The position numbers were made by a program, and so were the translations under genes. From the NCBI RefSeq assembly GCF_900537075.1, contig NZ_UNRA01000006.1, positions 62,001-126,000 on the forward strand: 64,000 nt of DNA, given 5' to 3'. Below, piece after piece: positions 1-64,000 of the stretch. The number at the start of each line of letters is the position of its first letter. Positions within the stretch are counted from its first letter, which is position 1. This DNA comes from Tropicibacter sp. Alg240-R139. Its GTDB lineage: Bacteria > Pseudomonadota > Alphaproteobacteria > Rhodobacterales > Rhodobacteraceae. Below the pieces are notes generated by a model. It worked only from the letters and a program-made list of their open reading frames with translations. It did not search any database and was not told where the DNA came from.

Positions 1-320
1 GAGATCTGGGCCTGCCCGCCATTGCGGGTCGAGCAGCCCCAGGCCACGGTGTTTGCTTCCAGAACAACGGCTTGAATGCCGTGCTCCTTGGCGAGGTGAA
101 TGGCGGTCGACAGGCCGGTATACCCCGACCCGACGATCACAACGTCGGCTTCCATGTCACCGGAAACAGGACCGTCATCGGCAGGCGGGGTGCCCGCCGT
201 ACCAATCCAATAGGTCGGTGCATGATCACGGTTGTGCCCCGGACCAGCGTCAATGATCGGATCGTATTTCGGATCATAGCTGGTTTTGGGCCAGTGCCGA
301 GGGATGCTGTTGTCCACCAT
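1..320 (-). CDS. FAD-dependent oxidoreductase, DAO family (3' part outside window)
   Basis: The first 106 codons of a leftward gene cut by the window edge. Starting at ATG 320, the protein has about 55 polar residues and then a Rossmann FAD-binding strand with GSGYTG at residues 64-69, followed by a conserved stretch ending STRNGGQAQI. This layout is typical of gamma-glutamylputrescine oxidase-like and related amine/amino-acid oxidases of the DAO family. GGAG lies just upstream of the start. It follows the SnoaL-like, UspA and TRAP genes on the same strand, so it probably oxidises the substrate brought in by that transporter. That role is inference; substrate unknown. Confidence 0.8.
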   Translation of the reverse strand, partial: MVDNSIPRHWPKTSYDPKYDPIIDAGPGHNRDHAPTYWIGTAGTPPADDGPVSGDMEADVVIVGSGYTGLSTAIHLAKEHGIQAVVLEANTVAWGCSTRNGGQAQI

Positions 321-349
321 TCTTAACTCCTCCGGTTTGGGTTCGCTGC

Positions 350-736
350 TTACGCTTTGAACATCGGGCGCGACTTGCGCAGCGCCTGTTTCACGACGAG
401 CATGCCGTCACGTACGGTGAACAGATCGGCGCCTTCGGCTTCGATCCGCATGCCGTTTGCATCGGTTCCCGAAAAGGTCCACTCGGACACGGCGCGATCA
501 CCGTGGACAAAGTGGCTGTGGTGATCCCAATGCGCGTCTTTCATGCCGGCCCACACACCCGAGAACGTGGTGGCGATGGCGGCTTTGCCTTCGACCTTGT
601 TGCCGTATTTCTCGTCACCGCCGACGGTGTAGAACACACAGTCATCGGCGAAATGGGTCATCACCCCGTCAATGTCATGACGGTTGAACGCGTCGAACGT
701 ATCGGCCAGGTCCTGCGCGGTCAGGGTTTTGGTCAT
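350..736 (-). CDS. SnoaL-like / NTF2-fold protein
   Basis: A 128-residue single-domain protein with the cone-shaped NTF2 fold pattern: an N-terminal helix (ADTFDAFNRHDIDG), an FADDCVFY strand and a C-terminal beta sheet with GMLVVKQAL. Members bind small hydrophobic ligands or act as isomerases or accessory subunits, so the fold gives no reaction. AGGAAACCTCAA precedes the ATG. It lies 29 bases upstream of the FAD oxidoreductase and 37 bases downstream of the Usp gene on the same strand, so the four to six genes look like one operon. No signal peptide: cytoplasmic. Confidence 0.8.
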   Translation of the reverse strand: MTKTLTAQDLADTFDAFNRHDIDGVMTHFADDCVFYTVGGDEKYGNKVEGKAAIATTFSGVWAGMKDAHWDHHSHFVHGDRAVSEWTFSGTDANGMRIEAEGADLFTVRDGMLVVKQALRKSRPMFKA

Positions 737-773
737 TTGAGGTTTCCTTTTCAGTCAGAGAAGCGATCGCGCC

Positions 774-1268
774 TCACCCGTCGTTGGGGTGAGGGACGAT
801 CAGGGTTGGAATGGTGGATCGGCGCAAAACGCGTTTTGCGACAGTTCCAAGAAATGTGTGCGAGAACCCATGATCATGGGCCCCCAGCACGATCAGATCG
901 CACTTCAGCTCTTGTGAGCGACGCAGGATCACCTCGGCCGGGTGGCCATCGGTTACCTCTATCGAGGCAACCTGATCCTTGATCTTGGCGTCGTCCCCTT
1001 CGAACTTGGCCCAGAAGTTGGCCTGCCGTTCGGCCAGGACCTTGCGCACCATTTCGTGGCGGCGCTCGGTGGCCTGTTTGCGAGTGTCCTCGTTCAGGAT
1101 GAACATCTCCATCGTGACCTTGGCGTCATCCGACAGGGGCTCGTTCACGTGCAGGACGTGGATCTTGGCCCCTGTGCTTTGCGCCAACGCAGCAGCGTGG
1201 CGCAAAGCATAGGTCGAGTTGTGCGACAGGTCGGTGGCAAATAGGATATGCGTAACCATTGGTTCCAT
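774..1268 (-). CDS. Universal stress protein (UspA family)
   Basis: A 164-residue single Usp domain. It opens with the usual strand (THILFATDLSHNS) and ends with GAHDHG, then LGTVAKRVL and a hydrophobic IPTLIVP strand, the ATP-binding part of the family. The ATG at 1268 is preceded by AAAGGA; an internal ATG three codons later is also possible. It starts 17 bases after the TRAP large permease stop. In Halomonas the teaABCD operon ends with a Usp (TeaD) that modulates its TRAP transporter, and the layout here is the same. Regulation of transport by this protein is inference. Confidence 0.9.
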   Translation of the reverse strand: MEPMVTHILFATDLSHNSTYALRHAAALAQSTGAKIHVLHVNEPLSDDAKVTMEMFILNEDTRKQATERRHEMVRKVLAERQANFWAKFEGDDAKIKDQVASIEVTDGHPAEVILRRSQELKCDLIVLGAHDHGFSHTFLGTVAKRVLRRSTIPTLIVPHPNDG

Positions 1269-1285
1269 CAGTGTATCCTTTCAGG

Positions 1286-2626
1286 TCAGTAGCCAAAGAC
1301 GCGTGGTAGCCACAGCGACAGTTCCGGGAAGAAGGCGATGATAAAGATCGCGATCGTGTTCACGGCTGCAAACGGCAGGGCGCGGAGCGAGATCTCTTCG
1401 ATCGAGATGTTCGAGATACCGCTTGCGATGAACAGGTTTTCACCCAGTGGTGGCGTCTGGAAGCCAATGCCCAGGGTACACACCATCACCACACCAAAGT
1501 GGATCGGGTCGATGCCCACCGAATAGGCCACAGGCAGCATCACCGGAACCAGGATCAGGATAGTTGCCAGCGTCTCCATGAACATGCCCACAAAGAGCAG
1601 GAAGAAGATGATCAGCGCCCAGATCACGTACAAGTTTTGGGTAAAGCTAAGCATCGAGTCCGCGATGAGCGCCGGGATCTGGTTTTCCACCAGAAGACGG
1701 CCAAACACGGTTGCGGTGAACAGGATCAGCAGCACCCGTCCTGTCAGCCATGTGGTGGCTTCCAGCGACTGGAACAGCTTGGCCCAGGTGATTTCGCGGT
1801 AGATGACCACGCCCACAAACAGGGTGTAGAAGATCGCGACAATCGCAGCCTCGGTCGGGGTGAAGAAGCCGGTGTAGATACCGCCTAGGATCACCAGCGG
1901 TGCCATCAGAGACCAGAAGCCGCGGTACATTTCGCACCCGATGTTCTTGGCGGACCAGCCATCAGCAGACCCGGAGTAGCCGCGCTTTTTTGACATGAAG
2001 TAGTTCAGCGTCATGATCGAAGCGGCGATCAGGAAGGCCGGGACAAAACCCGCGATGAACAGTTTCGAGATCGAAACCGACTGGAAGGTGCCGAATTTTT
2101 CGACCGCCTCGGGTGGTGCGGTAAAGCCAAGCGCGGCAATGCCGAAGATAACCATCGGGATCGAAGGCGGGATGATGATACCCAGACCACCAGACGAGGC
2201 GGTGATGGCCGATGCATAGCCACGCTCGTACCCGCGGTCGATCATCGCCGGGATCATCAGCATACCCACAGCCGCCGTGGTTGCCGGGCCAGAGCCCGAG
2301 ATCGCGCCGAAGAACAGACACGCCATGACGGTCGCAGCTGAAATTCCGCCGGTGAAGGGACCGGCAAGGCTTTCGGCCACGTTGATCAGGCGTTTCGAAA
2401 TGCCGGCGGCCTCCATCAAGGCGCCCGCAAGGATAAAGGCAGGCAGTGCCATCAGCGGGAAGGACCCGACCGAGGTAAAGGCGATCTGCACGAATTTGAT
2501 CGGGTTCTCGCCCAGATACAGGAACGAGACCAGCGAAGCACATCCAAGCGCCACCGTGATGGGCGCGCCGATGAGCAACAAGAACAGGAAGGATCCAAAC
2601 AGGATGCTTACGATTTCAGATTCCAT
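1286..2626 (-). CDS. TRAP transporter large permease (DctM family)
   Basis: A 446-residue, very hydrophobic protein with the alternating helices of the 12-TM DctM subunit. It has a GAISGSGPATTAAVG stretch near residue 110 and SSGGLGIIIPPSIPMVIFG after it, both family hallmarks. I start at ATG 2626 because GGGGGAGAAATC sits directly before it and the protein begins at its first membrane helix; a longer frame to 2692 would add 22 polar residues overlapping the previous gene. It imports organic acids or zwitterions using the sodium gradient, with the DctQ and DctP partners encoded upstream. Confidence 0.95.
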   Translation of the reverse strand: MESEIVSILFGSFLFLLLIGAPITVALGCASLVSFLYLGENPIKFVQIAFTSVGSFPLMALPAFILAGALMEAAGISKRLINVAESLAGPFTGGISAATVMACLFFGAISGSGPATTAAVGMLMIPAMIDRGYERGYASAITASSGGLGIIIPPSIPMVIFGIAALGFTAPPEAVEKFGTFQSVSISKLFIAGFVPAFLIAASIMTLNYFMSKKRGYSGSADGWSAKNIGCEMYRGFWSLMAPLVILGGIYTGFFTPTEAAIVAIFYTLFVGVVIYREITWAKLFQSLEATTWLTGRVLLILFTATVFGRLLVENQIPALIADSMLSFTQNLYVIWALIIFFLLFVGMFMETLATILILVPVMLPVAYSVGIDPIHFGVVMVCTLGIGFQTPPLGENLFIASGISNISIEEISLRALPFAAVNTIAIFIIAFFPELSLWLPRVFGY

Positions 2627-2642
2627 GATTTCTCCCCCCCAA

Positions 2643-3179
2643 TCACTTGGATTTCGCTGCGTCTGTGGCAGCTTTGATTTCGTCGAGATCAATCTGATCG
2701 GGGTCGGCGATGTCTTCGCCCTTGATCAGTTTGCGATAGTTCACTTGCAGGACGCGGATGGTCATCAGCGTGAACGCAAAGGGCAGCACCATGTAGATGT
2801 ATTTCATCTCGATGCCCAAGGTCTGGGATTTCCAGAACTTGTTCATCTTGTTGAAGACGAAATCAGAGGCCAGGTAGATGAAATAGACATTGAAGAAGAG
2901 CCAAAAGAGATCGGCAAAGGCTTCGATGTATTTGATCGCGCCATCAGGCAGGAAGCGGAACTGGAAGGTCACCCGGTTATGGGCCCCTTTCAGCGCGGCG
3001 TAGCTGGCGCCGAAGTAGACGAACCAGACGAACATGTAGACGGATAGTTCTTCGATCCAACTGAACGAAAAGCCGAACACCTCTCGGGCGATGATTTGTG
3101 TGAACAACAGGACGACAAATCCGGATAGAAGGATCCGGCAAATGACGCTTTCAATGTTGTCCAGGAATTTCCAGAACAT
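2643..3179 (-). CDS. TRAP transporter small permease (DctQ family)
   Basis: A 178-residue membrane protein with four predicted helices, the size and shape of DctQ subunits. The EELSVYMFVWFVYFGASYA segment after the second helix is the usual family region. The C-terminal 35 residues are charged and cytoplasmic. It sits between the binding-protein gene and the large permease and is separated from the former by a strong hairpin. Its partner DctM begins 16 bases further on. Substrate unknown. Confidence 0.93.
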   Translation of the reverse strand: MFWKFLDNIESVICRILLSGFVVLLFTQIIAREVFGFSFSWIEELSVYMFVWFVYFGASYAALKGAHNRVTFQFRFLPDGAIKYIEAFADLFWLFFNVYFIYLASDFVFNKMNKFWKSQTLGIEMKYIYMVLPFAFTLMTIRVLQVNYRKLIKGEDIADPDQIDLDEIKAATDAAKSK

Positions 3180-3205
3180 TTCTTGTTACTCCTCCCTGAG
3201 AAAGC

Positions 3206-3230
3206 AAAGAGCGCGAGGGTCGCGCTCTTT
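3206..3230 (-). promoter_or_regulatory. Intercistronic stem-loop between DctP and DctQ genes
   Basis: A perfect 11-base-pair stem (AAAGAGCGCGA) closes on a 3-base loop in the 72-base gap after the binding-protein gene. The U-run after it on the reading strand is short, so it can act as a partial terminator or a block to 3' exonucleases. Either would keep binding-protein mRNA in excess over permease mRNA, as is common in binding-protein-dependent systems. The function is inference; the hairpin is seen directly. Confidence 0.7.
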
Positions 3231-3251
3231 GCCGGTCTTTTCTGCGGGGTC

Positions 3252-4259
3252 TTATTTGACCGGATCGCGGCCGATTTCGGCCAGGGCAGCATTCACTTTG
3301 TCGATGCCACCAACCGAGTCGTAGAATTTCGGCCAGACGGCTTCGGTCGCCAGAGTGATGAACTCTTCTTCGTTGTTCTCAGGATCAACAATTTCCATGC
3401 CGCGCGATTGCAGCTCGGTTTTGATGGTGGATTCCTGATCGCGCAGATACTGAGCCGAGAACTGGGTCGCAGCTTGACCAGCGGCCAAAACGGCAGCTTG
3501 GTCGTCAGCCGACATGTCCTGGAATACGGCCTCAGAAACGATCAGAGGCTCGATCGAGAAGAGGTAACGCAGGTTGGTGATGTAGGTCTGAACTTCGTCA
3601 AACTTCATCGCGTAGTTGGTGATGTAGGGGTTGTCCTGACCATCAACAACTTTGGTCTGCAAGCCTGCAAAGGTTTCCGACCATGCCATCGGCGTCGGGT
3701 TCACACCCCACGACTGGTACGTCGCGATCATGATTTCGTTCTTGGGGGTCCGGATAACCAGGTCGGACAGATCCGCAACCGATTTGACCGGGTGTTTGGA
3801 ATTGGTCAGAACACGGAAGCCTGAATAGGCCCAGCCAATGATACGAACGCCGGAATCGCGGATGGTGTTTGCCACCAGTTCTTCGCCCACCGGACCTTGG
3901 GTCAGCTTTTCAGCGTCTTCCAGGGACAGGATCATATAGGGCAGCGTCAGCGTGCCAACGGTCGGCGAGAACGGTGTGACGTTGTTGATCGCCAGGATCG
4001 AGAAATCCAGCGTGCCGATGGCCGCTTCGTTCACGGTGTCCTGCTCGGAGCCCAGCTGGCCGTTCAGGAACAGGGTTGCGGTGTGGTCGGTGTTTTCTTC
4101 CAGAGCAGCGATGAACGCTTTGCCCAGAGCTTCTTGTGTCCCACCTGCGCCGTCGCCAACCGCGATCTTGAAGTTTTTGGCGTCAGCTGCGCCAGCGGCC
4201 ATGATTGCTGCCATGGAAACGGCGGCGGTCAGGGTGCTGAGCTTTTTGAAAAATGACAT
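3252..4259 (-). CDS. TRAP transporter substrate-binding protein (DctP family)
   Basis: A 335-residue periplasmic protein with a clear Sec signal peptide of about 27 residues (basic start, hydrophobic core, AADA cleavage site). The mature part has DctP features: FLNGQLGSEQDTVNEAAIGTLD early on and VIRTPKNEIM near residue 170, containing the arginine that usually binds the ligand carboxylate. GGAGG lies before the ATG. It is the first gene of the leftward operon and faces a divergent LysR regulator. The ligand cannot be read from sequence; the Usp neighbour and the downstream amine oxidase-like gene favour a zwitterionic or amine compound. Confidence 0.93.
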   Translation of the reverse strand: MSFFKKLSTLTAAVSMAAIMAAGAADAKNFKIAVGDGAGGTQEALGKAFIAALEENTDHTATLFLNGQLGSEQDTVNEAAIGTLDFSILAINNVTPFSPTVGTLTLPYMILSLEDAEKLTQGPVGEELVANTIRDSGVRIIGWAYSGFRVLTNSKHPVKSVADLSDLVIRTPKNEIMIATYQSWGVNPTPMAWSETFAGLQTKVVDGQDNPYITNYAMKFDEVQTYITNLRYLFSIEPLIVSEAVFQDMSADDQAAVLAAGQAATQFSAQYLRDQESTIKTELQSRGMEIVDPENNEEEFITLATEAVWPKFYDSVGGIDKVNAALAEIGRDPVK

Positions 4260-4418
4260 GGAGGTCCTCCCATTTGTCGATTTGGCCGGAGCGCGCGCTG
4301 GCGCGGGGAGAGTTGAGCCAGTCCGATTCTGCTCCGGTGAGGGAGGTCTTAGGTTGTTTCTTATGTTTCTCGTATGTAAACTTATTCGCGCAAAGTTTCA
4401 TAAAAAGCGAACGTAAAA

Positions 4419-5357
4419 ATGAAGAAGAAGTCTTTGATCACCCGGATCGGTGACTCGGATCTGAGATTGTTGCGAATTTTCAAGGCGGTGGTTGACAGTG
4501 GTGGACTGTCCGCGGCGGAAACCGAATTGAATATCGGCCGGTCCACGATTTCGAAACACATTTCGGATCTGGAGACACGACTGGAATTGGTGTTGTGCCA
4601 TCGCGGTCCGGCGGGATTTTCACTGACCGAAGAAGGCGCGCGCGTGTTGGAAGCCGCTGATGAGATGTTGGCGGCGGTGACCCGATTTCGGGTCGAGGTG
4701 AATGAAATCAAAGAAAACCTTGCGGGCACCGTGCGTGTGGCTTTGTTCGATCTTTGCGCGTCCAACCCCGAGGCCCATGTCGCCCGCTCGATCAGCAAGT
4801 TCAACGACATTGCACCGGCCGTGCAAGTCGAACTGTCGATGGAGCCACCGACGGTCATCGAAAGCCAGGTGATCGAAGGGCAGCTGGATTTGGGGATCGT
4901 GCCGCTGAACCGGCCCTCGGAAAGCCTGGACTACAGCCCGATCTATGGCGAGCATATGTTCATGTATTGCGGGGTCGGGCATCCGTTCTTTGATGGCGAT
5001 CAGGACTATGTGACGATGGACGATGTACGGGGCAGCAATTATGTCGGCATTAGTGTGAATTCACCGAACTTGCGGATTGGTCAGCAATTGAAACTGCGCC
5101 GTTCGGCCAAGGTGCAATCGGAACATGCGCTGATGGTCCTGATCATGTCGGGGCGTTACATCGGGTTCCTGCCAGACCATTTGGCCGAGCCATTTCGGGC
5201 ACGGGGGGTAATGCGGGCGGTGAAACCGGATGAGCTGCACTATCGAACCCAGTTTGCGATCATCACCCGGAAACGACCGGAACCGACGCGGATCACGCAG
5301 GTGCTGCGTGAAACGCTGATTGCGGATCATCAGCAAGAGGGAGCTGAACAGGCGTGA
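4419..5357 (+). CDS. LysR-family transcriptional regulator
   Basis: A 312-residue protein with an N-terminal winged helix-turn-helix (residues about 13-70, including LSAAETELNIGRSTISKHISDLE) and a two-lobed effector domain. It is divergent from the TRAP operon across a 159-base A+T-rich gap, the classic arrangement for a LysR protein controlling the opposite operon. The gap contains a TTATG/ATGTAA partial dyad near 4360-4378 that could be part of its site, but I cannot support that firmly. The inducer is presumably the transporter's substrate. Confidence 0.92.
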   Translation: MKKKSLITRIGDSDLRLLRIFKAVVDSGGLSAAETELNIGRSTISKHISDLETRLELVLCHRGPAGFSLTEEGARVLEAADEMLAAVTRFRVEVNEIKENLAGTVRVALFDLCASNPEAHVARSISKFNDIAPAVQVELSMEPPTVIESQVIEGQLDLGIVPLNRPSESLDYSPIYGEHMFMYCGVGHPFFDGDQDYVTMDDVRGSNYVGISVNSPNLRIGQQLKLRRSAKVQSEHALMVLIMSGRYIGFLPDHLAEPFRARGVMRAVKPDELHYRTQFAIITRKRPEPTRITQVLRETLIADHQQEGAEQA

Positions 5358-5363
5358 CGTGGC

Positions 5364-6395
5364 TCAGCTTGCCAGCCGGGTTGTCGTTGCGCTTTGCATC
5401 AGCCGTCCGATTGCGCGGCCGGTGTCGAGCATGCGATTGGAAAAGCCCCATTCGTTGTCATACCAACTGACGACGCGCACCATGCCGTCGCGCGTCACGG
5501 TGGTTTGCGCAGCGGCAAAACACGACGAATTGGGATCGTGGTTGAAGTCGGCCGAAACCAGCGGGTCATTTTCGTAGGCCAGTATGCCCGCCAATGACCC
5601 TTTGGCGGCCGTCCGGATCGCGGCATTCACCGTGTCCACAGTCGCGCTGCGTTGGGGCACAAAGCTGAGGTCGACCAGCGATACATTGGCCGTAGGCACG
5701 CGAATGGCCGACCCTTCCAGGCGGCCTTCGAGATGGGGCAGAACATGTGATATGGCCCGCGCGGCGCCGGTCGAAGTTGGGATCATGGAAACAGATGCCG
5801 CCCGCGCGCGATAAAGATCGCGGTGCGGCGTATCATGTGTCGGCTGATCGCCGGTGAAGGCGTGGATTGTAGTCATGTAGCCGGTCTGGATACCGAATTC
5901 CTGATCCAACACCATGGCGATGGGGGCCAGACAGTTGGTGGTGCAGGATGCATTGGACACGATCAGGTCGTCGGGTGTCAGCTGATCGTCATTGACGCCA
6001 AAGACGATGGTGCGATCCATGTCGGTTCCAGGGGCGGACAGCAGCACCCGCTTTGATCCGTTTTGCAGGTGCCGCTGCAGTTGGTCGCGAGAGGTAAAAC
6101 GCCCGGTGCATTCAAAAGCGATGTCAACGTCTTGCCAGAGCAGATCTTCAGGCGCTGGGCATTGTGACAGACGGATGCTGTGTTTCCCGACCCGAAGCGT
6201 TTCACCGTCCAGCATCACCGATTGCCCAAGTCGGCCGTGAACGCTGTCATACTTGAGCAGGTGGGTCAGGGTCTGGGCCGGTGCCAGATCATTGATGGCG
6301 ACCACCTGCATGTCATCGGCCGCGCTTTCCAAAAGTGCCCGTAGTACACCCCTGCCGATACGGCCAAAGCCATTGATTGCGATTTTCAATGTCAT
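5364..6395 (-). CDS. gap: Glyceraldehyde-3-phosphate dehydrogenase, type I
   Basis: A 343-residue enzyme that oxidises glyceraldehyde 3-phosphate to 1,3-bisphosphoglycerate with NAD(P). The Rossmann start INGFGRIGR is at residues 7-15, Asp36 in NDL suggests NAD preference, the active-site Cys151 lies in SNASCTTNC and the paired His178 in TTIHAFT. WYDNEWGFSNRM closes the catalytic domain. I start at ATG 6395, preceded by GGGGAGAGGCG, rather than an upstream codon at 6524 that would add unrelated residues and cover a palindromic operator. A divergent pdxJ lies beyond the gap, so erythrose-4-phosphate dehydrogenase (Epd) is an alternative. Confidence 0.92.
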   Translation of the reverse strand: MTLKIAINGFGRIGRGVLRALLESAADDMQVVAINDLAPAQTLTHLLKYDSVHGRLGQSVMLDGETLRVGKHSIRLSQCPAPEDLLWQDVDIAFECTGRFTSRDQLQRHLQNGSKRVLLSAPGTDMDRTIVFGVNDDQLTPDDLIVSNASCTTNCLAPIAMVLDQEFGIQTGYMTTIHAFTGDQPTHDTPHRDLYRARAASVSMIPTSTGAARAISHVLPHLEGRLEGSAIRVPTANVSLVDLSFVPQRSATVDTVNAAIRTAAKGSLAGILAYENDPLVSADFNHDPNSSCFAAAQTTVTRDGMVRVVSWYDNEWGFSNRMLDTGRAIGRLMQSATTTRLAS

Positions 6396-6823
6396 CTCGC
6401 CTCTCCCCTGCGAAATCGGGACCCGATGTGGGCCAGTTGCGAGAATAGTTAGCGCTAACATCTGCGTAATGCAAGGCTCTTGTGATGATAGACCTCGGGC
6501 CGGATGACGCGTCGGAATCCGCAATAACGCTATGGCGATGTTTCCGAGGAATGGGCGGCCAGGCGTCTGAAGGGGCCTGAATGGCTGCGCTGCTTATCGG
6601 ACTTTCTCAAACGCGACTCGGCCCCGTGGTGCGTTTTGACCCGCCAAATGGTAATTCGGCACAGCCCAATGGGTCCGAGGGGATCAGTTGGATTAGATCT
6701 ATGTAAGTGAGGGATCGCCGGGACAAAAAATTGGTCTAGCTCGTTTGTCCAAGATTGGAGGTTCTGGGCGGACAGCATGGTTGCTAAAGCACGAGTGATG
6801 TCGATGCGTTAAGGGCTTATTTT
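6396..6823. other. 428-base divergent intergenic region, gap/pdxJ
   Basis: This gap holds the promoters for gap (leftward) and pdxJ (rightward). The only feature I can defend is the palindrome at 6448-6459. Short frames in both directions have no recognisable protein character. No tRNA, terminator or repeat was seen. Confidence 0.5.
6448..6459. promoter_or_regulatory. LacI-type operator palindrome upstream of gap
   Basis: GTTAGCGCTAAC is a perfect 12-base palindrome with a central CG step, the form bound by LacI-family repressors. It lies 53 bases upstream of the gap start codon. Rhodobacter sphaeroides CceR is a LacI-family regulator of central carbon metabolism in this bacterial group, so a CceR-like protein is a reasonable candidate. 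The link is inference. Confidence 0.6.
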
Positions 6824-7606
6824 ATGCTGGATGAGATTGCCGCAGTTCCAACCAAGCTTTCGGTCAACCTGAATGCAGTTGCGTTCCTGAGAAACCGCCG
6901 GGACATGCCGTGGCCAAATGTGGTGGACATCGCGCGCCTTGTGCTGGACGCTGGCGCGCATGGGATCACGGTCCACCCGCGCCCGGATCAACGCCACATC
7001 CGATTCAGCGATGTTCATGACCTGGCCGCATTGATTGTGTCGGAATACCCAGAGGCCGAGTTCAACGTCGAAGGGTATCCATCGCCGGACTTCCTCGACT
7101 TGGCGATGGCATCAAAGGCGCATCAGGTGACGTTGGTGCCGGACGACCCCTCTCAGTCCACATCGGACCACGGATGGCAGGTCGAGAAGGACCACGATCT
7201 GTTGTACCGCGCAATCGGCGCCCTGCATGCAAACGGTCAGCGGGTCTCTCTCTTTGTTGATGTTCGCGCTGCTGACGTCCTTGCGGCAGGAGGGGTCGGA
7301 GCGGATAGGGTCGAGTTTTACACAGGTCCCTTCGCGGCATTGTTTGAACGATCCGATCATGTTCAGGAATTGGGCCAATTGCGTGAAGCCGCCCATGCGG
7401 CGCGACAGGCAGGGCATAACGCACAGCCTGGCTTACGGGGGCTGACGATGAATGCCGGGCACGACCTGACGCTGTCGAACTTGCCCGCATTGAAAGAGAC
7501 TGTTCCCGATCTGGCCGAAGTGTCTATTGGCCATGGGATCACGGCCGATGCTTTGGTGATGGGTTTCCCCGAGGCGGTGCGCCGCTATCTGCAAGTGCTG
7601 AGTTGA
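6824..7606 (+). CDS. pdxJ: Pyridoxine 5'-phosphate synthase
   Basis: A 260-residue TIM barrel that condenses 1-deoxyxylulose 5-phosphate with 3-amino-2-oxopropyl phosphate to form pyridoxine phosphate. Family sequence is plain throughout: LSVNLNAVAFLRNRR at the start, AGAHGITVHPRPDQRHI, FNVEGYP, a VTLVPD strand, then LTMNAGHDLTLSNL and a final EVSIGHGITADAL phosphate-binding loop. Length is close to the usual 240-255. The ribosome site is modest (AAGGG about 10 bases before the ATG). It stops 3 bases before the convergent gene. Cytoplasmic, vitamin B6 synthesis. Confidence 0.96.
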   Translation: MLDEIAAVPTKLSVNLNAVAFLRNRRDMPWPNVVDIARLVLDAGAHGITVHPRPDQRHIRFSDVHDLAALIVSEYPEAEFNVEGYPSPDFLDLAMASKAHQVTLVPDDPSQSTSDHGWQVEKDHDLLYRAIGALHANGQRVSLFVDVRAADVLAAGGVGADRVEFYTGPFAALFERSDHVQELGQLREAAHAARQAGHNAQPGLRGLTMNAGHDLTLSNLPALKETVPDLAEVSIGHGITADALVMGFPEAVRRYLQVLS

Positions 7607-7609
7607 ACG

Positions 7610-10030
7610 TTATTGTTTGAGGCGTAGGTTCTGCGGATCGAATTGCGCGGGGCTGTGCCGGATCGCTGTGTGATCCTCGCCCAGAATGCGAACATGGCAG
7701 GCCTCGCCCATCGTCAATGTCCCGCGTTCCACATAACCCAGAACCAGCGTCTTGCCGGTGCGGATGCCATAGGTGCCCGAGGTGACGTAACCGATGACCT
7801 TGGCGTCTTTGACGATAGGTTCGGATGCCAGAGGCTCTGGGGAGGCTTGGGTCACTTCCAACCCGATCCATTCCCATTCGGCGGGTTGGCCTGCGTGTTC
7901 CATCAGCGCCTCTTGTCCCTGAAACGTGCCTTTGTCGGCTTTGGCAAACCCCTGTAATCCGGCATCAAACAGGGTGTATTCGGTTCCGAAATCAGCGCCC
8001 CATCCGTGATACCCTTTTTCGATCCGCATCGAGTTCAGAGCGTAAGAGCCGAACTGGCCAATGCCAAATTCCGCGCTGCGTTCCATGATCGCCTCGTACA
8101 GCGTGGGCAGAACGCGGCTTGCCACATGCAGCTCCCACCCCAGTTCGCCGACATAGGACACGCGCATGGCGATGACGTCCACGCCCGCGATCTGGCATTC
8201 TGCCACCGACATCCAAGGCGCGGCAGCCGCGGACAGATCGGCAGAGGTTAACCCGGCAAGCAATTCGCGCGACTTGGGGCCCATCACCATCAGCGCGCCG
8301 TCCTTTTGATGCCCCATCGACAGGGTGACGCCGGTATCGGGCAACTGTTCTGACAGCAGGTCAAAATCCCGTAGGCTGGCCAGGGTCGGACCGCATAAGA
8401 CAAAACAGTCTTCGGACAGGCGGGCAATGGTGGCCTCGGAATAGATGCGCCCATTTGGGGTGAGCATGTAGCTCAGCTTGATGCGTCCCGGTTTGGGCAG
8501 GGTGCCGCAGAACACGCTGTCCAGATAAGCCTCGGCCCCCGGGCCCTCGACCGTGAATTTGGTAAAGCCGCCGTGGTCCATGACACCGACGGAGCTGGCG
8601 ACGGTTTCAATCTCGTCGCGTATGGCCGCGTGCCAGGGCTCTTCGTTATAGCTCAACGCGCCGGTGTCGGGGTGGTCGGGTGTTTCGAACCAAAACGCAC
8701 GCTCCCACCCGCCGATCTGGCCCATCACCGCGCCAGAGGCTTTGAGCCGGTCGTACAGCGGCGTGCGTTGCAGCGGGCGGCCAGATTGCATGTTCCGATG
8801 CGGATAGGGGATGGCGTATTGCAAATCGTAATGTTCGGACGCGCGGGCGTGGGCGTAATCGGGCGTGGCCCAATCGCCGAACCGGCGCGGGTCCCAGGCG
8901 GACAGATCCCATTCGGTTTCACCTTGGGTGATCCATTCGGCCATTGCTTTGCCGATGGCGGCCGAATGGGTGATGCCCACCTGCACCCCGGTGGCGTGAT
9001 AGAAATTCGGTGCACCAGCCGCGGGCCCGACCAGAGGCAGGGCATCCGGAGCATAGGCGATGGGACCGTTGACGAACCGCTGCGCGCCTGCCTTGGCCAG
9101 CAGGGGGACGTGCGCGATGGTGTCATCGAGCACGTCAAGGATGTCCTCGATACTGTCGGGAAACAGTTGGTGGGCAAAGTCATCCGGCGGGCCGTCGGTG
9201 GGCCAGGCCGGGCGTCCCGCGTGCGCGTAAGAGCCGAGTAGGAATGCGTTGCGCTCGCGCCTGAGATAGAACCGGATGTCCGGGTCACGCACCAGTGGGA
9301 AGAGGTCGGGGTGGGCGTCCAGCTCGGCCAAGGGTTCGGTCACCAGATACTGATGTTCCAGCGTGATCACGGGGGCCTGCAGCCCGGCCATTGCAGCGAT
9401 CTTGGCGCCATAGAACCCGGCGGCGTTGATGACGATTTCGGCGGTGATCGTCTCGGTCGCGGTTGTGACCTGCCAATCGCCGCTGGCCGTGCGGGTGATG
9501 CCGGTCACGGGCGAGAACCGCTTAATCTGCGCGCCTTTTTCTCGGGCCCCTTTGGCGAGCGCTTGTGTCAACTGGCTCGGGTCGATGTCGCCCTCGTAGG
9601 GGTCCATGATCCCGCCCAGAACGGTGTCATCGGGGGACCAGAACGGGTGCATGGCGTCCATCTCGGACGGGCTGAGGCGATGCAGATCGAACCCGGCGCT
9701 GCCTGCGATCCCTTCGAGGTGGCCGAACAGTTCCATCCGTTCCTTGGTGTGGGCGGGCCAGAATGCACCGGTGTGGCGATAGGTGATCGCGCTGTCGACG
9801 GTGTCGCCCAGATCCTTGTAAAGCTGCCAGCCATAGTTCCCGGCCCGCATCCCCAGCCACGAGGTCGCATAGGTTGGGATATTACCCGCCGCGTGCCAGG
9901 TAGAGCCGCTGGTCAGTTCGTCCCGTTCCAACAGCAGAGTATCGGTCACACCTGCCAAGGCCAGATGATACAGGATCGAACACCCCACGGCGCCCCCACC
10001 AATGACAACGACGCGTTTATGGGTGGTCAT
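7610..10030 (-). CDS. Dimethylglycine/sarcosine dehydrogenase-like FAD-folate protein
   Basis: An 806-residue two-part enzyme. Residues about 5-370 are an FAD-binding DAO domain (GGGAVG at 11-16) with SGSTWHAAGN, where His46 matches the histidine that carries covalent FAD in mammalian dimethylglycine and sarcosine dehydrogenases. A short linker domain follows, then GcvT-type aminomethyl-transferase domains (about 430-795) that accept the released one-carbon unit on tetrahydrofolate. Its start overlaps the MttB-like gene by 4 bases, so the two are translationally coupled. The likely job is stepwise N-demethylation of a methylated glycine or related amine. Exact substrate unknown. Confidence 0.9.
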   Translation of the reverse strand: MTTHKRVVVIGGGAVGCSILYHLALAGVTDTLLLERDELTSGSTWHAAGNIPTYATSWLGMRAGNYGWQLYKDLGDTVDSAITYRHTGAFWPAHTKERMELFGHLEGIAGSAGFDLHRLSPSEMDAMHPFWSPDDTVLGGIMDPYEGDIDPSQLTQALAKGAREKGAQIKRFSPVTGITRTASGDWQVTTATETITAEIVINAAGFYGAKIAAMAGLQAPVITLEHQYLVTEPLAELDAHPDLFPLVRDPDIRFYLRRERNAFLLGSYAHAGRPAWPTDGPPDDFAHQLFPDSIEDILDVLDDTIAHVPLLAKAGAQRFVNGPIAYAPDALPLVGPAAGAPNFYHATGVQVGITHSAAIGKAMAEWITQGETEWDLSAWDPRRFGDWATPDYAHARASEHYDLQYAIPYPHRNMQSGRPLQRTPLYDRLKASGAVMGQIGGWERAFWFETPDHPDTGALSYNEEPWHAAIRDEIETVASSVGVMDHGGFTKFTVEGPGAEAYLDSVFCGTLPKPGRIKLSYMLTPNGRIYSEATIARLSEDCFVLCGPTLASLRDFDLLSEQLPDTGVTLSMGHQKDGALMVMGPKSRELLAGLTSADLSAAAAPWMSVAECQIAGVDVIAMRVSYVGELGWELHVASRVLPTLYEAIMERSAEFGIGQFGSYALNSMRIEKGYHGWGADFGTEYTLFDAGLQGFAKADKGTFQGQEALMEHAGQPAEWEWIGLEVTQASPEPLASEPIVKDAKVIGYVTSGTYGIRTGKTLVLGYVERGTLTMGEACHVRILGEDHTAIRHSPAQFDPQNLRLKQ

Positions 10031-11523
10031 GGATGATCCTCTGGCAGCTTAATGTCGAATGCCGCGCGAATGGCGGCTTCGCGATCCTTGGGCAAATGGG
10101 TTGGGGGTCGCGCTGTCAGTTCGCGCACGCGGTCTTTGGCGCGATCCGTCAGGGCAGGGCGCCCGGCCTCTTGCCAGTCCTGAACGCTTTGCCGGTCGGC
10201 CAGCGCGGGATAGACGTATTCGGTGCGCATCCGGGCCAGCGTTTGCGCCTCGCCCAGATAGTGACCGGGGCCGCTGGCGACCGCTTCGATCATGTCCAGG
10301 TCCAGCGCGTCATCGGCCAATTCGACCCCGCGCACCGAGCGGAGGATGGCGGCGCACATGTCATCGTCGATGACCAGCGCCTCGGCCGAGGCGACCATGA
10401 GTGAACCCAACATGCCGACGCTCAGGTTGATCATGTCCGCCCCGGCCTGTGCGGCCAAGGCAACGGTATAGCCCTTTTCATAGCCCGCCTGCGCATCCGG
10501 CACCTTTGCGTCCGTCATGCCGGCCGACACGGTCGCGGGGATGTCGAGGTTCAGCAACAGCTGCGCGGCGGCGGCGTTGGCCACGGCAGCTTCGCCACTG
10601 CCGCCGGTCATCGCGCCGGTGCGCAGGTCGCTGATGAAGGGCATGAAGGCCAGGATCGTCGGGAAACCGGGGCTGAGCACATTGGCGATGATCAAGCCGG
10701 CCAATGACTCGGCCAGCCCTTGGGCCAGGGCACCGGCCAGGGTCACGGGACTGGTCGCGCCGGCCTGTGCGGCGGTGCAGATTTGCAGGGGCATTCCGGC
10801 CTTGATCGCGGCCTTCATGATCTCGACCCCTTCGGGCGCAAAGCGCAAGGGGGACACCGCATGTACGATGATGCCCATGCAGAAAGGTTGCTGTCTAAAC
10901 CGGCCTTCGCCGCCCAAAGCGATGTCGAACATCTGGGCGATACGTGGCACGTGAAGGGCGGTGTCAAAGCTGATCCCGATTGGCTTGGGGCAAGCCTTGA
11001 GGCAGGCAAAGGCGGTGTTTGCATCCAAGTCCCAGGGCGTTTCCATGTCCCGTGCCACGATGGGGCGCACACCGTAGTGGATGTTTTCAGTGCGGCCCAC
11101 GATTTGCATGAGCCGGTAGAGGTCTAACAGTTGCGCTGGGCGAAACCCGCCCGCGTCATCAGGCACCTCGACCGCAGCGCCGCCTGTGCCGATGTGAACG
11201 TGACCGCCGCCGATGGTCAGGCCGAAATCCTCGGAAAACCCCGGCAGGTTGATGCGTTTCATGGCCTTGGCCAGCGTGGCGTCGATCATGGCCTTCGGAA
11301 AGCACAAGCGGCCATCGTCACGGCACCTTGCACCCTGTTCGATGGCCAATGCAGCCACGTCTTTGGGGCAGTCGGCCAGGCCGATCTTTTCAAGGATATC
11401 AAAGGCGGCCTGAGTGATCTGGTCCAGGCGCCGGGGTCCCAACGGGCGAAAGGTGCCGCCCCGGGGCGGAGGGGTCACGCGAATCCCGCGTGGCGTCTGT
11501 TGTTCTCTTGCCCGCCGTACCAA
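10027..11523 (-). CDS. MttB-family (trimethylamine/betaine) methyltransferase, non-pyrrolysine
   Basis: A 498-residue TIM-barrel methyltransferase of the MttB superfamily, which moves a methyl group from a quaternary or tertiary amine to a corrinoid protein. The reading frame has no amber interruption, so it belongs to the non-pyrrolysine group that includes glycine-betaine methyltransferase MtgB. The start is probably TTG at 11523, with GGA seven bases upstream; no in-frame ATG precedes the conserved part. It ends inside the start of the DMGDH-like gene. No corrinoid protein or corrinoid:folate methyltransferase is in this window. Confidence 0.88.
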   Translation of the reverse strand: MVRRAREQQTPRGIRVTPPPRGGTFRPLGPRRLDQITQAAFDILEKIGLADCPKDVAALAIEQGARCRDDGRLCFPKAMIDATLAKAMKRINLPGFSEDFGLTIGGGHVHIGTGGAAVEVPDDAGGFRPAQLLDLYRLMQIVGRTENIHYGVRPIVARDMETPWDLDANTAFACLKACPKPIGISFDTALHVPRIAQMFDIALGGEGRFRQQPFCMGIIVHAVSPLRFAPEGVEIMKAAIKAGMPLQICTAAQAGATSPVTLAGALAQGLAESLAGLIIANVLSPGFPTILAFMPFISDLRTGAMTGGSGEAAVANAAAAQLLLNLDIPATVSAGMTDAKVPDAQAGYEKGYTVALAAQAGADMINLSVGMLGSLMVASAEALVIDDDMCAAILRSVRGVELADDALDLDMIEAVASGPGHYLGEAQTLARMRTEYVYPALADRQSVQDWQEAGRPALTDRAKDRVRELTARPPTHLPKDREAAIRAAFDIKLPEDHP

Positions 11524-11672
11524 TGCCTGTTCCGATCCTGTTGCGCCCTTTCAGGCAACGCGTTGATTGAGACGGTTGCTTTCGAAAAAACGACATGATG
11601 AAGTCGGTTTTTACGGGCCTATGGCCCAGGGTCGGGATTTAACATCGGTTTAACCCAAAGGAGCAGTTGCCC

Positions 11673-12116
11673 ATGCATGTGTATCGAAGCATGATCCTGG
11701 ATGCGCCGATTGATGCGGTTTGGTCCGCTGTCCGCGCATTCGATGGTGTGTCCCAGTGGAACCCTGGTGTGACCTCTGCTCGCATGGAAACAGGCACAGC
11801 CACATCTGTGGGCAGTATCCGACATCTCGACATCGTGGACGGGACGGTGTTTCGCGAAACTCTTCTGGAACTGTCGGATGTGGATCACTTCTATACCTAC
11901 GACATCATCGACAGTCCCTTGCCAGTACAGAACTATGTCTCGACTCATCGGTTCATCCCGATCACCCATACAAATCAGACCCTTGGCATCTGGGAGAGCC
12001 GGTTTGATTGCGCCAAGGATCTTGAACAGGGCATGGGCGCAATTGTTGGCGATGGCATCTATGTCGGCGCGATGACCGGCCTGGATGCCCATCTGACCGG
12101 AGGCGACAATGGCTGA
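11673..12116 (+). CDS. SRPBCC-fold protein (polyketide cyclase/START-like)
   Basis: A 147-residue protein with the START/Bet v1 pattern: an N-terminal strand and helix APIDAVWSAVRAFDGVSQWNPGV, a central curved sheet and a long C-terminal helix. I start at ATG 11673 because AAAGGAG is 9 bases upstream. Such proteins bind hydrophobic or aromatic ligands. It overlaps the next gene by 8 bases, so the pair is co-translated and may act on the same compound. Specific function unknown. Confidence 0.8.
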   Translation: MHVYRSMILDAPIDAVWSAVRAFDGVSQWNPGVTSARMETGTATSVGSIRHLDIVDGTVFRETLLELSDVDHFYTYDIIDSPLPVQNYVSTHRFIPITHTNQTLGIWESRFDCAKDLEQGMGAIVGDGIYVGAMTGLDAHLTGGDNG

Positions 12117-12810
12117 TACTCTTGCCCCTCGTGCCATCATCGGCGTCATGACCCCCGCCATGAACACCGTCGTGCAACCCGAACTGGAGCTGCTGCGCCC
12201 CGAAGGCGTAACCAACCAGATGCAGCGGTTTCGCTTGGGCGGAGATGCCGTGTCAGAGGATCTGATCGACGAAGCGCGCAAGCTGATGGATTGCAACCCG
12301 GCGGCTTTGTGCATCGGGTTGACCACGGATGCGGGCCCAGGCGGTGTTGACCGGCTGGCGCGGCGCTGTAGCGAATTAGAGGTTGCTGTGGGGGTACCGG
12401 TTCTGAATGCTTCGGTCGCCGATCACGCGGCGCTTCGCGCGTTGGGGGCCAAGCGGGTCGCGGTGGTGACACCGTTCAATGCCGAGATCGACCAACATGT
12501 GAAGGCCAATACCGAAGAAGCCGGGTTCGAGGTGGTTGCCATCGAGGGGACTTGCGCGCCTTCGCTGCCCGAGATTTGCGAAACGCCCCTTGATGATATT
12601 CGCGCCGTGTTTGCCCGGATGGCGAAGTCTGACTGTGACGCCATATTGCAGGTCGGAACGGCCCTACCCGTGGTCTCGTTGATCGAGGAGCTGGAAGCGG
12701 AATATGGCAAGCCGATCGTGGCCTGTAACGCGGCTGTCTATTGGCAAACGTTGCGGGCAATCGGGCTTGGCGATGCGGTCAATGGATATGGTCGGCTGTT
12801 GACCCTGTGA
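12109..12810 (+). CDS. Maleate isomerase / arylmalonate decarboxylase-like protein (Asp/Glu racemase superfamily)
   Basis: A 233-residue protein of the Asp/Glu racemase fold, with an opening RAIIGVMTPAMNTVVQPEL typical of the maleate cis-trans isomerase branch. Two cysteines in the expected half-domain positions are Cys68 (PAALCIGLTTDAG) and Cys206 (IVACNAAVYW), which would serve as the proton-transfer pair. Length is slightly under the family's 240-250. It is coupled to the SRPBCC gene upstream. It probably isomerises or decarboxylates a small dicarboxylate; substrate not determinable. Confidence 0.78.
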   Translation: MADTLAPRAIIGVMTPAMNTVVQPELELLRPEGVTNQMQRFRLGGDAVSEDLIDEARKLMDCNPAALCIGLTTDAGPGGVDRLARRCSELEVAVGVPVLNASVADHAALRALGAKRVAVVTPFNAEIDQHVKANTEEAGFEVVAIEGTCAPSLPEICETPLDDIRAVFARMAKSDCDAILQVGTALPVVSLIEELEAEYGKPIVACNAAVYWQTLRAIGLGDAVNGYGRLLTL

Positions 12811-12894
12811 TCTGAGGGCTGGGCTGACCGTGCTGAACATGGTCTGACAATCGCTCTATCAGAGCGTGTCTTGAGTTCCGGATCGTCTGGAGAA

Positions 12895-12970
<76 letters not shown>

Positions 12971-12973
12971 ATG

Positions 12974-12991
12974 CCACCGCTGCTGCGGTGG
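12974..12991 (-). other. Hairpin in tRNA-Ala precursor leader
   Basis: CCACCGC/GCGGTGG forms a 7-base-pair stem with a TGCT loop, starting 4 bases upstream of the mature tRNA 5' end. It would lie next to the RNase P cleavage site in the precursor. Functional meaning is unknown. Confidence 0.45.
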
Positions 12992-13042
12992 ACGGACGTT
13001 TATGAAAGGACAGGCAAGAGCGCAAGACAAAAAACACCCATT

Positions 13043-13058
13043 GTCAAAATATTTTGAC
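13043..13058. promoter_or_regulatory. Perfect palindrome with TTGACA-like boxes, upstream of tRNA-Ala
   Basis: GTCAAAATATTTTGAC is a 16-base perfect palindrome about 73 bases upstream of the tRNA. Each end supplies a TTGAC -35-like box, TTGACA facing the tRNA and TTGACC facing away. A good -10 box at the right spacing is not obvious, so promoter assignment is tentative. Confidence 0.4.
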
Positions 13059-13097
13059 CTCGTTTTTTGTGGCGCAGTTAGCGAGCCTGGCCCGAAA

Positions 13098-13124
13098 TGA
13101 AAGGGCCGGGGAATTGCCCGGCCC
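13098..13124 (-). terminator. Rho-independent terminator of the FYDLN-acid gene
   Basis: GGGCCGGG/CCCGGCCC forms an 8-base-pair stem just after the stop codon of the leftward gene, followed on that strand by TTTCATTT. Confidence 0.7.
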
Positions 13125-13133
13125 GCTCAATAT

Positions 13134-13460
13134 TCAGGAGTCTTCGTCTTCTGAAGCAACGTCTGCGATTTCGTCCAGCGACACGTCGCCTTCGTCATCG
13201 TCGTCATCCAGAACATCATCGCCCAGATCGACATCAACGTCGTCATCATCATCCAGCACGACGTCTTCTGCGTCAGCGGACTGTTTGCTCTTTAGTGTTG
13301 CTGCATCTTCAGCATCTGCAGCAATCATACGGCTTTTGCCGGTTTCCAGTTCCACGATTTCGCCCGTGTAGGGGCTAACAATCGGATCTTTGTTCAGGTC
13401 ATAAAAACGTTTGCCGGTGGTCGGGCAAACGCGTTTTACACCCCATTCTTCCTTGGGCAT
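13134..13460 (-). CDS. FYDLN-acid domain protein (TIGR02300 family)
   Basis: A 108-residue protein in two parts. The first 45 residues are conserved (MPKEEWGVKRVCPTTGKRFY then DLNKDP), with a CPTTG motif resembling a degenerate zinc-ribbon half; the remainder is a highly acidic tail with long Asp/Glu runs (about residues 60-108). The family is common in alphaproteobacteria and has no established function. GGGGATTTCAC precedes the ATG and a strong terminator follows. The acidic tail is low-complexity and may vary in length between strains. Confidence 0.88.
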   Translation of the reverse strand: MPKEEWGVKRVCPTTGKRFYDLNKDPIVSPYTGEIVELETGKSRMIAADAEDAATLKSKQSADAEDVVLDDDDDVDVDLGDDVLDDDDDEGDVSLDEIADVASEDEDS

Positions 13461-13557
13461 GTGAAATCCCCTTGATATCAGGTGAGTCGTCGACGATTCA
13501 GGTCAGGTGCCACATGACGTGGGCACTGTCAAAGCCTTTGAGCAAATGGGGAGCCGC

Positions 13558-14244
13558 ATGGCCGATCACCAACTGCCCGGACATCCGCCCGTACCGTTGA
13601 CGGTGCGCCGGTCGGCACGGGCCCGCCGGATCAGTTTGCGGATCTCTCAGCTGGATGGCCGGGTGACGCTGACCATGCCGAATGGGCTGCCCGAGCGTCA
13701 TGCGCTGGAGTTCGCAGCAGAGAAAGAAGATTGGATTCGCTCTCACCTGGATGCGCGTCAGTCCAATGAAATGATCGACATCGGGTCCAACATCCCGGTC
13801 GAAGGTGTGGAACGTCGGGTTGATGTGGGAAAGGGGCGCAACGTCGTCCTGTCGGATGATGCGATCTTGGTGCCCGCCACGTCCGCGCCACGTCGTGTGC
13901 AACGGTTCCTCAAGGAACTGGCGCGCGATCGACTGGCCGAGGCTTCGGACCAGTACAGTGCGCGCCTGGGGCGGTCCTATTCGCGGATTTCGATCCGGGA
14001 CACCCGGTCTCGCTGGGGCTCTTGTACGGCGCAGGGTGGACTGATGTATTCTTGGCGGCTGATCTTGGCCCCCCCGCCGGTGTTGCGATATGTGGCGGCG
14101 CATGAGGTCGCGCATCTGGCCGAGATGAACCATTCGCAAGCCTTCTGGGATCTGGTCGAGGATATTCATGGCCCATACCGCGAGCAGCGGCAATGGCTGC
14201 GGGACGAGGGCGCATCCCTGCATCGCTATCGGTTCGATGGTTGA
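13558..14244 (+). CDS. YgjP-like / DUF45 zinc metallopeptidase
   Basis: A 228-residue SprT/YgjP-type protein. The zinc-site helix AAHEVAHLAEMNHS places His182, Glu183 and His186 in an HExxH motif, with His192 as the likely third ligand, and the preceding SRWGSC (151-156) is the family signature. I prefer ATG 13558, which has GGGGAG 5 bases upstream, over a GTG at 13507 that would add 17 residues. The protein is soluble and has no signal peptide. Substrate unknown. Confidence 0.85.
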   Translation: MADHQLPGHPPVPLTVRRSARARRISLRISQLDGRVTLTMPNGLPERHALEFAAEKEDWIRSHLDARQSNEMIDIGSNIPVEGVERRVDVGKGRNVVLSDDAILVPATSAPRRVQRFLKELARDRLAEASDQYSARLGRSYSRISIRDTRSRWGSCTAQGGLMYSWRLILAPPPVLRYVAAHEVAHLAEMNHSQAFWDLVEDIHGPYREQRQWLRDEGASLHRYRFDG

Positions 14245-14254
14245 CCCGTTTTCA

Positions 14255-14270
14255 ATATGTGATCACATAT
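14255..14270. promoter_or_regulatory. Perfect 16-base palindrome at the GntR gene start
   Basis: ATATGTGATCACATAT is perfectly palindromic and ends 7 bases before the ATG of the GntR gene, overlapping the region just upstream of its ribosome site. Position and symmetry suggest the regulator's own operator: FCD-type GntR dimers bind short A+T-flanked dyads with a GT/AC core. Confidence 0.65.
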
Positions 14271-14277
14271 AGGGGCC

Positions 14278-14925
14278 ATGATGAACGCCCGTAGCACCGA
14301 ACAGACCGCTTCCGCCCACGACCGAGTATATCGCATGTTGCGAACCCGGATCATGCATGGAGAGATTGCTCCCGGCCAGGCAATGACACTGCGGGGGATC
14401 GGGGCCGAGTTCGGAGTGTCGATGACGCCAGCCCGCGAAGCTGTCCGCAGGCTTGTTGCTGAAGGGGCGTTGTTTCTATCCGCATCGGGTCGGGTGTCCA
14501 CACCTGAGCTGACCAACGATCGGATTGAGGAACTGGCCGCGCTGCGTGCTCTGCTTGAGGTCGAACTAGCCAGTCGGGCCTTGCCTCGGGCCCATATCGC
14601 GCTGATCGACCGCTTGCAGAGTATCAACATGAATGTCGCGGAAATGGTCACCAAACGCGACGCCGTGGGGTACATCCGCTCTAACCTGGAATTCCACCGT
14701 ACGCTCTATTTGCGCGCACAAGCCCCGGCGATGCTGGCCATGGCCGAAACCGTCTGGCTGCAACTGGGGCCGACGATGCGCGCGCTTTATGGTCGGTTGC
14801 GTCGAACCGACCCGCCACAGGGGCACAGGTTGATCATTGCCGCACTCAAGGCGGGGGACGAACCGGGCCTGCGACTGGCAGTGCGCTCGGACGTGACGCA
14901 GGGCTTGCGGTTGTTGGTGACCTGA
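14278..14925 (+). CDS. GntR-family regulator (FCD/FadR subfamily)
   Basis: A 215-residue regulator. Residues about 14-80 form the GntR winged helix, with the recognition region GIGAEFGVSMTPAREAVRRL. The rest is the helical FCD ligand domain, with FHRTLY at about 139 and a C-terminal helix bundle, where a metal and a carboxylate effector usually bind. A perfect palindrome lies at its start. It precedes an ABC importer operon by 75 bases on the same strand, so control of that importer and of itself is likely. Effector unknown. Confidence 0.92.
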   Translation: MMNARSTEQTASAHDRVYRMLRTRIMHGEIAPGQAMTLRGIGAEFGVSMTPAREAVRRLVAEGALFLSASGRVSTPELTNDRIEELAALRALLEVELASRALPRAHIALIDRLQSINMNVAEMVTKRDAVGYIRSNLEFHRTLYLRAQAPAMLAMAETVWLQLGPTMRALYGRLRRTDPPQGHRLIIAALKAGDEPGLRLAVRSDVTQGLRLLVT

Positions 14926-14933
14926 GATGCGCG

Positions 14934-14962
14934 TTTGTGGGATTGCGCTGCGATTCCACAAA
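14934..14962. promoter_or_regulatory. Inverted repeat upstream of ABC importer operon
   Basis: TTTGTGGGAT and ATTCCACAAA match in 9 of 10 positions as an inverted repeat with a 9-base spacer. It lies in the 75-base gap before the binding-protein gene and could be an operator or an RNA hairpin. It does not resemble the palindrome at 14255, so a different protein would bind it. Confidence 0.4.
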
Positions 14963-15000
14963 GTCTTAAAGTGAGACGGAATTTTCAGGGGAGAGAGATC

Positions 15001-16014
15001 ATGACCACTTTTTCACGCCGCGGCGCTATGGGCCTATTGGGTGGTGCAGCCACTTTGCCGATGCTGGGAGCTCCGGCACTGGCCAATACGAAGATGACTG
15101 TAGGGGCTTTGCGGTTCACCAGCCACGCGGCGTCTTTCGTGGCGTTCGAGCGAGGGTATTTCGCGGACGAGGGGCTGGATGTCGAGTTCAAGTTCTTTCA
15201 GGCCGCGCAACCCATGGCTGTGGCGATTGCCTCGGGTGATGCTGACTATGCCGTAACTGCCATTTCCGGTGGTCTGGTGAGCCTTGCCGAAAAGGGCGCG
15301 ACCAAGGTGATTGGTGGTGCTCTGAGCGAGGAAAAGGGAATCGACGGGCAAAAGATCCTGGCGTCAAATGCGGCCTATGAGGCTGGCTTGACCAGCCCTG
15401 CAGCATTGGCGGGCAAGAACTATGCCGTCACGCAGGCAGGATCATCGTTTCATTACATGGGGTCCAAGATCGCCGCCGCCGAGGGCGTATCGGTCAAGTT
15501 CAAGCCGCTGCAAAAAGTCGGCGCAATCATCGGTGCGATGAAGTCCGGACAAGTCGACGCCTGGTCGATCGTGCCGCACATCGCGAAGGGGTTGGCTGGC
15601 GCCGGTGCAGTCAAGATCATCGGTAATGTGGCCGACTACATCCCGAATTATCAGGTCACGACCGTCTTTACCTCAGCCCAGAACGCGGCGAACGAACGCG
15701 GCCAGACCGAGGCGTTCCTGCGTGCGTTTTCGCGCGGAGCCGACGATTTCAACGCGGCCTTGGTGGACAAAACCGCTGGGGATGAGGCAGCGACCGACAT
15801 GGTCAAACTGATCCACAAATACGTCTACGCGGACCGCCCGTTCGAAAAGGCAGAGAAATCCATTCGCAACGGCGCAATGCGGATCAATCAGAACGCGGGC
15901 CTGAACATGTCAAGCGTGCAAGATCAGTTGGACTGGTTCAAATCCGAAGGGTTGATCAAGGACAGCATTACCTCTGAGGCGCTTGTCGACTCGTCTTACG
16001 CACCGACGATCTGA
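15001..16014 (+). CDS. ABC transporter substrate-binding protein (NMT1/SsuA-TauA type)
   Basis: A 337-residue periplasmic binding protein. The N-terminus has a Tat-like signal (SRRGAM followed by a small-residue hydrophobic core, cleavage near APALA at about 28). Mature residues match the nitrate/sulfonate/taurine or thiamine-precursor binding group: SFVAFERGYFADEGLDVEF at the first lobe and a Gly/Ser-rich ligand loop. The ATG at 15001 has GGGGAGAGAGATC upstream. It is the first gene of a three-gene importer. Ligand unknown. Confidence 0.9.
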   Translation: MTTFSRRGAMGLLGGAATLPMLGAPALANTKMTVGALRFTSHAASFVAFERGYFADEGLDVEFKFFQAAQPMAVAIASGDADYAVTAISGGLVSLAEKGATKVIGGALSEEKGIDGQKILASNAAYEAGLTSPAALAGKNYAVTQAGSSFHYMGSKIAAAEGVSVKFKPLQKVGAIIGAMKSGQVDAWSIVPHIAKGLAGAGAVKIIGNVADYIPNYQVTTVFTSAQNAANERGQTEAFLRAFSRGADDFNAALVDKTAGDEAATDMVKLIHKYVYADRPFEKAEKSIRNGAMRINQNAGLNMSSVQDQLDWFKSEGLIKDSITSEALVDSSYAPTI

Positions 16015-16021
16015 CGCGCGT

Positions 16022-16789
16022 ATGGACCTGACTCTGGACCACCTGACCCACCGTTATGGCGACATGCTGGTGCTGGATGACGTGTCGCTGCGCATTCCTG
16101 CGGGCGAGATTTTATGTGTCATCGGCCCATCCGGCTGCGGCAAGTCGACCTTGCTGCGCATGCTGGGGGGGCTGGAGCAGCCGGATCAGGGGCGGGTTTT
16201 GCAAGGGGGGGAGGCGCCCGAGGGGTGCCTCAACCCGCTGACGTTCGTGTTTCAGGACTTTGCCCTGTTGCCATGGCGCAGCGTGGCGGGGAACATCTCG
16301 CTGGTGCTTGAGGATCACGGTCTGCCCAAAGCTGAGATCGACCAGATCATCGACAGTGTTCTGGCCCGCACAAAGCTTAGCGATTTCCGGGATGCGCTGC
16401 CCCGGCAGCTATCGGGGGGCATGAAGCAACGGGTGGCTATTGCACGCGCGCTTGCGGTGAACCCGGCGGTGATGCTGCTGGACGAGCCTCTGTCGGCGCT
16501 CGATGCGCAGACGCGCGAACTGCTGATGGAGGATTTGGTGAGCCTCTGGGCCCGCCAGCCGTTCACCGCCGTCTATGTGACTCACAACCTGGCCGAAGCC
16601 GTTCGACTGGGGCACCAGATTGCGGTTCTGTCCAGACGCCCTGGGCGAATCCGCGAGGTGATCCAGATTGACCTGCCGTTGTCTGAACGTGCGCCGGGGT
16701 TGCCGGAACTGGACGCGCTGCAATCGCGCCTGTGGCACCTGATGCGGGACGAGGCCTTGGCGGCTGATCAGGAACTTGTCCATGGCTGA
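16022..16789 (+). CDS. ABC transporter ATP-binding protein (SsuB/TauB type)
   Basis: A 255-residue ATPase with Walker A GPSGCGKST (35-43), Q-loop at about 78 (VFQDF), signature LSGGM (130-134), Walker B MLLDEP (151-156) and a following D-loop SALD. It energises import by the binding protein upstream and the permease downstream. ATG 16022 follows the previous stop by 7 bases, and the gene overlaps the permease start by 8 bases, so expression is coupled. Confidence 0.95.
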   Translation: MDLTLDHLTHRYGDMLVLDDVSLRIPAGEILCVIGPSGCGKSTLLRMLGGLEQPDQGRVLQGGEAPEGCLNPLTFVFQDFALLPWRSVAGNISLVLEDHGLPKAEIDQIIDSVLARTKLSDFRDALPRQLSGGMKQRVAIARALAVNPAVMLLDEPLSALDAQTRELLMEDLVSLWARQPFTAVYVTHNLAEAVRLGHQIAVLSRRPGRIREVIQIDLPLSERAPGLPELDALQSRLWHLMRDEALAADQELVHG

Positions 16790-17570
16790 GCAACATGTGC
16801 CCTTTCGAGGTGGCGGGTTCCGCCCGCAATCCAAGCGCGGCGTGGGCGTATTGGTCTTTGTCTTCGTACTGCTCTTCTTAGAGTGGGGCACGCGCGCTGG
16901 TTGGATTACCAACCTGACCTTGCCGCGGCCGTCGGATGTTGGGGCAACGCTGTTCGATCTGGCGCAGTCCGGGGTACTTTGGACCCATTTGGGGCCATCG
17001 TTGACCCGGTTGATTGTAGGGTCTTTGCTGGGGGTTTCGGCTGGCATTGGCATTGGCGTGCTGATCGGGCTCTTTTCTTATGTTCGCGCTGGATTGGTGC
17101 CGGTCGTGGCTGCGATATTCCCGATTCCGAAGATCGCGCTTTTGCCGTTGTTCGTGATCTGGTTCGGCATTGACGAGGGATCGAAATACGCCCTCATCGC
17201 TTTGGGCACCTTTACCCCAACCATCGTGGCCACCTACGGCGCAGTCGACAACGTGGATCGCGGGTTGATCCGCATGGGGCAGAGCTTTGGCCTGAGCTGG
17301 CTGTCCATCGTGCGCAAGATCGTCCTTCCCGGTGCGTTGCCCGGCATCCTGTCGGGCCTGCGTGTCAGCCTTGCCATCGGGATCATCCTGCTGGTCGCAG
17401 CCGAGATGCTAGGGGCCGAATACGGCGTCGGTGCCTACATCCTGCAGGCCGGATCGCTCTATGATCTTGAGCGGCTTTTTGCCGGTGTGGTCATTCTGTC
17501 GGCACTAGGCGTCCTGACCAGCTGGATCATCGGGAGTTTCGAAAAACGCCTGCTGGCTTGGCGCGCCTGA
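16782..17570 (+). CDS. ABC transporter permease (SsuC/TauC type)
   Basis: A 262-residue inner-membrane permease with about six helices. The cytoplasmic EAA-like loop that contacts the ATPase is seen in the LIRMGQSFGLSWLSIV then KIVLPGALPGILSGL region (about residues 160-190). ATG 16782 is chosen over a TTG two codons earlier. It is the last gene of the importer; the lytic transglycosylase follows after 40 bases and is probably separate. Confidence 0.93.
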   Translation: MAEQHVPFRGGGFRPQSKRGVGVLVFVFVLLFLEWGTRAGWITNLTLPRPSDVGATLFDLAQSGVLWTHLGPSLTRLIVGSLLGVSAGIGIGVLIGLFSYVRAGLVPVVAAIFPIPKIALLPLFVIWFGIDEGSKYALIALGTFTPTIVATYGAVDNVDRGLIRMGQSFGLSWLSIVRKIVLPGALPGILSGLRVSLAIGIILLVAAEMLGAEYGVGAYILQAGSLYDLERLFAGVVILSALGVLTSWIIGSFEKRLLAWRA

Positions 17571-17610
17571 TCGCGGTATCCTGCCTGCAAAACAATGAGC
17601 AGGTGTTGTC

Positions 17611-18750
17611 ATGATGGATCGCAGGTTTTTCTCGCTTGGTGTTGGGGCTTTGGCGTTGTCGGCCTGTGGGTCGAACAATGTGGCCACCCCAGCCGCCAAG
17701 CCTCGGGTGCAATCGGTTCCCAACGCCGGGTGGGACGCTTGGGTTGATGGGTTCAAGGCCCGCGCCGCAGCACAAGGGATTTCCCAGTCCACAATTAACA
17801 CGGCCTTTCGCGGGGCAGGGTATTTGCCCATCGTGATCGAGCGAGATCGAAACCAGACCGAATTCAAACGCACACTTGAGGATTACCTGGCCATTGCCGC
17901 TTCGGACGAGCGGATCGCGACCGGCAAGCAGATGTTGACGCGCTATCGCACGCTTTTGACGCAGCTTGAGGGGCGCTATGGCGTGCCGCCGCAGATCGTG
18001 GTGGCCATTTGGGGGCTCGAAAGCCGTTACGGCGCGCGGCGCGGCGACATACCGGTAGTTTCGGCGCTTTCGACGCTGGCTTATGACGGGCGGCGCGGCG
18101 CGTTTTTCGAAAAGCAACTCGTGGCGGCGCTCAAGATCCTGCAGAACGGTGATACGACGCCTGCCAACATGACCGGCAGTTGGGCCGGGGCGATGGGGCA
18201 TACGCAATTCATCCCGACGTCTTACCTGGCTTATGCGGTGGATTTCACCGGCGATGGCCGTCGTGACATTTGGTCGGATGATCCCACTGATGCTTTGGCT
18301 TCGGCTGCTGCGTATCTGCAGCGATCAGGCTGGGTGCGTGGGCAAACCTGGGGCGGTGAGGTCGGGTCGGCAGCTGCCAGGTCGGCCTCTCCGGTTTCCG
18401 TCATCCAGCCACAAAAGCCGGGGCCGCAGTTTGCAGTGTTCAAGAATTTCTCGGTGATCAAGCGATATAACAACTCGGACAGCTACGCGTTGGGGGTTGG
18501 ACACCTTGCAGATCGGATCGCAGGTGGGGGTCCGCTCAAAACACCATTTGGACCGGATGCAAATGGGTTGACCCTGAATGATCGGAAAGAGCTGCAAACC
18601 CGACTGACGAAGGCTGGATACGATACTGGCGGAGCAGACGGCGTGATCGGGTCGAAGAGCAAGGCAGCGATCAGCAGCTATCAGAGTGCCAATGGACTGT
18701 CGGTGACAGGGGAACCTTCGGCGGCCTTGTTGCAGCGTTTGCGGGGGTAA
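17611..18750 (+). CDS. Lytic murein transglycosylase (MltB-like lipoprotein)
   Basis: A 379-residue outer-membrane or periplasmic enzyme that cleaves peptidoglycan with formation of anhydromuramic ends. The lipobox LSAC puts the lipidated Cys at residue 19. The SLT domain covers about 40-310; IWGLESRYG holds the catalytic Glu137 and GAMGHTQFIPTSY is the usual substrate-groove motif. Residues about 320-378 are a peptidoglycan-binding repeat domain (LQTRLTKAGYDTGGADGVIG). Complete and of normal length. Confidence 0.94.
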   Translation: MMDRRFFSLGVGALALSACGSNNVATPAAKPRVQSVPNAGWDAWVDGFKARAAAQGISQSTINTAFRGAGYLPIVIERDRNQTEFKRTLEDYLAIAASDERIATGKQMLTRYRTLLTQLEGRYGVPPQIVVAIWGLESRYGARRGDIPVVSALSTLAYDGRRGAFFEKQLVAALKILQNGDTTPANMTGSWAGAMGHTQFIPTSYLAYAVDFTGDGRRDIWSDDPTDALASAAAYLQRSGWVRGQTWGGEVGSAAARSASPVSVIQPQKPGPQFAVFKNFSVIKRYNNSDSYALGVGHLADRIAGGGPLKTPFGPDANGLTLNDRKELQTRLTKAGYDTGGADGVIGSKSKAAISSYQSANGLSVTGEPSAALLQRLRG

Positions 18751-18795
18751 GGGGTGCTCTTAAGTTGCTTATGTAATGCCACACCAAAAAGGGCG

Positions 18796-18925
18796 GCTCC
18801 CGCACCCGAGCGATCCCGACTTTGTCGGCACCGCTAGCGGTTTTGGGCCGGGCTCCGGGCAAAGCCCGGCGCCCGGCCCAACGGGAGGAGGAGGCCCGTA
18901 AGGGGCATCGACGACGGGCGGGAGC
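18796..18925 (+). repeat. 130-bp structured interspersed repeat, copy A
   Basis: One of two 130-base copies (the other at 33470-33599). It has 8-base inverted ends GCTCCCGC/GCGGGAGC and four internal hairpins: CCGAC-TTT-GTCGG; CCGC-TA-GCGG; a long G+C-rich stem around 18845-18879 with an AAA loop; and GCCC-GTAA-GGGGC near 18893-18906. The outer arms and first two hairpins are identical between copies, while the last two stems differ by paired changes. It lies between the convergent mltB-like and accA genes. Confidence 0.9.
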
Positions 18926-18956
18926 GCTTCCGGCTTGTCAGATCCAAAAAAGCAAA

Positions 18957-18988
18957 GGTCCGGGCAGGCATGCAACGGACCCTTTTTT
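18957..18988. terminator. Bidirectional terminator between mltB-like gene and accA
   Basis: GGTCCG/CGGACC with a 13-base loop, followed on the plus strand by CCTTTTTTG. On the minus strand the stem is followed by TTTGCTTTTTT. It can serve both converging genes. Confidence 0.75.
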
Positions 18989-19010
18989 GTCTGTTTGATA
19001 TGATAGGTGC

Positions 19011-19973
19011 TTAGGCCGCCAACCCCTTGGAACCCATGTCCAGGAACTTCTTGCGACGGTCTGCCACCAGGGCATCACCGTCCATATCCTTGAGCTCGCC
19101 CAGCATCGCTTCGATCATGTGGCCGACCGATGTAACAGCCGCGACGCGATCGCGATGCGCGCCGCCCTTGGGCTCGACAATAACGCGATCCGCCACGCCC
19201 AGTTTGTGCAAATCCTGGGCCGTCAGGCGCAGGGCCTCGGCCGCTTCGCGCATTTTCTCGGCGTCTTTCCACAGGATCGAGGCGCAGCCTTCGGGAGAGA
19301 TCACCGAGTACACTGAATGTTCGAGCATCGCCACTCGATTGGCGGTGGCAAAGGCAACCGCACCGCCCGAACCACCTTCGCCGATGATGACAGACACCAG
19401 TGGCACGCCGATTTTCAAGCACATTTCGGTCGACCGTGCGATGGCCTCGGATTGGCCGCGCTCTTCGGCGCCTTTGCCGGGATAGGCACCGGGGGTGTCT
19501 ACCAGCGTGATCACCGGCAGACCAAAGCGCCCGGCCATCTCCATCAGGCGGATCGCCTTACGATAGCCTTCGGGACGGGCCATGCCAAAATTACGCTCAA
19601 TCCGGGATTTGGTGTCGGTGCCCTTTTCGTGGCCAATGACGACGACAGGCTGGCCATCAAATCGAGCCAGACCGCCCATAACGGCGTGATCGTCCGCAAA
19701 ATTACGGTCCCCAGCCAGCGGCGTGTAATCGGTGAATAGCGCGTCGATATAGTCTTTGCAGTGGGGACGCTCGGGGTGGCGTGCCACCTGACATTTCCGC
19801 CAAGGCGTCAAGTCCTTGTACAGGTCTTCGAGCAACGAGGCGGCCTTGGCATCCAGAGCGGCGGCCTCTTCGGCTACGTCCATCTCTTCATTGGCGCGTG
19901 CCATTGCACGCAGCTCTTCTGCTTTGCCTTCGATCTCGGCCAGGGGTTTTTCGAAATCCAGATACTGAGTCAT
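19011..19973 (-). CDS. accA: Acetyl-CoA carboxylase carboxyltransferase subunit alpha
   Basis: A 320-residue subunit that, with AccD, transfers the carboxyl group from biotin to acetyl-CoA to make malonyl-CoA for fatty acid synthesis. Family sequence is continuous: [15 protein letters not shown] at the start, [19 protein letters not shown], then [15 protein letters not shown] and [12 protein letters not shown], and the oxyanion-forming [13 protein letters not shown] 19973 has GAGAGG upstream; four extra codons to 19985 are unlikely. AccD is not in this window. Confidence 0.97.
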
Positions 19974-20097
19974 GACGCCTCTCAACGCGGAATTTGCTGG
20001 TTATATGACGTCAGCTTGCCGCAGATGCAACTCAGCAAGATTTGTGAACTGCGATTATGGCACCAATTGGGATGCGAAACAGACCAAAGAGGGCGCA

Positions 20098-20931
20098 ATG
20101 TCGGGCCGATACGAAGACCGCCTGTTGCGGGTTCTGACCTACATCCACGACAACCCTGCGGGGGATTTGTCTCTGGATCGGCTGGCGGACGAGGCTGCGA
20201 TGTCGCGGTTTCACTGGCACCGGGTGTTCCGGGCGATTACTGGTGAGACCTGTGCACAAGCCGTGCGCAGGATGCGAATGAACCGAGCCGCGGTCTGGCT
20301 TGTCCAGACAGGCTGGCCGGTCGAACAAATTGCTGCTCGCTGCGGTTATCCCAATGCGGCCAGCTTTGCCCGCGCATTTGCGGATGATTTCGGACAGCGT
20401 CCGGGTCCGTTTCGCCAAGCAGGGCGTTTGCGCCCGCCTTTGTCGAAACCTGATCCAGGAGAATTTCCCATGCATCCCACCGAAATCCGAACCGAACCCA
20501 AACGCCGCCTGGCGATGCTGCGCCACGAGGGGGCGTATTATACCATCGGCCAAAGCTTTGAGAAATTTGGCGCCATCTGCGAAGCACGTGGGCTGTGGCC
20601 TCAGGTAGGGCCAGTTATTGGCGTTTATCTGGATAACCCCGAAGTCGTGCCCGAGGCAGAACTTAACAGCCTGGCCGGGGCCGAATGGCGCGGCGATAAT
20701 ATCCCTCAGGGGATGGAAGAATGGGTGATTGACGGCGGGAAGACAGCCGTCATGATTCACAAGGGCCCGTATTCCGGGCTGGCGGCGGCTTATCAGGCTT
20801 TGTTCGGGCAATGGTTGCCTGCAAGCGGCGAAGAACCCGCAGATGCGCCCTGCTATGAAGTCAGTCTGAACAATCCGCGCGCTACCGCGCCCGAAGATCT
20901 GTTGACCGAGATCTGCCTGCCGTTGAAGTGA
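20098..20931 (+). CDS. AraC-family regulator with GyrI-like effector domain
   Basis: A 277-residue regulator. The AraC DNA-binding domain comes first (about 8-105) with both helix-turn-helix units, the second around IAARCGYPNAASFARAFADDFG. The C-terminal half (about 122-277) is a GyrI/SoxS-like small-molecule domain, beginning EIRTEPKRRLAMLRHEGAYY. The architecture matches Rob/SbmC-type regulators responding to drugs or amphipathic compounds. ATG 20098 has AAAGAGGG upstream; a longer frame to 19972 would overlap accA's start. Confidence 0.88.
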   Translation: MSGRYEDRLLRVLTYIHDNPAGDLSLDRLADEAAMSRFHWHRVFRAITGETCAQAVRRMRMNRAAVWLVQTGWPVEQIAARCGYPNAASFARAFADDFGQRPGPFRQAGRLRPPLSKPDPGEFPMHPTEIRTEPKRRLAMLRHEGAYYTIGQSFEKFGAICEARGLWPQVGPVIGVYLDNPEVVPEAELNSLAGAEWRGDNIPQGMEEWVIDGGKTAVMIHKGPYSGLAAAYQALFGQWLPASGEEPADAPCYEVSLNNPRATAPEDLLTEICLPLK

Positions 20932-20937
20932 CCTGCG

Positions 20938-21531
20938 TTAGGGAAACAGAACCGGATAAAGCGAGGCAACCAGCAGCAAGGCCATCGCCCAGTTGAACAG
21001 GGTCAACCGGCGCGGGTTTGTCAGAATCCGCGCCATTTGCTGACCCAACACGGTCCAAGTGCTGACGGAGGGCAGATTCACCGCACCAAAGACCACAGCT
21101 ACGATCAAGATAGCGCCGAGCGTCTGGTTGGGGGTATAGGCTGTGGTCGCTGTCAGGACCATGGTCCACGCCTTTGGATTGACCCATTGAAACGCGGCGG
21201 CCTGAAAAAAGCTCATTGGTGAACTGTCGAAGTCTTGTTTTTCGATCGGGGCCGCAGTTGCGATCTTCCATGCGAGAAACAAGAGATAGCCCACTGATAC
21301 GAATTTTAGGACTTGATAGGTGACGGGAAATGCGTCGAACACCTGAATCAGGCCAGCCCCAACCAACAAGATCATGAACACGACACCGAGCCCGATTCCC
21401 AGCATGTGGGGGATCGTGCGGCGGAACCCAAAATTTGCACCTGACGCCATGAGCATCAGGTTGTTGGGGCCCGGTGTGATTGAGGACACGAAGGCGAAAG
21501 CGACAAGCGCAAGGAGGAGGTCGTGGGTCAT
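20938..21531 (-). CDS. LysE-family amino acid exporter
   Basis: A 197-residue inner-membrane protein of the LysE/RhtB family with about six helices. It opens with ITPGPNNLMLMASGANFGFRR preceded by a hydrophobic helix, the clearest family mark, and contains FQWVNPKAW in the middle. Such proteins export amino acids or homoserine lactones. It is divergent from an Lrp-family gene across 73 bases, the usual arrangement where an Lrp protein induces the exporter when its amino acid accumulates. Confidence 0.93.
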   Translation of the reverse strand: MTHDLLLALVAFAFVSSITPGPNNLMLMASGANFGFRRTIPHMLGIGLGVVFMILLVGAGLIQVFDAFPVTYQVLKFVSVGYLLFLAWKIATAAPIEKQDFDSSPMSFFQAAAFQWVNPKAWTMVLTATTAYTPNQTLGAILIVAVVFGAVNLPSVSTWTVLGQQMARILTNPRRLTLFNWAMALLLVASLYPVLFP

Positions 21532-21604
21532 TGCGCGCAGATTTGCGGATTTTGGGGCAAATGAAATTGCGTTTTGTGTTTAAGATGTCCAATCTGCACA
21601 ACTA

Positions 21605-22057
21605 ATGATGAAGAATGATAGAATAAACCAACAGATATTGCATGAATTGTCGCATGACGGTCGCATATCCAACCTGGAACTCGCTGATCGTGTGGGCCTG
21701 TCGCCTTCGGCTTGTTTGCGACGTGTGCAAGAACTTGAACGATCGGGCGTGATTTCCGGCTATCGTGCGGTGCTGAACCCATCTGCAATAGGTATTGGGT
21801 TTGTGGCCTATATCGGGGTCGGGTTGGGCGAGCACAGCAAAGCCACGCAGGAAGGATTCGAGAAAGCGTTGCGGCAGGTGCCCGAGGTTGTGGAGTGCCA
21901 CAACACTACGGGCACAATTGAATACCTTTTGCGCGTCGAATGTGCTGACTTGCCGGCCTACAAGACCTTTCATACCGAAGTTCTTGGCACGTTGCCTCAT
22001 GTCACGTCGATCACATCTTACGTGGTTATCGGCTCTCCCAAAGACTTGCGCGCTTGA
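21605..22057 (+). CDS. Lrp/AsnC-family regulator
   Basis: A 150-residue regulator with an N-terminal helix-turn-helix (ISNLELADRVGLSPSACLRRVQELE) and a C-terminal RAM domain that binds amino acids. Start is ATG 21605 or the next codon, also ATG. It is divergent from the LysE-type exporter and probably controls it in response to the exported amino acid. The second Lrp protein in the window (57773) is clearly distinct in sequence. Confidence 0.93.
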   Translation: MMKNDRINQQILHELSHDGRISNLELADRVGLSPSACLRRVQELERSGVISGYRAVLNPSAIGIGFVAYIGVGLGEHSKATQEGFEKALRQVPEVVECHNTTGTIEYLLRVECADLPAYKTFHTEVLGTLPHVTSITSYVVIGSPKDLRA

Positions 22058-22203
22058 CCGGCGGAGTCTGTGCAGGGGAAAATGTGAACGCCTCAACCCT
22101 TGCCGCGATGGGTTTTGCCGCCTAGGCTCGCTCCTGCTTGTAGCATTTCCGTTGCAAAAGATCGGCAAAAGCCGACAGCAACGTCCTCAACAGGGAGACC
22201 AAT

Positions 22204-22785
22204 ATGAGATCCATTCTGATCGGAGCCGCCGCCGCGCTGTCGTTGATCATCGCGACCGCAGCCGGTGCTGCGCCTTTGAAGCTGAAACCTGCCAGCCCGC
22301 AGCCTGGGGGCCTGAAAGGCGGGTTGTCTGTGACCTATGGGTTTGCCAAGGAAGGCCAGCATATCAAATACCTGTCCGAGGCGCGTTCGGTGTTGAAATC
22401 CGGTGCGAAACGCGGCGCCCCGCTGCGCGGGCTGGATTATCGTGACAACAACAAGGGCGATCCGACTCTGACTTCGGGTCGAGCTGAGAATGTTGCCGCG
22501 TCGATCAAGGGATACATCCGCTTTGACGCGCCGGGCGTCTATCAGATCGACTTTTTTACAAACGACGGGATTGATGCCCGCATTGGCGGGCAGCGCGTGG
22601 GGCGTTTCGATGGCCGCCAGACCTGTGACAGCACCATCGTGTCCGAGGTCGAGGTGCCGCAGGCGGGCTGGTACAAGCTGGATATCCTGTACTTCAACCG
22701 TCTCAACACCTCGTGTCTGATGATGCGTATGGGGGCAAAAGGAAAGAAGATGCAGTGGGTTAAGAACGGCGTGTTTGGCCACTGA
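22204..22785 (+). CDS. Secreted PA14-like domain protein
   Basis: A 193-residue protein with a Sec signal peptide (about 22 residues, cleavage near AGA-AP) and a mature region resembling a PA14 beta-barrel: GYIRFDAPGVYQIDFFTNDG then DARIGGQRVG, and a C-terminal GWYKLDILYFNR. Two cysteines (CDST and SCLMM) could form a disulfide. PA14 domains bind carbohydrates, often as modules of larger enzymes; here the domain stands alone. GGGAG is upstream and a terminator follows. Function unknown. Confidence 0.8.
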   Translation: MRSILIGAAAALSLIIATAAGAAPLKLKPASPQPGGLKGGLSVTYGFAKEGQHIKYLSEARSVLKSGAKRGAPLRGLDYRDNNKGDPTLTSGRAENVAASIKGYIRFDAPGVYQIDFFTNDGIDARIGGQRVGRFDGRQTCDSTIVSEVEVPQAGWYKLDILYFNRLNTSCLMMRMGAKGKKMQWVKNGVFGH

Positions 22786-22813
22786 TCTGACAGCATTCGA
22801 ACGTGAACATTTT

Positions 22814-22847
22814 GCGGCTCGCCCTACACTTGGCGGGCCGTTTTTTT
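22814..22847 (+). terminator. Rho-independent terminator after the PA14-like gene
   Basis: CGGCTCGCC/GGCGGGCCG makes a 9-base-pair stem with one G-U pair and is followed by seven T residues. It ends the rightward PA14-like transcript. The next 166 bases hold no gene I can recognise. Confidence 0.85.
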
Positions 22848-23013
22848 GCTTGGCTCTTCACCAATCGCATCATCGGTTTTGCGAGTGCAGCTATGGCAAT
22901 TCGAAAATGCCATGGGACGTGGTTCGGCGCCTACCATGACGCGTCCGAGGCCGCGACGTCGACCACGCGGGACTGCAAGCGGCGGATGCACAGCCGGTAA
23001 TGTCGCTGTTTCG

Positions 23014-23637
23014 TTATCCCGCCGAGGAGAGGCCGAGCGCATGCCGCAGCGCCAGTTCCGGCGAGGACAGAACAGGCACAGGCGTTGTCACATATTGGCT
23101 TGCCTGAGCCATGGAGGCTTGCGCCAGAACCACACAAGTTATCTCGGGTCGTTGGTCAATGGCCTGATCTATGCGCTTGGCGATTTGTTTGGCAAAGTCT
23201 TCAGGCCGTTGGGTTTCAAACAGCTCCCACAGCTCCGGCAGCGGGAGTGGATGGATGCCCGGGGCCTTACCGATCTCTGCAAACGCCTGCGTTAACAGGT
23301 CGGACGACGGCGCAAGCGTGCTGTCCAGGCAATAGGCCATTAGCACTGGACCACCGGTGGCCGCCGCCGCGTCCATCATCGGGCGATCAATACGCAATGC
23401 ACCAGCATCAACCGCAACCGGGGCAATGCTGGTGCAGGTGCACAGCGCGTTGGGGGCAAGGGCGATCTCGGTCAGGATTTCGTCTGACAGTGCGACGTCA
23501 ATCCCACCCTGCGCGCGCTCGAGCCAATCGGGACGGACAACATGCGTCAGCTTCGCCTCGGGCGCGAGGCGGTTGGCCAGTGCATCAAAGGTGGCGCGAT
23601 GCACATCGGCGGTGTGAAACAGGGTCAGATCGGTCAT
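23014..23637 (-). CDS. Asp/Glu racemase-superfamily protein, atypical
   Basis: A 207-residue protein with the two-lobed racemase fold pattern (an N-terminal TDLTLFHTADVH strand, ALCTCTSIAP in the first lobe, PEITCVVLAQASMAQAS in the second). The first-lobe cysteines are present (CTCTS) but the second-lobe position, normally Cys, reads LAQASM. That argues against two-base racemisation and for a one-cysteine isomerase or decarboxylase-like reaction, or a non-catalytic role. It follows mcl1 on the same strand after a terminator-like hairpin. Substrate unknown. Confidence 0.72.
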   Translation of the reverse strand: MTDLTLFHTADVHRATFDALANRLAPEAKLTHVVRPDWLERAQGGIDVALSDEILTEIALAPNALCTCTSIAPVAVDAGALRIDRPMMDAAAATGGPVLMAYCLDSTLAPSSDLLTQAFAEIGKAPGIHPLPLPELWELFETQRPEDFAKQIAKRIDQAIDQRPEITCVVLAQASMAQASQYVTTPVPVLSSPELALRHALGLSSAG

Positions 23638-23654
23638 TTTTGTATCTCAAAATG

Positions 23655-23680
23655 AAAAGGGGCGCCCGGTTGGACGCCCC
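23655..23680 (-). terminator. Hairpin terminator after mcl1
   Basis: GGGGCG/CGCCCC stem with an inner G+C-rich loop, followed on the minus strand by TTTTC. It lies between mcl1 and the racemase-like gene and could give partial termination. Confidence 0.6.
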
Positions 23681-23707
23681 ATTTATGCATGAATTGCAGG
23701 GAAAGTG

Positions 23708-24667
23708 TCACCCGGCTGCGATCAGTTCCGACTGGGCGACAATCACCTCGGCCTGTTTGATCGAAGCGATGTCGACCAAACGGCCCTTGTAGACGGTGGC
23801 ACCCTCGCCGTTGGCTTTGGCCTGTTCCATTGCGGCCAGGATTTCGCGGGCCTCGGATACGGCTTCTTCGGATGGGGTGAAGACCTCGTTTGCCAATGCG
23901 ATCTGCTTGGGGTGGATGGCCCATTTGCCGACCATGCCCAACGTCGCCGAACGCTTGGCTTGCGCGATGTACCCCTCGTCGTCCGAGAAATCGCCGAAGG
24001 GTCCGTCGACCGGCAGAATGCCATGCGTGCGGCAGGCCGCGACGATGGCGGCTTGCGCCCAGTGCCAAGGATCCGACCAATGCTTCACACCTTCGCGCAG
24101 CATATAGTAGTTTTCCTGCGTGCCGCCGATGCCGGTGGTCTGCATGCCCATCGAGGCGGCAAAATCTGCAGCACCCAAGCTCATCGCCTGCATACGAGGG
24201 GACGAGGCGGCGATGGCTTCGACATGGGCGATGCCAGCGGCGGATTCGATGATCACCTCAAAGCTCACCGGCTTGGTGCGGCCCTTGGCGCGCTCAATAG
24301 CGGTGACCAGAGCGTCGACCGCATAGACGTCTTCGGCACAGCCCACCTTGGGGATCATGATCTGATCAATGCGGTCACCGGCCTGTTCCATCAGGTCGAC
24401 CACGTCGCGATACCAATAGGGCGTGTCCAGGCCGTTGATGCGCACAGACATGTATTTGTTGCCCCAATCGACGTTGTTCAGCGCCTCGATCACATTGGCG
24501 CGGGCCACGTCCTTATCGGAGGGAGCCACCGAATCCTCGAGATCGAGATTGATCACATCCGCAGCAGACGCCGCCATCTTAGGAAAGAGTTTGGTGTTGG
24601 AGCCCGGGCCGAACAATTGGCAGCGGTTGGGGCGCGCGGGGGCAGCGGGCTGAATGCGGAAGCTCAT
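23708..24667 (-). CDS. mcl1: L-malyl-CoA/beta-methylmalyl-CoA lyase
   Basis: A 319-residue TIM-barrel enzyme of the citrate lyase beta family. It cleaves malyl-CoA and methylmalyl-CoA in the ethylmalonyl-CoA pathway, giving glyoxylate with acetyl-CoA or propionyl-CoA. The sequence matches the Rhodobacter Mcl1 type throughout: RPNRCQLFGPGSNTKLFPKM at the start, VINLDLEDSV with metal-binding Asp/Glu, SFEVIIESAAGI, a conserved MSLGAADFAASMGM, and KWAIHPKQIALAN. GGAGATCAC precedes the ATG. It marks an organism using this route for C2 assimilation. Confidence 0.95.
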   Translation of the reverse strand: MSFRIQPAAPARPNRCQLFGPGSNTKLFPKMAASAADVINLDLEDSVAPSDKDVARANVIEALNNVDWGNKYMSVRINGLDTPYWYRDVVDLMEQAGDRIDQIMIPKVGCAEDVYAVDALVTAIERAKGRTKPVSFEVIIESAAGIAHVEAIAASSPRMQAMSLGAADFAASMGMQTTGIGGTQENYYMLREGVKHWSDPWHWAQAAIVAACRTHGILPVDGPFGDFSDDEGYIAQAKRSATLGMVGKWAIHPKQIALANEVFTPSEEAVSEAREILAAMEQAKANGEGATVYKGRLVDIASIKQAEVIVAQSELIAAG

Positions 24668-24968
24668 GTGATCTCCTGTTGCGAAAGTAAGGATATTTCG
24701 ATTTTCTTTGGAAATGGGGTATTAAATTGCGCACCGCAGCGCAAGGCTGTTTGTGCAGATGCAGCATTGCCGGCGCAGCATCTTCGACGTGAGTGGCCAA
24801 TAAGCTGCACAAAGTTTAATCGAAGTGAAAACTTGGAATATTTTTGCGCAACCCTGATCGATCACGCAAAATTCTCCCTTTGATGGTTTTCAAACTCGTC
24901 ACAACGCGAAGTGCTCGTGAGGCCGCTTCATTAGCATAAGCCAGAATCAAGAATAGGAGTGCACCGCA
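24668..24968. other. 301-base divergent intergenic region, mcl1/dgcN
   Basis: An A+T-richer gap with promoters for both directions. The inverted repeat TTTTGCG (24842-24848) / CGCAAAA (24865-24871) is the only ordered signal I can point to; it might bind a regulator of either operon. No small gene or RNA was recognised. Confidence 0.45.
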
Positions 24969-25970
24969 ATGATCGAGACACCGTATTTGCTGTTTTTGGG
25001 CGATGCGCCCGACCAACTCGCAGCCAAGGTTGCCATCGGCATCAAGGATTGGCGCCCCGAGAATGCTGTTGGCCAGTTCCGCATGGAGGGCTGCAAGGCC
25101 GATCTGGGCCTGAAAGACATGGACCTGGCCGAAGCCAAGGCGGCTGGCGCCAAGACGCTGGTCATCGGTGTGGCCAACCGGGGTGGCGTGATCAGCCAGG
25201 CCTGGAAAAAAGTGCTGGTGATGGCGCTGGAAGAAGGGTTCGACCTGGCATCGGGCCTGCACAACCTGCTGCGCGACGAACCGGACCTTGTTGCCGTGGC
25301 CGAAGCCACCGGCGGCACATTGCACGACGTGCGTGTGCCCGAGGTCGAGTATCCAATCGCCAATGGCGTCAAGCGCAAGGGCAAGCGCGTTCTGGCGGTG
25401 GGCACCGACTGTTCCGTGGGCAAGATGTACACCGCCTTGTGCATGGATGCCGAAATGCGCAGGCGCGGCATGAAATCGTCGTTCCGCGCCACCGGGCAGA
25501 CCGGCATCCTGATCACCGGCGACGGTGTTCCGCTGGACGCCGTGATTGCCGACTTCATGGCGGGTTCGGTCGAATGGCTGACACCTGACAATGACGAAGA
25601 CCACTGGGATCACATCGAAGGGCAGGGCAGCCTGTTCCACGTGTCTTATTCGGGTGTTACCATGGCCCTGATCCACGGCGGTCAACCCGACGCGCTGGTG
25701 CTGGCACACGAGCCGACTCGCGAGCACATGCGCGGTTTGCCCGATTATCAGCAGCCTTCGCTGGCTGAACTGCGTGACATGGCACTGGCGCTGGCCAAAG
25801 TTGCCAACCCGGCCTGCCAGGTTGTCGGCATCTCGGTAAACACCCAGCACATGCCCGAGGATGAGGCCAAGGCCTATCTGGCCGAGCTGGAAGCCGACAT
25901 GAGCCTGCCCGCTACCGACCCGTTCCGTTTCGGTGCGGAAAAGCTGGTGGATGCACTGGCTGCAATCTGA
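24969..25970 (+). CDS. dgcN: DUF1611 protein, D-glutamate N-acetyltransferase (DgcN-like)
   Basis: A 333-residue protein with the DUF1611 layout: an N-terminal alpha/beta domain (about 1-130) and a C-terminal P-loop-like domain with GTDCSVGKM (145-153). In marine bacteria DgcN N-acetylates D-glutamate as the first step of a D-amino acid catabolic route, and DgcA, encoded next, then racemises the product. The gene order dgcN-dgcA and the following D-amino acid transaminase support this assignment. AATAGGAGTGCACCGCA precedes the ATG. Confidence 0.87.
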   Translation: MIETPYLLFLGDAPDQLAAKVAIGIKDWRPENAVGQFRMEGCKADLGLKDMDLAEAKAAGAKTLVIGVANRGGVISQAWKKVLVMALEEGFDLASGLHNLLRDEPDLVAVAEATGGTLHDVRVPEVEYPIANGVKRKGKRVLAVGTDCSVGKMYTALCMDAEMRRRGMKSSFRATGQTGILITGDGVPLDAVIADFMAGSVEWLTPDNDEDHWDHIEGQGSLFHVSYSGVTMALIHGGQPDALVLAHEPTREHMRGLPDYQQPSLAELRDMALALAKVANPACQVVGISVNTQHMPEDEAKAYLAELEADMSLPATDPFRFGAEKLVDALAAI

Positions 25971-25979
25971 TCTAAGCGT

Positions 25980-26014
25980 GCCGCCGGAGGAGGGGTTGAT
26001 CCGCCTCCGGTGGC
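25980..26014 (+). promoter_or_regulatory. Intercistronic stem-loop between dgcN and dgcA
   Basis: CCGCCGGAGG and CCTCCGGTGG pair over 10 positions with one G-U and a 13-base loop, in the 75-base gap between the genes. The tract after it has only a short T-run, so it may be a processing or stability element. Confidence 0.5.
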
Positions 26015-26045
26015 CGTATTTTGAACGAGAAGAAGGAGGGGGCGC

Positions 26046-27011
26046 GTGCAGATAGAAGTCACCCGTGATGTGTTCAAACTGGCGCAGGTGTTCACGATCT
26101 CGCGCGGATCACGAACCGAGGCACATGTGCTGACGGTGCGGATCAGTGATGGCGAACATCAGGGCGTCGGCGAATGCGTGCCCTATGCCCGCTATGATGA
26201 GACGCTGGAATCGGTTGAGGCCGAGATCCGGGGATTGCCCGGCACATTCGACCGCGAAGGCCTGATGGATCTGCTTCCTGCGGGCGCCGCGCGAAACGCG
26301 GTTGATTGCGCCCTGTGGGATCTGGAATCCAAACGCGCCGGTAAACGGGCGTGGGATCTGGCAGGGCTGAACGCTCCGGGGCCTGAGATCACCGCCTATA
26401 CGCTGTCGCTGGCCTCTCCCGAAGACATGCGCAAGCAGGCCGAAGAAAACGCAAATCGTCCGCTGCTAAAGATCAAGCTGGGCACCGCCGATGACATGCC
26501 GCGTTTAGAAGCGGTTCGCGCAGGCGCGCCCAATTCCACGATTATCGTGGATGCCAACGAAGGGTGGTCCGCCGAAGTTTATGCCGATCTGGCGCCACAT
26601 TTGGTGCGCCTTGGTGTTGCTCTGGTCGAGCAGCCCCTGCCGGCAGGCGAAGACGACGCGCTGATCGGGATGGATCGTCCGGTGCCGGTGTGTGCTGACG
26701 AAAGCTGCCATGATCGCACCAGCCTGCCCAAGCTCCAGGGCAAATACGATGTGGTCAACATCAAGCTCGACAAAACCGGCGGCCTGACCGAGGCGCTGAA
26801 ATTGCGCGATGCGGCCCTGGCCGAAGGGTACGAGGTCATGGTGGGCTGCATGGTTGGCAGCTCGCTGGCGATGGCTCCTGCTACACTGGTAGCACAGGGT
26901 GCAGTTGTAACCGACCTTGACGGCCCGCTTTTGTTGGCCGAAGACCGCGACACACCGCTGAATTTTGACGACGCCGGAGTGCATCCGCCTGAAACGGACC
27001 TCTGGGGCTGA
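26046..27011 (+). CDS. dgcA: Enolase-superfamily epimerase, N-acetyl-D-glutamate racemase (DgcA-like)
   Basis: A 321-residue muconate-lactonising/dipeptide-epimerase type barrel. The base lysines are in KIK (142-144), the metal ligands in IIVDANEGW (Asp169), VEQPLP and CADES, and the opposite base lysine in NIKLDKTGG. Start is GTG 26046 with AGGAGG about 8 bases upstream. Without context it would be called L-Ala-D/L-Glu epimerase; next to dgcN it more likely converts N-acetyl-D-glutamate to the L form, which the arginine pathway or a deacetylase can use. Confidence 0.87.
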   Translation: MQIEVTRDVFKLAQVFTISRGSRTEAHVLTVRISDGEHQGVGECVPYARYDETLESVEAEIRGLPGTFDREGLMDLLPAGAARNAVDCALWDLESKRAGKRAWDLAGLNAPGPEITAYTLSLASPEDMRKQAEENANRPLLKIKLGTADDMPRLEAVRAGAPNSTIIVDANEGWSAEVYADLAPHLVRLGVALVEQPLPAGEDDALIGMDRPVPVCADESCHDRTSLPKLQGKYDVVNIKLDKTGGLTEALKLRDAALAEGYEVMVGCMVGSSLAMAPATLVAQGAVVTDLDGPLLLAEDRDTPLNFDDAGVHPPETDLWG

Positions 27012-27021
27012 GGAGACAAAC

Positions 27022-27882
27022 ATGACCCGTACTGTTTATGTGAATGGCGAATACCTGCCCGAGACCGAGGCCAAGGTGTCGATCTTTGACCGCGGTTTCC
27101 TGATGGCAGATGCCGTTTACGAGGTAACCAGCGTTCTGGGCGGCAAGCTGATCGATTTCGAAGGTCACGCCGTGCGCCTGAAACGCTCGCTGGACGAGCT
27201 GCAGATGGCCGAGCCCTGCACCAAGGACGAACTGCTGGAAATCCACCGCAAGCTGGTTGAACTGAACGACATCAACGAAGGTCTGGTTTACCTTCAGGTC
27301 ACACGCGGCAGTGATGGCGACCGTGACTTTGTGTTCCCTTCAGCGGACACCAAACCGACCATCGTGCTGTTCACCCAAAACAAGCCGGGTCTGGCCGACA
27401 GCCCGGCTGCCAAGAAGGGTGCCAAGATCATCTCGATCGAGGATATCCGTTGGGGCCGCCGTGACATCAAAACCGTGCAGCTGCTGTACCCGTCGATGGG
27501 CAAGATGATGGCCAAAGCGGCCGGCTGCGACGACGCTTGGCTGATCGAGGACGGTCACGTGACCGAAGGCACATCCAACAACGCGTATTTCGTCAAGAAC
27601 GGCAAGATCGTGACCCGCCCGCTGTCGACCGACATCCTGCACGGCATCACCCGCAAGGCAGTTCTACGCATGGCGACCGAGGCGCAGATGGAAGTCGAAG
27701 AGCGTCTGTTCACCATCGACGAGGCGAAAGAGGCGGACGAGGCGTTCACCACGTCGGCGTCGGCTTTTGTGATGCCAGTGGTTGAGATCGACGGCGTTCA
27801 GCTGGGTGACGGCGCTCCGGGTCCGATCGCCAAACGCCTGCGCGAGATCTACCTGGATGAAAGCCTTAAAGCCGCGATCTAA
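27022..27882 (+). CDS. dat: D-amino acid transaminase (class IV, PLP)
   Basis: A 286-residue fold-type IV transaminase that moves the amino group between D-amino acids and 2-oxo acids through PLP. Lys150 in RRDIKTVQLL is the Schiff-base lysine, the N-terminus FDRGFLMADAVYEVTSV matches the D-specific group, and VTEGTSNNAYF binds the cofactor phosphate region. ATG 27022 has GAGGAGAC upstream, 10 bases after dgcA's stop. It may link D-alanine or other D-amino acids to D-glutamate, feeding the DgcN/DgcA route. Confidence 0.93.
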   Translation: MTRTVYVNGEYLPETEAKVSIFDRGFLMADAVYEVTSVLGGKLIDFEGHAVRLKRSLDELQMAEPCTKDELLEIHRKLVELNDINEGLVYLQVTRGSDGDRDFVFPSADTKPTIVLFTQNKPGLADSPAAKKGAKIISIEDIRWGRRDIKTVQLLYPSMGKMMAKAAGCDDAWLIEDGHVTEGTSNNAYFVKNGKIVTRPLSTDILHGITRKAVLRMATEAQMEVEERLFTIDEAKEADEAFTTSASAFVMPVVEIDGVQLGDGAPGPIAKRLREIYLDESLKAAI

Positions 27883-27929
27883 AGCGCAGAACGCGACGCG
27901 TCTCTGACGAGAATGGAACAGTTTGCAAT

Positions 27930-27960
27930 CCTCCCTTGGGTCAGCCTGACCTGAGGGAGG
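27930..27960 (+). promoter_or_regulatory. Leader hairpin that contains the CoA-transferase ribosome site
   Basis: CCTCCCT (27930-27936) pairs with AGGGAGG (27954-27960), with an inner GGTCA/TGACC stem, so the structure is a strong two-part hairpin. It is followed by ACTTTTT and then ATG 27968. The 3' arm GGGAGG is also the best ribosome-binding site for that ATG. It can act as terminator for dat and, if read through, hide the ribosome site. Confidence 0.65.
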
Positions 27961-27967
27961 ACTTTTT

Positions 27968-29158
27968 ATGAGACCGTTCGAAGGCCTGCGGGCGCTGGAC
28001 CTTACCCATGTGTTTGCCGGTCCCTTTTGTGCCTATCAGCTGGGTGTTCTGGGGGCCGAGGTCATCAAGATCGAGCCTGCGGATCAGCCCGACATGACCC
28101 GCGCCGAAGGGGCAGATGCCGCTCTGAACGCCCTGGGCATGGGCTTGTCGTTTCAGGCGCAGGGTGGGGGCAAGCGGGCTTTGGCGCTGGACTTGAAGTC
28201 AGAGCAGGGTCGGGCGGTGTTCGACCGGTTGGTTGCGACGGCAGATGTTTTGGTGCAGAATTACACGGCACACGCCGTTGAGGATCTGGGACTAGGTTAT
28301 GATCGCCTGTCCGCGTTGAAACCCGATTTGATCTATTGTGCGATTAGCGGGTTCGGTGCGACCGGGCCCAAGGCAGGCCATGCGGCTTATGACGTAGTGA
28401 TCCAAGCCTATACCGGGATCATGGCTGCCAACGGCGAGGTTGACAGCGATCCGGTGCGGGTTGGCCCCGCGATGGTGGACTATGGCACCGGCGTGCAGGC
28501 GGCCATGGCGATCTCGGCCGCGCTGTTTGGGCGGTCGCGGACGGGTCTGGGGCGGCGGATCGACGTGTCGATGTCGGACTGTGCGCTGATGTTGATGAAC
28601 TCGCATACCGCGACGGCCTTGGCGACGGGGCGCGCGCCCAAGCCGCATGGCAATCATGATCCCAGTCTTGCGGGCTATGCGACTTATGACACCGCAGAGG
28701 GTCAGCTGATGATTGGCGCCTTCTCCAACGCGCAGATGGCCAACCTGATGCGCGTGATTGGAGAGGACGCGCGGGCGGATGCCATTCAGGCGACGCCCCG
28801 GGCGCAGATTGGTGCGCGGCGGGAGGAAGATGCAGCGGTTTTGGCTAAGGCGCTCATGTCGCGATCAGCAGCCGAGTGGGAAGACAGGCTGAATGCGGCC
28901 CATGTTCCGGCAGCGCGAGTGCGCGGATTGGCCGAAACCTTGCAGGAAGAACAGTTGGCCACGCGTCCGGTGATCCAGTCAGTCGACAATGTGGCGCTCG
29001 CAGTGGCTGGTTTCGGTTTTGATCACGGCGGGCCATCGCTGGACCACGCACCGCGTGTGCATGGGGCTGACAGCCGGGAGATTCTGGCCGAGTTGGGGAT
29101 TGGCCAAGCCGAGTTTGATGCCTTGCAAGATCAGGGCGTGGTGTTCAGCCCTTGTTAG
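27968..29158 (+). CDS. CoA-transferase family III (CaiB/BaiF)
   Basis: A 396-residue enzyme of the family that moves CoA between carboxylic acids by a covalent aspartyl intermediate. The N-terminal segment GLRALDLTHVFAGPFCAYQL then GAEVIKIEPADQPD is the classic CoA-binding opening; VDVS-like DVSMSDCA and GGHDPS-type NHDPSLAGY follow. Substrate acid unknown. It overlaps the end of the convergent DUF1244 gene by 14 bases. It could belong functionally with the dat operon or be independent. Confidence 0.92.
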   Translation: MRPFEGLRALDLTHVFAGPFCAYQLGVLGAEVIKIEPADQPDMTRAEGADAALNALGMGLSFQAQGGGKRALALDLKSEQGRAVFDRLVATADVLVQNYTAHAVEDLGLGYDRLSALKPDLIYCAISGFGATGPKAGHAAYDVVIQAYTGIMAANGEVDSDPVRVGPAMVDYGTGVQAAMAISAALFGRSRTGLGRRIDVSMSDCALMLMNSHTATALATGRAPKPHGNHDPSLAGYATYDTAEGQLMIGAFSNAQMANLMRVIGEDARADAIQATPRAQIGARREEDAAVLAKALMSRSAAEWEDRLNAAHVPAARVRGLAETLQEEQLATRPVIQSVDNVALAVAGFGFDHGGPSLDHAPRVHGADSREILAELGIGQAEFDALQDQGVVFSPC

Positions 29159-29459
29159 TCACGTTTTCTTCAAACGCGACTTTGAACTCGGCCTGTTTTT
29201 CGGGGCTGGCGTCGGTCTGATAGTTGGCTTTCCACGCGTCCATGGTCATGCCGTAAAAGATCTCGCGCGCTTGACCCTTGTCCATCTCGATACCTTTTTC
29301 GTTGGCCGCTTCTTGGTACCAACGCGACAGACAATTGCGGCAGAAGCCGGTCAGGTTCATCATGTCGATGTTCTGCACGTCGGTGCGGTCTTCCATCAGG
29401 TGCTTTTGCAGGCGGCGAAAGGCGGCGGCCTGGAGTTCGATTTCTGTCTGCTGGTCCAT
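29145..29459 (-). CDS. DUF1244 family protein
   Basis: A 104-residue small cytoplasmic protein, all-helical by pattern, with a conserved centre MNLTGFCRNCLSRWYQEAA whose CRNC pair is characteristic of the family. The family is widespread in proteobacteria, without known function. ATG 29459 has GGAGCCACCCC upstream; a longer frame to 29501 is less likely. It overlaps the end of the convergent CoA-transferase. Confidence 0.9.
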   Translation of the reverse strand: MDQQTEIELQAAAFRRLQKHLMEDRTDVQNIDMMNLTGFCRNCLSRWYQEAANEKGIEMDKGQAREIFYGMTMDAWKANYQTDASPEKQAEFKVAFEENVTNKG

Positions 29460-29756
29460 GGGGTGGCTCCGAATGACTTGGGTTTGCCGTAGAGGTAACA
29501 ACCGGGAGAAAGAGTTACAACGGGCGCGCGAGGGGAGGGCAGATCCTCGAAAACGCTATGTACTTCAGGAGCACGGTCACGCCGAACTTTTAGCCAGTAT
29601 TTGAATGGATTGGGATGCGGTTGGACGGTTTGTGCCCGTTTTCGCCTATCGTGGAGTGACGGTTTAGACTCCGCACTTGGACAGAACTTCGCGGGCGACT
29701 TTATGGAACCGGAACCGAAATTGGCGGAGCGCGCGACTGCGCGTTCCGCTTGGGCC

Positions 29757-29996
29757 CTAGGCCAGTTTAAGGGCGAGGTAAGGTGCCACGGCAAAGACCA
29801 AGGTCAGTGTTTTGTACTTTGCAAGATAGGCGAAGTACGCTTTGCGCACGTCAGCCTCTTCCATCTTGAACATCCGGGCGTGGACCCCGGTTACCCAATT
29901 CTGCATCGCAAAAAGCATCACTGTGGTGAGGGCCAGGAAGCCGATGTTCAGAACGGTCATCCACCCAAACACGGTGGTCAGAAACTCTACGGTCAT
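29757..29996 (-). CDS. Small membrane protein (DUF6868-like)
   Basis: A 79-residue protein with two predicted membrane helices (about 8-30 and 57-76) and a charged middle, FKMEEADVRKAYFAYLAKYK. The pattern VFGWMTVLNIGFLALTTVML matches a common marine-bacterial family. AGAAAGGAG lies 6 bases before ATG 29996. Between it and DUF1244 are 297 bases (29460-29756) with nothing recognisable. Function unknown. Confidence 0.78.
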   Translation of the reverse strand: MTVEFLTTVFGWMTVLNIGFLALTTVMLFAMQNWVTGVHARMFKMEEADVRKAYFAYLAKYKTLTLVFAVAPYLALKLA

Positions 29997-30118
29997 GATA
30001 CACTCCTTTCTGGGGTATCTGCTGTCCTCCTTGCCCATAATATGGGGGTCAGGGGATGGTCTCACAAGATTGTGAGCGTCGAAATCGGTCTTGATTGACC
30101 TTGCGTCATACCTGAGTG

Positions 30119-30856
30119 CTAAAGACCGCTGTCCTCTAGCGCCGCAGTCAGAATTGGTGCCAAACGCTCGGCCCAAGCCCGCTGCCCTGCGTGATCTGCT
30201 ATCAGATCATTGCGCAACTCGATCAACACATTGGGGCGGCCATGCGTAGTACAGTGCGTGTCGATGGCATCGCCAGGCAGCACACCGGTGTAGGGTTCGT
30301 TTTCGCCAACCGTCAGATCGCCCTCGGCCTTCAGACGATTGATAAGCGGGCGAGAAAATCGCTCATCCGGGGTGTAAAGAATGCCGATCTCCCACGGGCG
30401 CGGATCGCGGCCGCGCAATTGCCGTGTGAAAGAATGGATCGAGACGATGATCGCGTGGGGCAGGGCGGCCATCCGCGCCAATTCGCGGTGGTAGGGGCGA
30501 TAGCACATGTTCAACCGGCATTCCCGCTCGGCCGTGTCCGCGTGGCGGTTGCCGGGAATGATCGAGCCATCATAGAGTTTCATTAACAGTGTGGGGTCAT
30601 CTTCGCCCCGGTTCGGGTCGATCACGAGTCGCGAAAAGTTCGAGGCCAGCACTGGCGCATTCAGGATCTCACCCAGATGCCGGGACACTTCATAGGCGCC
30701 GACGTCATAGGCGATATGACGCTCCATATCTTCGCGCGGCAGACCCAAGTCTCCACCATTGATTACAGGCGGGACGGTATTGGAGGCGTGATCGCATGTG
30801 ATCAGCCAGCGGGACGGTTTGTTCTCACCGTGTGTGTAGAAAGGAGTGTATGTCAT
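30119..30856 (-). CDS. N-formylglutamate amidohydrolase family protein
   Basis: A 245-residue zinc hydrolase of the FGase family. Expected motifs are in order: WLITCDHASNTVP, HIAYDVGA, VDPNRGEDD-type VIDPNRGEDDPTL, IIVSIHSFTRQ, and VLIELRNDLI near the end. FGase releases formate from N-formylglutamate in histidine degradation, but relatives hydrolyse other N-acyl amino acids and no hut genes are nearby. It might remove acyl groups from products of the D-glutamate route 3 kb away; that is only a suggestion. ATG 30856 is chosen because the longer frame lacks homology-like sequence. Confidence 0.86.
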   Translation of the reverse strand: MTYTPFYTHGENKPSRWLITCDHASNTVPPVINGGDLGLPREDMERHIAYDVGAYEVSRHLGEILNAPVLASNFSRLVIDPNRGEDDPTLLMKLYDGSIIPGNRHADTAERECRLNMCYRPYHRELARMAALPHAIIVSIHSFTRQLRGRDPRPWEIGILYTPDERFSRPLINRLKAEGDLTVGENEPYTGVLPGDAIDTHCTTHGRPNVLIELRNDLIADHAGQRAWAERLAPILTAALEDSGL

Positions 30857-30971
30857 GTGCCTGTCATCCCTTTTGTCGCAGGTGTAGGACAGTTGCCGCA
30901 GAAAGGGAATTGCGCGATAAGCGGTGCAAACCCGTTTGCGGTAACAATGAGCAGAAACAGGGAGTGTCACC

Positions 30972-32417
30972 ATGCGACGCCTCAGAAATGTGAAAATCGT
31001 GGCGACGTTGGGACCGGCGTCCGAAAACTATGACATGATCCGGTCGCTGCACGAGGCGGGCGCTGATGTGTTCCGCTTGAATATGAGCCACGGCTCGCAT
31101 GACGAGATCCGCGAAAAGCACCGTATCATCCGCCAGATCGAAAAAGACCTGGACAGTCCGATTGCCATTTTGGCGGACCTGCAGGGGCCGAAACTGCGTG
31201 TGGGTGTTTTTGCAGGCGACGCCGAAGAGTTGGAGCCGGGAGCGTCGTTCCGTTTGGATCTGGACGAGGCGCCCGGTGATGCAACCCGCGTTTGCCTGCC
31301 GCACCCCGAGATTTTCCAAGCTTTGGAACCGGGCGCGCATTTGCTGATCAACGACGGAAAAATCCGCCTTTTGGTGGACAGCTGCGGCGCGGATCATGCC
31401 AATTGCACGGTTGTGATTGGCGGTACGATTTCCAACCGCAAGGGTGTGAACGTGCCGGATGTGGTGCTGCCACTTGCGGCCCTTTCCGAAAAAGACCGCG
31501 CCGATCTGGAGTTTGTCTGCCAGTTGGGTGTCGACTGGCTGGCGCTCAGCTTTGTGCAACGGCCCAAGGACGTGTTCGAGGCGCGCGCGCTGGCTGATGG
31601 CCGTGCTGCGATCTTGTCCAAGATCGAAAAGCCTGCGGCGGTTGAGTCGTTTGATGACATCCTCGATGCGTCCGACGGGATCATGGTGGCCCGCGGTGAT
31701 TTGGGTGTCGAACTTCCGGTGGCTGCGGTGCCTCCTATTCAAAAGCGCCTGGTGCGCAAATGCCGGGCGGCGGCCAAGCCGGTTATCGTGGCGACGCAGA
31801 TGTTGGAAAGCATGATCGAAAGCCCGATGCCAACCCGGGCCGAGGTCTCGGACGTGGCGACGGCCATCTATGAAGGCACCGACGCTATCATGTTGAGCGC
31901 AGAATCGGCAGCTGGTGGCTATCCCGTCGAGGCAGTGCAAACCATGGACCGTGTCGCGACTGAGGTCGAGGCAGACCCGACCTATGTTCAGATCATCGCC
32001 GCCTCGCGCACGGCCAAGGGCACAACTGTGGCCGACGGCATTGTGGCGGCGGCACGCGAGATTGCCGAGAAAACTGACATCAAGGCGATTTGTTGCTTCA
32101 CCCAAAGCGGGACAACGGCGCTCAAGACGGCGCGCGAACGGCCAGGTGTTCCGATCCTTGCCCTGACGTCATTGCGCGGCACGGCGCGGCGCTTGTGCCT
32201 GTCGTGGGGCTGCCATTGCGTGATGACGCCAGAACTGGAAAGATTCAAAAGTGCCGTCGTCAATGCGGCCCGTGCTGCACGGGCGGACGGGTTCGCAACC
32301 GAGACGGATCAGATCGTGGTGACGGCGGGCGTGCCGTTCAACGTGCCCGGGTCCACCAACATCTTGCGGGTTGCCCCTTGTGATGAACGGCTGATTTACA
32401 ACACTGATCCGGGCTAA
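30972..32417 (+). CDS. pyk: Pyruvate kinase
   Basis: A 481-residue enzyme converting phosphoenolpyruvate and ADP to pyruvate and ATP. The A domain opens with RNVKIVATLGPAS and contains FRLNMSHGSHDE; the B domain covers about 70-165; KIEKPAAVESFDDIL and MVARGDLGVELP hold the catalytic Lys and metal-binding Glu/Asp; MLESMIESPMPTRAEVSDVA is the closing signature. The C-terminal regulatory domain is complete. GGGAGTGTCACC precedes the ATG. Confidence 0.97.
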   Translation: MRRLRNVKIVATLGPASENYDMIRSLHEAGADVFRLNMSHGSHDEIREKHRIIRQIEKDLDSPIAILADLQGPKLRVGVFAGDAEELEPGASFRLDLDEAPGDATRVCLPHPEIFQALEPGAHLLINDGKIRLLVDSCGADHANCTVVIGGTISNRKGVNVPDVVLPLAALSEKDRADLEFVCQLGVDWLALSFVQRPKDVFEARALADGRAAILSKIEKPAAVESFDDILDASDGIMVARGDLGVELPVAAVPPIQKRLVRKCRAAAKPVIVATQMLESMIESPMPTRAEVSDVATAIYEGTDAIMLSAESAAGGYPVEAVQTMDRVATEVEADPTYVQIIAASRTAKGTTVADGIVAAAREIAEKTDIKAICCFTQSGTTALKTARERPGVPILALTSLRGTARRLCLSWGCHCVMTPELERFKSAVVNAARAARADGFATETDQIVVTAGVPFNVPGSTNILRVAPCDERLIYNTDPG

Positions 32418-32445
32418 TACGCTCTCTCCTGATGGGGAGCGCGAC

Positions 32446-32670
32446 ATGGACACCGATCTGATACTTGTTTTGGGGATGGTCTTTGCCGTCTTGTCGATAC
32501 CGTCGATGATCTCGGCCTACAGCGATGACAGACCCATCCGTGCTTCTGCGATTGTCCTGTTGATTTCTTTGGCTGCGATGGCTTATGCCATCCTTACCTA
32601 TCCGGGCGGCTTTACATTCGACCAAATCCCGGAAGTTTTTTTCGGCGTTGTGGCGCGATTCATGCCCTGA
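32446..32670 (+). CDS. Small conserved membrane protein
   Basis: A 74-residue protein with two hydrophobic helices (about 4-23 and 33-53) flanking DDRPIRAS, and a C-terminal segment GGFTFDQIPEVFFGVVARFMP. GGGGAGCGCGAC precedes the ATG. It lies 28 bases after pyk and could be co-transcribed. I do not know the function. Confidence 0.75.
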   Translation: MDTDLILVLGMVFAVLSIPSMISAYSDDRPIRASAIVLLISLAAMAYAILTYPGGFTFDQIPEVFFGVVARFMP

Positions 32671-32782
32671 CCCTCTTGCCTAAGTGATCTGACTTGCGTA
32701 AACGGCGCTTCTTACCGCGCGACCGGCTTATAGTGGCATGCCGAGTCGCGTCTGAACCGAACCCGAACTCAAGGAGACGGAA

Positions 32783-32983
32783 ATGCCCAAGATGAAGACA
32801 AAGTCGAGCGCCAAAAAGCGCTTCAAGGTGACTGCGACAGGTAAGGTCCTTGGTGGCCAGGCCGGCAAACGCCACGGCATGATCAAGCGGACCAGAAAAT
32901 TCATCCGTGATGCCCGCGGCAACACCACACTTTCTGCCCCCGACGCCAAGATCGTCAAGGGCTTCATGCCCTACGATCGTTAA
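32783..32983 (+). CDS. rpmI: 50S ribosomal protein L35
   Basis: A 66-residue basic protein with the standard L35 sequence ([20 protein letters not shown] and [12 protein letters not shown]). AAGGAGACGGAA precedes the ATG. It is followed by rplT after 15 bases. infC, often upstream in other bacteria, is absent here. The 112-base leader has no structure I can link to L20 autoregulation. Confidence 0.98.
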
Positions 32984-32998
32984 GAGGAGATCTGAGAT

Positions 32999-33364
32999 AT
33001 GTCCCGCGTTAAAGGTGGAACCACGACTCACGCCCGTCACAAGAAGATTGTTAAGGCCGCCAAAGGTTACTATGGCCGCCGCAAGAACACCTTCAAGGTC
33101 GCTACTCAGGCCGTCGACAAGGCAAACCAGTATGCAACTCGCGACCGCAAGAATCGCAAGCGGAACTTCCGCGCACTGTGGATTCAGCGTATCAACGCTG
33201 CGGTGCGTTCGCACGACGAGGCGCTGACGTATTCGCGCTTCATCAACGGCCTGAACCTGGCCGGCATCGAAGTTGACCGTAAGGTCCTGGCCGACCTGGC
33301 CGTGCACGAGCCCGAAGCGTTCGGCACAATCGTAGCCAAGGCACAGGCAGCTCTGGCCGCGTAA
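32999..33364 (+). CDS. rplT: 50S ribosomal protein L20
   Basis: A 121-residue protein with typical L20 features: a basic extended N-terminus ([20 protein letters not shown]) that reaches into 23S rRNA, and a globular C-terminal part with [18 protein letters not shown]. It is required early in large-subunit assembly and, in other bacteria, represses its own operon. AAGAGGAGATCTGAGAT precedes the ATG. A terminator follows. Confidence 0.98.
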
Positions 33365-33390
33365 GACGGTAAACGAGCGACAGTGAACAG

Positions 33391-33425
33391 AAGGGTCGAT
33401 CTAGCGTGGGTCGGCCCTTTTTCTT
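33391..33425 (+). terminator. Rho-independent terminator after rplT
   Basis: AAGGGTCGA/TCGGCCCTT forms a 9-base-pair stem with one G-U pair, and its 3' arm runs into TTTTTC. It lies 26 bases after the stop codon. Confidence 0.85.
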
Positions 33426-33469
33426 TGCGATAACTCATCAGGGGTTTTGCGCTTTCCTGAAAACGGAGA

Positions 33470-33599
33470 GCTCCCGCACCCGAGCGATCCCGACTTTGTC
33501 GGCACCGCTAGCGGCTTTGGGCCGGGCACTGCGCAAAGCGCAGTGCCCGGCCCAACGGGAGGAGGTGTTTCGCTAGAAACATCGACGACGGGCGGGAGC
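33470..33599 (+). repeat. 130-bp structured interspersed repeat, copy B
   Basis: Second copy of the element at 18796-18925, same length and orientation. The arms GCTCCCGC/GCGGGAGC and the hairpins CCGAC-TTT-GTCGG and CCGC-TA-GCGG are unchanged. The long stem has ACTGCGC-AAA-GCGCAGT inside the shared GGGCCGGGC/GCCCGGCCC, and the last stem is TGTTTC-GCTA-GAAACA. Both stems are perfectly paired in this copy. It lies after the rplT terminator and before the end of the convergent MFS gene. Confidence 0.9.
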
Positions 33600-33650
33600 G
33601 CCTGGTTGTTGGGTGGGCCAGCGGTTCAATTGGCGAGTGACTGTGTCGCG

Positions 33651-34844
33651 CTAAGGTTGATCCTCATCTCGTGCAAGTGGCTTTTGCGTCAACGCCAATG
33701 CAGCCCCTAAGATCAGCAGGGCAGACGCCGCCAGCAGGCTGTCGCCAATGTCACCAGTCCGATCACCGATCAATCCGGCGCCTATGGGGCCGACCGTTTG
33801 GGACACTGCAAAGACAACGGTGAACATGCTGATTGTAGCCCCCCAGCTTTCCTGTGGCATGTTCTGGCGGGTGAAATTGGTGATTGCTCCGGGCGCCATG
33901 AAAACCGACAAGCCAAAAACGACAGCTGATGCCAGTAATCCTGCCGGGGTCGGAACAAAAATCGGCAAAGCTGATCCGGCTGCTATTCCGACAAGGATCA
34001 TGGCGAGAGGGATGCCGTTGGCGAAACGCGCAAAGACAGATCTCCAGATAAATGGGGACAGGGTGATGCATGCCCCAAGAAGAACCCAAACTCCTGAGAT
34101 CAAAGTGGCACTGTAGTCGCGCTCTTTCATCCATAGAGCAAGGAACGTCAGGTACACTATGTATCCCAGCCCAAATCCGGCATAGCCACAGATCTCGCCC
34201 AGCATCTTGCGTATTGGCACTGGATGGCGCGTCTGAGTTGGCGTCGAAGGGACCCGCAATGCTTCGCCTGCCCATATGCTCAGCGGGCAAATGGCAAAAC
34301 TGACCAATCCGATCCCTATCCAGCTCCACGGCCAGGCCTCTGGCCCCAACCATTCCAGCATCAGGGGCAAAGATGCGCCACACAAGACGATGCCCAAACC
34401 ACCGCCCCCACCAAAGTAGAACGCGATCGACAGAGCATTGCGCTTTGGGTCATCTTGAAACAGGGCTGCAGCCAAGGCGCCCCCGGCGACAAAAGACCCG
34501 GCGCCAAAGACGCCAGCCAGAATGCGCCACAGGCTTTGGGCGAACAGCGAAGCGTTCAACCCGGTTGCAAACAGACAGATAGCCGTCAGGACAACGCCCG
34601 CACTGAACAGACGAGACGCTCCGACATGGCGGATTAGGGCAACGGTGAACAACGACCCGAAAACATAACCCAAAGCGTTGGCGGTGTTGAGCCAGCCCGC
34701 TTCGGCGTAGGTCCAGTTTTGCGAAGATTTCATCGCCGGCAAAATTAGGCCATAGGCGAAGCGGGCAAAGCCATTGGTGACACATACACCCAAGGCCAGC
34801 CCCAACAGGACCAGCCAGGGCCTCGATGGTGTCACAATCTGCAT
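33651..34844 (-). CDS. MFS transporter (YbfB/YjiJ family)
   Basis: A 397-residue permease with about twelve helices and the YbfB/YjiJ-type beginning (WLVLLGLALGVCVTNGFARF). Substrates of this branch are poorly known; efflux of small organic molecules is typical. Codon choice is somewhat less G+C-rich by eye than that of its neighbours, so recent acquisition is possible but weakly supported. It converges on the rplT/repeat region. Confidence 0.88.
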   Translation of the reverse strand: MQIVTPSRPWLVLLGLALGVCVTNGFARFAYGLILPAMKSSQNWTYAEAGWLNTANALGYVFGSLFTVALIRHVGASRLFSAGVVLTAICLFATGLNASLFAQSLWRILAGVFGAGSFVAGGALAAALFQDDPKRNALSIAFYFGGGGGLGIVLCGASLPLMLEWLGPEAWPWSWIGIGLVSFAICPLSIWAGEALRVPSTPTQTRHPVPIRKMLGEICGYAGFGLGYIVYLTFLALWMKERDYSATLISGVWVLLGACITLSPFIWRSVFARFANGIPLAMILVGIAAGSALPIFVPTPAGLLASAVVFGLSVFMAPGAITNFTRQNMPQESWGATISMFTVVFAVSQTVGPIGAGLIGDRTGDIGDSLLAASALLILGAALALTQKPLARDEDQP

Positions 34845-34995
34845 TCAAAAAAGCCTCTTCTCACCGAGAAACGCTCTGGCAGGAGCCGATCAGACGCAAG
34901 CGAAACGTTGCGCAATATGGCAAATTTGATGCCGGGTTCCAAATAAAACCCTATTTTTGCCAGTTTGCGACAGCATAACTGGGCCAGGAAACAAA

Positions 34996-36078
34996 GTGTG
35001 GTGCAACACCGTGGCTCGTATCAGTGAACTTCATTACTCCAACGCCTATGCGCGTACCTCAGGCATATCCGAATTTCTTGAGGTTTCACTTAGCCCCAGT
35101 GAAAACCCGGCTGATTTCACTGTGTCGTTCTACCAATCCAACGGGAACGTCGGAATCGAAGTTCAACTGGACGATCCCGGAGTTCAGGTTTCAGTGGACC
35201 CAGACAATGGTGAAATCGTTTATGTTATCTCGGCGGATTTCTTCAATATCCGCCTGACGGATCCTGATGGGGGCGGGTCGAACAACTACGAAGCTTATGC
35301 GCTTACCAATACGTCGACGAACGACGTGGTTGATTTTTACGACATTGGTGGTGGTACGCAGAACATCACAGCCAACAATGGCGCCGCGGCAGGGGCCACA
35401 TCTGACAACCTGCCCGTGCTAGTCGGGCCGAATTCCACCACGACGACGCTGCAATTCAATCAACCTGATCCTGACGTTTTGACCTATGGCACAGTCAACC
35501 CAGGCGATTCTGGGTTGGCGTGTTTTGTGGCTGGAACATTGATCGACACCGCCAGTGGTGAACGCCAGGTTGAGGTCATCAAACCCGGCGATCTGGTGAT
35601 GACGCGCGATGACGGCTTGCAGCCGGTGCGTTGGGTCGGGTCCAAGACAGTGCGCGGTCACGGACGATATGCGCCGGTCCGGATAGCGGCGGGCACCCAT
35701 GGGGCCCATCGCGATGTTTTGGTGTCAGCACAGCACCGCATTTTGATCTCGGGATGGCAGGTCGAACTATTGTTTGGCGAAGACGAGGTTCTGGTGCCCG
35801 CGAAATCTCTGATCGATGGTCAGGGCGTGAGTTGGAAGCCCAAGGATATCGTTCGCTACGTTCACATCCTTTTCGATGCGCATCAAATTGTATCCACAAG
35901 TGGCCTGGACAGCGAGAGCTTCTTTCCCGGACAACTGGCGCTTGGCACGTTAGAGGATGAGACAGCGCAGGAGCTGTTCAGCTTATTCCCTGAGTTGCGT
36001 GATACGCCCGAGGTCTACGGCGCACCCGCCCGCGCGATCCAAAGCGGCCCGCAGGCCACATTGTTGCGCCGCGCCTGA
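34996..36078 (+). CDS. Hint-domain protein with lamin-tail-like N-terminal domain
   Basis: A 360-residue protein. Residues about 8-150 look like a beta-sandwich of the lamin-tail type (ISELHYSNAYARTSGISEFL onwards, rich in Asp, Gly, Thr). At about 175 begins a Hint_2 domain: ACFVAGTLIDTASGERQVEV supplies the nucleophile Cys, with VSAQHRILI as the B-block His. Hint_2 proteins of roseobacters are large exported or surface proteins that probably self-cleave. No Sec signal is visible, so type I export is likely. Start is uncertain: GTG 34996 has AGGA 7 bases upstream, GTG 35011 is the alternative. Confidence 0.75.
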   Translation: MWCNTVARISELHYSNAYARTSGISEFLEVSLSPSENPADFTVSFYQSNGNVGIEVQLDDPGVQVSVDPDNGEIVYVISADFFNIRLTDPDGGGSNNYEAYALTNTSTNDVVDFYDIGGGTQNITANNGAAAGATSDNLPVLVGPNSTTTTLQFNQPDPDVLTYGTVNPGDSGLACFVAGTLIDTASGERQVEVIKPGDLVMTRDDGLQPVRWVGSKTVRGHGRYAPVRIAAGTHGAHRDVLVSAQHRILISGWQVELLFGEDEVLVPAKSLIDGQGVSWKPKDIVRYVHILFDAHQIVSTSGLDSESFFPGQLALGTLEDETAQELFSLFPELRDTPEVYGAPARAIQSGPQATLLRRA

Positions 36079-36136
36079 TCGCCTGCACTTGCTTTCACCG
36101 GCTGCTGTGATAGCAGGGCAGGAACACGTGATCAGG
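36074..36136 (+). promoter_or_regulatory. Nested stem-loops in the pheS leader
   Basis: Three concentric inverted repeats: CCTGATC (36074-36080) with GATCAGG (36130-36136); CCTGC (36082-36086) with GCAGG (36118-36122); CTGCT (36102-36106) with AGCAG (36112-36116). The outer 3' arm runs into the pheS ribosome site AGGGGA, and the outer 5' arm covers the stop codon of the Hint gene. No Phe-rich leader peptide is present. Confidence 0.5.
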
Positions 36137-36144
36137 GGACCGTC

Positions 36145-37218
36145 ATGGACGATCTTAAGGCAAAATATCTGGGTCAAATCGCCGATGCAGGCGACGAAAA
36201 CGCGGTTGAGGCCATCCGCCTTGCTGCTGTCGGCAAAAAGGGCGAAGTGGCGCTGAAGATGCGCGAATTGGGCAAGATGACGCCCGAGGAACGCCAGGTT
36301 GCAGGCCCCGCGCTCAATGCGCTCAAGGACGAGATCAACTCGGCATTGGCTGCCAAAAAGGCGGGTCTTGCCGATGCCGCGCTGGACGAGCGTCTGCGCT
36401 CTGAATGGCTGGATGTGACCTTGCCCGTGCGGCCAAGCCGTCAGGGCAGTCTGCACCCGATCAGCCAGGCCAGCGAAGAGCTGACCGCGATCTTTGCCGA
36501 GATGGGGTTTGCCGTGGCCGAAGGGCCCCGGATCGAAACCGACTGGTACAATTTTGACGCGCTGAACATCCCCGGCCACCACCCTGCGCGGGCCGAGATG
36601 GACACGTTTTATATGCACCGCGCCGAGGGCGACGATCGCCCGCCGCATGTGCTGCGCACGCATACCTCGCCCGTTCAAATCCGGTCGATGGAAAAAACCG
36701 GCGCGCCGATCCGTGTGATTTGTCCGGGCGGCGTGTATCGCGCCGACTATGATCAGACGCACACGCCGATGTTCCATCAGGTCGAAGGTCTGGCCATCGA
36801 CAAGGACATTTCGATGGCGAACCTGAAATGGGTTCTCGAAGAGTTCGTGAAGTCGTTCTTTGAGGTCGACGGCGTTGACCTGCGCTTCCGCGCCTCGCAC
36901 TTCCCGTTCACCGAGCCATCGGCCGAGGTCGACATCCGCTGCTCGTGGGAGGGCGGAACGCTCAAGATCGGCGAAGGCGACGATTGGTTGGAGATTCTGG
37001 GCTCGGGCATGGTGCACCCCAAGGTGATCGCCGCCGGTGGCATTGATCCAGACGAGTATCAGGGCTTTGCCTTTGGCATGGGGATCGACCGGATCGCGAT
37101 GCTGAAATACGGCGTTCCCGATCTGCGCGCCTTCTTTGAAAGCGACCTACGCTGGCTGCGCCATTATGGGTTCGCCGCGCTGGACATGCCGAACCTGCAT
37201 GGTGGTTTGAGCCGCTGA
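36145..37218 (+). CDS. pheS: Phenylalanyl-tRNA synthetase alpha subunit
   Basis: A 357-residue class II synthetase subunit that charges tRNA-Phe with phenylalanine as an alpha2-beta2 tetramer with PheT. The N-terminal coiled-coil arm (about 1-90) is followed by the catalytic domain with motif 1 around [13 protein letters not shown], motif 2 [20 protein letters not shown], and motif 3 [19 protein letters not shown] lies 6 bases before the ATG, partly within a leader stem. The next stop overlaps a small membrane-protein gene, and pheT is 3.1 kb downstream. Confidence 0.98.
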
Positions 37219-37515
37219 ATGTTCAGTGTCAGCTATTACATGGCTGTCATTTACAACTGGATGTTGCGACATGCCGAGGCAATGCCGCGATGGAAGGGCC
37301 ACGCCATAATTGGTGTGGCCTTTGTCCTGTCTGTGGTCGTATTGCTCTTCACGCCGGTTTGGATGTTCTTGGCCTATTCCGTTTTCGTCTGGGGTCCTGT
37401 TTCCGTTTTTGCGCATGCTTTCGATTCGGTTTGGAAAAAACGAGATCAAATTACGCGGCATCGAAGCGAGGGTGTCTATCGCACCAGGAAGCTGCTGAAA
37501 GGCTTCAGAAAGTAA
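37219..37515 (+). CDS. Small membrane protein between pheS and pheT
   Basis: A 98-residue protein whose ATG directly follows the pheS stop, so translation is probably coupled. One long hydrophobic segment (about 28-62, two helices) is flanked by basic residues; the C-terminus KKRDQITRHRSEGVYRTRKL is strongly basic and cytoplasmic. I do not recognise a family. Its tight junction suggests co-expression with pheS rather than a role in charging. Confidence 0.72.
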   Translation: MFSVSYYMAVIYNWMLRHAEAMPRWKGHAIIGVAFVLSVVVLLFTPVWMFLAYSVFVWGPVSVFAHAFDSVWKKRDQITRHRSEGVYRTRKLLKGFRK

Positions 37516-37550
37516 AATGTTGTCCGGCACGGAATCAAGGCCGATAGGCC

Positions 37551-37596
37551 GCCGCGCCATTGCCAGACCGCCCGGACGGGCTGGCGATGGCGCGGC
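37551..37596. terminator. Long G+C-rich inverted repeat after the pheS unit
   Basis: GCCGCGCCATTGCCAG (37551-37566) pairs with CTGGCGATGGCGCGGC (37581-37596) over 16 positions with one G-U, with a further CCCG/CGGG in the loop. It is followed by only TTT, so it may be a weak terminator or a structural element. It is not related to the 130-bp repeat. Confidence 0.5.
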
Positions 37597-37659
37597 TTTG
37601 ACTGTGGGGGCGGGGCGCTTCATGGTGTTGGGGATGTCATTTGCTCAAGGGTTGCCAAT

Positions 37660-38067
37660 TTGAAACATCTTCTCCCTGCCGCGCTGATCTGTCTGGCTGC
37701 CACAGCACAGGCTAAAGACGCTTACCCTCCGGTGCACTTGCTGCTGCAATCCACCACCTCGGTCATTGGAGAGCCGTTGACCTATCCCGAAGGCACGCCG
37801 CAGATCACCATGGCCATCGTCACGATGCAGCCGGGGCAGAAAACTGGGCTGCATAAACATGACGCCCCCCTTGCCGCCTATATCCTCGAGGGTGAGATCA
37901 CGGTGGACTATGGCGCGGCAGGCACACGGACCTATCGCAAAGGGGATGCGCTGATTGAGGCGTTCAATTCCCCCCATTCGGGCGTCAATTCAGGGGCAGG
38001 GATCGTTCGCATCCTGGCCGTCTTTGTCGGGGCGACGGATGTGCCCAACACAGAGCCGCTGAACTAG
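37660..38067 (+). CDS. Secreted cupin-domain protein
   Basis: A 135-residue protein with a short signal peptide (about 18 residues, cleavage at AQA-KD) and a single cupin domain: PGQKTGLHKHDAPLAAYILEGE is the first metal-binding motif and HSGVNSG the second, shorter one. Start is probably TTG 37660 with AAGG about 10 bases upstream; no closer ATG fits. Export to the periplasm is inferred from the signal. Ligand and reaction unknown. Confidence 0.78.
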   Translation: MKHLLPAALICLAATAQAKDAYPPVHLLLQSTTSVIGEPLTYPEGTPQITMAIVTMQPGQKTGLHKHDAPLAAYILEGEITVDYGAAGTRTYRKGDALIEAFNSPHSGVNSGAGIVRILAVFVGATDVPNTEPLN

Positions 38068-38129
38068 CGCACGAGGCGACCACAGAGATGTTAGGTGACA
38101 ACGCCGGTTGCGTGCGTAGGCTCTCGCTC

Positions 38130-38936
38130 ATGATGAAATATGCTCTTGTCTGCCTAATCTTTGCTACCAAGTCTGCCTGGGCCATGGGCCCCTGGAAATC
38201 GGATTGCCATGGTCAAACGGCCTGCGACCTTGGCGACCGGTCCTATCACGTGCTGGAGCCAGATGGGTGGGATAGGGAGACGCCCCTGCCGGTGTTGATG
38301 CATTTTCACGGCTGGTCGCGGCAGGGCGATGTGGTGGTGCGCCATCAACGGATTGCGGGGCATACGAAATTACGCGGCGTGTTGCTGGTGGCGCCGAACG
38401 GGCGGCATAAAAGTTGGGATTTCTGGACTTCGGACACCGATGACGTGAGCTTTGGTGATGATGTGCTGGCCGATATTGCCAGGCACTACCCCATCGACCC
38501 GGATCGCATCTACGTCTCGGGCTATTCGTACGGTGGGGCGATGGCGTGGCGGTATGCTTGCCAGTCCAAAACGCAGATTGCTGCGCTGATGGGAATTGCA
38601 GGCACAATCCGGCAATCGGAACACTGCCCCTCCGCCCCGACCGAGGTGCGCCATGTGCATGGGCTGCGCGATACGGTTATGGGTTTCCCATTTGGTCCGG
38701 ATGGCGACACAACCCATCCTGTTGCTTTGTGGCGGGCGCAATTCGATTGCGGCGATGCCACCCTGAAAGGCGATTGGAGTGTTGAACCCTTCCTGACACT
38801 CAGTCGCATGGAATGGACGTCCTGCGCGCAAGGCAAGGTGACGCTGGACACCCATCCCGGCGGGCACTTCATTCCGCACGGTTGGGTTGGGCGGCAGCTT
38901 GACGAGCTGTTGGGCCGTACGCCGACTTATCCTTGA
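38130..38936 (+). CDS. Secreted alpha/beta-hydrolase (PHB depolymerase/LpqC-like esterase)
   Basis: A 268-residue protein beginning MMKYALVC with a signal peptide of about 18 residues, then an alpha/beta-hydrolase with PLPVLMHFHGWSRQG (oxyanion region), the nucleophile elbow GYSYGG, and a C-terminal HPGGHFIPHGW with the catalytic His. The family includes poly-hydroxybutyrate depolymerase-like and feruloyl esterases. ATG 38130 is preferred because it opens the signal peptide. The 3' end overlaps the convergent cyclase-like gene by 10 bases. Confidence 0.85.
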   Translation: MMKYALVCLIFATKSAWAMGPWKSDCHGQTACDLGDRSYHVLEPDGWDRETPLPVLMHFHGWSRQGDVVVRHQRIAGHTKLRGVLLVAPNGRHKSWDFWTSDTDDVSFGDDVLADIARHYPIDPDRIYVSGYSYGGAMAWRYACQSKTQIAALMGIAGTIRQSEHCPSAPTEVRHVHGLRDTVMGFPFGPDGDTTHPVALWRAQFDCGDATLKGDWSVEPFLTLSRMEWTSCAQGKVTLDTHPGGHFIPHGWVGRQLDELLGRTPTYP

Positions 38937-40099
38937 GCGCCGATCAGCTCTCTGACGTCTTTCGGTCTTTCCGGGGCCAGCGACGCTTCTTCGGCCAGCC
39001 AATTGGCGCAAATCTCTTTCAAACGCCGGATCCGGTTTTCCTTGTCCGGGACGATGATCGACTTGAGCTTTTTCTTGACCATGCCGGTCATGAGCCGTCC
39101 CATCAATGAACTGCCCTTAGGCGTAGCAAATCGGATCTTGATCATCGTGCCGTCGCCAACCGACACCAGCTCGTTGGTTTCGTACATCGTCAGGCCCATC
39201 GGAAGGTTGTAGCGACCTGTGACATATTCACCGGGGCGCCAATCAATGATCTCGAACGGAAAGATATCGTCGCCGTGGTGGCAGTGATACATTGTACCGG
39301 GTTCGATCTTGCCTTTGTTCAGGCCAAGCAGATCAACGGCATCCGCACCCAGCCATTTGGCGCGCATGTCAGGGCGTGTGCATGCCGTGAAGGCCGCCGC
39401 TGGAGACACAGTTACCGGAATGGCCCATTCTTCCATAAGTAGGTCTTCGTCGGGTTTGACGAATGTTTGCTCTGAACCACGCCTGCGTTCCCACGCCTGT
39501 TTCAGATCGCGCACAACATACTCAAGCTCGCCAATGTGCTCGATGTCTTCGGTATAAAACTCGTCCTCTGAGAAGAGCTCTTTCATGTCCATCTTGCGCA
39601 GGGCGTTGCACGAGACGAGCATATAGGCGTCCATACCTGTGCGTTCCTTGACCGTGTTTTTGAGCAAGCGAAAGGCAGTGATGACATCCGTTCCGGCCAG
39701 CTCTTGCCGCCCGCCGGTTTCTTGCACGACGCATTGGCCGTGATGCACCACGATTTTGAGCTCGAGCCCGTCAACATTCGTACAAGCACCGCAGCCGCAC
39801 GAGGTGTTGATCTGCATCTTTTCCTTGCTGCGGGCAAAGGCGCAGTAGATCTGTTCGGCAAAGTCGATGATGAACTGCTTGGTCATCACGTCGCTTTCGA
39901 ACGCAAAGGCAAAGACCGCATCGCCCTGCAGGCCGGAAATGGTCAGCGGAGACCGGATCGCCGGGACCAATGCGCCGAACAGTTGCTCAAGGATGCCTTT
40001 TGCATGCGTGATTTCTGTTTCGGACATGAATTTCGTGTACCCGGATATATCGGCAATCACGAAGAAGGCAGACTGGGGCCCGGTGTTTCTTGATGTCAT
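38927..40099 (-). CDS. Cyclase-like (DUF2652) plus SRPBCC two-domain protein
   Basis: A 390-residue protein. The first 200 residues resemble a class III adenylate/guanylate cyclase fold of the DUF2652 type (FFVIADISGYTKFMSETEI, then GLQGDAVFAFA); an insertion carries CGCGAC. Residues about 220-370 form an SRPBCC/START domain (EWAIPVTVSPAAAFTACTRP). The catalytic metal Asp is seen in IADISGY, but the other nucleotide-binding residues are not evident, so cyclase activity is uncertain. The ATG has AAAGTATCAAG upstream, a poor site. Role unknown; lipid-binding regulated signalling is a guess. Confidence 0.8.
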   Translation of the reverse strand: MTSRNTGPQSAFFVIADISGYTKFMSETEITHAKGILEQLFGALVPAIRSPLTISGLQGDAVFAFAFESDVMTKQFIIDFAEQIYCAFARSKEKMQINTSCGCGACTNVDGLELKIVVHHGQCVVQETGGRQELAGTDVITAFRLLKNTVKERTGMDAYMLVSCNALRKMDMKELFSEDEFYTEDIEHIGELEYVVRDLKQAWERRRGSEQTFVKPDEDLLMEEWAIPVTVSPAAAFTACTRPDMRAKWLGADAVDLLGLNKGKIEPGTMYHCHHGDDIFPFEIIDWRPGEYVTGRYNLPMGLTMYETNELVSVGDGTMIKIRFATPKGSSLMGRLMTGMVKKKLKSIIVPDKENRIRRLKEICANWLAEEASLAPERPKDVRELIGAQG

Positions 40100-40289
40100 C
40101 TTGATACTTTCTGAAAAACAGCGCCCTTAACGTACTCACAAATTCGTGAATGGGTCAAAGTATTCTGATTTGTGCATTCGGCCAACGGATTCAGGCAAAA
40201 TGACATAGCAGGCCCTTGTCCCCTTTCCCCGTCCGGGCTGATCCGATAAAGCCTGCTGTAACTTTCTGATCAATCGCGGACGAGACGCA

Positions 40290-42686
40290 ATGAAATTCAC
40301 CCTATCCTGGCTGAAGGACCACCTCGACACTGAGGCATCAGTGGACGAGATCGCCGAGGCCCTGACCGATCTGGGTCTTGAAGTCGAAGAGATCACCAAC
40401 CCAGCGGATCGCCTCAAAGGGTTCAAACTGGGCTATGTGAAACATGCCGAGAAACATCCCGACGCAGACAAGCTGCGGGTGTGCAAGGTCGACACCGATG
40501 AGGGCGAGTTGCAGATTATCTGCGGTGCCCCAAATGCGCGCGAAGGCATCACCGTCGTGGTCTGCAAGCCGGGCATGTATATCCCCGGCCTGGACATCAC
40601 CATTGGTGTGGGCAAGATCCGGGGCGTCGAAAGCTTTGGCATGATGGCATCCGAGCGCGAGCTGGAGCTTTCGGACGAGCACGACGGCATCATCGAACTG
40701 CCCTCGGGCGAGGTCGGCGATAGCTTTGTCGATTGGCTGGCCGAGAATGCACCCGCCAAGGTCGATCCGATGATCGAAATTGCGATCACACCGAACCGTC
40801 CTGACGCTTTGGGTGTGCACGGAATTGCCCGTGATCTGGCCGCGCGTGGTCTGGGTGTGCTGAAAGAGCGTGCTTATGAGCCGGTGCAGGGTGAATTCGC
40901 AAGCCCGATCAAGGTGACCATTGACGACGACACGCTGGACGGCTGTCCGCTGTTCACCGGTCGTATGATCCGTGGCGTCAAGAATGGCCCCAGCCCGCAG
41001 TGGCTGCAGGATCAGCTGACCGCGATTGGCCTGCGTCCGATCTCGGCTTTGGTAGACATCACCAATTATATGACGTTTGACGCCAATCGCCCGCTGCACG
41101 TCTTTGACGCCGACAAGGTTTCGGGCGATCTGCGTGTGCATCGCGCGGCGGGTGGCGAGAGTCTGACGGCGTTGGATGAGAAGGAATATGCCCTTCAGCC
41201 CGGCATGATGGTGATTTCGGACGACAAAGGACCGGAAAGCATCGCCGGTATCATGGGCGGCGACGAAACAGGCTGCACCGAAGAAACCGTGAATGTGTTT
41301 CTGGAAAGCGCGTTCTGGGATCACGTTCAGATTGCTCTGGCGGGTCGTGCGCTGAAAATCAACTCGGACGCGCGGTATCGGTTCGAACGCGGCGTTGATC
41401 CCGAGTACACGCTTGAAGGGCTGGAACACGCGACTCAGTTGATTCTGGATATCTGTGGTGGTGAAGCCTCTAACGTGGTAACCGCCGGCGCTGTGCCGGA
41501 CCATTCACGCGCCTACAAGCTGGACGCGGAGCGTGTGCAATCGCTGGTGGGCATGGATATTCCCGAAAGCGAACAGCGCCAGACTTTGACCCGTCTGGGG
41601 TTCCGTCTTGAGGGTAACATGGCCCATGTGCCCAGCTGGCGCCCCGATGTGCAGGGTGAAGCTGATCTGGTCGAAGAGGTTGCCCGTATCGCCTCTCTCA
41701 CCAAGCTCGAAGGTAAGCCGCTGCCGCGATTGACCGATGGGGTGCCAAAGCCGGTGATGACGCCTCAGCAGCGCCGTCAACAGATGGCACGCCGGACCTG
41801 CGCGGCTTTGGGGTACAACGAATGCGTATCCTACTCCTTCATCGATCAGGCCTCGGCGGCACTGTTTGGTGGCGGGGATGATGCGACGATGCTGGCCAAC
41901 CCGATCAGCTCGGACATGTCGCACATGCGTCCCGCGTTGCTGCCCGGTTTGTTGCAGGCTGCAGCGCGCAACCAGGCCCGCGGGTATATGGATTTGGCTC
42001 TGTTCGAGGTAGGCCCTGCCTTCCATGGTGGGGAGCCGGGCGAGCAGCACAACCTAATTTCGGGCCTTTTGGTCGGACGCAATGGTCCCAAGGATGTGCA
42101 TGGCGCATCGCGTCCCATTGATCTTTACGACGCCAAGGCGGACGCCGAGGCGGTGTTGGCAGCAATCGGTGCACCTGCCAAGGTGCAAATCCTGCGCGGC
42201 GCGCAGGGTTGGTGGCATCCGGGCCGCCACGGCAAGATCTGCCTGGGTCCCAAAAAGGTGTTGGGCGTCTTTGGCGAGCTGCATCCCAAAGTGCTGCAAG
42301 CGATGGATATCAAGGGTTCGGCTGTGGCCTTTACCATCTGGCCAGACGAGGTGCCGATGCCGCGCAAATCTGGCGCAAGCCGCGGGGCGTTGGAACTGCG
42401 CGATCTGCAAGCGGTCGAGCGTGATTTTGCTTTTGTCGTCGACGCAGGCGTTGAGGCGCTGACACTGGTTAATGCCGCTGCGGGGGCCGACAAAGTGATG
42501 ATCGAACAAGTCCGCGTGTTCGACGAATTTATCGGCGGGTCGTTGGGTGAGGGTAAGAAATCGCTTGCGATTACTGTACGCATGCAGCCGACCGAAAAGA
42601 CGTTGAAAGAAAAAGACATCGAAGCGATCAGCACCAAGATCGTCGACAAGGTGGTCAAGGCAACCGGCGGCACACTGCGCGGCTGA
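40290..42686 (+). CDS. pheT: Phenylalanyl-tRNA synthetase beta subunit
   Basis: A 798-residue subunit of usual length. It begins MKFTLSWLKDHLDTEAS, carries a tRNA-binding EMAP-like domain at about 40-150, the B5 DNA-binding-like domain near 410-480, catalytic-like modules, and an anticodon-binding FDX domain at the C-terminus (about 705-797, RDLQAVERDFAFVVDAG). It edits mischarged Tyr-tRNA-Phe. GGACGAGACGCA precedes the ATG. It has its own 190-base upstream gap and a terminator, so it need not share a transcript with pheS. Confidence 0.98.
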   Translation: MKFTLSWLKDHLDTEASVDEIAEALTDLGLEVEEITNPADRLKGFKLGYVKHAEKHPDADKLRVCKVDTDEGELQIICGAPNAREGITVVVCKPGMYIPGLDITIGVGKIRGVESFGMMASERELELSDEHDGIIELPSGEVGDSFVDWLAENAPAKVDPMIEIAITPNRPDALGVHGIARDLAARGLGVLKERAYEPVQGEFASPIKVTIDDDTLDGCPLFTGRMIRGVKNGPSPQWLQDQLTAIGLRPISALVDITNYMTFDANRPLHVFDADKVSGDLRVHRAAGGESLTALDEKEYALQPGMMVISDDKGPESIAGIMGGDETGCTEETVNVFLESAFWDHVQIALAGRALKINSDARYRFERGVDPEYTLEGLEHATQLILDICGGEASNVVTAGAVPDHSRAYKLDAERVQSLVGMDIPESEQRQTLTRLGFRLEGNMAHVPSWRPDVQGEADLVEEVARIASLTKLEGKPLPRLTDGVPKPVMTPQQRRQQMARRTCAALGYNECVSYSFIDQASAALFGGGDDATMLANPISSDMSHMRPALLPGLLQAAARNQARGYMDLALFEVGPAFHGGEPGEQHNLISGLLVGRNGPKDVHGASRPIDLYDAKADAEAVLAAIGAPAKVQILRGAQGWWHPGRHGKICLGPKKVLGVFGELHPKVLQAMDIKGSAVAFTIWPDEVPMPRKSGASRGALELRDLQAVERDFAFVVDAGVEALTLVNAAAGADKVMIEQVRVFDEFIGGSLGEGKKSLAITVRMQPTEKTLKEKDIEAISTKIVDKVVKATGGTLRG

Positions 42687-42720
42687 CCCCGGTGCAGGCC
42701 CGTATTTGGAATAAGAAGAA

Positions 42721-42742
42721 GGGGCAAATTGTGCCCCTTTTT
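42721..42742 (+). terminator. Rho-independent terminator after pheT
   Basis: GGGGCA/TGCCCC with a 5-base loop, followed by TTTTT, 35 bases after the pheT stop and 20 bases before the ytoQ start. Confidence 0.85.
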
Positions 42743-42762
42743 CATGTCAGGAGGAGAAAGAG

Positions 42763-43209
42763 ATGTTGAAGGTTTACCTGTCCGGCGAGATCCACACCGA
42801 TTGGCGCGAACAGATTACCCAAGGGGCGCAAGGTCTGGATGTGACATTCAGCAGCCCGGTCACTGATCATGAGGCCAGCGATGATTGCGGCGTGTCGATC
42901 CTGGGTGCAGAGCCGAACAAGTATTGGCACGACCACAAGGGCGCGATGGTCAACGCGATTCGCACTCGTAAGGGGATCGAAGACGCGGATGTGGTCGTTG
43001 TGCGCTTTGGCGACAAATATAAACAGTGGAACGCTGCTTTTGACGCGGGCTATGCCGCAGCCCTTGGCAAGTCGATCATTGTCCTTAACCCGCCCGAGCA
43101 TCAGCACGCGCTGAAAGAAGTTCACGCTGCGGCCCTGGCTGTCGCAGAAGAGCCGCAGCAGGTCGTCGAAATCCTGCACTATGTGCTGTCAGGCAATTTG
43201 CCCGGTTAA
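42763..43209 (+). CDS. YtoQ family protein
   Basis: A 148-residue protein with the YtoQ pattern: MLKVYLSGEIHTDWREQI at the start, then SSPVTDHEASDDCG, EDADVVVVRFGDKYKQWNAA and a GKSIIVLNPPEH strand. The fold is similar to nucleoside 2-deoxyribosyltransferases, so it may bind nucleosides, but no reaction is known. AGGAGGAGAAAGAG precedes the ATG. It ends 4 bases inside the convergent GST gene. Confidence 0.9.
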   Translation: MLKVYLSGEIHTDWREQITQGAQGLDVTFSSPVTDHEASDDCGVSILGAEPNKYWHDHKGAMVNAIRTRKGIEDADVVVVRFGDKYKQWNAAFDAGYAAALGKSIIVLNPPEHQHALKEVHAAALAVAEEPQQVVEILHYVLSGNLPG

Positions 43210-43904
43210 TCGCGCGCAGGGATGTTTGCGCCTCGCTGTACGGCGGGGCGTTCGAGGAAGCGTTCAAGATATGCCACGACGTTTTTGCGGTCGGGCAGTT
43301 CGACAACGTCGGCTGCGCCGTAGAAATCCAGCCCCTTGAGCCATGGCGCAATGGCCATGTCGGCGATGGAATAGTCGCCGGCGATCCAATCCTGCCCATC
43401 CAGCTGGCCGTCTATTACACTCAACAGGCGCTTGGCCTCGTTGATGTAGCGTTCACGCGGACGAGGATCTTCGATTTCTGCGCCTGCAAATTTGTAGAAG
43501 AACCCAAGCTGGCCCAGCATCGGGCCAACGCCGCCCATTTGGAACATCAACCATTGGGTGATGTGATGCTTGTCGCTGGCGGTATTGCCGATGAACTTGC
43601 CAGTCTTTTCTGCTAGATACAACAGGATCGCACCGCTTTCGAATAGGCCAATCGGCGCGCCATCCGGCCCATTGGGGTCGATGATTGCGGGGATCTTGTT
43701 GTTGGGATTCAGCGACAGGAATTCGGGGCTTTTGACGTCTGCATCGGCCAACGTGACCTTATGGGCCTCGTACTCTAGCCCGGTTTCCTCAAGCATGATC
43801 GACGCCTTGACGCCATTTGGGGTCGGAAAAGAGTAAAGCTGAAGAATGTCGGGATTATGGGCGGGCCATTTCCGGGTAATGGGAAAAGCGGATAGGTCGG
43901 TCAT
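43206..43904 (-). CDS. Glutathione S-transferase (YghU/Nu-class-like)
   Basis: A 232-residue two-domain protein. The thioredoxin-like half (about 18-105) has LQLYSFPTPNGVKASIMLEE and the cis-Pro region NKIPAIIDP, plus FESGAILLYLAEK for glutathione binding; the all-helical half follows, with YSIADMAIAPWLKG. The sequence is closest to the YghU/YfcG type, some members of which are disulfide-bond reductases. ATG 43904 has GGAG upstream, and the remaining frame start at 43928 is less likely. Confidence 0.93.
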   Translation of the reverse strand: MTDLSAFPITRKWPAHNPDILQLYSFPTPNGVKASIMLEETGLEYEAHKVTLADADVKSPEFLSLNPNNKIPAIIDPNGPDGAPIGLFESGAILLYLAEKTGKFIGNTASDKHHITQWLMFQMGGVGPMLGQLGFFYKFAGAEIEDPRPRERYINEAKRLLSVIDGQLDGQDWIAGDYSIADMAIAPWLKGLDFYGAADVVELPDRKNVVAYLERFLERPAVQRGANIPARD

Positions 43905-44128
43905 TTGGTTCTCCGGGTTTTGCTGCACTCCAACTTAAGGGCTGATGCGCGTTATAACAGGGGGCATCCTGTGCGTCCTGCTTGGGGTGACTGTTCACAT
44001 GTGAACATGATGGGGAACTGAGCTCGATCAAAAACCTAGACGGGGCAGAGAATTTTACGAATGATCATTGGCAACCTGTGCGGGAGGGATCTCAGCACGG
44101 GACAATGTGTCATATAAAGGAGACGCAC

Positions 44129-44935
44129 GTGGAAGAGGTTCTCTCACAAACCGAAGCCTATGGCCCGGTCGTACTAAATGCCGTCAAGGCGCTGATTGTT
44201 CTGATCGTTGGCTGGATCGCGGCTGGGATGATTGGAGGTATGGTACGGCGCCGTATAAACAAGACGCCCCAGATCGACCCCACGTTGGGTAATTTCATGG
44301 CCAGCATGGTCAAATGGGTCATCCTGGCGATTGTCCTGGTGGCTGTCCTTGGTATCTTTGGTATCCAGGCGACAAGCATCGTCGCCATACTGGGCGCGGC
44401 CTCGCTGGCCATTGGTCTGGCGCTGCAGGGGACACTCAGCGATCTGGCGGCTGGCGTGATGTTGGTGGTGTTTCGCCCCTACAAGCTGGGTCAATATGTG
44501 GATATTGGTGGCACTGCGGGCACGGTAAAGGATTTGAACCTTTTTGTGACGGAGCTTGTGACACCCGACAACGTGCAAATCATCGTGCCCAATGGTCAGG
44601 CCTGGGGTTCGGTCATTACCAACTATTCTGCCCATGACACCCGTCGGGTCGATCTGGTTTTCGGAATTGATTATGGTGACAGCGCCGACACCGCGATACA
44701 GATCATCGAAGAAGTGGCCGTGGCAGACGAGCGTGTTCTGTCCGATCCTGCACCATGGGTGCGTGTCACCAATCTTGGTGACAGCTCCGTCGATTTGACG
44801 GCACGGATCTGGTGCAACGCGGCGGACTATTGGGAGCTGAAATTTCAGCTGACCAAAGCGGTGAAAGAGGCGTTCGACGCCAAGGGAATTTCGATCCCGT
44901 ACCCCCACGCAGTCGAGATACAGAAAAAGGGCTGA
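44129..44935 (+). CDS. Small-conductance mechanosensitive channel (MscS family)
   Basis: A 268-residue channel subunit. Three N-terminal membrane helices are followed by the pore helix GAASLAIGLALQGTLSDLAA (about 94-113), whose Gly/Ala pattern is the MscS hallmark, then the cytoplasmic beta domain with PYKLGQYVDIGGTAGTVKD and VPNGQAWGSVITNYS. It opens on hypo-osmotic shock to release solutes such as ectoine. GTG 44129 has AAGGAG 7 bases upstream and is preferred over earlier codons. ectABC lies 0.9 kb away. Confidence 0.93.
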   Translation: MEEVLSQTEAYGPVVLNAVKALIVLIVGWIAAGMIGGMVRRRINKTPQIDPTLGNFMASMVKWVILAIVLVAVLGIFGIQATSIVAILGAASLAIGLALQGTLSDLAAGVMLVVFRPYKLGQYVDIGGTAGTVKDLNLFVTELVTPDNVQIIVPNGQAWGSVITNYSAHDTRRVDLVFGIDYGDSADTAIQIIEEVAVADERVLSDPAPWVRVTNLGDSSVDLTARIWCNAADYWELKFQLTKAVKEAFDAKGISIPYPHAVEIQKKG

Positions 44936-44973
44936 AGCCTGCAAATTTTTGGGCCGGATCGTCAGGAATCCGT

Positions 44974-45002
44974 TTGACACCGGCCCAAGCCTTGGGTACT
45001 GC
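44974..45002 (+). promoter_or_regulatory. Promoter of tRNA-Met
   Basis: TTGACA (44974-44979) and TACTGC (44997-45002) are spaced by 17 bases, with the tRNA start 17 bases further on. The -35 is consensus and the -10 is weak, usual for alphaproteobacterial stable RNA. An inverted repeat GGGCCGG/CCGGCCC (44951-44986) overlaps it. Confidence 0.6.
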
Positions 45003-45018
45003 ACCTCGCACTGGATAC

Positions 45019-45095
45019 GGCGTGATAGCTCAGTTGGTTAGAGCACAGCACTCATAATGCTGGGGTCGGCGGTTCAAGTCCGCCTCACGCTACCA
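45019..45095 (+). tRNA. tRNA-Met (anticodon CAT, elongator)
   Basis: 77 bases with encoded CCA. The acceptor GGCGTGA pairs with TCACGCT (G-U at the first pair), the D arm is TAGCTCAGTTGGTTAGAGC, the anticodon stem CAGCA/TGCTG holds loop CTCATAA, and the T arm has GGTTCAAGTCC. The first pair and stem shape fit elongator tRNA-Met; tRNA-Ile2 (lysidine-modified CAT) cannot be excluded without comparison. Confidence 0.93.
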
Positions 45096-45148
45096 GTCTT
45101 TTCTGACATGCGACATCCTAGGGGCAAAAAAGCGCCATTGCGGAACAC

Positions 45149-45667
45149 TTATTCGGTAGGCCTGATTTCGCCCGTGTCCAAGACCGGGGACGCGTCCATG
45201 TCCTCTGCATCTAGCATGGTGGCCACACGTTCAAGACTGGCGACGAGCATGGCCTGCTCCCAGTCTTCCATGGCGGCAAACTTGCGCACGAAACGTTGTT
45301 GCAGTGGATCCGGCGCTTCCTGGAGGACCGTGCGGCCATCGCCGGTCAGCAAAATGTTTATCTGGCGCCGGTCCTGAGTTGATTTTTCGCGCACTGCCAA
45401 CCCGTCACGGACCAATTTGTCGACCAGAGAGGTCACTGTACCCTGAGAGACGCGCATTCTGACCGAAATGGCCTTGGCTGTGGCGTATCCTTGTTCCGAG
45501 ACAATTTGCAGGACGCGAAACTGGGTGGGAGTGACGCCCGTTGACTGGCGAATTTCACGGCCGAACAGTTCTGTCGCGCGCACAATCCGCCTTAGGGCAA
45601 TCAAGCTGCTGTCGATACGATCCAAATCGCCTCCATTGGTTTGATTGACGAAATATACTTTGTTCAT
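45149..45667 (-). CDS. MarR-family regulator, EctR/CosR-like
   Basis: A 172-residue regulator with a central winged helix (about 55-110, ATAKAISVRMRVSQGTVTSLVDKLVRDGL, then DRRQINI in the wing). The opening RIDSSLIALRRIVRATELFG and its place divergent from ectA match EctR1/CosR-type proteins that repress ectoine genes at low salt. The 174-base gap between them is A+T-rich and holds a partial dyad. Direct control of ectABC is well supported by context but not shown by sequence alone. Confidence 0.88.
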   Translation of the reverse strand: MNKVYFVNQTNGGDLDRIDSSLIALRRIVRATELFGREIRQSTGVTPTQFRVLQIVSEQGYATAKAISVRMRVSQGTVTSLVDKLVRDGLAVREKSTQDRRQINILLTGDGRTVLQEAPDPLQQRFVRKFAAMEDWEQAMLVASLERVATMLDAEDMDASPVLDTGEIRPTE

Positions 45668-45684
45668 CTTTGAGGTGCAAATTC

Positions 45685-45707
45685 AAACTTAATTGGCAAG
45701 TCAAAGC
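45685..45707. promoter_or_regulatory. Possible MarR operator upstream of ectA
   Basis: AACTT and AAGTC lie as an imperfect inverted repeat around AATTGGC within an A+T-rich stretch, between the start codons of the regulator and ectA. It is short and imperfect, so this is a low-confidence assignment. Confidence 0.3.
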
Positions 45708-45841
45708 TTTTTCCTCACCGGGGTGTCTGAATTTTGCCTAAAAAATCAATGAAATCTCGAGCATTCCGGCAATATTGCTTCGGCTGTTGAGCTTTTGGAT
45801 CTGCCATGTTACTTCGATATCCGAAGCGAAAGGAGCCCGCA

Positions 45842-46372
45842 ATGCAACACCCCGCTCACCCAATGCGCGCTGATCTACCAACTCTGCGCAAGCCCATCGC
45901 CAAAGATGGCGCAGATATCTGGAAATTGGTCCGGGCTTGCCGTCCGCTCGATGAAAACTCCATGTACTGCAACCTGCTGCAATGCGATCACTTTGCCGAC
46001 ACTTGCGTTCTGGCCGAGATGCAGGGCGAGATTGCGGGTTGGATATCCGCTTATGTCATGCCCAACGAACCCGATACGTTGTTTGTCTGGCAGGTCGCGG
46101 TTTCGGATATCGCGCGCGGACAGGGGCTGGGTGGTTTGATGCTGCAAACAATCCTGAACCGCCCGCAGTGCAAAGACGTGACCCGAGTGCAAACGACCAT
46201 TACCGCTGACAATGAGGCCTCTTGGTCTCTGTTCCGCAAATTTGCACGCCGTCAGGAAACTGAATTGGACGTCACGCCCTATTACACGCAGTCGCTGCAT
46301 TTTCAGGAGCGTCACAAGACCGAGCACATGGTCACGATTCCATTGGCCAATCGGGCGCGGCTGGCCGCCTAA
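45842..46372 (+). CDS. ectA: L-2,4-diaminobutyrate acetyltransferase
   Basis: A 176-residue GNAT enzyme that makes N-gamma-acetyl-2,4-diaminobutyrate, the second step of ectoine synthesis. Recognisable stretches are LRKPIAKDGADIWKLVRACR then PLDENSMYCNLLQCDHFADT, and VWQVAVSDIARGQGLGGLML with the acetyl-CoA-binding loop QGLGG. ATG 45842 has AAAGGAG upstream. It starts ectABC, with ectB 66 bases on. Confidence 0.96.
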   Translation: MQHPAHPMRADLPTLRKPIAKDGADIWKLVRACRPLDENSMYCNLLQCDHFADTCVLAEMQGEIAGWISAYVMPNEPDTLFVWQVAVSDIARGQGLGGLMLQTILNRPQCKDVTRVQTTITADNEASWSLFRKFARRQETELDVTPYYTQSLHFQERHKTEHMVTIPLANRARLAA

Positions 46373-46438
46373 GTCATGCGCCCCCCACTGCTGAGCAGCC
46401 TGTTACTTTTTCAACCGCCAGAACCCGAGAGAGGTCGT

Positions 46439-47725
46439 ATGCTTACGAACCCGTCCGACATTGCCATTTTTTCACGCCGCGAATCCGAGGCGCGCAGTTA
46501 TTGCCGGAGCTTTGATGCCGTTTTCACCTCGGCCAGCGGATCCGAACTGATCGCCACCAGTGGCACACGATACATTGATTTCCTTGCCGGGTGTTCCTCG
46601 CTGAACTATGGCCACAATGACCCGGACATGAAGCGAGCTTTGATTGCTCATCTTGAGTCTGACGGGCTGGCCCATGGGCTGGATCTGCACACCGATGCCA
46701 AAGCCGAGTTTCTAACCGCGTTCGACCGTTTCATCCTTCAGCCGCGCAAGATGGATCACAAGGTGATGTTTACCGGCCCAACGGGGGCAAATGCGGTTGA
46801 GGCGGCGCTGAAACTTGCGCGTAAGGTAACCGGGCGCGACAATGTGCTTGCCTTCACCAACGGGTTTCACGGCGTAACGCTAGGGGCGCTTTCGGCGACC
46901 GGCAACAGCTATCACCGCGGTGGTGCAGGCACCACACTAAACGGCGTGACCCGGATGCCTTATGATGGCTATTTCCCTGGCGACACCGACACCGCCGATT
47001 TCCTCGAAGCGATGCTCAATGACCGCTCGTCTGGGCTTGATGCTCCGGCGGCGATCCTTCTGGAGACGGTGCAGGGTGAAGGCGGGTTGAATGTTGCCAG
47101 CCCCGAATGGATTCGTCGCATTGCTAAGCTTGCCAAAGAACATGGCGCGCTTCTGATCGTTGATGACATTCAGGCGGGGTGCGGTCGGACCGGCGGTTTC
47201 TTCTCATTTGATGATATGGGCGTAACCCCGGACATTGTCACGCTGGCAAAATCCGTTTCAGGCTTTGGCCTGCCGATGGCGTTGCTGCTGGTTCGTCCAG
47301 AGCATGACATCTTTGGTCCAGCCGAACACAATGGCACGTTCCGCGGCAACACTCACGCCTTTGTCACGGCACGCGTGGCGGTAACAAAATTCTGGGCCGA
47401 TGATCGCTTTCAGAAAGACGTCGCCGCCAAAGCGCGGCAAATGACTGCAGCGTTGGAGGAGATGGCCGAGCTGCTGCCGGGGTCCAAGCTCAAGGGGCGT
47501 GGCATGATGCAGGGGCTGGATGTGGGGTCAGGCGATCTAGCCGCCGAGATCTGCGCCCGGGCTTTCCGGGACGGGTTGATCATCGAAACCTCAGGGAATG
47601 AGGATCAGGTGGTCAAGATCTTGGCCCCACTGACCACGGATGAAGAGACCCTTCAGAGAGGTCTCAACATCCTGCGAAACGCCATTCGCCGGGTCACCGA
47701 TTCAAGCAAATTTGCGGCGGAGTAA
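46439..47725 (+). CDS. ectB: Diaminobutyrate-2-oxoglutarate transaminase
   Basis: A 428-residue class III PLP transaminase that forms 2,4-diaminobutyrate from aspartate semialdehyde and glutamate. The cofactor site includes GPTGANAVEAALKLARKVTG, IVDDIQAGCGRTG and the Schiff-base lysine in TLAKSVSGFGLPM. It opens IFSRRESEARSYCRSFDAVF, as EctB proteins do. ATG 46439 follows GAGAGAGG; a longer frame to 46376 would add 21 residues. ectC begins 3 bases after its stop. Confidence 0.97.
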   Translation: MLTNPSDIAIFSRRESEARSYCRSFDAVFTSASGSELIATSGTRYIDFLAGCSSLNYGHNDPDMKRALIAHLESDGLAHGLDLHTDAKAEFLTAFDRFILQPRKMDHKVMFTGPTGANAVEAALKLARKVTGRDNVLAFTNGFHGVTLGALSATGNSYHRGGAGTTLNGVTRMPYDGYFPGDTDTADFLEAMLNDRSSGLDAPAAILLETVQGEGGLNVASPEWIRRIAKLAKEHGALLIVDDIQAGCGRTGGFFSFDDMGVTPDIVTLAKSVSGFGLPMALLLVRPEHDIFGPAEHNGTFRGNTHAFVTARVAVTKFWADDRFQKDVAAKARQMTAALEEMAELLPGSKLKGRGMMQGLDVGSGDLAAEICARAFRDGLIIETSGNEDQVVKILAPLTTDEETLQRGLNILRNAIRRVTDSSKFAAE

Positions 47726-47728
47726 GGC

Positions 47729-48133
47729 ATGATTGTACGAGATTTTAACGAGATCGTTGAGAAAGAGCGCGACCGCGTCGTGTCAGATGCACAATGGAGC
47801 AGCGTTCGTATGCTGCTGGCGGATGACGGAATGGGGTTTTCTTTCCACATCACCTTTCTTGACGCAGGTTCGGAACACACGTTCGAATACAAGAACCATT
47901 TCGAGAGCGTCTATTGCATGCAAGGCACAGGTTCGATCACCGACGTCGCGACCGGTGAAACACACTACATCAAGCCGGGCGTGATGTATGCGCTGGACAA
48001 GCATGACCGCCACATCCTGCGTGCCGAAGAAGAACTGGTCATGGCGTGTTGCTTCAACCCGCCAGTGACCGGGAACGAAGTGCATCGCGAAGATGGCTCC
48101 TATGCGACTGCAGAGGACCTGGAGACGGCCTGA
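47729..48133 (+). CDS. ectC: Ectoine synthase
   Basis: A 134-residue cupin that cyclises N-gamma-acetyl-diaminobutyrate to ectoine. The sequence [40 protein letters not shown] and [20 protein letters not shown] is standard; the iron-binding Glu, Tyr and His residues are in these blocks. It is coupled to ectB by a 3-base gap. No ectD (hydroxylase) or ectoine-specific aspartokinase follows, so the product here is ectoine and precursor supply uses a housekeeping aspartokinase elsewhere. Confidence 0.97.
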
Positions 48134-48186
48134 GAGGTTCTGACTTTCTTGGCCGGATAACGTCGCTATTCCCCTAGGCACACCGT

Positions 48187-48325
48187 TTAGAAAATCGGCG
48201 ACAGCTCATCGTCGCGCATCTGCCAGCTGCGCGACACTTCGATCCACTGTCACCATGCGGTGTGTGCTTGTTCCATCCCGATGATTGCGGGCTTCGCCTT
48301 TCCAACTATTGTGCCAGCGCAGTTC
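48187..48325 (-). pseudogene. C-terminal remnant of an unknown protein, with in-frame stop
   Basis: The minus strand between the LysR gene and ectC carries about 46 codons with protein-like sequence: GTIVGKAKPAIIGMEQAHTA, then an in-frame TGA, then QWIEVSRSWQMRDDELSPIF and TAA at 48187. No start codon or ribosome site is in place. It looks like the tail of a gene whose body was removed when the LysR region was placed here. I cannot name the parent. Confidence 0.35.
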
Positions 48326-49262
48326 ACTCTGCACTGGGGTTGGCCTTTACCTCTTCCAGCATTCTTAACACTTCGGCTTTCCAGCCAGCCTTGATTTTCA
48401 ACGCCAATTGAGACGGCGGTCGGTGTTTGGGTTGAAGGATCGCATACTCATACCGGAGCGGGTTTTTGAACGGCAGGAAGATGACCCTGCCGTTTGACAG
48501 GTTGAGCGCCCGTTCGGTGCACACGGTCAGCGGATCCACGATCGAACAGCACTGTCCCGAGCTGACAAACGGTATGAGGGGGAGAAAGTACTGACAGGTC
48601 ACCGTCGGGTTGTAATTGGCGGTTACGTCCTGAAATTCCTGTCGGATTCTTCGCTGAAATGGGTGGTTGGCATGCATGCCGCCCATCGGAGCTCCATCAA
48701 GGTCAGAGATCGAGATGCTGCCGCTTGACGCGAGCGGATGATCGCAATCCACCGCACAAAAACAATCTGCCCTAACAATGTCTGCTGAGTACTGAGGCTC
48801 TTTTCCAGTCGAATGCTCAAAATCGGCAAAGCCGAAATCAATGGTTTGGCTCCCCGCAAGCTCCATTATCTGAGGCGAGCTGCGGGTGGATAACGTTGTT
48901 CGGATGTCGGGATTTCCGCCAACCCACGCGCTTATGAAGTGAGGGAATAGAAAGGCCGAGGGCCCTGGCATCGTCGCGATGTTCAAACTGCCAGAGCTGC
49001 CCTTGATTAGCCCGTCCATCGTGCGCGAAATCGTTGCAAGCCGATCCAAAACTTCGGACGATTCAGCCAACAGATAATGAGCCTCGGGGACAGGAACTAG
49101 CCTGCGTCCCTTGCGTTCGAAGAGGGTTAACCCAAGTGTTTTTTCAAGGTTCTTCAAAGCCAAGCTGATCGCGGGCTGTGTGCGGTTCAGTTTCTTGGCG
49201 GTTTGAGAGATGGAGCCAGTTTCCATCACTTCGCGAAATACCGTGAGCTGCGTTAGGTTCAT
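48324..49262 (-). CDS. LysR-family transcriptional regulator
   Basis: A 312-residue regulator with an N-terminal winged helix (SISQTAKKLNRTQPAISLAL then NLEKTLG, about 15-60) and a periplasmic-binding-like effector domain. It is divergent from the TAXI transporter operon across 129 A+T-rich bases, so it is the probable regulator of that operon. Its G+C content appears lower than the surrounding core genes. Its 3' end touches a degraded sequence. Confidence 0.92.
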   Translation of the reverse strand: MNLTQLTVFREVMETGSISQTAKKLNRTQPAISLALKNLEKTLGLTLFERKGRRLVPVPEAHYLLAESSEVLDRLATISRTMDGLIKGSSGSLNIATMPGPSAFLFPHFISAWVGGNPDIRTTLSTRSSPQIMELAGSQTIDFGFADFEHSTGKEPQYSADIVRADCFCAVDCDHPLASSGSISISDLDGAPMGGMHANHPFQRRIRQEFQDVTANYNPTVTCQYFLPLIPFVSSGQCCSIVDPLTVCTERALNLSNGRVIFLPFKNPLRYEYAILQPKHRPPSQLALKIKAGWKAEVLRMLEEVKANPSAE

Positions 49263-49391
49263 ATCGAATGTATAAGGTAAACTTTAGTTTTGTGAAATAT
49301 AACAAATTTGTATTAATGCAAATTCCCTCTAGGCTTGAAGGATCGAAAATTCGGCGGAACCGAATCCAACGATCCAACAAGGGAGACGAAG

Positions 49392-50399
49392 ATGAAACTT
49401 GTGAAAAGCCTGGCTGGCCTTGCGTTGGCAGGTGCTTTGGCTGCCCCCGCTCTGGCACAGGACCCAACCTTTTTCCGCATCGGCACAGGTGGTGCTGGCG
49501 GAACTTACTTTCCTATCGGTGGGACCATCGCAAACGGTATTTCGGCCCCTCCAGGCTCGCGTGCCTGCGACCAGGGTGGCCAATGCGGTGTTCCTGGCTT
49601 GATTGCAATCGCTCAGTCCACAACTGCGTCGGTCTTCAACAATGCCGCCGTGCAGAATGGCGAGCTGGAGGCCGGGCTGGCCGCAGCGGACGTCACCCGT
49701 TCGATGTATCTGGGCGAGGGTAAGTTTGACGGCAAACCGCACCCCAAGCTGCGCATCGTCGCCAACCTGTTCCCCGAAGACCTGCATCTGGTGCTGCCCG
49801 AAGGTCAAACCATCAGCGACCTAAGCGATCTCGAAGGCAAACGTGTCGGCATTGCGCAGGCCGGTTCGGGGACCCAAGTGGCGGTGTTGCAAATGCTGGA
49901 CGCCTGGGGCGTCAACCGTGACAACATGGACGAAGCCGAGTTGAACAACAGCCAGAGCGCGGAACGCTTGGCCGACGGTCAACTGGACGCCTATTTTTAC
50001 GCCGCAGGCTGGCCTGTTGCCGCTATGGTGCAACTGTCGTCGACCAAGGGCATGAACCTGCACTCTTTCAGCGATGACGATCTGGCCAAGATCAACGAGA
50101 TCATTCCGGCCTACATTCCTTCGGCCATTCCCGGCGGCGTCTATGAGGGGATAGATGCAGAGACCAAGACCCCTGCGGTCAGCGCCATGCTGGTTGTGTC
50201 TTCGGACCTGTCCGAAGATTTAGTCTATCAACTGACCAAGGCGATGTGGAACGACAACACTCGCAAGCTGCTGGACAATGGCCATGCCAAGGGCAAACAG
50301 ATCACGGCGGAAACTGCGCTTGACGGCGTCGAAGCCCTGGGTGTGCCGCTGCATCCGGGTGCCGAGAAGTTCTATAAAGAAGCCGGGCTGCTGAAGTAA
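49392..50399 (+). CDS. TAXI-family TRAP substrate-binding protein
   Basis: A 335-residue periplasmic protein with a Sec signal peptide (about 22 residues, cleavage ALA-QD). The mature part opens FFRIGTGGAGGTYFPIGGTI, then has SRACDQGGQCGVPGLIAIAQ, the double-Cys version of the TAXI family. TAXI proteins pair with a single fused permease and bind amino acids such as glutamate or other carboxylates. ATG 49392 has GGGAGACGAAG upstream. It is the first gene of a rightward cluster with amino-acid enzymes. Confidence 0.93.
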   Translation: MKLVKSLAGLALAGALAAPALAQDPTFFRIGTGGAGGTYFPIGGTIANGISAPPGSRACDQGGQCGVPGLIAIAQSTTASVFNNAAVQNGELEAGLAAADVTRSMYLGEGKFDGKPHPKLRIVANLFPEDLHLVLPEGQTISDLSDLEGKRVGIAQAGSGTQVAVLQMLDAWGVNRDNMDEAELNNSQSAERLADGQLDAYFYAAGWPVAAMVQLSSTKGMNLHSFSDDDLAKINEIIPAYIPSAIPGGVYEGIDAETKTPAVSAMLVVSSDLSEDLVYQLTKAMWNDNTRKLLDNGHAKGKQITAETALDGVEALGVPLHPGAEKFYKEAGLLK

Positions 50400-50421
50400 T
50401 CGCAACTTACTGCAAATCAAC

Positions 50422-50450
50422 GTCCGGTGCCCCAGAACGGGGCACCGGAC
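50422..50450 (+). promoter_or_regulatory. Intercistronic stem-loop between TAXI binding protein and permease
   Basis: GTCCGGTGCCCC pairs perfectly with GGGGCACCGGAC over 12 positions with an AGAAC loop, in the 81-base gap. There is no T-run after it, so it is more likely an mRNA-stabilising element that raises binding-protein output than a terminator. Confidence 0.7.
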
Positions 50451-50480
50451 CTTAGACTTATGTGACATCAGGGGGCCATC

Positions 50481-52694
50481 ATGTCCGAGACCCAGAATTT
50501 GGATGACCATACACTTACGGCCGAGGAACTGGCTGCCATCGAAGAACAGTTCGACGAAGGGGCCGCAGTCCGTCAGGTCACACCAACCACCGGCATGTTT
50601 TTGCGAGTCGTCGCCCTGATCTTTGCGTTCTACGAATTCTTCACTGCTGGTTTCGGTCTTCCTGCTGACCATTGGCACATGGGCATCTATCTGGCCCTGC
50701 TGTTCATCCTGGTCTATGCCACGATCCCGGTTGTCAGCCTCAAAAGCTTGTATGCCTTGAAAGTCAGCCGTTTCCGTATCGGTAACATCCCCCTATATGA
50801 TCTGGTCTTCATGACGCTCGGTATCGTTGCAGCGCTTTATGTCGGGTTCGCTTGGCGTGGAATTGCATTTTTTGGGATAGAGGAACAGACGTTCCGCATG
50901 GGGAATCCCAACACGTACGATGTGGTGCTTGGGGTGATCATCATCCTGCTGGTTCTGGACATCGCGCGGCGCACGTTGGGTTGGGTTTTGCCCCTGATCA
51001 TCTGTGTCTTTATTTCTTACGCCCTGTTGGGACCATATTTCCCGGGTTTGCTGCAGCATCCTGGCGTGAATTTCAAAACCTTTGTGTCTTCGATGTATTT
51101 CCCGCAGGAAGGTATCTATGGCGTCACGCTTTGGGTCGTTTCGACTATCGTGTTCCACTTTGTGTTGTTCGGCGTGATCGCACAGCGCACGGGACTGGGG
51201 CAGCTTTTTATCGACAACGCCACCATTCTGGCCGGGCGCTATACCGGTGGTCCGGCCAAGGTTTCGGTTGTGTCATCCGCGTTTTTCGGCACCATCTCAG
51301 GCTCGTCAGTGGCCAACACCGTTTCGACCGGGGCATTGACCATCCCGAATATGAAACGCCTTGGCTATCCGGGTCATTTCGCTGGCGGGGTCGAGGCCGC
51401 GTCCTCGGCGGGCGGTCAAATCACGCCGCCGATCATGGGGGCTGCGGCCTTTATCATGGCCGAGTTCCTTGAAGTCCCGTACACCACCATCGTGATCGCT
51501 GCGATTTTTCCGGCGCTGCTGCACTATGTGGGTGTTTTTACAGTCGTGCACCTGATGGCACGCAAGCTAAACCTGCAAGGCCTGACCAAAGAGCAATTGC
51601 CGCACTTCAAGGCCGTCTGGTCTGAAGGGTGGGCCAACATTGTGCCGTTAATTGGCCTGTTGGTGGTGCTATTCACCGGATACACGCCCTTTATGTCCGC
51701 CTTCTGCGGCATTTCGTTGGCGGTGATCACAGGAATGTCGCGTGTCAAACGGCCGCCGACCTTGGTCTATGCCGCGGCTTTCTTGGCCTTTGTGCTGTGG
51801 AAGTTTTCGGACGGTGGGTTTGACCTGACCATGACGGCAATCCTGTCGATCCTGACTGTGATCGCGACGTTCAACCCACAAAATCGGATCGAAGTGCCAG
51901 AAATGTTGCAAGCGATTGAGCTTGGCGTGAAGTACTCGTTGGCCGTGGGGGCAGCTGCGGCTGCAGTGGGTATCGTCGTCGGAGTGATCAATACGACCGG
52001 CATTGGTTTCCGCATCGGTTTCATGGTGACCCAGGGCGCGGGAAATCTGGCGGCTGATCTCTACAACATGATCTCTTTTGGCAGTTTCCAGTTCTTTACG
52101 ATGGAGGATTTGCAACTCTTCATCTCGTTGGTGTTCATCGCGGTTGTGTGCATCCTGATGGGGGCGGGCATCCCGACCACGGCGCTGTACATTATGCTGG
52201 TCTCGGTCGCGCAGCCTGCATTGGCGCAGTTGGGCGTGCCCCCGATCGCGAGCCACCTGTTCGTGCTTTATTATGGCGTGGTGTCCGAGATTACACCGCC
52301 TGTTTGCACCTCAGCTTACGCGGCGGCAGCCATCGCAAACTCAAACCCGTTCCGCACAGGTCTGTCCGCCTTTACCCTTGGCCTGGGCAAAGTGGTCGCG
52401 CCTATGGCCTTTGTTTATGCTCCGGTCCTGCTATTTGTGTCGTCAACCGGATTTGACCTGTGGGAGTTCACGTATACTGCGTCCAGCTGTATCGCAGGGG
52501 TCATTGCCCTGTCGGCTGCGGTCGTAGGCTATTGGTTGCAACCAATGAACGTGATGGCGCGGATTCTGGTGGCGATCTCGGGCATCATCTTTGTGGCGCC
52601 CAGTTTGACAGCTGATCTTATCGCGCTGGCAGTGGCCTCTCCGGTTATTGTCACCCAACTGATCGCCCGCAACCGCAGTCAATCGTTGGCCTGA
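50481..52694 (+). CDS. TRAP permease, fused DctQM type (TAXI-TRAP)
   Basis: A 737-residue membrane protein. The first 45 residues are acidic and cytoplasmic; four N-terminal helices correspond to DctQ and the remaining dozen or so to DctM, with SAFFGTISGSSVANTVSTGA and AASSAGGQITPPIMGAAAFI as the two conserved re-entrant loops. Fusion of the subunits is typical for TAXI systems. GGGGGCCATC precedes the ATG. With the preceding binding protein it forms a sodium- or proton-coupled importer. Confidence 0.95.
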   Translation: MSETQNLDDHTLTAEELAAIEEQFDEGAAVRQVTPTTGMFLRVVALIFAFYEFFTAGFGLPADHWHMGIYLALLFILVYATIPVVSLKSLYALKVSRFRIGNIPLYDLVFMTLGIVAALYVGFAWRGIAFFGIEEQTFRMGNPNTYDVVLGVIIILLVLDIARRTLGWVLPLIICVFISYALLGPYFPGLLQHPGVNFKTFVSSMYFPQEGIYGVTLWVVSTIVFHFVLFGVIAQRTGLGQLFIDNATILAGRYTGGPAKVSVVSSAFFGTISGSSVANTVSTGALTIPNMKRLGYPGHFAGGVEAASSAGGQITPPIMGAAAFIMAEFLEVPYTTIVIAAIFPALLHYVGVFTVVHLMARKLNLQGLTKEQLPHFKAVWSEGWANIVPLIGLLVVLFTGYTPFMSAFCGISLAVITGMSRVKRPPTLVYAAAFLAFVLWKFSDGGFDLTMTAILSILTVIATFNPQNRIEVPEMLQAIELGVKYSLAVGAAAAAVGIVVGVINTTGIGFRIGFMVTQGAGNLAADLYNMISFGSFQFFTMEDLQLFISLVFIAVVCILMGAGIPTTALYIMLVSVAQPALAQLGVPPIASHLFVLYYGVVSEITPPVCTSAYAAAAIANSNPFRTGLSAFTLGLGKVVAPMAFVYAPVLLFVSSTGFDLWEFTYTASSCIAGVIALSAAVVGYWLQPMNVMARILVAISGIIFVAPSLTADLIALAVASPVIVTQLIARNRSQSLA

Positions 52695-52698
52695 CCCG

Positions 52699-53937
52699 AT
52701 GACAGAGCAAGTGACCATTATCGGCGCAGGAATCGTCGGCATTTGTTGCGCCCTTTCGCTGCAAGAGCGCGGGGTGCAAGTTCGGCTGATCGACCGGGGC
52801 GAACCGGGGCAAGAGACCTCATTCGGGAACGCGGGTGTCGTCTCTCCTTGGTCGATCATCCCGCAAGCGGTTCCAGGCATCTGGAAGCGGTTGCCCCAGA
52901 TGCTGCTCGATCAGAACAGCGCTTTGTCGGTTCGAACGGCGTTCTGGCCCAGAATGATCCCCTGGGGTTTGCAGTTCCTGGGTAAGGCAAATGAGGCTTC
53001 GCTGCGTCAGGCGTCGGGCGCGATGGAACTGTTGTGCCGCCCGTCTATCGACCTCTATCGCCGGCATTTGCAGGGTACAGGGCAAGAGGAGTTAATCACT
53101 GACAGCTACTATCTGCATGCCTTTCGCAATCCTGAGCAGGCCAACCTTGAGGGGCTGGATTATCGGATCCGCCGCGAAAAGGGGGGCGATCTGCAGCGAG
53201 TAAACGGGGCTGAACTACGCCAGATCGAACCCGCGCTGAGCAATGAATTCAAGGCAGCGGTTGTGATAAAAGGGCAGGCGCGCGTGACATCGCCAGGTCG
53301 CATGGGGGCGGTTCTTGCAGACAAGGCGCGTGCGCAGGGCGCTGAGATCTTGCGCACCGAAGTAACTGGATTGGCCCGCGCGACGGGCAGCGGATGGCAG
53401 TTGATCACCACTAAAGGACCACTGCGCGCCCGTCAGGTGATCCTGTCCGCGGGTGTCTGGTCCGCGGATTTGCTGAAACCCCTGGGCCTGCGCGTACCGC
53501 TTGTGGCGGAGAGGGGGTATCATGTCGAATTTCAAACTCCTGATGTGAGCCTGAATAACTCGGTCATGGATGTGGACGCCAAGGTTGTTGCCAGTTCGAT
53601 GCAGGGCGGTTTGCGTGTTGCCGGCACGGCCGAGTTTGGCAGCATCGATGCCCCCGCTGACCCGCGTAAGGAAAAGATTCTGACTGCGCAGGCCAAGGAT
53701 ATGTTGCCGGATCTGGACACTGGCCGATCTAAATTCTGGATGGGACGGCGCCCGTCCTTCCCCGACAGCTTGCCCGCACTTGGGCGGGTCAAAGGGTTGG
53801 ACGGTCTGTTTACGGCTTTTGGTCATTCCCATTACGGCCTGATGATGGCGCCCAAGACCGGTGAGCTTGTTGCCGACCTGATGTCAGGCCGAAACCCCAA
53901 CGTGGATCTGGCCCCGTTTGCGGTGACCCGGTTCTAG
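52699..53937 (+). CDS. D-amino acid dehydrogenase-like FAD oxidoreductase (DadA family)
   Basis: A 412-residue flavoprotein with the DadA layout: GAGIVGICCALSLQERG (Rossmann, about 8-24), a GNAGVVSPWSIIPQAVPGIW loop, substrate domain in the middle, and FTAFGHSHYGLMMAPKTGEL near the end closing the FAD site. DadA oxidises D-amino acids to 2-oxo acids and passes electrons to the quinone pool. It starts 4 bases after the permease stop, so it is co-expressed with the TAXI importer and probably acts on its substrate or the racemase product. Confidence 0.9.
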   Translation: MTEQVTIIGAGIVGICCALSLQERGVQVRLIDRGEPGQETSFGNAGVVSPWSIIPQAVPGIWKRLPQMLLDQNSALSVRTAFWPRMIPWGLQFLGKANEASLRQASGAMELLCRPSIDLYRRHLQGTGQEELITDSYYLHAFRNPEQANLEGLDYRIRREKGGDLQRVNGAELRQIEPALSNEFKAAVVIKGQARVTSPGRMGAVLADKARAQGAEILRTEVTGLARATGSGWQLITTKGPLRARQVILSAGVWSADLLKPLGLRVPLVAERGYHVEFQTPDVSLNNSVMDVDAKVVASSMQGGLRVAGTAEFGSIDAPADPRKEKILTAQAKDMLPDLDTGRSKFWMGRRPSFPDSLPALGRVKGLDGLFTAFGHSHYGLMMAPKTGELVADLMSGRNPNVDLAPFAVTRF

Positions 53938-53978
53938 CCAATGTTCCCAACTTCTTGAACCGAAAGGATGTGCTTGCA

Positions 53979-54722
53979 ATGCCGATTTACGAGGGTGGTC
54001 AAAACATCTGCGGAGGCTCGATAGGTGTTCTATGCCTTGAAAGCTATTTCCCGAAACCACCGGGGCACATCAAAAACCCCTCAGGCCTGCCATTTCCGGT
54101 GCTGTATGAGATGATCGACGGGATCACCGTCCCAACCTTGTTGAACAACGCAACGCCCGAACTTTTGGACCCGTTCATCAAGGGCGCACAGCGGCTCGAA
54201 GCGGAAGGTGTGCGTGCTATCACCGGCAGTTGCGGGTTCCTGGCGCTGTTCCAAAGGGAACTGGCGGCGGCCGTGTCGGTGCCGGTTTTTGCTTCGAGCC
54301 TGATCCAAGTGCCATTGGCATTTCACATGACCGGAGCTTCTGCACCTGTGGGCGTATTGTCCGCCGATGCATCGGCCTTGACGCCGCGCCATTTTGAAGG
54401 TGTAGGCGCGGCAGGCATACCGGTTGCGGTGCAGGGTCTCGAAGACACGCAGGAGTTCGCCGAAGTCATATTGCGCAACACTCGGACCCGCATGGACACG
54501 GATCTGATTGAGCTCGAGGTGCTCGAGGCGGCCCGCCGTCTCAGACAAAAGGCACCTGATATTCGATCTGTGGTTCTGGAATGCACAGACTTGCCACCCT
54601 ATGCCGCGCGACTTCAGGAAGAACTGAACCTGCCGATTTTTGATCTGACGACGTTGGCGCAAATGGCGCATTTGGTTGGGACGCGGGGGGCGTACACTGG
54701 GATCATGCCATGGTCGAAGTGA
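53979..54722 (+). CDS. Asp/Glu racemase-family protein (hydantoin racemase-like)
   Basis: A 247-residue two-lobed protein with both cysteines, one in ITGSCGFLALFQ and one in VVLECTDLPPYA, which suggests real racemase activity. ATG 53979 is chosen with AAGGA about 11 bases upstream; an earlier TTG at 53955 is possible. It follows the DadA-like gene by 41 bases. A racemase that makes the D form for DadA is a sensible reading, but its substrate is not readable. Confidence 0.8.
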   Translation: MPIYEGGQNICGGSIGVLCLESYFPKPPGHIKNPSGLPFPVLYEMIDGITVPTLLNNATPELLDPFIKGAQRLEAEGVRAITGSCGFLALFQRELAAAVSVPVFASSLIQVPLAFHMTGASAPVGVLSADASALTPRHFEGVGAAGIPVAVQGLEDTQEFAEVILRNTRTRMDTDLIELEVLEAARRLRQKAPDIRSVVLECTDLPPYAARLQEELNLPIFDLTTLAQMAHLVGTRGAYTGIMPWSK

Positions 54723-54833
54723 CAAAAGCGGGAGGTAGAGTCGCATTCCTCTTTGCAAACGGCCATGGAACCAGGGACCAAATTCTGGATCGTTCAATGT
54801 GTAAAAGATGAAATTCGCCTTTAGGAGCTTTGT

Positions 54834-55349
54834 GTGTCTGTTGAATTCTCTATCCTGATGGTCGCAATTTGTCTGGGCGCGACATTGCAAGTTGGGGTTG
54901 GCATCGGGTTCAGCATCATCGCGGGCCCACCGATGATGATCCTTGTTGTAACCTCAACAGCCATTCCCGTTTTGCTATTGCTCAACACCATAGTTTCAGC
55001 GGTGGCCACGGATCGGCATGTTGTGCGGGCTAATTCCCAGACTATTCCGATTGTAATTGTTGGATGCCTCGTTGGGGTGGTGGCGGGTCTTGTTGTCTAT
55101 CCTTTAATGAACGAGGCGATTGTTTTGGTGGCATATGGTGTCGCATTTGTGTTGCACAGCCTGAAAGAGACGCAAGTCCTACTGTTCGGATCATTGCTGA
55201 TAGGGTTCGTCGCCGTGACCCTGACAGGTAGTCTGGCAGGCCGTGTTCTTGGTCCAAGGTTGCCACAGTCACTGACCACCCGAGCCATCCGGATGGTGTC
55301 TTTGATCGCCTGCTGCGTTCTCTTTCACCGTGCATACACACTGACATAG
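54834..55349 (+). CDS. Short TSUP-family (TauE/SafE) transporter-like protein
   Basis: A 171-residue protein with about five hydrophobic helices. The N-terminal ICLGATLQVGVGIGFSIIAG and C-terminal GSLAGRVLGPRLPQSLTTRA resemble the two ends of TSUP sulfite/sulfonate exporters, which are normally near 250 residues, so the middle appears to be missing or the protein is a short variant. GTG 54834 has AGGAG 7 bases upstream. It lies between the racemase and the D-cysteine-desulfhydrase-family gene, where an exporter of a sulfur product would fit. Function inferred. Confidence 0.65.
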   Translation: MSVEFSILMVAICLGATLQVGVGIGFSIIAGPPMMILVVTSTAIPVLLLLNTIVSAVATDRHVVRANSQTIPIVIVGCLVGVVAGLVVYPLMNEAIVLVAYGVAFVLHSLKETQVLLFGSLLIGFVAVTLTGSLAGRVLGPRLPQSLTTRAIRMVSLIACCVLFHRAYTLT

Positions 55350-55365
55350 TCTCGAAAGGCAGAAG

Positions 55366-56397
55366 ATGACACAGGATGACATTCTGGCTAGATTCCCTCG
55401 CGCCATACTGATGTCGGGGCCAACTCCGGTTGAACGGTTAGACAGAATGTCCAAGGAGCTTGGCATCGACCTTTGGCTTAAACGCGACGACCTGACCGGG
55501 CTTGGGTTTGGCGGTAACAAGACGCGCCAGCTTGAGTTTTACATCGGGGATGCCGTTCAGAAGGGTGCAGATACGATTCTGATCACCGGTGCCGTTCAAT
55601 CCAACTATGTGCGATCTGCCGCAGCGGCGGCGGCACGCTTGGGCATGCAATCGGTGCTGCAACTGGAAGAGCGTGTACCTGATATGGGGCCGGACTATTA
55701 CACCTCAGGCAATGTGCTGTTGGCCAAACTTCTGGGCGCCGAACATATGAGCTATCCTGAAAGAGAGGATGAGAGTGGTGCAGACGCAGCTTTGCACGCA
55801 CGTGCAGAGGAACTTAAGGTTCAAGGCCGTAAGCCATATGTCATTCACCTTGGGCTACACCACCCGCCCCTTGGTGCGTTGGGTTATGTCTCAGCCGGGC
55901 TGGAGCTACAGCGCCAGATGCCGGACTTTGATGCGGTCGTTGTCCCTTCAGGCAGCGGCGCAACGCATGCCGGATTACTGACCGGACTAGCGCTGGAGGG
56001 CGGGGCTTCTTCCGTTTTCGGAGTGTGCGTGCGAAGAGACAGTAACAAGCAAATCGCTCGAATGCGGATTGTGCTTCAGAAACTGGCTGATCTGCTGAAT
56101 ATTGAAGCTGCGCCCTTGTTGGACAAGATTAGGGTTCTGGACGAGGCGCTTCCTCCGGGATACGGCCAATTGGGCGCCAACACGCACAGTGCATTGAAAA
56201 AGATGGTTCGGACCGAAGGGGTATTCCTTGATCCGGTCTATTCCGCAAAAACATTCGCGGGATTGTTGCACTTGGTTGCTGTTGGAGAAATTGACCAAGG
56301 GCAAAAAGTTGTCATGTTGCACACTGGGGGGCTGCCAGCGCTGTTTGGGTATCAGAATGAACTGATATCGGACCTTCCGTCAGGAATGGAAGATTGA
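55366..56397 (+). CDS. PLP enzyme of the D-cysteine desulfhydrase/ACC deaminase family
   Basis: A 343-residue fold-type II PLP enzyme. Lys52 in FGGNKTRQLEF is the Schiff-base lysine and SGSGATHAGLLTGLA binds the cofactor phosphate. Two substrate-loop differences stand out: the usual SNHVR motif reads SNYVR (79-83), and the usual GGSN before LGALGYV reads LHHPP (164-168). It is therefore neither a standard D-cysteine desulfhydrase nor, as far as I recall, a standard L-cysteate sulfo-lyase (CuyA), although the adjacent TSUP gene recalls cuyZA. Probably an elimination or deamination of a beta-substituted amino acid. AAGGCAGAAG precedes the ATG. Confidence 0.82.
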   Translation: MTQDDILARFPRAILMSGPTPVERLDRMSKELGIDLWLKRDDLTGLGFGGNKTRQLEFYIGDAVQKGADTILITGAVQSNYVRSAAAAAARLGMQSVLQLEERVPDMGPDYYTSGNVLLAKLLGAEHMSYPEREDESGADAALHARAEELKVQGRKPYVIHLGLHHPPLGALGYVSAGLELQRQMPDFDAVVVPSGSGATHAGLLTGLALEGGASSVFGVCVRRDSNKQIARMRIVLQKLADLLNIEAAPLLDKIRVLDEALPPGYGQLGANTHSALKKMVRTEGVFLDPVYSAKTFAGLLHLVAVGEIDQGQKVVMLHTGGLPALFGYQNELISDLPSGMED

Positions 56398-56470
56398 GTT
56401 TCGGCCTCGGTGCCAAACCGTCTCTGATGGCATAGAACTTGGATCTAGTACTGCACTAGGTGCAACTCCC

Positions 56471-56504
56471 AAGAAACCCCGGCACGATGGCCGGGGTCTG
56501 TTTT
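56471..56504. terminator. Bidirectional terminator between the PLP enzyme gene and ald
   Basis: CCCCGGC/GCCGGGG makes a 7-base-pair stem with a 6-base loop, with TCTGTTTT after it on the plus strand and TTTCTT after it on the minus strand. It separates two convergent genes. Confidence 0.8.
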
Positions 56505-56518
56505 GGAGTAACTTGAAC

Positions 56519-57634
56519 CTACTTGATCACCAGTTGCGGTGACACGACGTCGATACCCAAGGCCTTGCCAACCGCATAGTATGTCAGTTGACCAGCATGC
56601 ACGTTCAGGCCGTTCAGCAGGTGCGGATCGTCGGCACAGGCCTGTTTCCAACCTTTGTTGGCCAGGTTCAGCATGAAGGGCAATGTTGCGTTACCCAATG
56701 CTTGGGTCGAGGTACGAGCCACAGCGCCAGGCATATTGGCCACGCAGTAGTGCAAGACGCCATCGACCTCATAAATCGGGTCAGCATGAGTGGTTGCCCT
56801 GGAGGTCTCGAAACAACCGCCCTGATCGATTGCGACGTCGACAAGAGCCGCACCCGGCTTCATCTCGCTCAGCTGAGCGCGCGACACCAGTTTGGGGGCT
56901 TCGGCACCGGGGATCAGGACCGCGCCGATCACCATGTCGGCCTCGCGCACCAACTCGGCAGTGGCGCCAGCAGTGGAGTACTGGTTTTTGAAGTCACGGC
57001 CAAAGACGTCGTCGAGGTATTTCAGACGGTTCAGAGAGCGGTCCAAAACGGTGACATCCGCGCCCATGCCTGCGGCAATCTTGGCCGCGTGGGTGCCCAC
57101 GACACCGCCGCCGATGACCACAACCTTGGCCGGGGCCACACCGGGTACGCCACCCATCAAAACGCCGCGGCCACCGTTGGCTTTTTGCAGGGTCCATGCG
57201 CCAACTTGGGGTGCCAGACGACCGGCAACCTCGGACATTGGTGCCAGCAGGGGCAAGCCGCCTCGGTCGTCGGTTACAGTCTCATAAGCGATGGCGGTAC
57301 AGCCGGATTCGATCAAATCATGTGTCTGATCCGGATCAGGGGCCAGATGCAGATAAGTGAAAAGCAGCTGCCCTTCGCGCAGCATCTTGCGCTCACCAGC
57401 TTGGGGTTCTTTGACCTTCACGATCATGTCGGCGGTGGCAAAGATCTCTTCTGCCGTGTCGATGACGGCCGCACCAGCCGAGACATAGTCCTCGTCGGTG
57501 AAGCCGGCACCTGCGCCCGCGCCTTTCTGGATGATCACTGCGTGGCCGTGGTTGACCGCCTCGCGGGCGGCATCCGGCGTAATGCCAACGCGGAATTCCT
57601 GGGGTTTGATTTCTGTGGGGCACCCGATTTTCAT
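56519..57634 (-). CDS. ald: Alanine dehydrogenase
   Basis: A 371-residue NAD enzyme that converts L-alanine to pyruvate and ammonia. It begins MKIGCPTEIKPQEFRVGITP, contains the substrate-binding Lys in VKVKEPQ, the NAD-binding GGGVVGTHAAKIAAGMGADV and MPGAVARTSTQALGNATLP near the C-terminus. ATG 57634 has GGAGGAAG upstream, so six extra codons to 57652 are rejected. It is divergent from an Lrp-family gene, which is the usual regulator (AldR type). Confidence 0.97.
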   Translation of the reverse strand: MKIGCPTEIKPQEFRVGITPDAAREAVNHGHAVIIQKGAGAGAGFTDEDYVSAGAAVIDTAEEIFATADMIVKVKEPQAGERKMLREGQLLFTYLHLAPDPDQTHDLIESGCTAIAYETVTDDRGGLPLLAPMSEVAGRLAPQVGAWTLQKANGGRGVLMGGVPGVAPAKVVVIGGGVVGTHAAKIAAGMGADVTVLDRSLNRLKYLDDVFGRDFKNQYSTAGATAELVREADMVIGAVLIPGAEAPKLVSRAQLSEMKPGAALVDVAIDQGGCFETSRATTHADPIYEVDGVLHYCVANMPGAVARTSTQALGNATLPFMLNLANKGWKQACADDPHLLNGLNVHAGQLTYYAVGKALGIDVVSPQLVIK

Positions 57635-57772
57635 TGTGCTTCCTCCGTTCACAATCTGCCCAAATTATGTGCAGATGTTGGCCGCAATTTTTCTGAAACC
57701 CCCCTCGTATACTGCGGTATTTTCGGGATAATGTCGCGCAAGATAGCTAAATGATGCAAAGGATGTGCGCGA

Positions 57773-58231
57773 ATGGCCTTGGACGCAACAGATCGACGGA
57801 TTCTCAGGGCGCTGCAACTCAAGGGGCGAATGTCCAACGCAGAACTGTCGGAAAAGGCCAATCTGTCCCCGTCCGCCTGCCACCGGCGGGTGCAGCGGCT
57901 TGAGGCGGATGGCTACATTCGCGATTATGTTGCACTGCTCGATCCGCGAAAGCTCGGCGTGCCGACGACGGTTTTTGTCGAGATCACCTTGCAGGGGCAG
58001 GCGGATGAAGTCCTGGATGCGTTCGAAAAGGCCGTTGGTCGCATTCCGGATGTTCTGGAGTGTCACCTGATGGCCGGAACAGCGGATTACATCTTAAAGG
58101 TGGTCGCTGAAAATACCGAGGATTTTGCACGCATTCACCGCCAACATCTGGCGCGGCTTCCTGGGGTGGCGCAAATGCAGAGCTCGTTTGCCTTACGTAC
58201 CGTGTTCAAGACAACAGCCCTACCGGTTTAG
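57773..58231 (+). CDS. Lrp/AsnC-family regulator of ald (AldR-like)
   Basis: A 152-residue regulator with a helix-turn-helix (MSNAELSEKANLSPSACHRRVQRLEADG split over about 20-47) and the RAM ligand domain with ECHLMAGTADYILKV. Divergent from ald across 138 bases, so it probably activates ald when alanine is abundant. Its stop overlaps the end of the convergent CPBP gene by 4 bases. Confidence 0.93.
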   Translation: MALDATDRRILRALQLKGRMSNAELSEKANLSPSACHRRVQRLEADGYIRDYVALLDPRKLGVPTTVFVEITLQGQADEVLDAFEKAVGRIPDVLECHLMAGTADYILKVVAENTEDFARIHRQHLARLPGVAQMQSSFALRTVFKTTALPV

Positions 58232-59067
58232 GTCGGGCCGGGGTAGGTGAAAAACAGCAGATGAAGCATGTTAAAGCCGAAGTGGATCCACACAGCATAG
58301 CGCAGCCGCCCCCCATACCATTGGCCCAATCCACACGCTGCCCCGAGCAAGGTGGCAAAGACCACCACCGCAGGTCCGCCTGGAAAATGAACCATCCCGA
58401 ACAAAAGGCTGGCAGCGACAATACCGCCTGTCATCCCGATACGCGCAGTGAGCGCTTTTTGTAGGAAGCCACGAAAAAACGCCTCTTCTGTCAGGCAAGT
58501 CATTAGCAGATTGGCCAGCGCAAAGAGCAGTGCCCACTCAGGCAGGCCCACTTCCAGCGCCAAGGCGTCAGCGGCAATGGCAATGAGGAAAAGCGCAAGG
58601 GCCAGAGCCGATGAGAGTAGCAAAGGAGTGAGCCTGAGAGGGCGATCAGAGATTAACAGAGGGCGCCAGGCCAACAGAAGCGCAAAGAACACCAGTGGTT
58701 TGTCGGCGTTCAAATGCATGGTGAAGGGACGACTGCCTGGACCTGCCATAACGTTGTCCAGAGCGATGGGATTGTTGAAGCCGGGTAATAAATGTGCGCC
58801 CATGGCCACCGACCACACCATCAGGGCAGTCCAACCTACAATGGCCAAAAGTCCAGAGGCATCCCGCAGCCATGCCGCCAACGCCAGCCCCAGGGCAGTT
58901 GCGATCAGGGCTGTGATGGACAGAATGCCAACATAAACAGCGATACAGGCCCAGACGGCAAGCAAGGCAAAAGCCGAACGCGCAAACCCGGCCCAACCGC
59001 TGCCGAGTGCAGCCATCAGGATCAGCCACGGCCAAAGATCGGCCAGGTTGGACAACAGATAGGGCAT
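58228..59067 (-). CDS. CPBP-family intramembrane metalloprotease
   Basis: A 279-residue membrane protein with about eight helices. The CAAX-protease-like motif TEEAFFRG puts Glu194 and Glu195 with Arg199, followed by GMVHFPG (His227) and a final GFNMLH His. Such proteins are prenyl-protease relatives; in bacteria most have unknown targets. ATG 59067 has AGGAAACAGT upstream; the longer frame to 59145 is not used. Convergent with the Lrp gene. Confidence 0.88.
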   Translation of the reverse strand: MPYLLSNLADLWPWLILMAALGSGWAGFARSAFALLAVWACIAVYVGILSITALIATALGLALAAWLRDASGLLAIVGWTALMVWSVAMGAHLLPGFNNPIALDNVMAGPGSRPFTMHLNADKPLVFFALLLAWRPLLISDRPLRLTPLLLSSALALALFLIAIAADALALEVGLPEWALLFALANLLMTCLTEEAFFRGFLQKALTARIGMTGGIVAASLLFGMVHFPGGPAVVVFATLLGAACGLGQWYGGRLRYAVWIHFGFNMLHLLFFTYPGPT

Positions 59068-59316
59068 ACTGTTTCCTGTGAATTTCTCAGTTCTGCGGCC
59101 CACACGTTGATCAAAATCAAGGCATTGGCAAGCATTTGCTCGCAAGCATATTGCGGTTGTGTTGATCTGCCAGCCATATCATCATGTCGTGTCTCAAGCC
59201 TGCGGTATTCCGTTTGTTGGGCATGAGTGCAAAGGCCACCGTATTGAAGGCCGACACCAAAGCGTTACCTGATCCCCGTATTGGGTGTGTGTTGAATTGA
59301 AGGAAGGAACCAGCCC

Positions 59317-60234
59317 GTGACCGAGGAATCTAACACATCTGCAATGGACTGGTTGGAAGCCGAGCTGGAGGACACGCTGGACGAGGATTTCGAGATCGAA
59401 TTCAGCGAACCGATGCTATCGATGGAAATCCGCAAGATTTATCGTGCGCAACATCCCGAGATGCTTGATCGCAAGGTGTATTTCCGCAATCTACTGCGTC
59501 TGCAAGCCGAGTTGATAAAGCTTCAGGATTGGGTGCAGCACACTGGCCAAAAAGTTGTGATCTTGATGGAAGGGCGCGACTCGGCCGGTAAGGGTGGGGT
59601 GATCAAGCGGATCACCCAACGGCTGAACCCGCGGGTTGCGCGCGTTGTTGCTCTGCCTGCTCCTTCGCGCCGGGAGCAGAGTCAGTGGTATTTCCAGCGC
59701 TACGTGCCGCATCTGCCTGCAGGCGGTGAAATCGTGTTGTTCGACCGGTCGTGGTACAACCGCGCCGGAGTGGAACGGGTCATGGGTTTTGCCACCGACG
59801 AAGAGGTCGAAGCGTTTTTCCGCGACGTGCCCGAGTTCGAGCGGATGCTAGTGCGCTCAGGGGTCATCCTGCTGAAATACTGGTTTTCGATCACTGACGA
59901 AGAGCAGCAGTTGCGATTTCTCATGCGCATTCACGATCCAATGAAACAGTGGAAACTATCCCCCATGGATCTGGAAAGTCGAGTCCGGTGGGAGCAATAC
60001 ACCAAAGCGAAAGAAGAGATGTTTGAGCGAACAAACATTCCTGAGGCGCCTTGGTATATTGTTGAGGGTAACGACAAGAAGCGCGAGCGACTTAACTGTA
60101 TCGAACATCTTTTGACTCAGGTTCCATACGAGGATGTACCAAGCGAAAAGGTCAATTTGCCGGATCGCAAGTACAACCCCGAATACGAACGCCAGTTCCT
60201 TCCAGATGAACTCTACGTACCAAAGATTTATTGA
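59317..60234 (+). CDS. ppk2: Polyphosphate kinase 2
   Basis: A 305-residue PPK2 that transfers phosphate between polyphosphate and nucleotides. Walker A is GRDSAGKGG (86-94), the lid motif RSWYNRAGVERVMGF is clear, and KYWFSITDEEQQLRF and the C-terminal DELYVPKIY match the roseobacter form. The first 30 residues are acidic. GTG 59317 has AAGGAAGGAA upstream. It is adjacent to, but not obviously linked with, its neighbours. Confidence 0.95.
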   Translation: MTEESNTSAMDWLEAELEDTLDEDFEIEFSEPMLSMEIRKIYRAQHPEMLDRKVYFRNLLRLQAELIKLQDWVQHTGQKVVILMEGRDSAGKGGVIKRITQRLNPRVARVVALPAPSRREQSQWYFQRYVPHLPAGGEIVLFDRSWYNRAGVERVMGFATDEEVEAFFRDVPEFERMLVRSGVILLKYWFSITDEEQQLRFLMRIHDPMKQWKLSPMDLESRVRWEQYTKAKEEMFERTNIPEAPWYIVEGNDKKRERLNCIEHLLTQVPYEDVPSEKVNLPDRKYNPEYERQFLPDELYVPKIY

Positions 60235-60498
60235 TCCGCAATTAGGAGCAAAGCCCTGCAAGCATTGTCGATAAACGCCCGCGCATGATCGCGCGGGTCG
60301 TCTGTGTTTCGACCAGATAGCCACGCCCGACAAAAGACCTGCGCCGGGCCTATTGGCTGTGCAAAAATCATCATCTCGAACATTGGGCGTAAGGCACCGG
60401 CCTCGATCAGCAGTAAGCGCCAAGCGGCGAGGGTCTTGGCGAGTATGGCGTTTTCGTCAGCCCGTTCCGCGTGACCATTGGTTAGAGTTACACTCTAG
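60228..60498 (-). pseudogene. C-terminal fragment of a TetR-like regulator
   Basis: The 304-base gap between ppk2 and the amidohydrolase gene carries a minus-strand frame of about 85 codons with no start codon, reading ADENAILAKTLAAWRLLLIE, then GALRPMFEMMIFAQPIGPAQ and VFCRAWLSGRNTDDPRDHAR, with stop TAA at 60228. This looks like the ligand-domain end of a TetR regulator. The frame is closed upstream by TAG at the palindrome near 60490, so the DNA-binding half is gone. Confidence 0.5.
60483..60497. promoter_or_regulatory. Perfect dyad TAGAGT-TAC-ACTCTA upstream of amidohydrolase
   Basis: Six-base arms TAGAGT and ACTCTA around a 3-base centre, 42 bases before the amidohydrolase start codon, at the upstream end of the TetR-like fragment. 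It could be the site the lost regulator once bound, or a site for another dimeric protein. Confidence 0.45.
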
Positions 60499-60538
60499 AG
60501 CAGGACTCAGATTCCGTTTTGTCATCAGGAGATCACCG

Positions 60539-61351
60539 GTGAGTGAAATTATCGACGCCTGGGGCCAGCACCCTACGCTCAGACATTCCCAAGATCCAAT
60601 GTTCGATTCGCTGCGACGTTGGACCAAGACCCCAACCCCGACCGAGGAGCTGCCGGTGGCAACCACGGTTGGCTTGATGGATCAGGCAGGGGTTGGCCGG
60701 ATGTTGATCAGCGCGTGGGAGGCACCGCGCAACACGATGATTTCAAACGATGAGGTTGCTGGATTTGTGGCTCAAGCACCTGATCGGTTGATCGGAGTTG
60801 GCTCGGTCAACCTTGCCCGCCCGATGGAGGCGGTTCGCGAGGTCCGGCGCTGCGTAACCGAGCTGGAGTTCAAGGCGATACGGGTTCTTCCCTGGCTGTG
60901 GGAGGTACCACCGACAGATCGCCGGTTCTATCCGGTCTATGCCGCTTGTGTCGATCTAGGCGTGCCGTTCTGCACCCAAATCGGTCACACCGGCCCGCTG
61001 ATGCCGTCCGAAGTCGGGCGGCCGCTGTATCTGGATCAAGTGGCTTTGGATTTCCCTGAGCTAACTATCGTTGGCGGACACATTGGTTACCCCTGGACCG
61101 AAGAGGCGGTGGCGGTCGCGACCAAACATGAAAACGTCTACATCGATACCTCAGCCTACACAGCGGAACGGTATCCGCCAGAACTGGTGCGGTTCCTCAA
61201 CGGGCATGGCGCGGGCAAGGTGCTGTTTGGTAGCACCTATCCGATGATGCCACCCGAAAAGGCGCTCAAAGGATTGGACAGTTTGGGATTGGATCCGACC
61301 CGGCAAGATATGTTTCTGGCAGGCAATGCCAAGCGGGTGTTCGGACTTTAA
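60539..61351 (+). CDS. Amidohydrolase family 2 protein
   Basis: A 270-residue TIM-barrel hydrolase or decarboxylase of the amidohydrolase_2 family (relatives of aminocarboxymuconate-semialdehyde decarboxylase). GTG 60539 has AGGAG 8 bases upstream. Metal-site candidates are His in QIGHTGPL and GGHIGYPW; the common N-terminal HxH reads DAWGQHP, an altered first motif. KVLFGSTYPMM and FLAGNAKRVFGL end the barrel as expected. Substrate unknown. Confidence 0.85.
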   Translation: MSEIIDAWGQHPTLRHSQDPMFDSLRRWTKTPTPTEELPVATTVGLMDQAGVGRMLISAWEAPRNTMISNDEVAGFVAQAPDRLIGVGSVNLARPMEAVREVRRCVTELEFKAIRVLPWLWEVPPTDRRFYPVYAACVDLGVPFCTQIGHTGPLMPSEVGRPLYLDQVALDFPELTIVGGHIGYPWTEEAVAVATKHENVYIDTSAYTAERYPPELVRFLNGHGAGKVLFGSTYPMMPPEKALKGLDSLGLDPTRQDMFLAGNAKRVFGL

Positions 61352-61377
61352 AGATTAACACCGCTCTAGAAACGACA

Positions 61378-61405
61378 AACCCCCGGGCGATGCCTCGGGG
61401 GTCGT
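61378..61405 (-). terminator. Terminator-like hairpin after rpsU
   Basis: CCCCCGGG/CTCGGGGG gives a strong stem between the convergent amidohydrolase and rpsU genes. On the minus strand it is followed by TTTGTCGTTT, which suits rpsU. Confidence 0.6.
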
Positions 61406-61437
61406 CAAATAGCGTCTGTAAAGAGCCGCTGACTTGC

Positions 61438-61644
61438 TTAGAGCAAACCTTCACGCTGTGCTTTCTTACGCGCCAGTTTACGGGCACGACGGATCGCTTC
61501 AGCCTTCTCGCGCGCTTTTTTCTCGGACGGTTTCTCGAAATGTTGCTTGAGCTTCATTTCGCGGAAGACGCCTTCACGCTGCAGCTTTTTCTTCAGGGCA
61601 CGAAGCGCCTGATCGACATTGTTGTCACGAACACTAACCTGCAT
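61438..61644 (-). CDS. rpsU: 30S ribosomal protein S21
   Basis: A 68-residue basic protein with the S21 sequence [20 protein letters not shown] and a Lys/Arg-rich helix at the end. It binds the 3' end of 16S rRNA and helps initiation. AAAGGTGGTGAAAACCAC precedes the ATG. Confidence 0.97.
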
Positions 61645-61754
61645 GTGGTTTTCACCACCTTTCTAGATAGAGTTGCAAGGATTTGCAGGAAGTGGCCGTA
61701 TAGCAAAGGCCTGCTATTATGTCTAGTACGTGTGTAACAGTTCGGAGATTGATC

Positions 61755-62444
61755 ATGACCATGCCTTACGAAGACCTGCGTGAAACCCTTTTGGACGTGG
61801 CTCTGACCCATGTTCCCTTTGACGGTTGGACAGAGGCGACGTTTGTCGCTGCGGTGTCGGATGCGGATATCGACATGACTCTGGCACGCGCTGTTTGCCC
61901 GCGCGGGGCGGTTGATCTGGCTTTGGCTTATCATGCACGTGGAGATGCGCAGATGGTCGCGCGGATGCAGTCCGAAGACATGAGCGAGTTGCGATTCAGC
62001 GAAAAGGTTGCGGCTGCCGTGCGGTTCCGGCTGGAAGCCTCTGATGACAAAGAAGCGGTGCGCCGGGGCACGACGCTGTTTGCGCTGCCCGCTTATGCCG
62101 CAGACGGGGCCAAGGCGATCTGGGGCACCTGCGACCTGATATGGGATACGCTTGGCGATACCTCGCAAGATGCGAATTGGTACACCAAGCGCGCGACGTT
62201 ATCGGCGGTCTATTCCTCGACCGTGTTGTTCTGGCTGGGTGATGATTCGCCCAACTATCAAGCCACGTGGGAGTTCATTGATCGCCGGATCGAGAACGTA
62301 ATGCAGCTCGAAAAACTCAAAGCCCAAGTCAACAAGAACCCGCTTTTCAAACCTTTGTTGGCTGGGCCGAATTGGTTGATGAGCCAGATCAAAGCACCGG
62401 GTCGAATGAAGGACTTGCCGGGGTCGTTGACACCGCGCGACTGA
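61755..62444 (+). CDS. COQ9 family ubiquinone-biosynthesis protein
   Basis: A 229-residue all-helical protein of the COQ9 family (TetR-like fold without DNA binding). It binds lipids and presents ubiquinone intermediates to the hydroxylase. Family marks are LALTHVPFDGWTEATFVAA and WTCDLIWDTLGDTSQDANWY-type GTCDLIWDTLGDTSQDANWY in the C-terminal half. ATG 61755 has GGAG upstream; the next ATG two codons later is an alternative. The occurrence fits an alphaproteobacterium with ubiquinone. Confidence 0.93.
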   Translation: MTMPYEDLRETLLDVALTHVPFDGWTEATFVAAVSDADIDMTLARAVCPRGAVDLALAYHARGDAQMVARMQSEDMSELRFSEKVAAAVRFRLEASDDKEAVRRGTTLFALPAYAADGAKAIWGTCDLIWDTLGDTSQDANWYTKRATLSAVYSSTVLFWLGDDSPNYQATWEFIDRRIENVMQLEKLKAQVNKNPLFKPLLAGPNWLMSQIKAPGRMKDLPGSLTPRD

Positions 62445-62485
62445 TCGCCTGACATGACGAACAAACCTAATCCAGGAGATCGTGG

Positions 62486-63472
62486 ATGACCGAAACAATG
62501 CGCGCCGTCGAAATCACCAAACCCGGCGGCCCCGAGGTACTGCAACTCACGGACCGACCGATGCCGACACCCGGCCACGGTCAGGTCGTGCTCAAGGTCG
62601 CTTATGCTGGCGTCAACCGTCCTGACGCTCTGCAGCGGGCCGGGGCCTATGATCCGCCCCCGGGTGCCAGCGACCTGCCGGGGCTGGAATGCTCGGGAGA
62701 GGTTGTGGCCCTTGGTGATGGTGTCGATTCGCTGAGTATTGGTGATCAGGTTTGTGCGCTGCTACCCGGTGGGGGCTATGCAGAATATGTGGCGACACCT
62801 GCAGCGCATTGCCTGCCGGTGCCTGCTGGCATGGGGATGAAAGAGGCGGCTTGTCTGCCCGAGACGTTTTTCACCGTCTGGTCCAATGTTTTCACCCGCG
62901 GCGGTTTGAAAGCGGGAGAGCGGTTCCTGGTTCATGGCGGGTCCAGCGGTATCGGGACGACCGCGATTCAACTGGCCAAAGCCTTTGGCGCGCGGGTCTT
63001 CGCCACGGCTGGATCAGATGAAAAATGCCAGGCCTGTCTGGATTTGGGGGCTGAAAAGGCGATCAATTACCGGGACGAGGATTTCGTCAAGGTGATGCGC
63101 GCCGAAGGCGGTGCCGACCTGATCCTGGACATGGTGGGCGGTGACTATATCCCGCGCAACGTCAAATGTCTGGCCGAGGATGGGCGTCTGGTGCAGATCG
63201 CGTTTCTGCAAGGACCAGTGGTCGAGCTGAACTTTGCTTTGATGATGGTCAAACGTTTGACCCTGACCGGCAGTACTCTGCGCCCGCAAAGCGATCTGGC
63301 CAAGGCGCGGATAGCACAGGATCTGCGCGAAGCCGTCTGGCCATTGCTGGATGCTGGCGCTGTTGCGCCTGTCATGGATAGTGAGTTTGATTTCGCGCAA
63401 GCAGCAGATGCGCACGCGCGCATGGAAAGTTCTGGCCACATCGGCAAAATCGTCATGAAGGTCGGCGGTTAA
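62486..63472 (+). CDS. NAD(P)H quinone oxidoreductase (PIG3/Qor-type zinc-free MDR)
   Basis: A 328-residue medium-chain dehydrogenase. The opening MRAVEITKPGGPEVLQL and GVNRPDALQRAGAYDPPPG are typical of PIG3-type quinone oxidoreductases; HGGSSGIGTTAIQLAKAFG is the NADPH-binding Rossmann loop. It lacks zinc ligands. GGAGATCGTGG precedes the ATG. Possibly a redox partner in quinone or aldehyde handling; no operon link beyond COQ9, 41 bases upstream. Confidence 0.92.
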   Translation: MTETMRAVEITKPGGPEVLQLTDRPMPTPGHGQVVLKVAYAGVNRPDALQRAGAYDPPPGASDLPGLECSGEVVALGDGVDSLSIGDQVCALLPGGGYAEYVATPAAHCLPVPAGMGMKEAACLPETFFTVWSNVFTRGGLKAGERFLVHGGSSGIGTTAIQLAKAFGARVFATAGSDEKCQACLDLGAEKAINYRDEDFVKVMRAEGGADLILDMVGGDYIPRNVKCLAEDGRLVQIAFLQGPVVELNFALMMVKRLTLTGSTLRPQSDLAKARIAQDLREAVWPLLDAGAVAPVMDSEFDFAQAADAHARMESSGHIGKIVMKVGG

Positions 63473-63481
63473 GCTATCTTG

Positions 63482-63506
63482 GCGCAGGCCTGACAGCGGC
63501 CTGCGC
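63482..63506. terminator. Intergenic hairpin between convergent qor-like and DUF2189 genes
   Basis: GCGCAGGCC and GGCCTGCGC pair over 9 positions with a 7-base loop. Neither side is followed by a T-run, so it is a structural or weak termination element. Confidence 0.5.
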
Positions 63507-63515
63507 ATTCCCTAT

Positions 63516-64000
63516 CTAGGCAATGGCTCGGCGATACAGGTGCCATGTTGCGTGTCCCAAAACGGGCATGACGAAAATTAATCCCAAAAGCAGCGGGATC
63601 GAGCCGATCACCAGCATGGCCGCGACGGTTGCACCCCAGGTCAGAACCACGCGTGGATTCTGTCGCATAACCCGGACGGATGTGACAACGGCGACCGGAA
63701 CGCCGACCTGACGATCCAGCAGCAACGGAAAACTCACAATGCTGATCGCCAAAGCAATCAGAGCGAACAGGAACCCAACTGCGACGCCCACGATCATCAT
63801 GGTCCAGCCAGCGGCGGTGGTGGTTACCTCTGTCAGAAAGGCCATCAGTGAAACAGGTGCTTCTGGCCCAAGGGTCTGGACGTAAATGCTTTGTGCGGTC
63901 AGGATCCAAGTCACGAATAGGGCCGTAAGGTACAGACCCAAGGCCAAGATCGCCCCAAACGCGGGAGAGCGGAAGACGCCGAAAGCATCCAGCCAACGCA
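63516..64000 (-). CDS. DUF2189 membrane protein (5' part outside window)
   Basis: The last 160 residues of a leftward membrane protein whose start lies beyond the window edge. At least four helices are visible; the first residues in view, RWLDAFGVFRSPAFGAILA, and the stretch SIVSFPLLLDRQVGVPVAV, then NPRVVLTWGA are DUF2189 features. Stop at 63516. Function unknown. Confidence 0.82.
   Translation of the reverse strand, partial: RWLDAFGVFRSPAFGAILALGLYLTALFVTWILTAQSIYVQTLGPEAPVSLMAFLTEVTTTAAGWTMMIVGVAVGFLFALIALAISIVSFPLLLDRQVGVPVAVVTSVRVMRQNPRVVLTWGATVAAMLVIGSIPLLLGLIFVMPVLGHATWHLYRRAIA

Follow-up and report, generated by a model that had tools for sequence, protein, structure and literature searches.

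Several known systems resemble the repeat described here. The ends of classic REP sequences are short and carry a GTAG tag, and BIMEs have a role in supercoiling. The ends of IS200/IS605 elements fold as single strands, are not inverted repeats and are used on one strand, and the folded attC site of integrons bears RYYYAAC at its 5' side and GTTRRRY at its 3' side. The RYYYAAC box of attC is among the features covered in PMC8632094, and compensatory changes are described as common in the palindromic spacer of REPINs (PMC3116915). CGTC-tagged REPs are reported mostly from alphaproteobacteria, near gene 3' ends and often between convergent genes, where they form HH dimers with structured spacers and have no known transposase; their stems are of 8-9 bp, almost invariably with A-T pairs first, their loops of 4-5 nucleotides and their tails mostly CCA (PMC3733652). 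The main text of that paper makes no mention of Rhodobacter, Ruegeria or Roseobacter.

The window analysed here, a stretch of 64,000 nucleotides, is part of contig 6 of Tropicibacter sp. Alg240-R139, a 4.66 Mb genome of the Falsiruegeria/Tropicibacter type (labelled G000 where needed, G002 being the sister species, G001-G003 congeners, and L numbers single loci). It holds two copies, A and B, of an element in which two outward-facing ends of approximately 50 nt, L and R, each with its own hairpin, flank a central palindrome (Table 1); a scan with core and L-end patterns finds these to be the sole copies in the window. As originally predicted, both have the same orientation and lie in convergent gaps; the gene pairs are transglycosylase/accA and rplT/MFS, and both copies have an adjoining terminator-like hairpin, in one case the terminator of rplT itself, upstream of B, and in the other a hairpin of accA beside A.

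Table 1. Coordinates of the two copies, their parts and their neighbours within the window
Feature	Position	Strand	Basis or remark
Copy A, full short L+R element	18796..18925	+	88% identity to copy B over 130 nt; fold
Copy B, full short L+R element	33470..33599	+	88% identity to copy A over 130 nt; fold
L half of copy A (diverged inverted R-like end)	18796..18842	-	folding: -22.7 kcal/mol minus vs -15.8 plus
L half of copy B	33470..33516	-	folding: -22.5 minus vs -15.5 plus
Central palindrome (long stem), copy A, one mismatch	18843..18881	+	sequence and folding
Central palindrome (long stem), copy B, perfect	33517..33555	+	sequence and folding
R core of copy A, CCCAACGGGAGG - hairpin B - GACGGGCGGGAG	18877..18924	+	R half: -13.0 plus vs -8.8 minus
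R core of copy B	33551..33598	+	R half: -14.6 plus vs -4.5 minus
Lytic transglycosylase gene (SLT_2 + PG_binding_1), left of copy A	17680..18750	+	
accA, convergent right neighbour of copy A	19011..19973	-	
rplT (ribosomal protein L20), left of copy B	32999..33364	+	
MFS transporter gene, convergent right neighbour of copy B	33651..34844	-	
Terminator-like hairpin and T run, rplT-copy B gap; separate terminator	33393..33426	+	read by eye
Bidirectional terminator-like hairpin, copy A-accA gap	18946..18989	.	read by eye

Between the two copies, which are equal in length, 16 of 130 positions differ; positions 1-45 (the left arm and first hairpin region) and the final 20 are identical. Within the long stem, A has C-G at element pair 61-73, where B has T-A, and G-C at pair 63-71, where B has C-G. 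In the last hairpin, pairs 100-109 and 101-108 are both C-G in A but T-A in B. Copy A has mismatches at 59/75, 97/112 and 99/110, none of which is present in B. RNA folding of each copy beats 200 of 200 dinucleotide shuffles (z = -5.07 for A and -7.98 for B). The coordinates, sequences, paired substitutions and three mismatches of the original prediction are all borne out. The paired changes are real, but the differences between two copies are weak evidence when taken alone, because the hairpins seem to be exchanged as blocks; much of the A/B difference need not be stepwise compensatory mutation.

The two copies belong to a real, sizeable and mosaic family of dispersed REPIN/BIME-like repeats of Rhodobacteraceae. 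BLAST and the exact core pattern locate 84 places in the own genome, comprising 35 short L+R copies, 22 long L+R copies, whose central stem bears additional hairpins at its tip, and 27 R-only copies. A pattern for the L end matches 69 places, 17 of them new (nine with a core at up to four mismatches and eight without a core), giving 101 places altogether; looser L patterns proved too permissive and were dropped, and reversed-reading controls of the core and L-end patterns gave 0 matches in the genomes searched. Of 394 Rhodobacteraceae genomes sampled, 34 carry the exact core. In a sample of 385 genomes from the class, five of which belong to Rhodobacteraceae, the own genome was the sole carrier, with 0 of the 380 genomes outside the family. 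The element is so far known only from Rhodobacteraceae. Carriers known by name include F. mediterranea M17 and Tropicibacter sp. R16_0, both matched in a genome-contig database by a second pattern (a first was without match), and Tritonibacter mobilis F1926. Among plasmids, a long-copy query found no match and a shorter one matched Tritonibacter and Parasedimentitalea, plasmids of Parasedimentitalea marina and P. psychrophila carrying a copy of 75.6% identity between convergent DUF4384 and caspase-family genes. Viral contigs and phages were searched and gave no match. The search of related Rhodobacteraceae that had been proposed with the prediction found further copies, which covary, rather than the lack of copies or of paired change that had been named as counting against it.

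Neither copy matches any Rfam 15 family at the gathering score when the whole window is searched, and six loci of the family compared with Rfam at E values up to 1 gave nothing credible, the best relevant hit being SorX at 24.1 bits against 46.6, on the opposite strand. Literature searches, with supplements outside their scope, found no paper on the element. The view that no named family fits has held, and as far as these Rfam and literature searches show, this is an undescribed repeat family in a well-studied marine bacterial family.

The R core, CCCAACGGGAGG - hairpin B - CGACGGGCGGGAG, is usually preceded by a palindrome and is the better-kept end, its blocks being constant and its hairpin wholly changed yet paired. 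The L end can be recognised as an inverted R that has diverged, most clearly in T. mobilis (GTTGGGC...GCCCAAC), and R-only and L-only copies are halves. In L391, a decayed copy in the own genome, the first part of L seems to be fused to the second part of an inverted R. Among the matches listed for genome G018, the 52 cores have either CCCAAC with CGACGGGC (18) or CCCAAA with CGACGTGC (34), combinations that are never mixed although the search pattern permitted mixing; the C-G to A-T exchange therefore reveals a pair within the constant blocks. The nucleotides that flank hairpin B suggest tandem G.A pairs, with G-C in other genera.

Variants of this plan also occur. An alternative left module, TTGCGTCCTGCGGACGGC, stands ahead of the long palindrome in seven R-only copies of the own genome (L144, L146, L162, L169, L176, L192 and L198) and is found in another genus too (L126, G065), and GCGTTCTGCGG is the left module in other R-only copies. 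In several genera, a CTCCGGCGGGGTATATTT-like motif, or its complement, recurs beside the central palindrome of the core (L110, L118, L120, L122, L319, L320) and looks like a second Rhodobacteraceae repeat component. Two loci of the own genome (L395, L397) have a collapsed form in which the R core lies 44 nt downstream of the L end, without the central palindrome. At L119 (G008), a run of approximately 50 G, possibly a sequencing artefact, lies in the gap immediately upstream of the core.

Like REPINs, the element has a palindromic spacer enclosed by two conserved ends in inverted orientation, is dispersed in intergenic space and occurs as doublets and singlets. The inverted arrangement is evident from the L end of T. 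mobilis, from outward-facing pairs in G018 and from the 57 of 84 own copies that have both L and R. It differs from REPINs in having ends of approximately 50 nt with a freely varying internal hairpin, rather than a 16-mer REP, in the opposite wobble bias of its halves, in its strong retention at orthologous sites and in the absence of a Y1/RAYT gene from the genus (G000-G003). The GTAG tag is absent from its constant blocks. A RAYT-associated REPIN was considered and rejected, PF01797 being absent from G000-G003. As in CGTC-tagged REPs, a CGTC stands 5' of the hairpin on the complementary strand, and an unpaired CGTC lies beside hairpin B in the cores listed; however, the stems here are free in sequence and length, the CGTC falls within a long constant block, and it is CCTCCCGTTGGG that adjoins the stem. 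The R-type ends around tnpA remnants in G018 recall IS200/IS605, whereas here the ends form an inverted pair, each under selection on the strand that reads outward, and 25 of 32 other carriers are without a Y1 match. The element shares GC-rich hairpins at gene ends with intrinsic terminators, which it appears to replace in convergent gaps, but it has no U run and has large conserved blocks outside its stems. An integron attC site was rejected on the reversed order of the boxes (GTTGGGC...GCCCAAC in T. mobilis).

The original prediction that the folded form, as RNA or single-stranded DNA, is under selection is supported by covariation across genera and by strand-specific wobble pairs. In 20 R cores from 18 genera, 87.8% of hairpin B cells are paired compared with 57.6% in shuffles, and the covariation score is 0.725 compared with 0.210, with 0 of 500 shuffles as high. 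A strong stem is found in 93% of 87 hairpins from 31 other genera, hand-picked among the matches listed with near-duplicates omitted, compared with 16-18% of shuffled hairpins. On the R strand, hairpin B has G.T and A.C pairs in ratios of 59:3 in the own genome (67 of the 68 hairpins in the list), 12:0 in G002 and 34:8 in other genera (P = 7e-5). The bias is reversed in the L hairpin, at 9:33 in 90 copies or 9:31 when distinct sequences are counted (P = 7e-4), which amounts to G.U on the minus strand. Because copies within one genome are related, 34:8 and 9:31 are the safer counts. No consistent wobble bias was found in the central palindrome (11:25, 12:11, 13:10) or in the pair adjoining the hairpin B stem on the outside (5:7, 20:4, 11:13), and the folding energies of the window copies agree with the bias in both halves (Table 1). 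These results indicate that each half is selected as a folded single strand, RNA or ssDNA, that reads outward. Opposite bias in the two halves is not expected from selection at the duplex level or from palindrome repair, and the comparison offers a sequence-only test that separates single-strand from duplex selection and is applicable to other REP-like repeats.

The family is almost entirely restricted to gene 3' ends. According to gene calls from a codon-model caller of our own (this and the terminator finder are simple scripts), the 84 own places comprise 55 in convergent gaps, 14 tandem in sense, 13 tandem in antisense, 2 in divergent gaps and 0 in genes. In 1.6 Mb of G002, the 42 cores with up to three mismatches are distributed as 28 convergent, 13 tandem and 1 divergent, with none within a gene; the same stretch has 110 convergent, 468 tandem and 219 divergent gaps of at least 60 nt. 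Tandem gaps have no orientation bias (sense to antisense 14:13 in the own genome and 8:5 in G002; pooled 22:18, P = 0.64), and of the R-only copies located in such gaps 5 are antisense and 1 is sense. No replication-strand preference is visible in the 1.6 Mb, which has one G-skew sign and carries elements on both strands.

Presence or absence of the element differs between species. Comparison of the own genome with the 1.6 Mb of G002 left 46 of the 84 sites without an orthologue and 13 mapped by one flank (8 absent, 5 present), the latter being excluded, as the element might itself have served as the anchor. Both flanks could be mapped for 25 gaps, of which 22 keep the element, all in the same orientation; the other three are one decayed copy, one empty gap and the copy A site, which has other genes between the flanks. 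The rplT core (copy B) is present in all 4 genomes of the genus and absent in 17 of 17 loci read from other genera (21 of 30 loci were read, and the omitted 9 include three more genera of the family). At a third gene, for which 11 of 30 loci were read, the core is found in the 4 genus genomes and in G008 and is absent from 6 more distant homologues. By comparison, the accA core (copy A) is confined to the own genome among the 28 loci readable out of 30, L211 and L215 lying at contig edges. Across 528 positions of the constant blocks at shared sites, G000 has 2 mismatches and G002 at most 8; one shared site of G002 with 3 mismatches is a registration artefact and is listed elsewhere as an exact core. 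Hairpin B is no more alike at orthologous sites of the two species than at shuffled sites (0.619 versus 0.607, P = 0.29), whereas the 100 nt upstream keep some memory of the site (0.629 versus 0.565, P < 0.0002). The lack of site memory implies a very fast turnover of the hairpin, which probably proceeds in part, we infer, by exchange of whole modules between copies. The history may be read as insertion in an ancestor of the genus followed by long retention, with modules exchanged between copies.

Convergent gene ends that face the element are short of separate intrinsic terminators. These are found at 7 of 56 such ends in G002 compared with 41 of 112 ends without the element (P = 0.001), and at 18 of 108 compared with 8 of 18 among the G000 loci (P = 0.012), even though element-bearing gaps are longer (median 241 versus 151), which should favour finding terminators there. 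Tandem gaps with and without the element have terminators in 5 of 13 and 113 of 298 cases in G002, where there is no shortage, and in 5 of 28 and 27 of 74 in G000. The element itself does not have the stable hairpin directly followed by a U run of an intrinsic terminator: terminator-like sites occur within 4 (sense) and 1 (antisense) of 42 copies, compared with 61 and 43 of 400 random intergenic windows, so that any termination would be non-canonical. The shortage would fit an element that stands in for the terminator in both directions.

On the evidence of sequence comparison, a REPIN-like element may now be kept as a bidirectional 3'-end structure, a reading to which we give slightly less than an even chance. 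The element would have come as a non-autonomous mobile element, moved in trans by an enzyme now unseen in the genus. At present, RNA from either convergent gene would end in a compact fold, in both directions and without a U run, and this fold would stop transcription, or fix and protect the 3' end. Such a role is consistent with the strand-specific wobble, the covariation across genera, the location in convergent gaps, the 22 of 25 sites retained, the intact blocks and the terminator shortage, which together suggest that gene messages have their ends shaped by the element, itself perhaps mobile in the past. Against it stand the R-only tandem copies that are mostly antisense, the normal frequency of terminators in G002 tandem gaps, and the terminator-like hairpins that rplT and accA have of their own; the unbiased tandem orientation likewise speaks against a simple role in the sense UTR. 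The fullest version of this reading is rather unlikely to hold in every part: a module specific to Rhodobacteraceae and recruited from a REPIN-like mobile element, with R serving one transcript and the complement of L the other, would have replaced intrinsic terminators in approximately a quarter of the convergent gaps of the sister species, its blocks under selection and its hairpin modules exchanged. Were a 3'-end role true, a mobile palindrome would have become a standard gene-end part, and the way in which GC-rich alphaproteobacteria keep convergent genes apart without ordinary terminators would be open to testing.

No Y1 transposase (PF01797) was found in G000-G003. Of 32 carriers from other genera, only 7 have a Y1 match, and apart from those of G018 these matches are not close to any exact core in the list, which lacks one of the 11 cores of G010. 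In G018, IS200/IS605 tnpA remnants are framed by R-type ends: at L321 an R end lies approximately 335 nt before the remnant, and at L320 an R unit lies approximately 70 nt past it. L319 has the same right part as L320, cut off after the palindrome, and the left 273 nt of L321 have 83.5% identity to the flank of L133, a copy without tnpA. At L318 (G010), where the tnpA gene is intact, no R-type end was found within the flanks. The apparent IS200 link is a lead rather than a finding, and no mobiliser is established. In six contigs of G018 (C2, C3, C6, C10, C14 and C16) cores lie 120-231 nt from the contig start, as if the assembly broke in longer repeats bearing these ends, and intact mobile copies could be hidden there.

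The same observations can be viewed as those of a purely selfish non-autonomous mobile element of the REPIN or MITE kind, whose ends, folded in ssDNA, would be recognised in trans by a transposase, perhaps HUH/Y1, and whose place at gene ends would reflect tolerated insertions, with no function for the host. We regard this as a substantial possibility, although short of probable. The REPIN-like plan with its R-only and L-only halves, the cores of G018 that lie less than 500 bp apart and face outward in 8 of 8 pairs, the framed tnpA remnants, the unbiased tandem orientation and the empty sites in relatives would all follow from it, and strand-specific wobble is expected for ssDNA ends too. What it explains less readily is the rarity of Y1 among carriers, its absence in G000-G003 and its absence near listed cores outside G018, together with the intact cores of copies common to two species, since decay would be expected of old insertions; nor is decay further advanced in R-only halves than in full copies (P = 0.44 for 31 cores, another pattern having given 42). 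The original prediction had opposed a MITE-like origin to a selected structure; the structure is supported, and a MITE- or REPIN-like origin is compatible with it.

A DNA-level site resembling the BIMEs of E. coli, to which gyrase or a nucleoid protein would bind in regions of positive supercoiling between convergent genes, would account for the strong preference for convergent over divergent gaps and for the lack of orientation bias, but the opposite wobble bias points to folded single strands rather than a duplex, and we consider such a site improbable. An independent small-RNA gene in each copy might explain the strand-specific folding and the copies that are antisense to both neighbours; this reading is very improbable, the region upstream of the core not being conserved among subtypes, so that no shared promoter is seen. 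Lowest of all we place mutational palindrome repair and gene conversion acting alone, with arms kept paired in the absence of selection: the hairpin without site memory and the common hairpin types peculiar to each genome agree with it, but repair predicts equal numbers of G.T and A.C mismatches where the observed bias is opposite in the two halves, and the blocks between the hairpins stay constant, so that repair alone is disfavoured. The bidirectional 3'-end structure remains our tentative preference.

Elsewhere in the window, positions 10416-10518 on the minus strand match the Rfam family PYLIS_3 (pyrrolysine insertion sequence mttB) at 48.2 bits (gathering score 38), a match that, in a genome from Rhodobacteraceae, may only mark an mttB-like gene.
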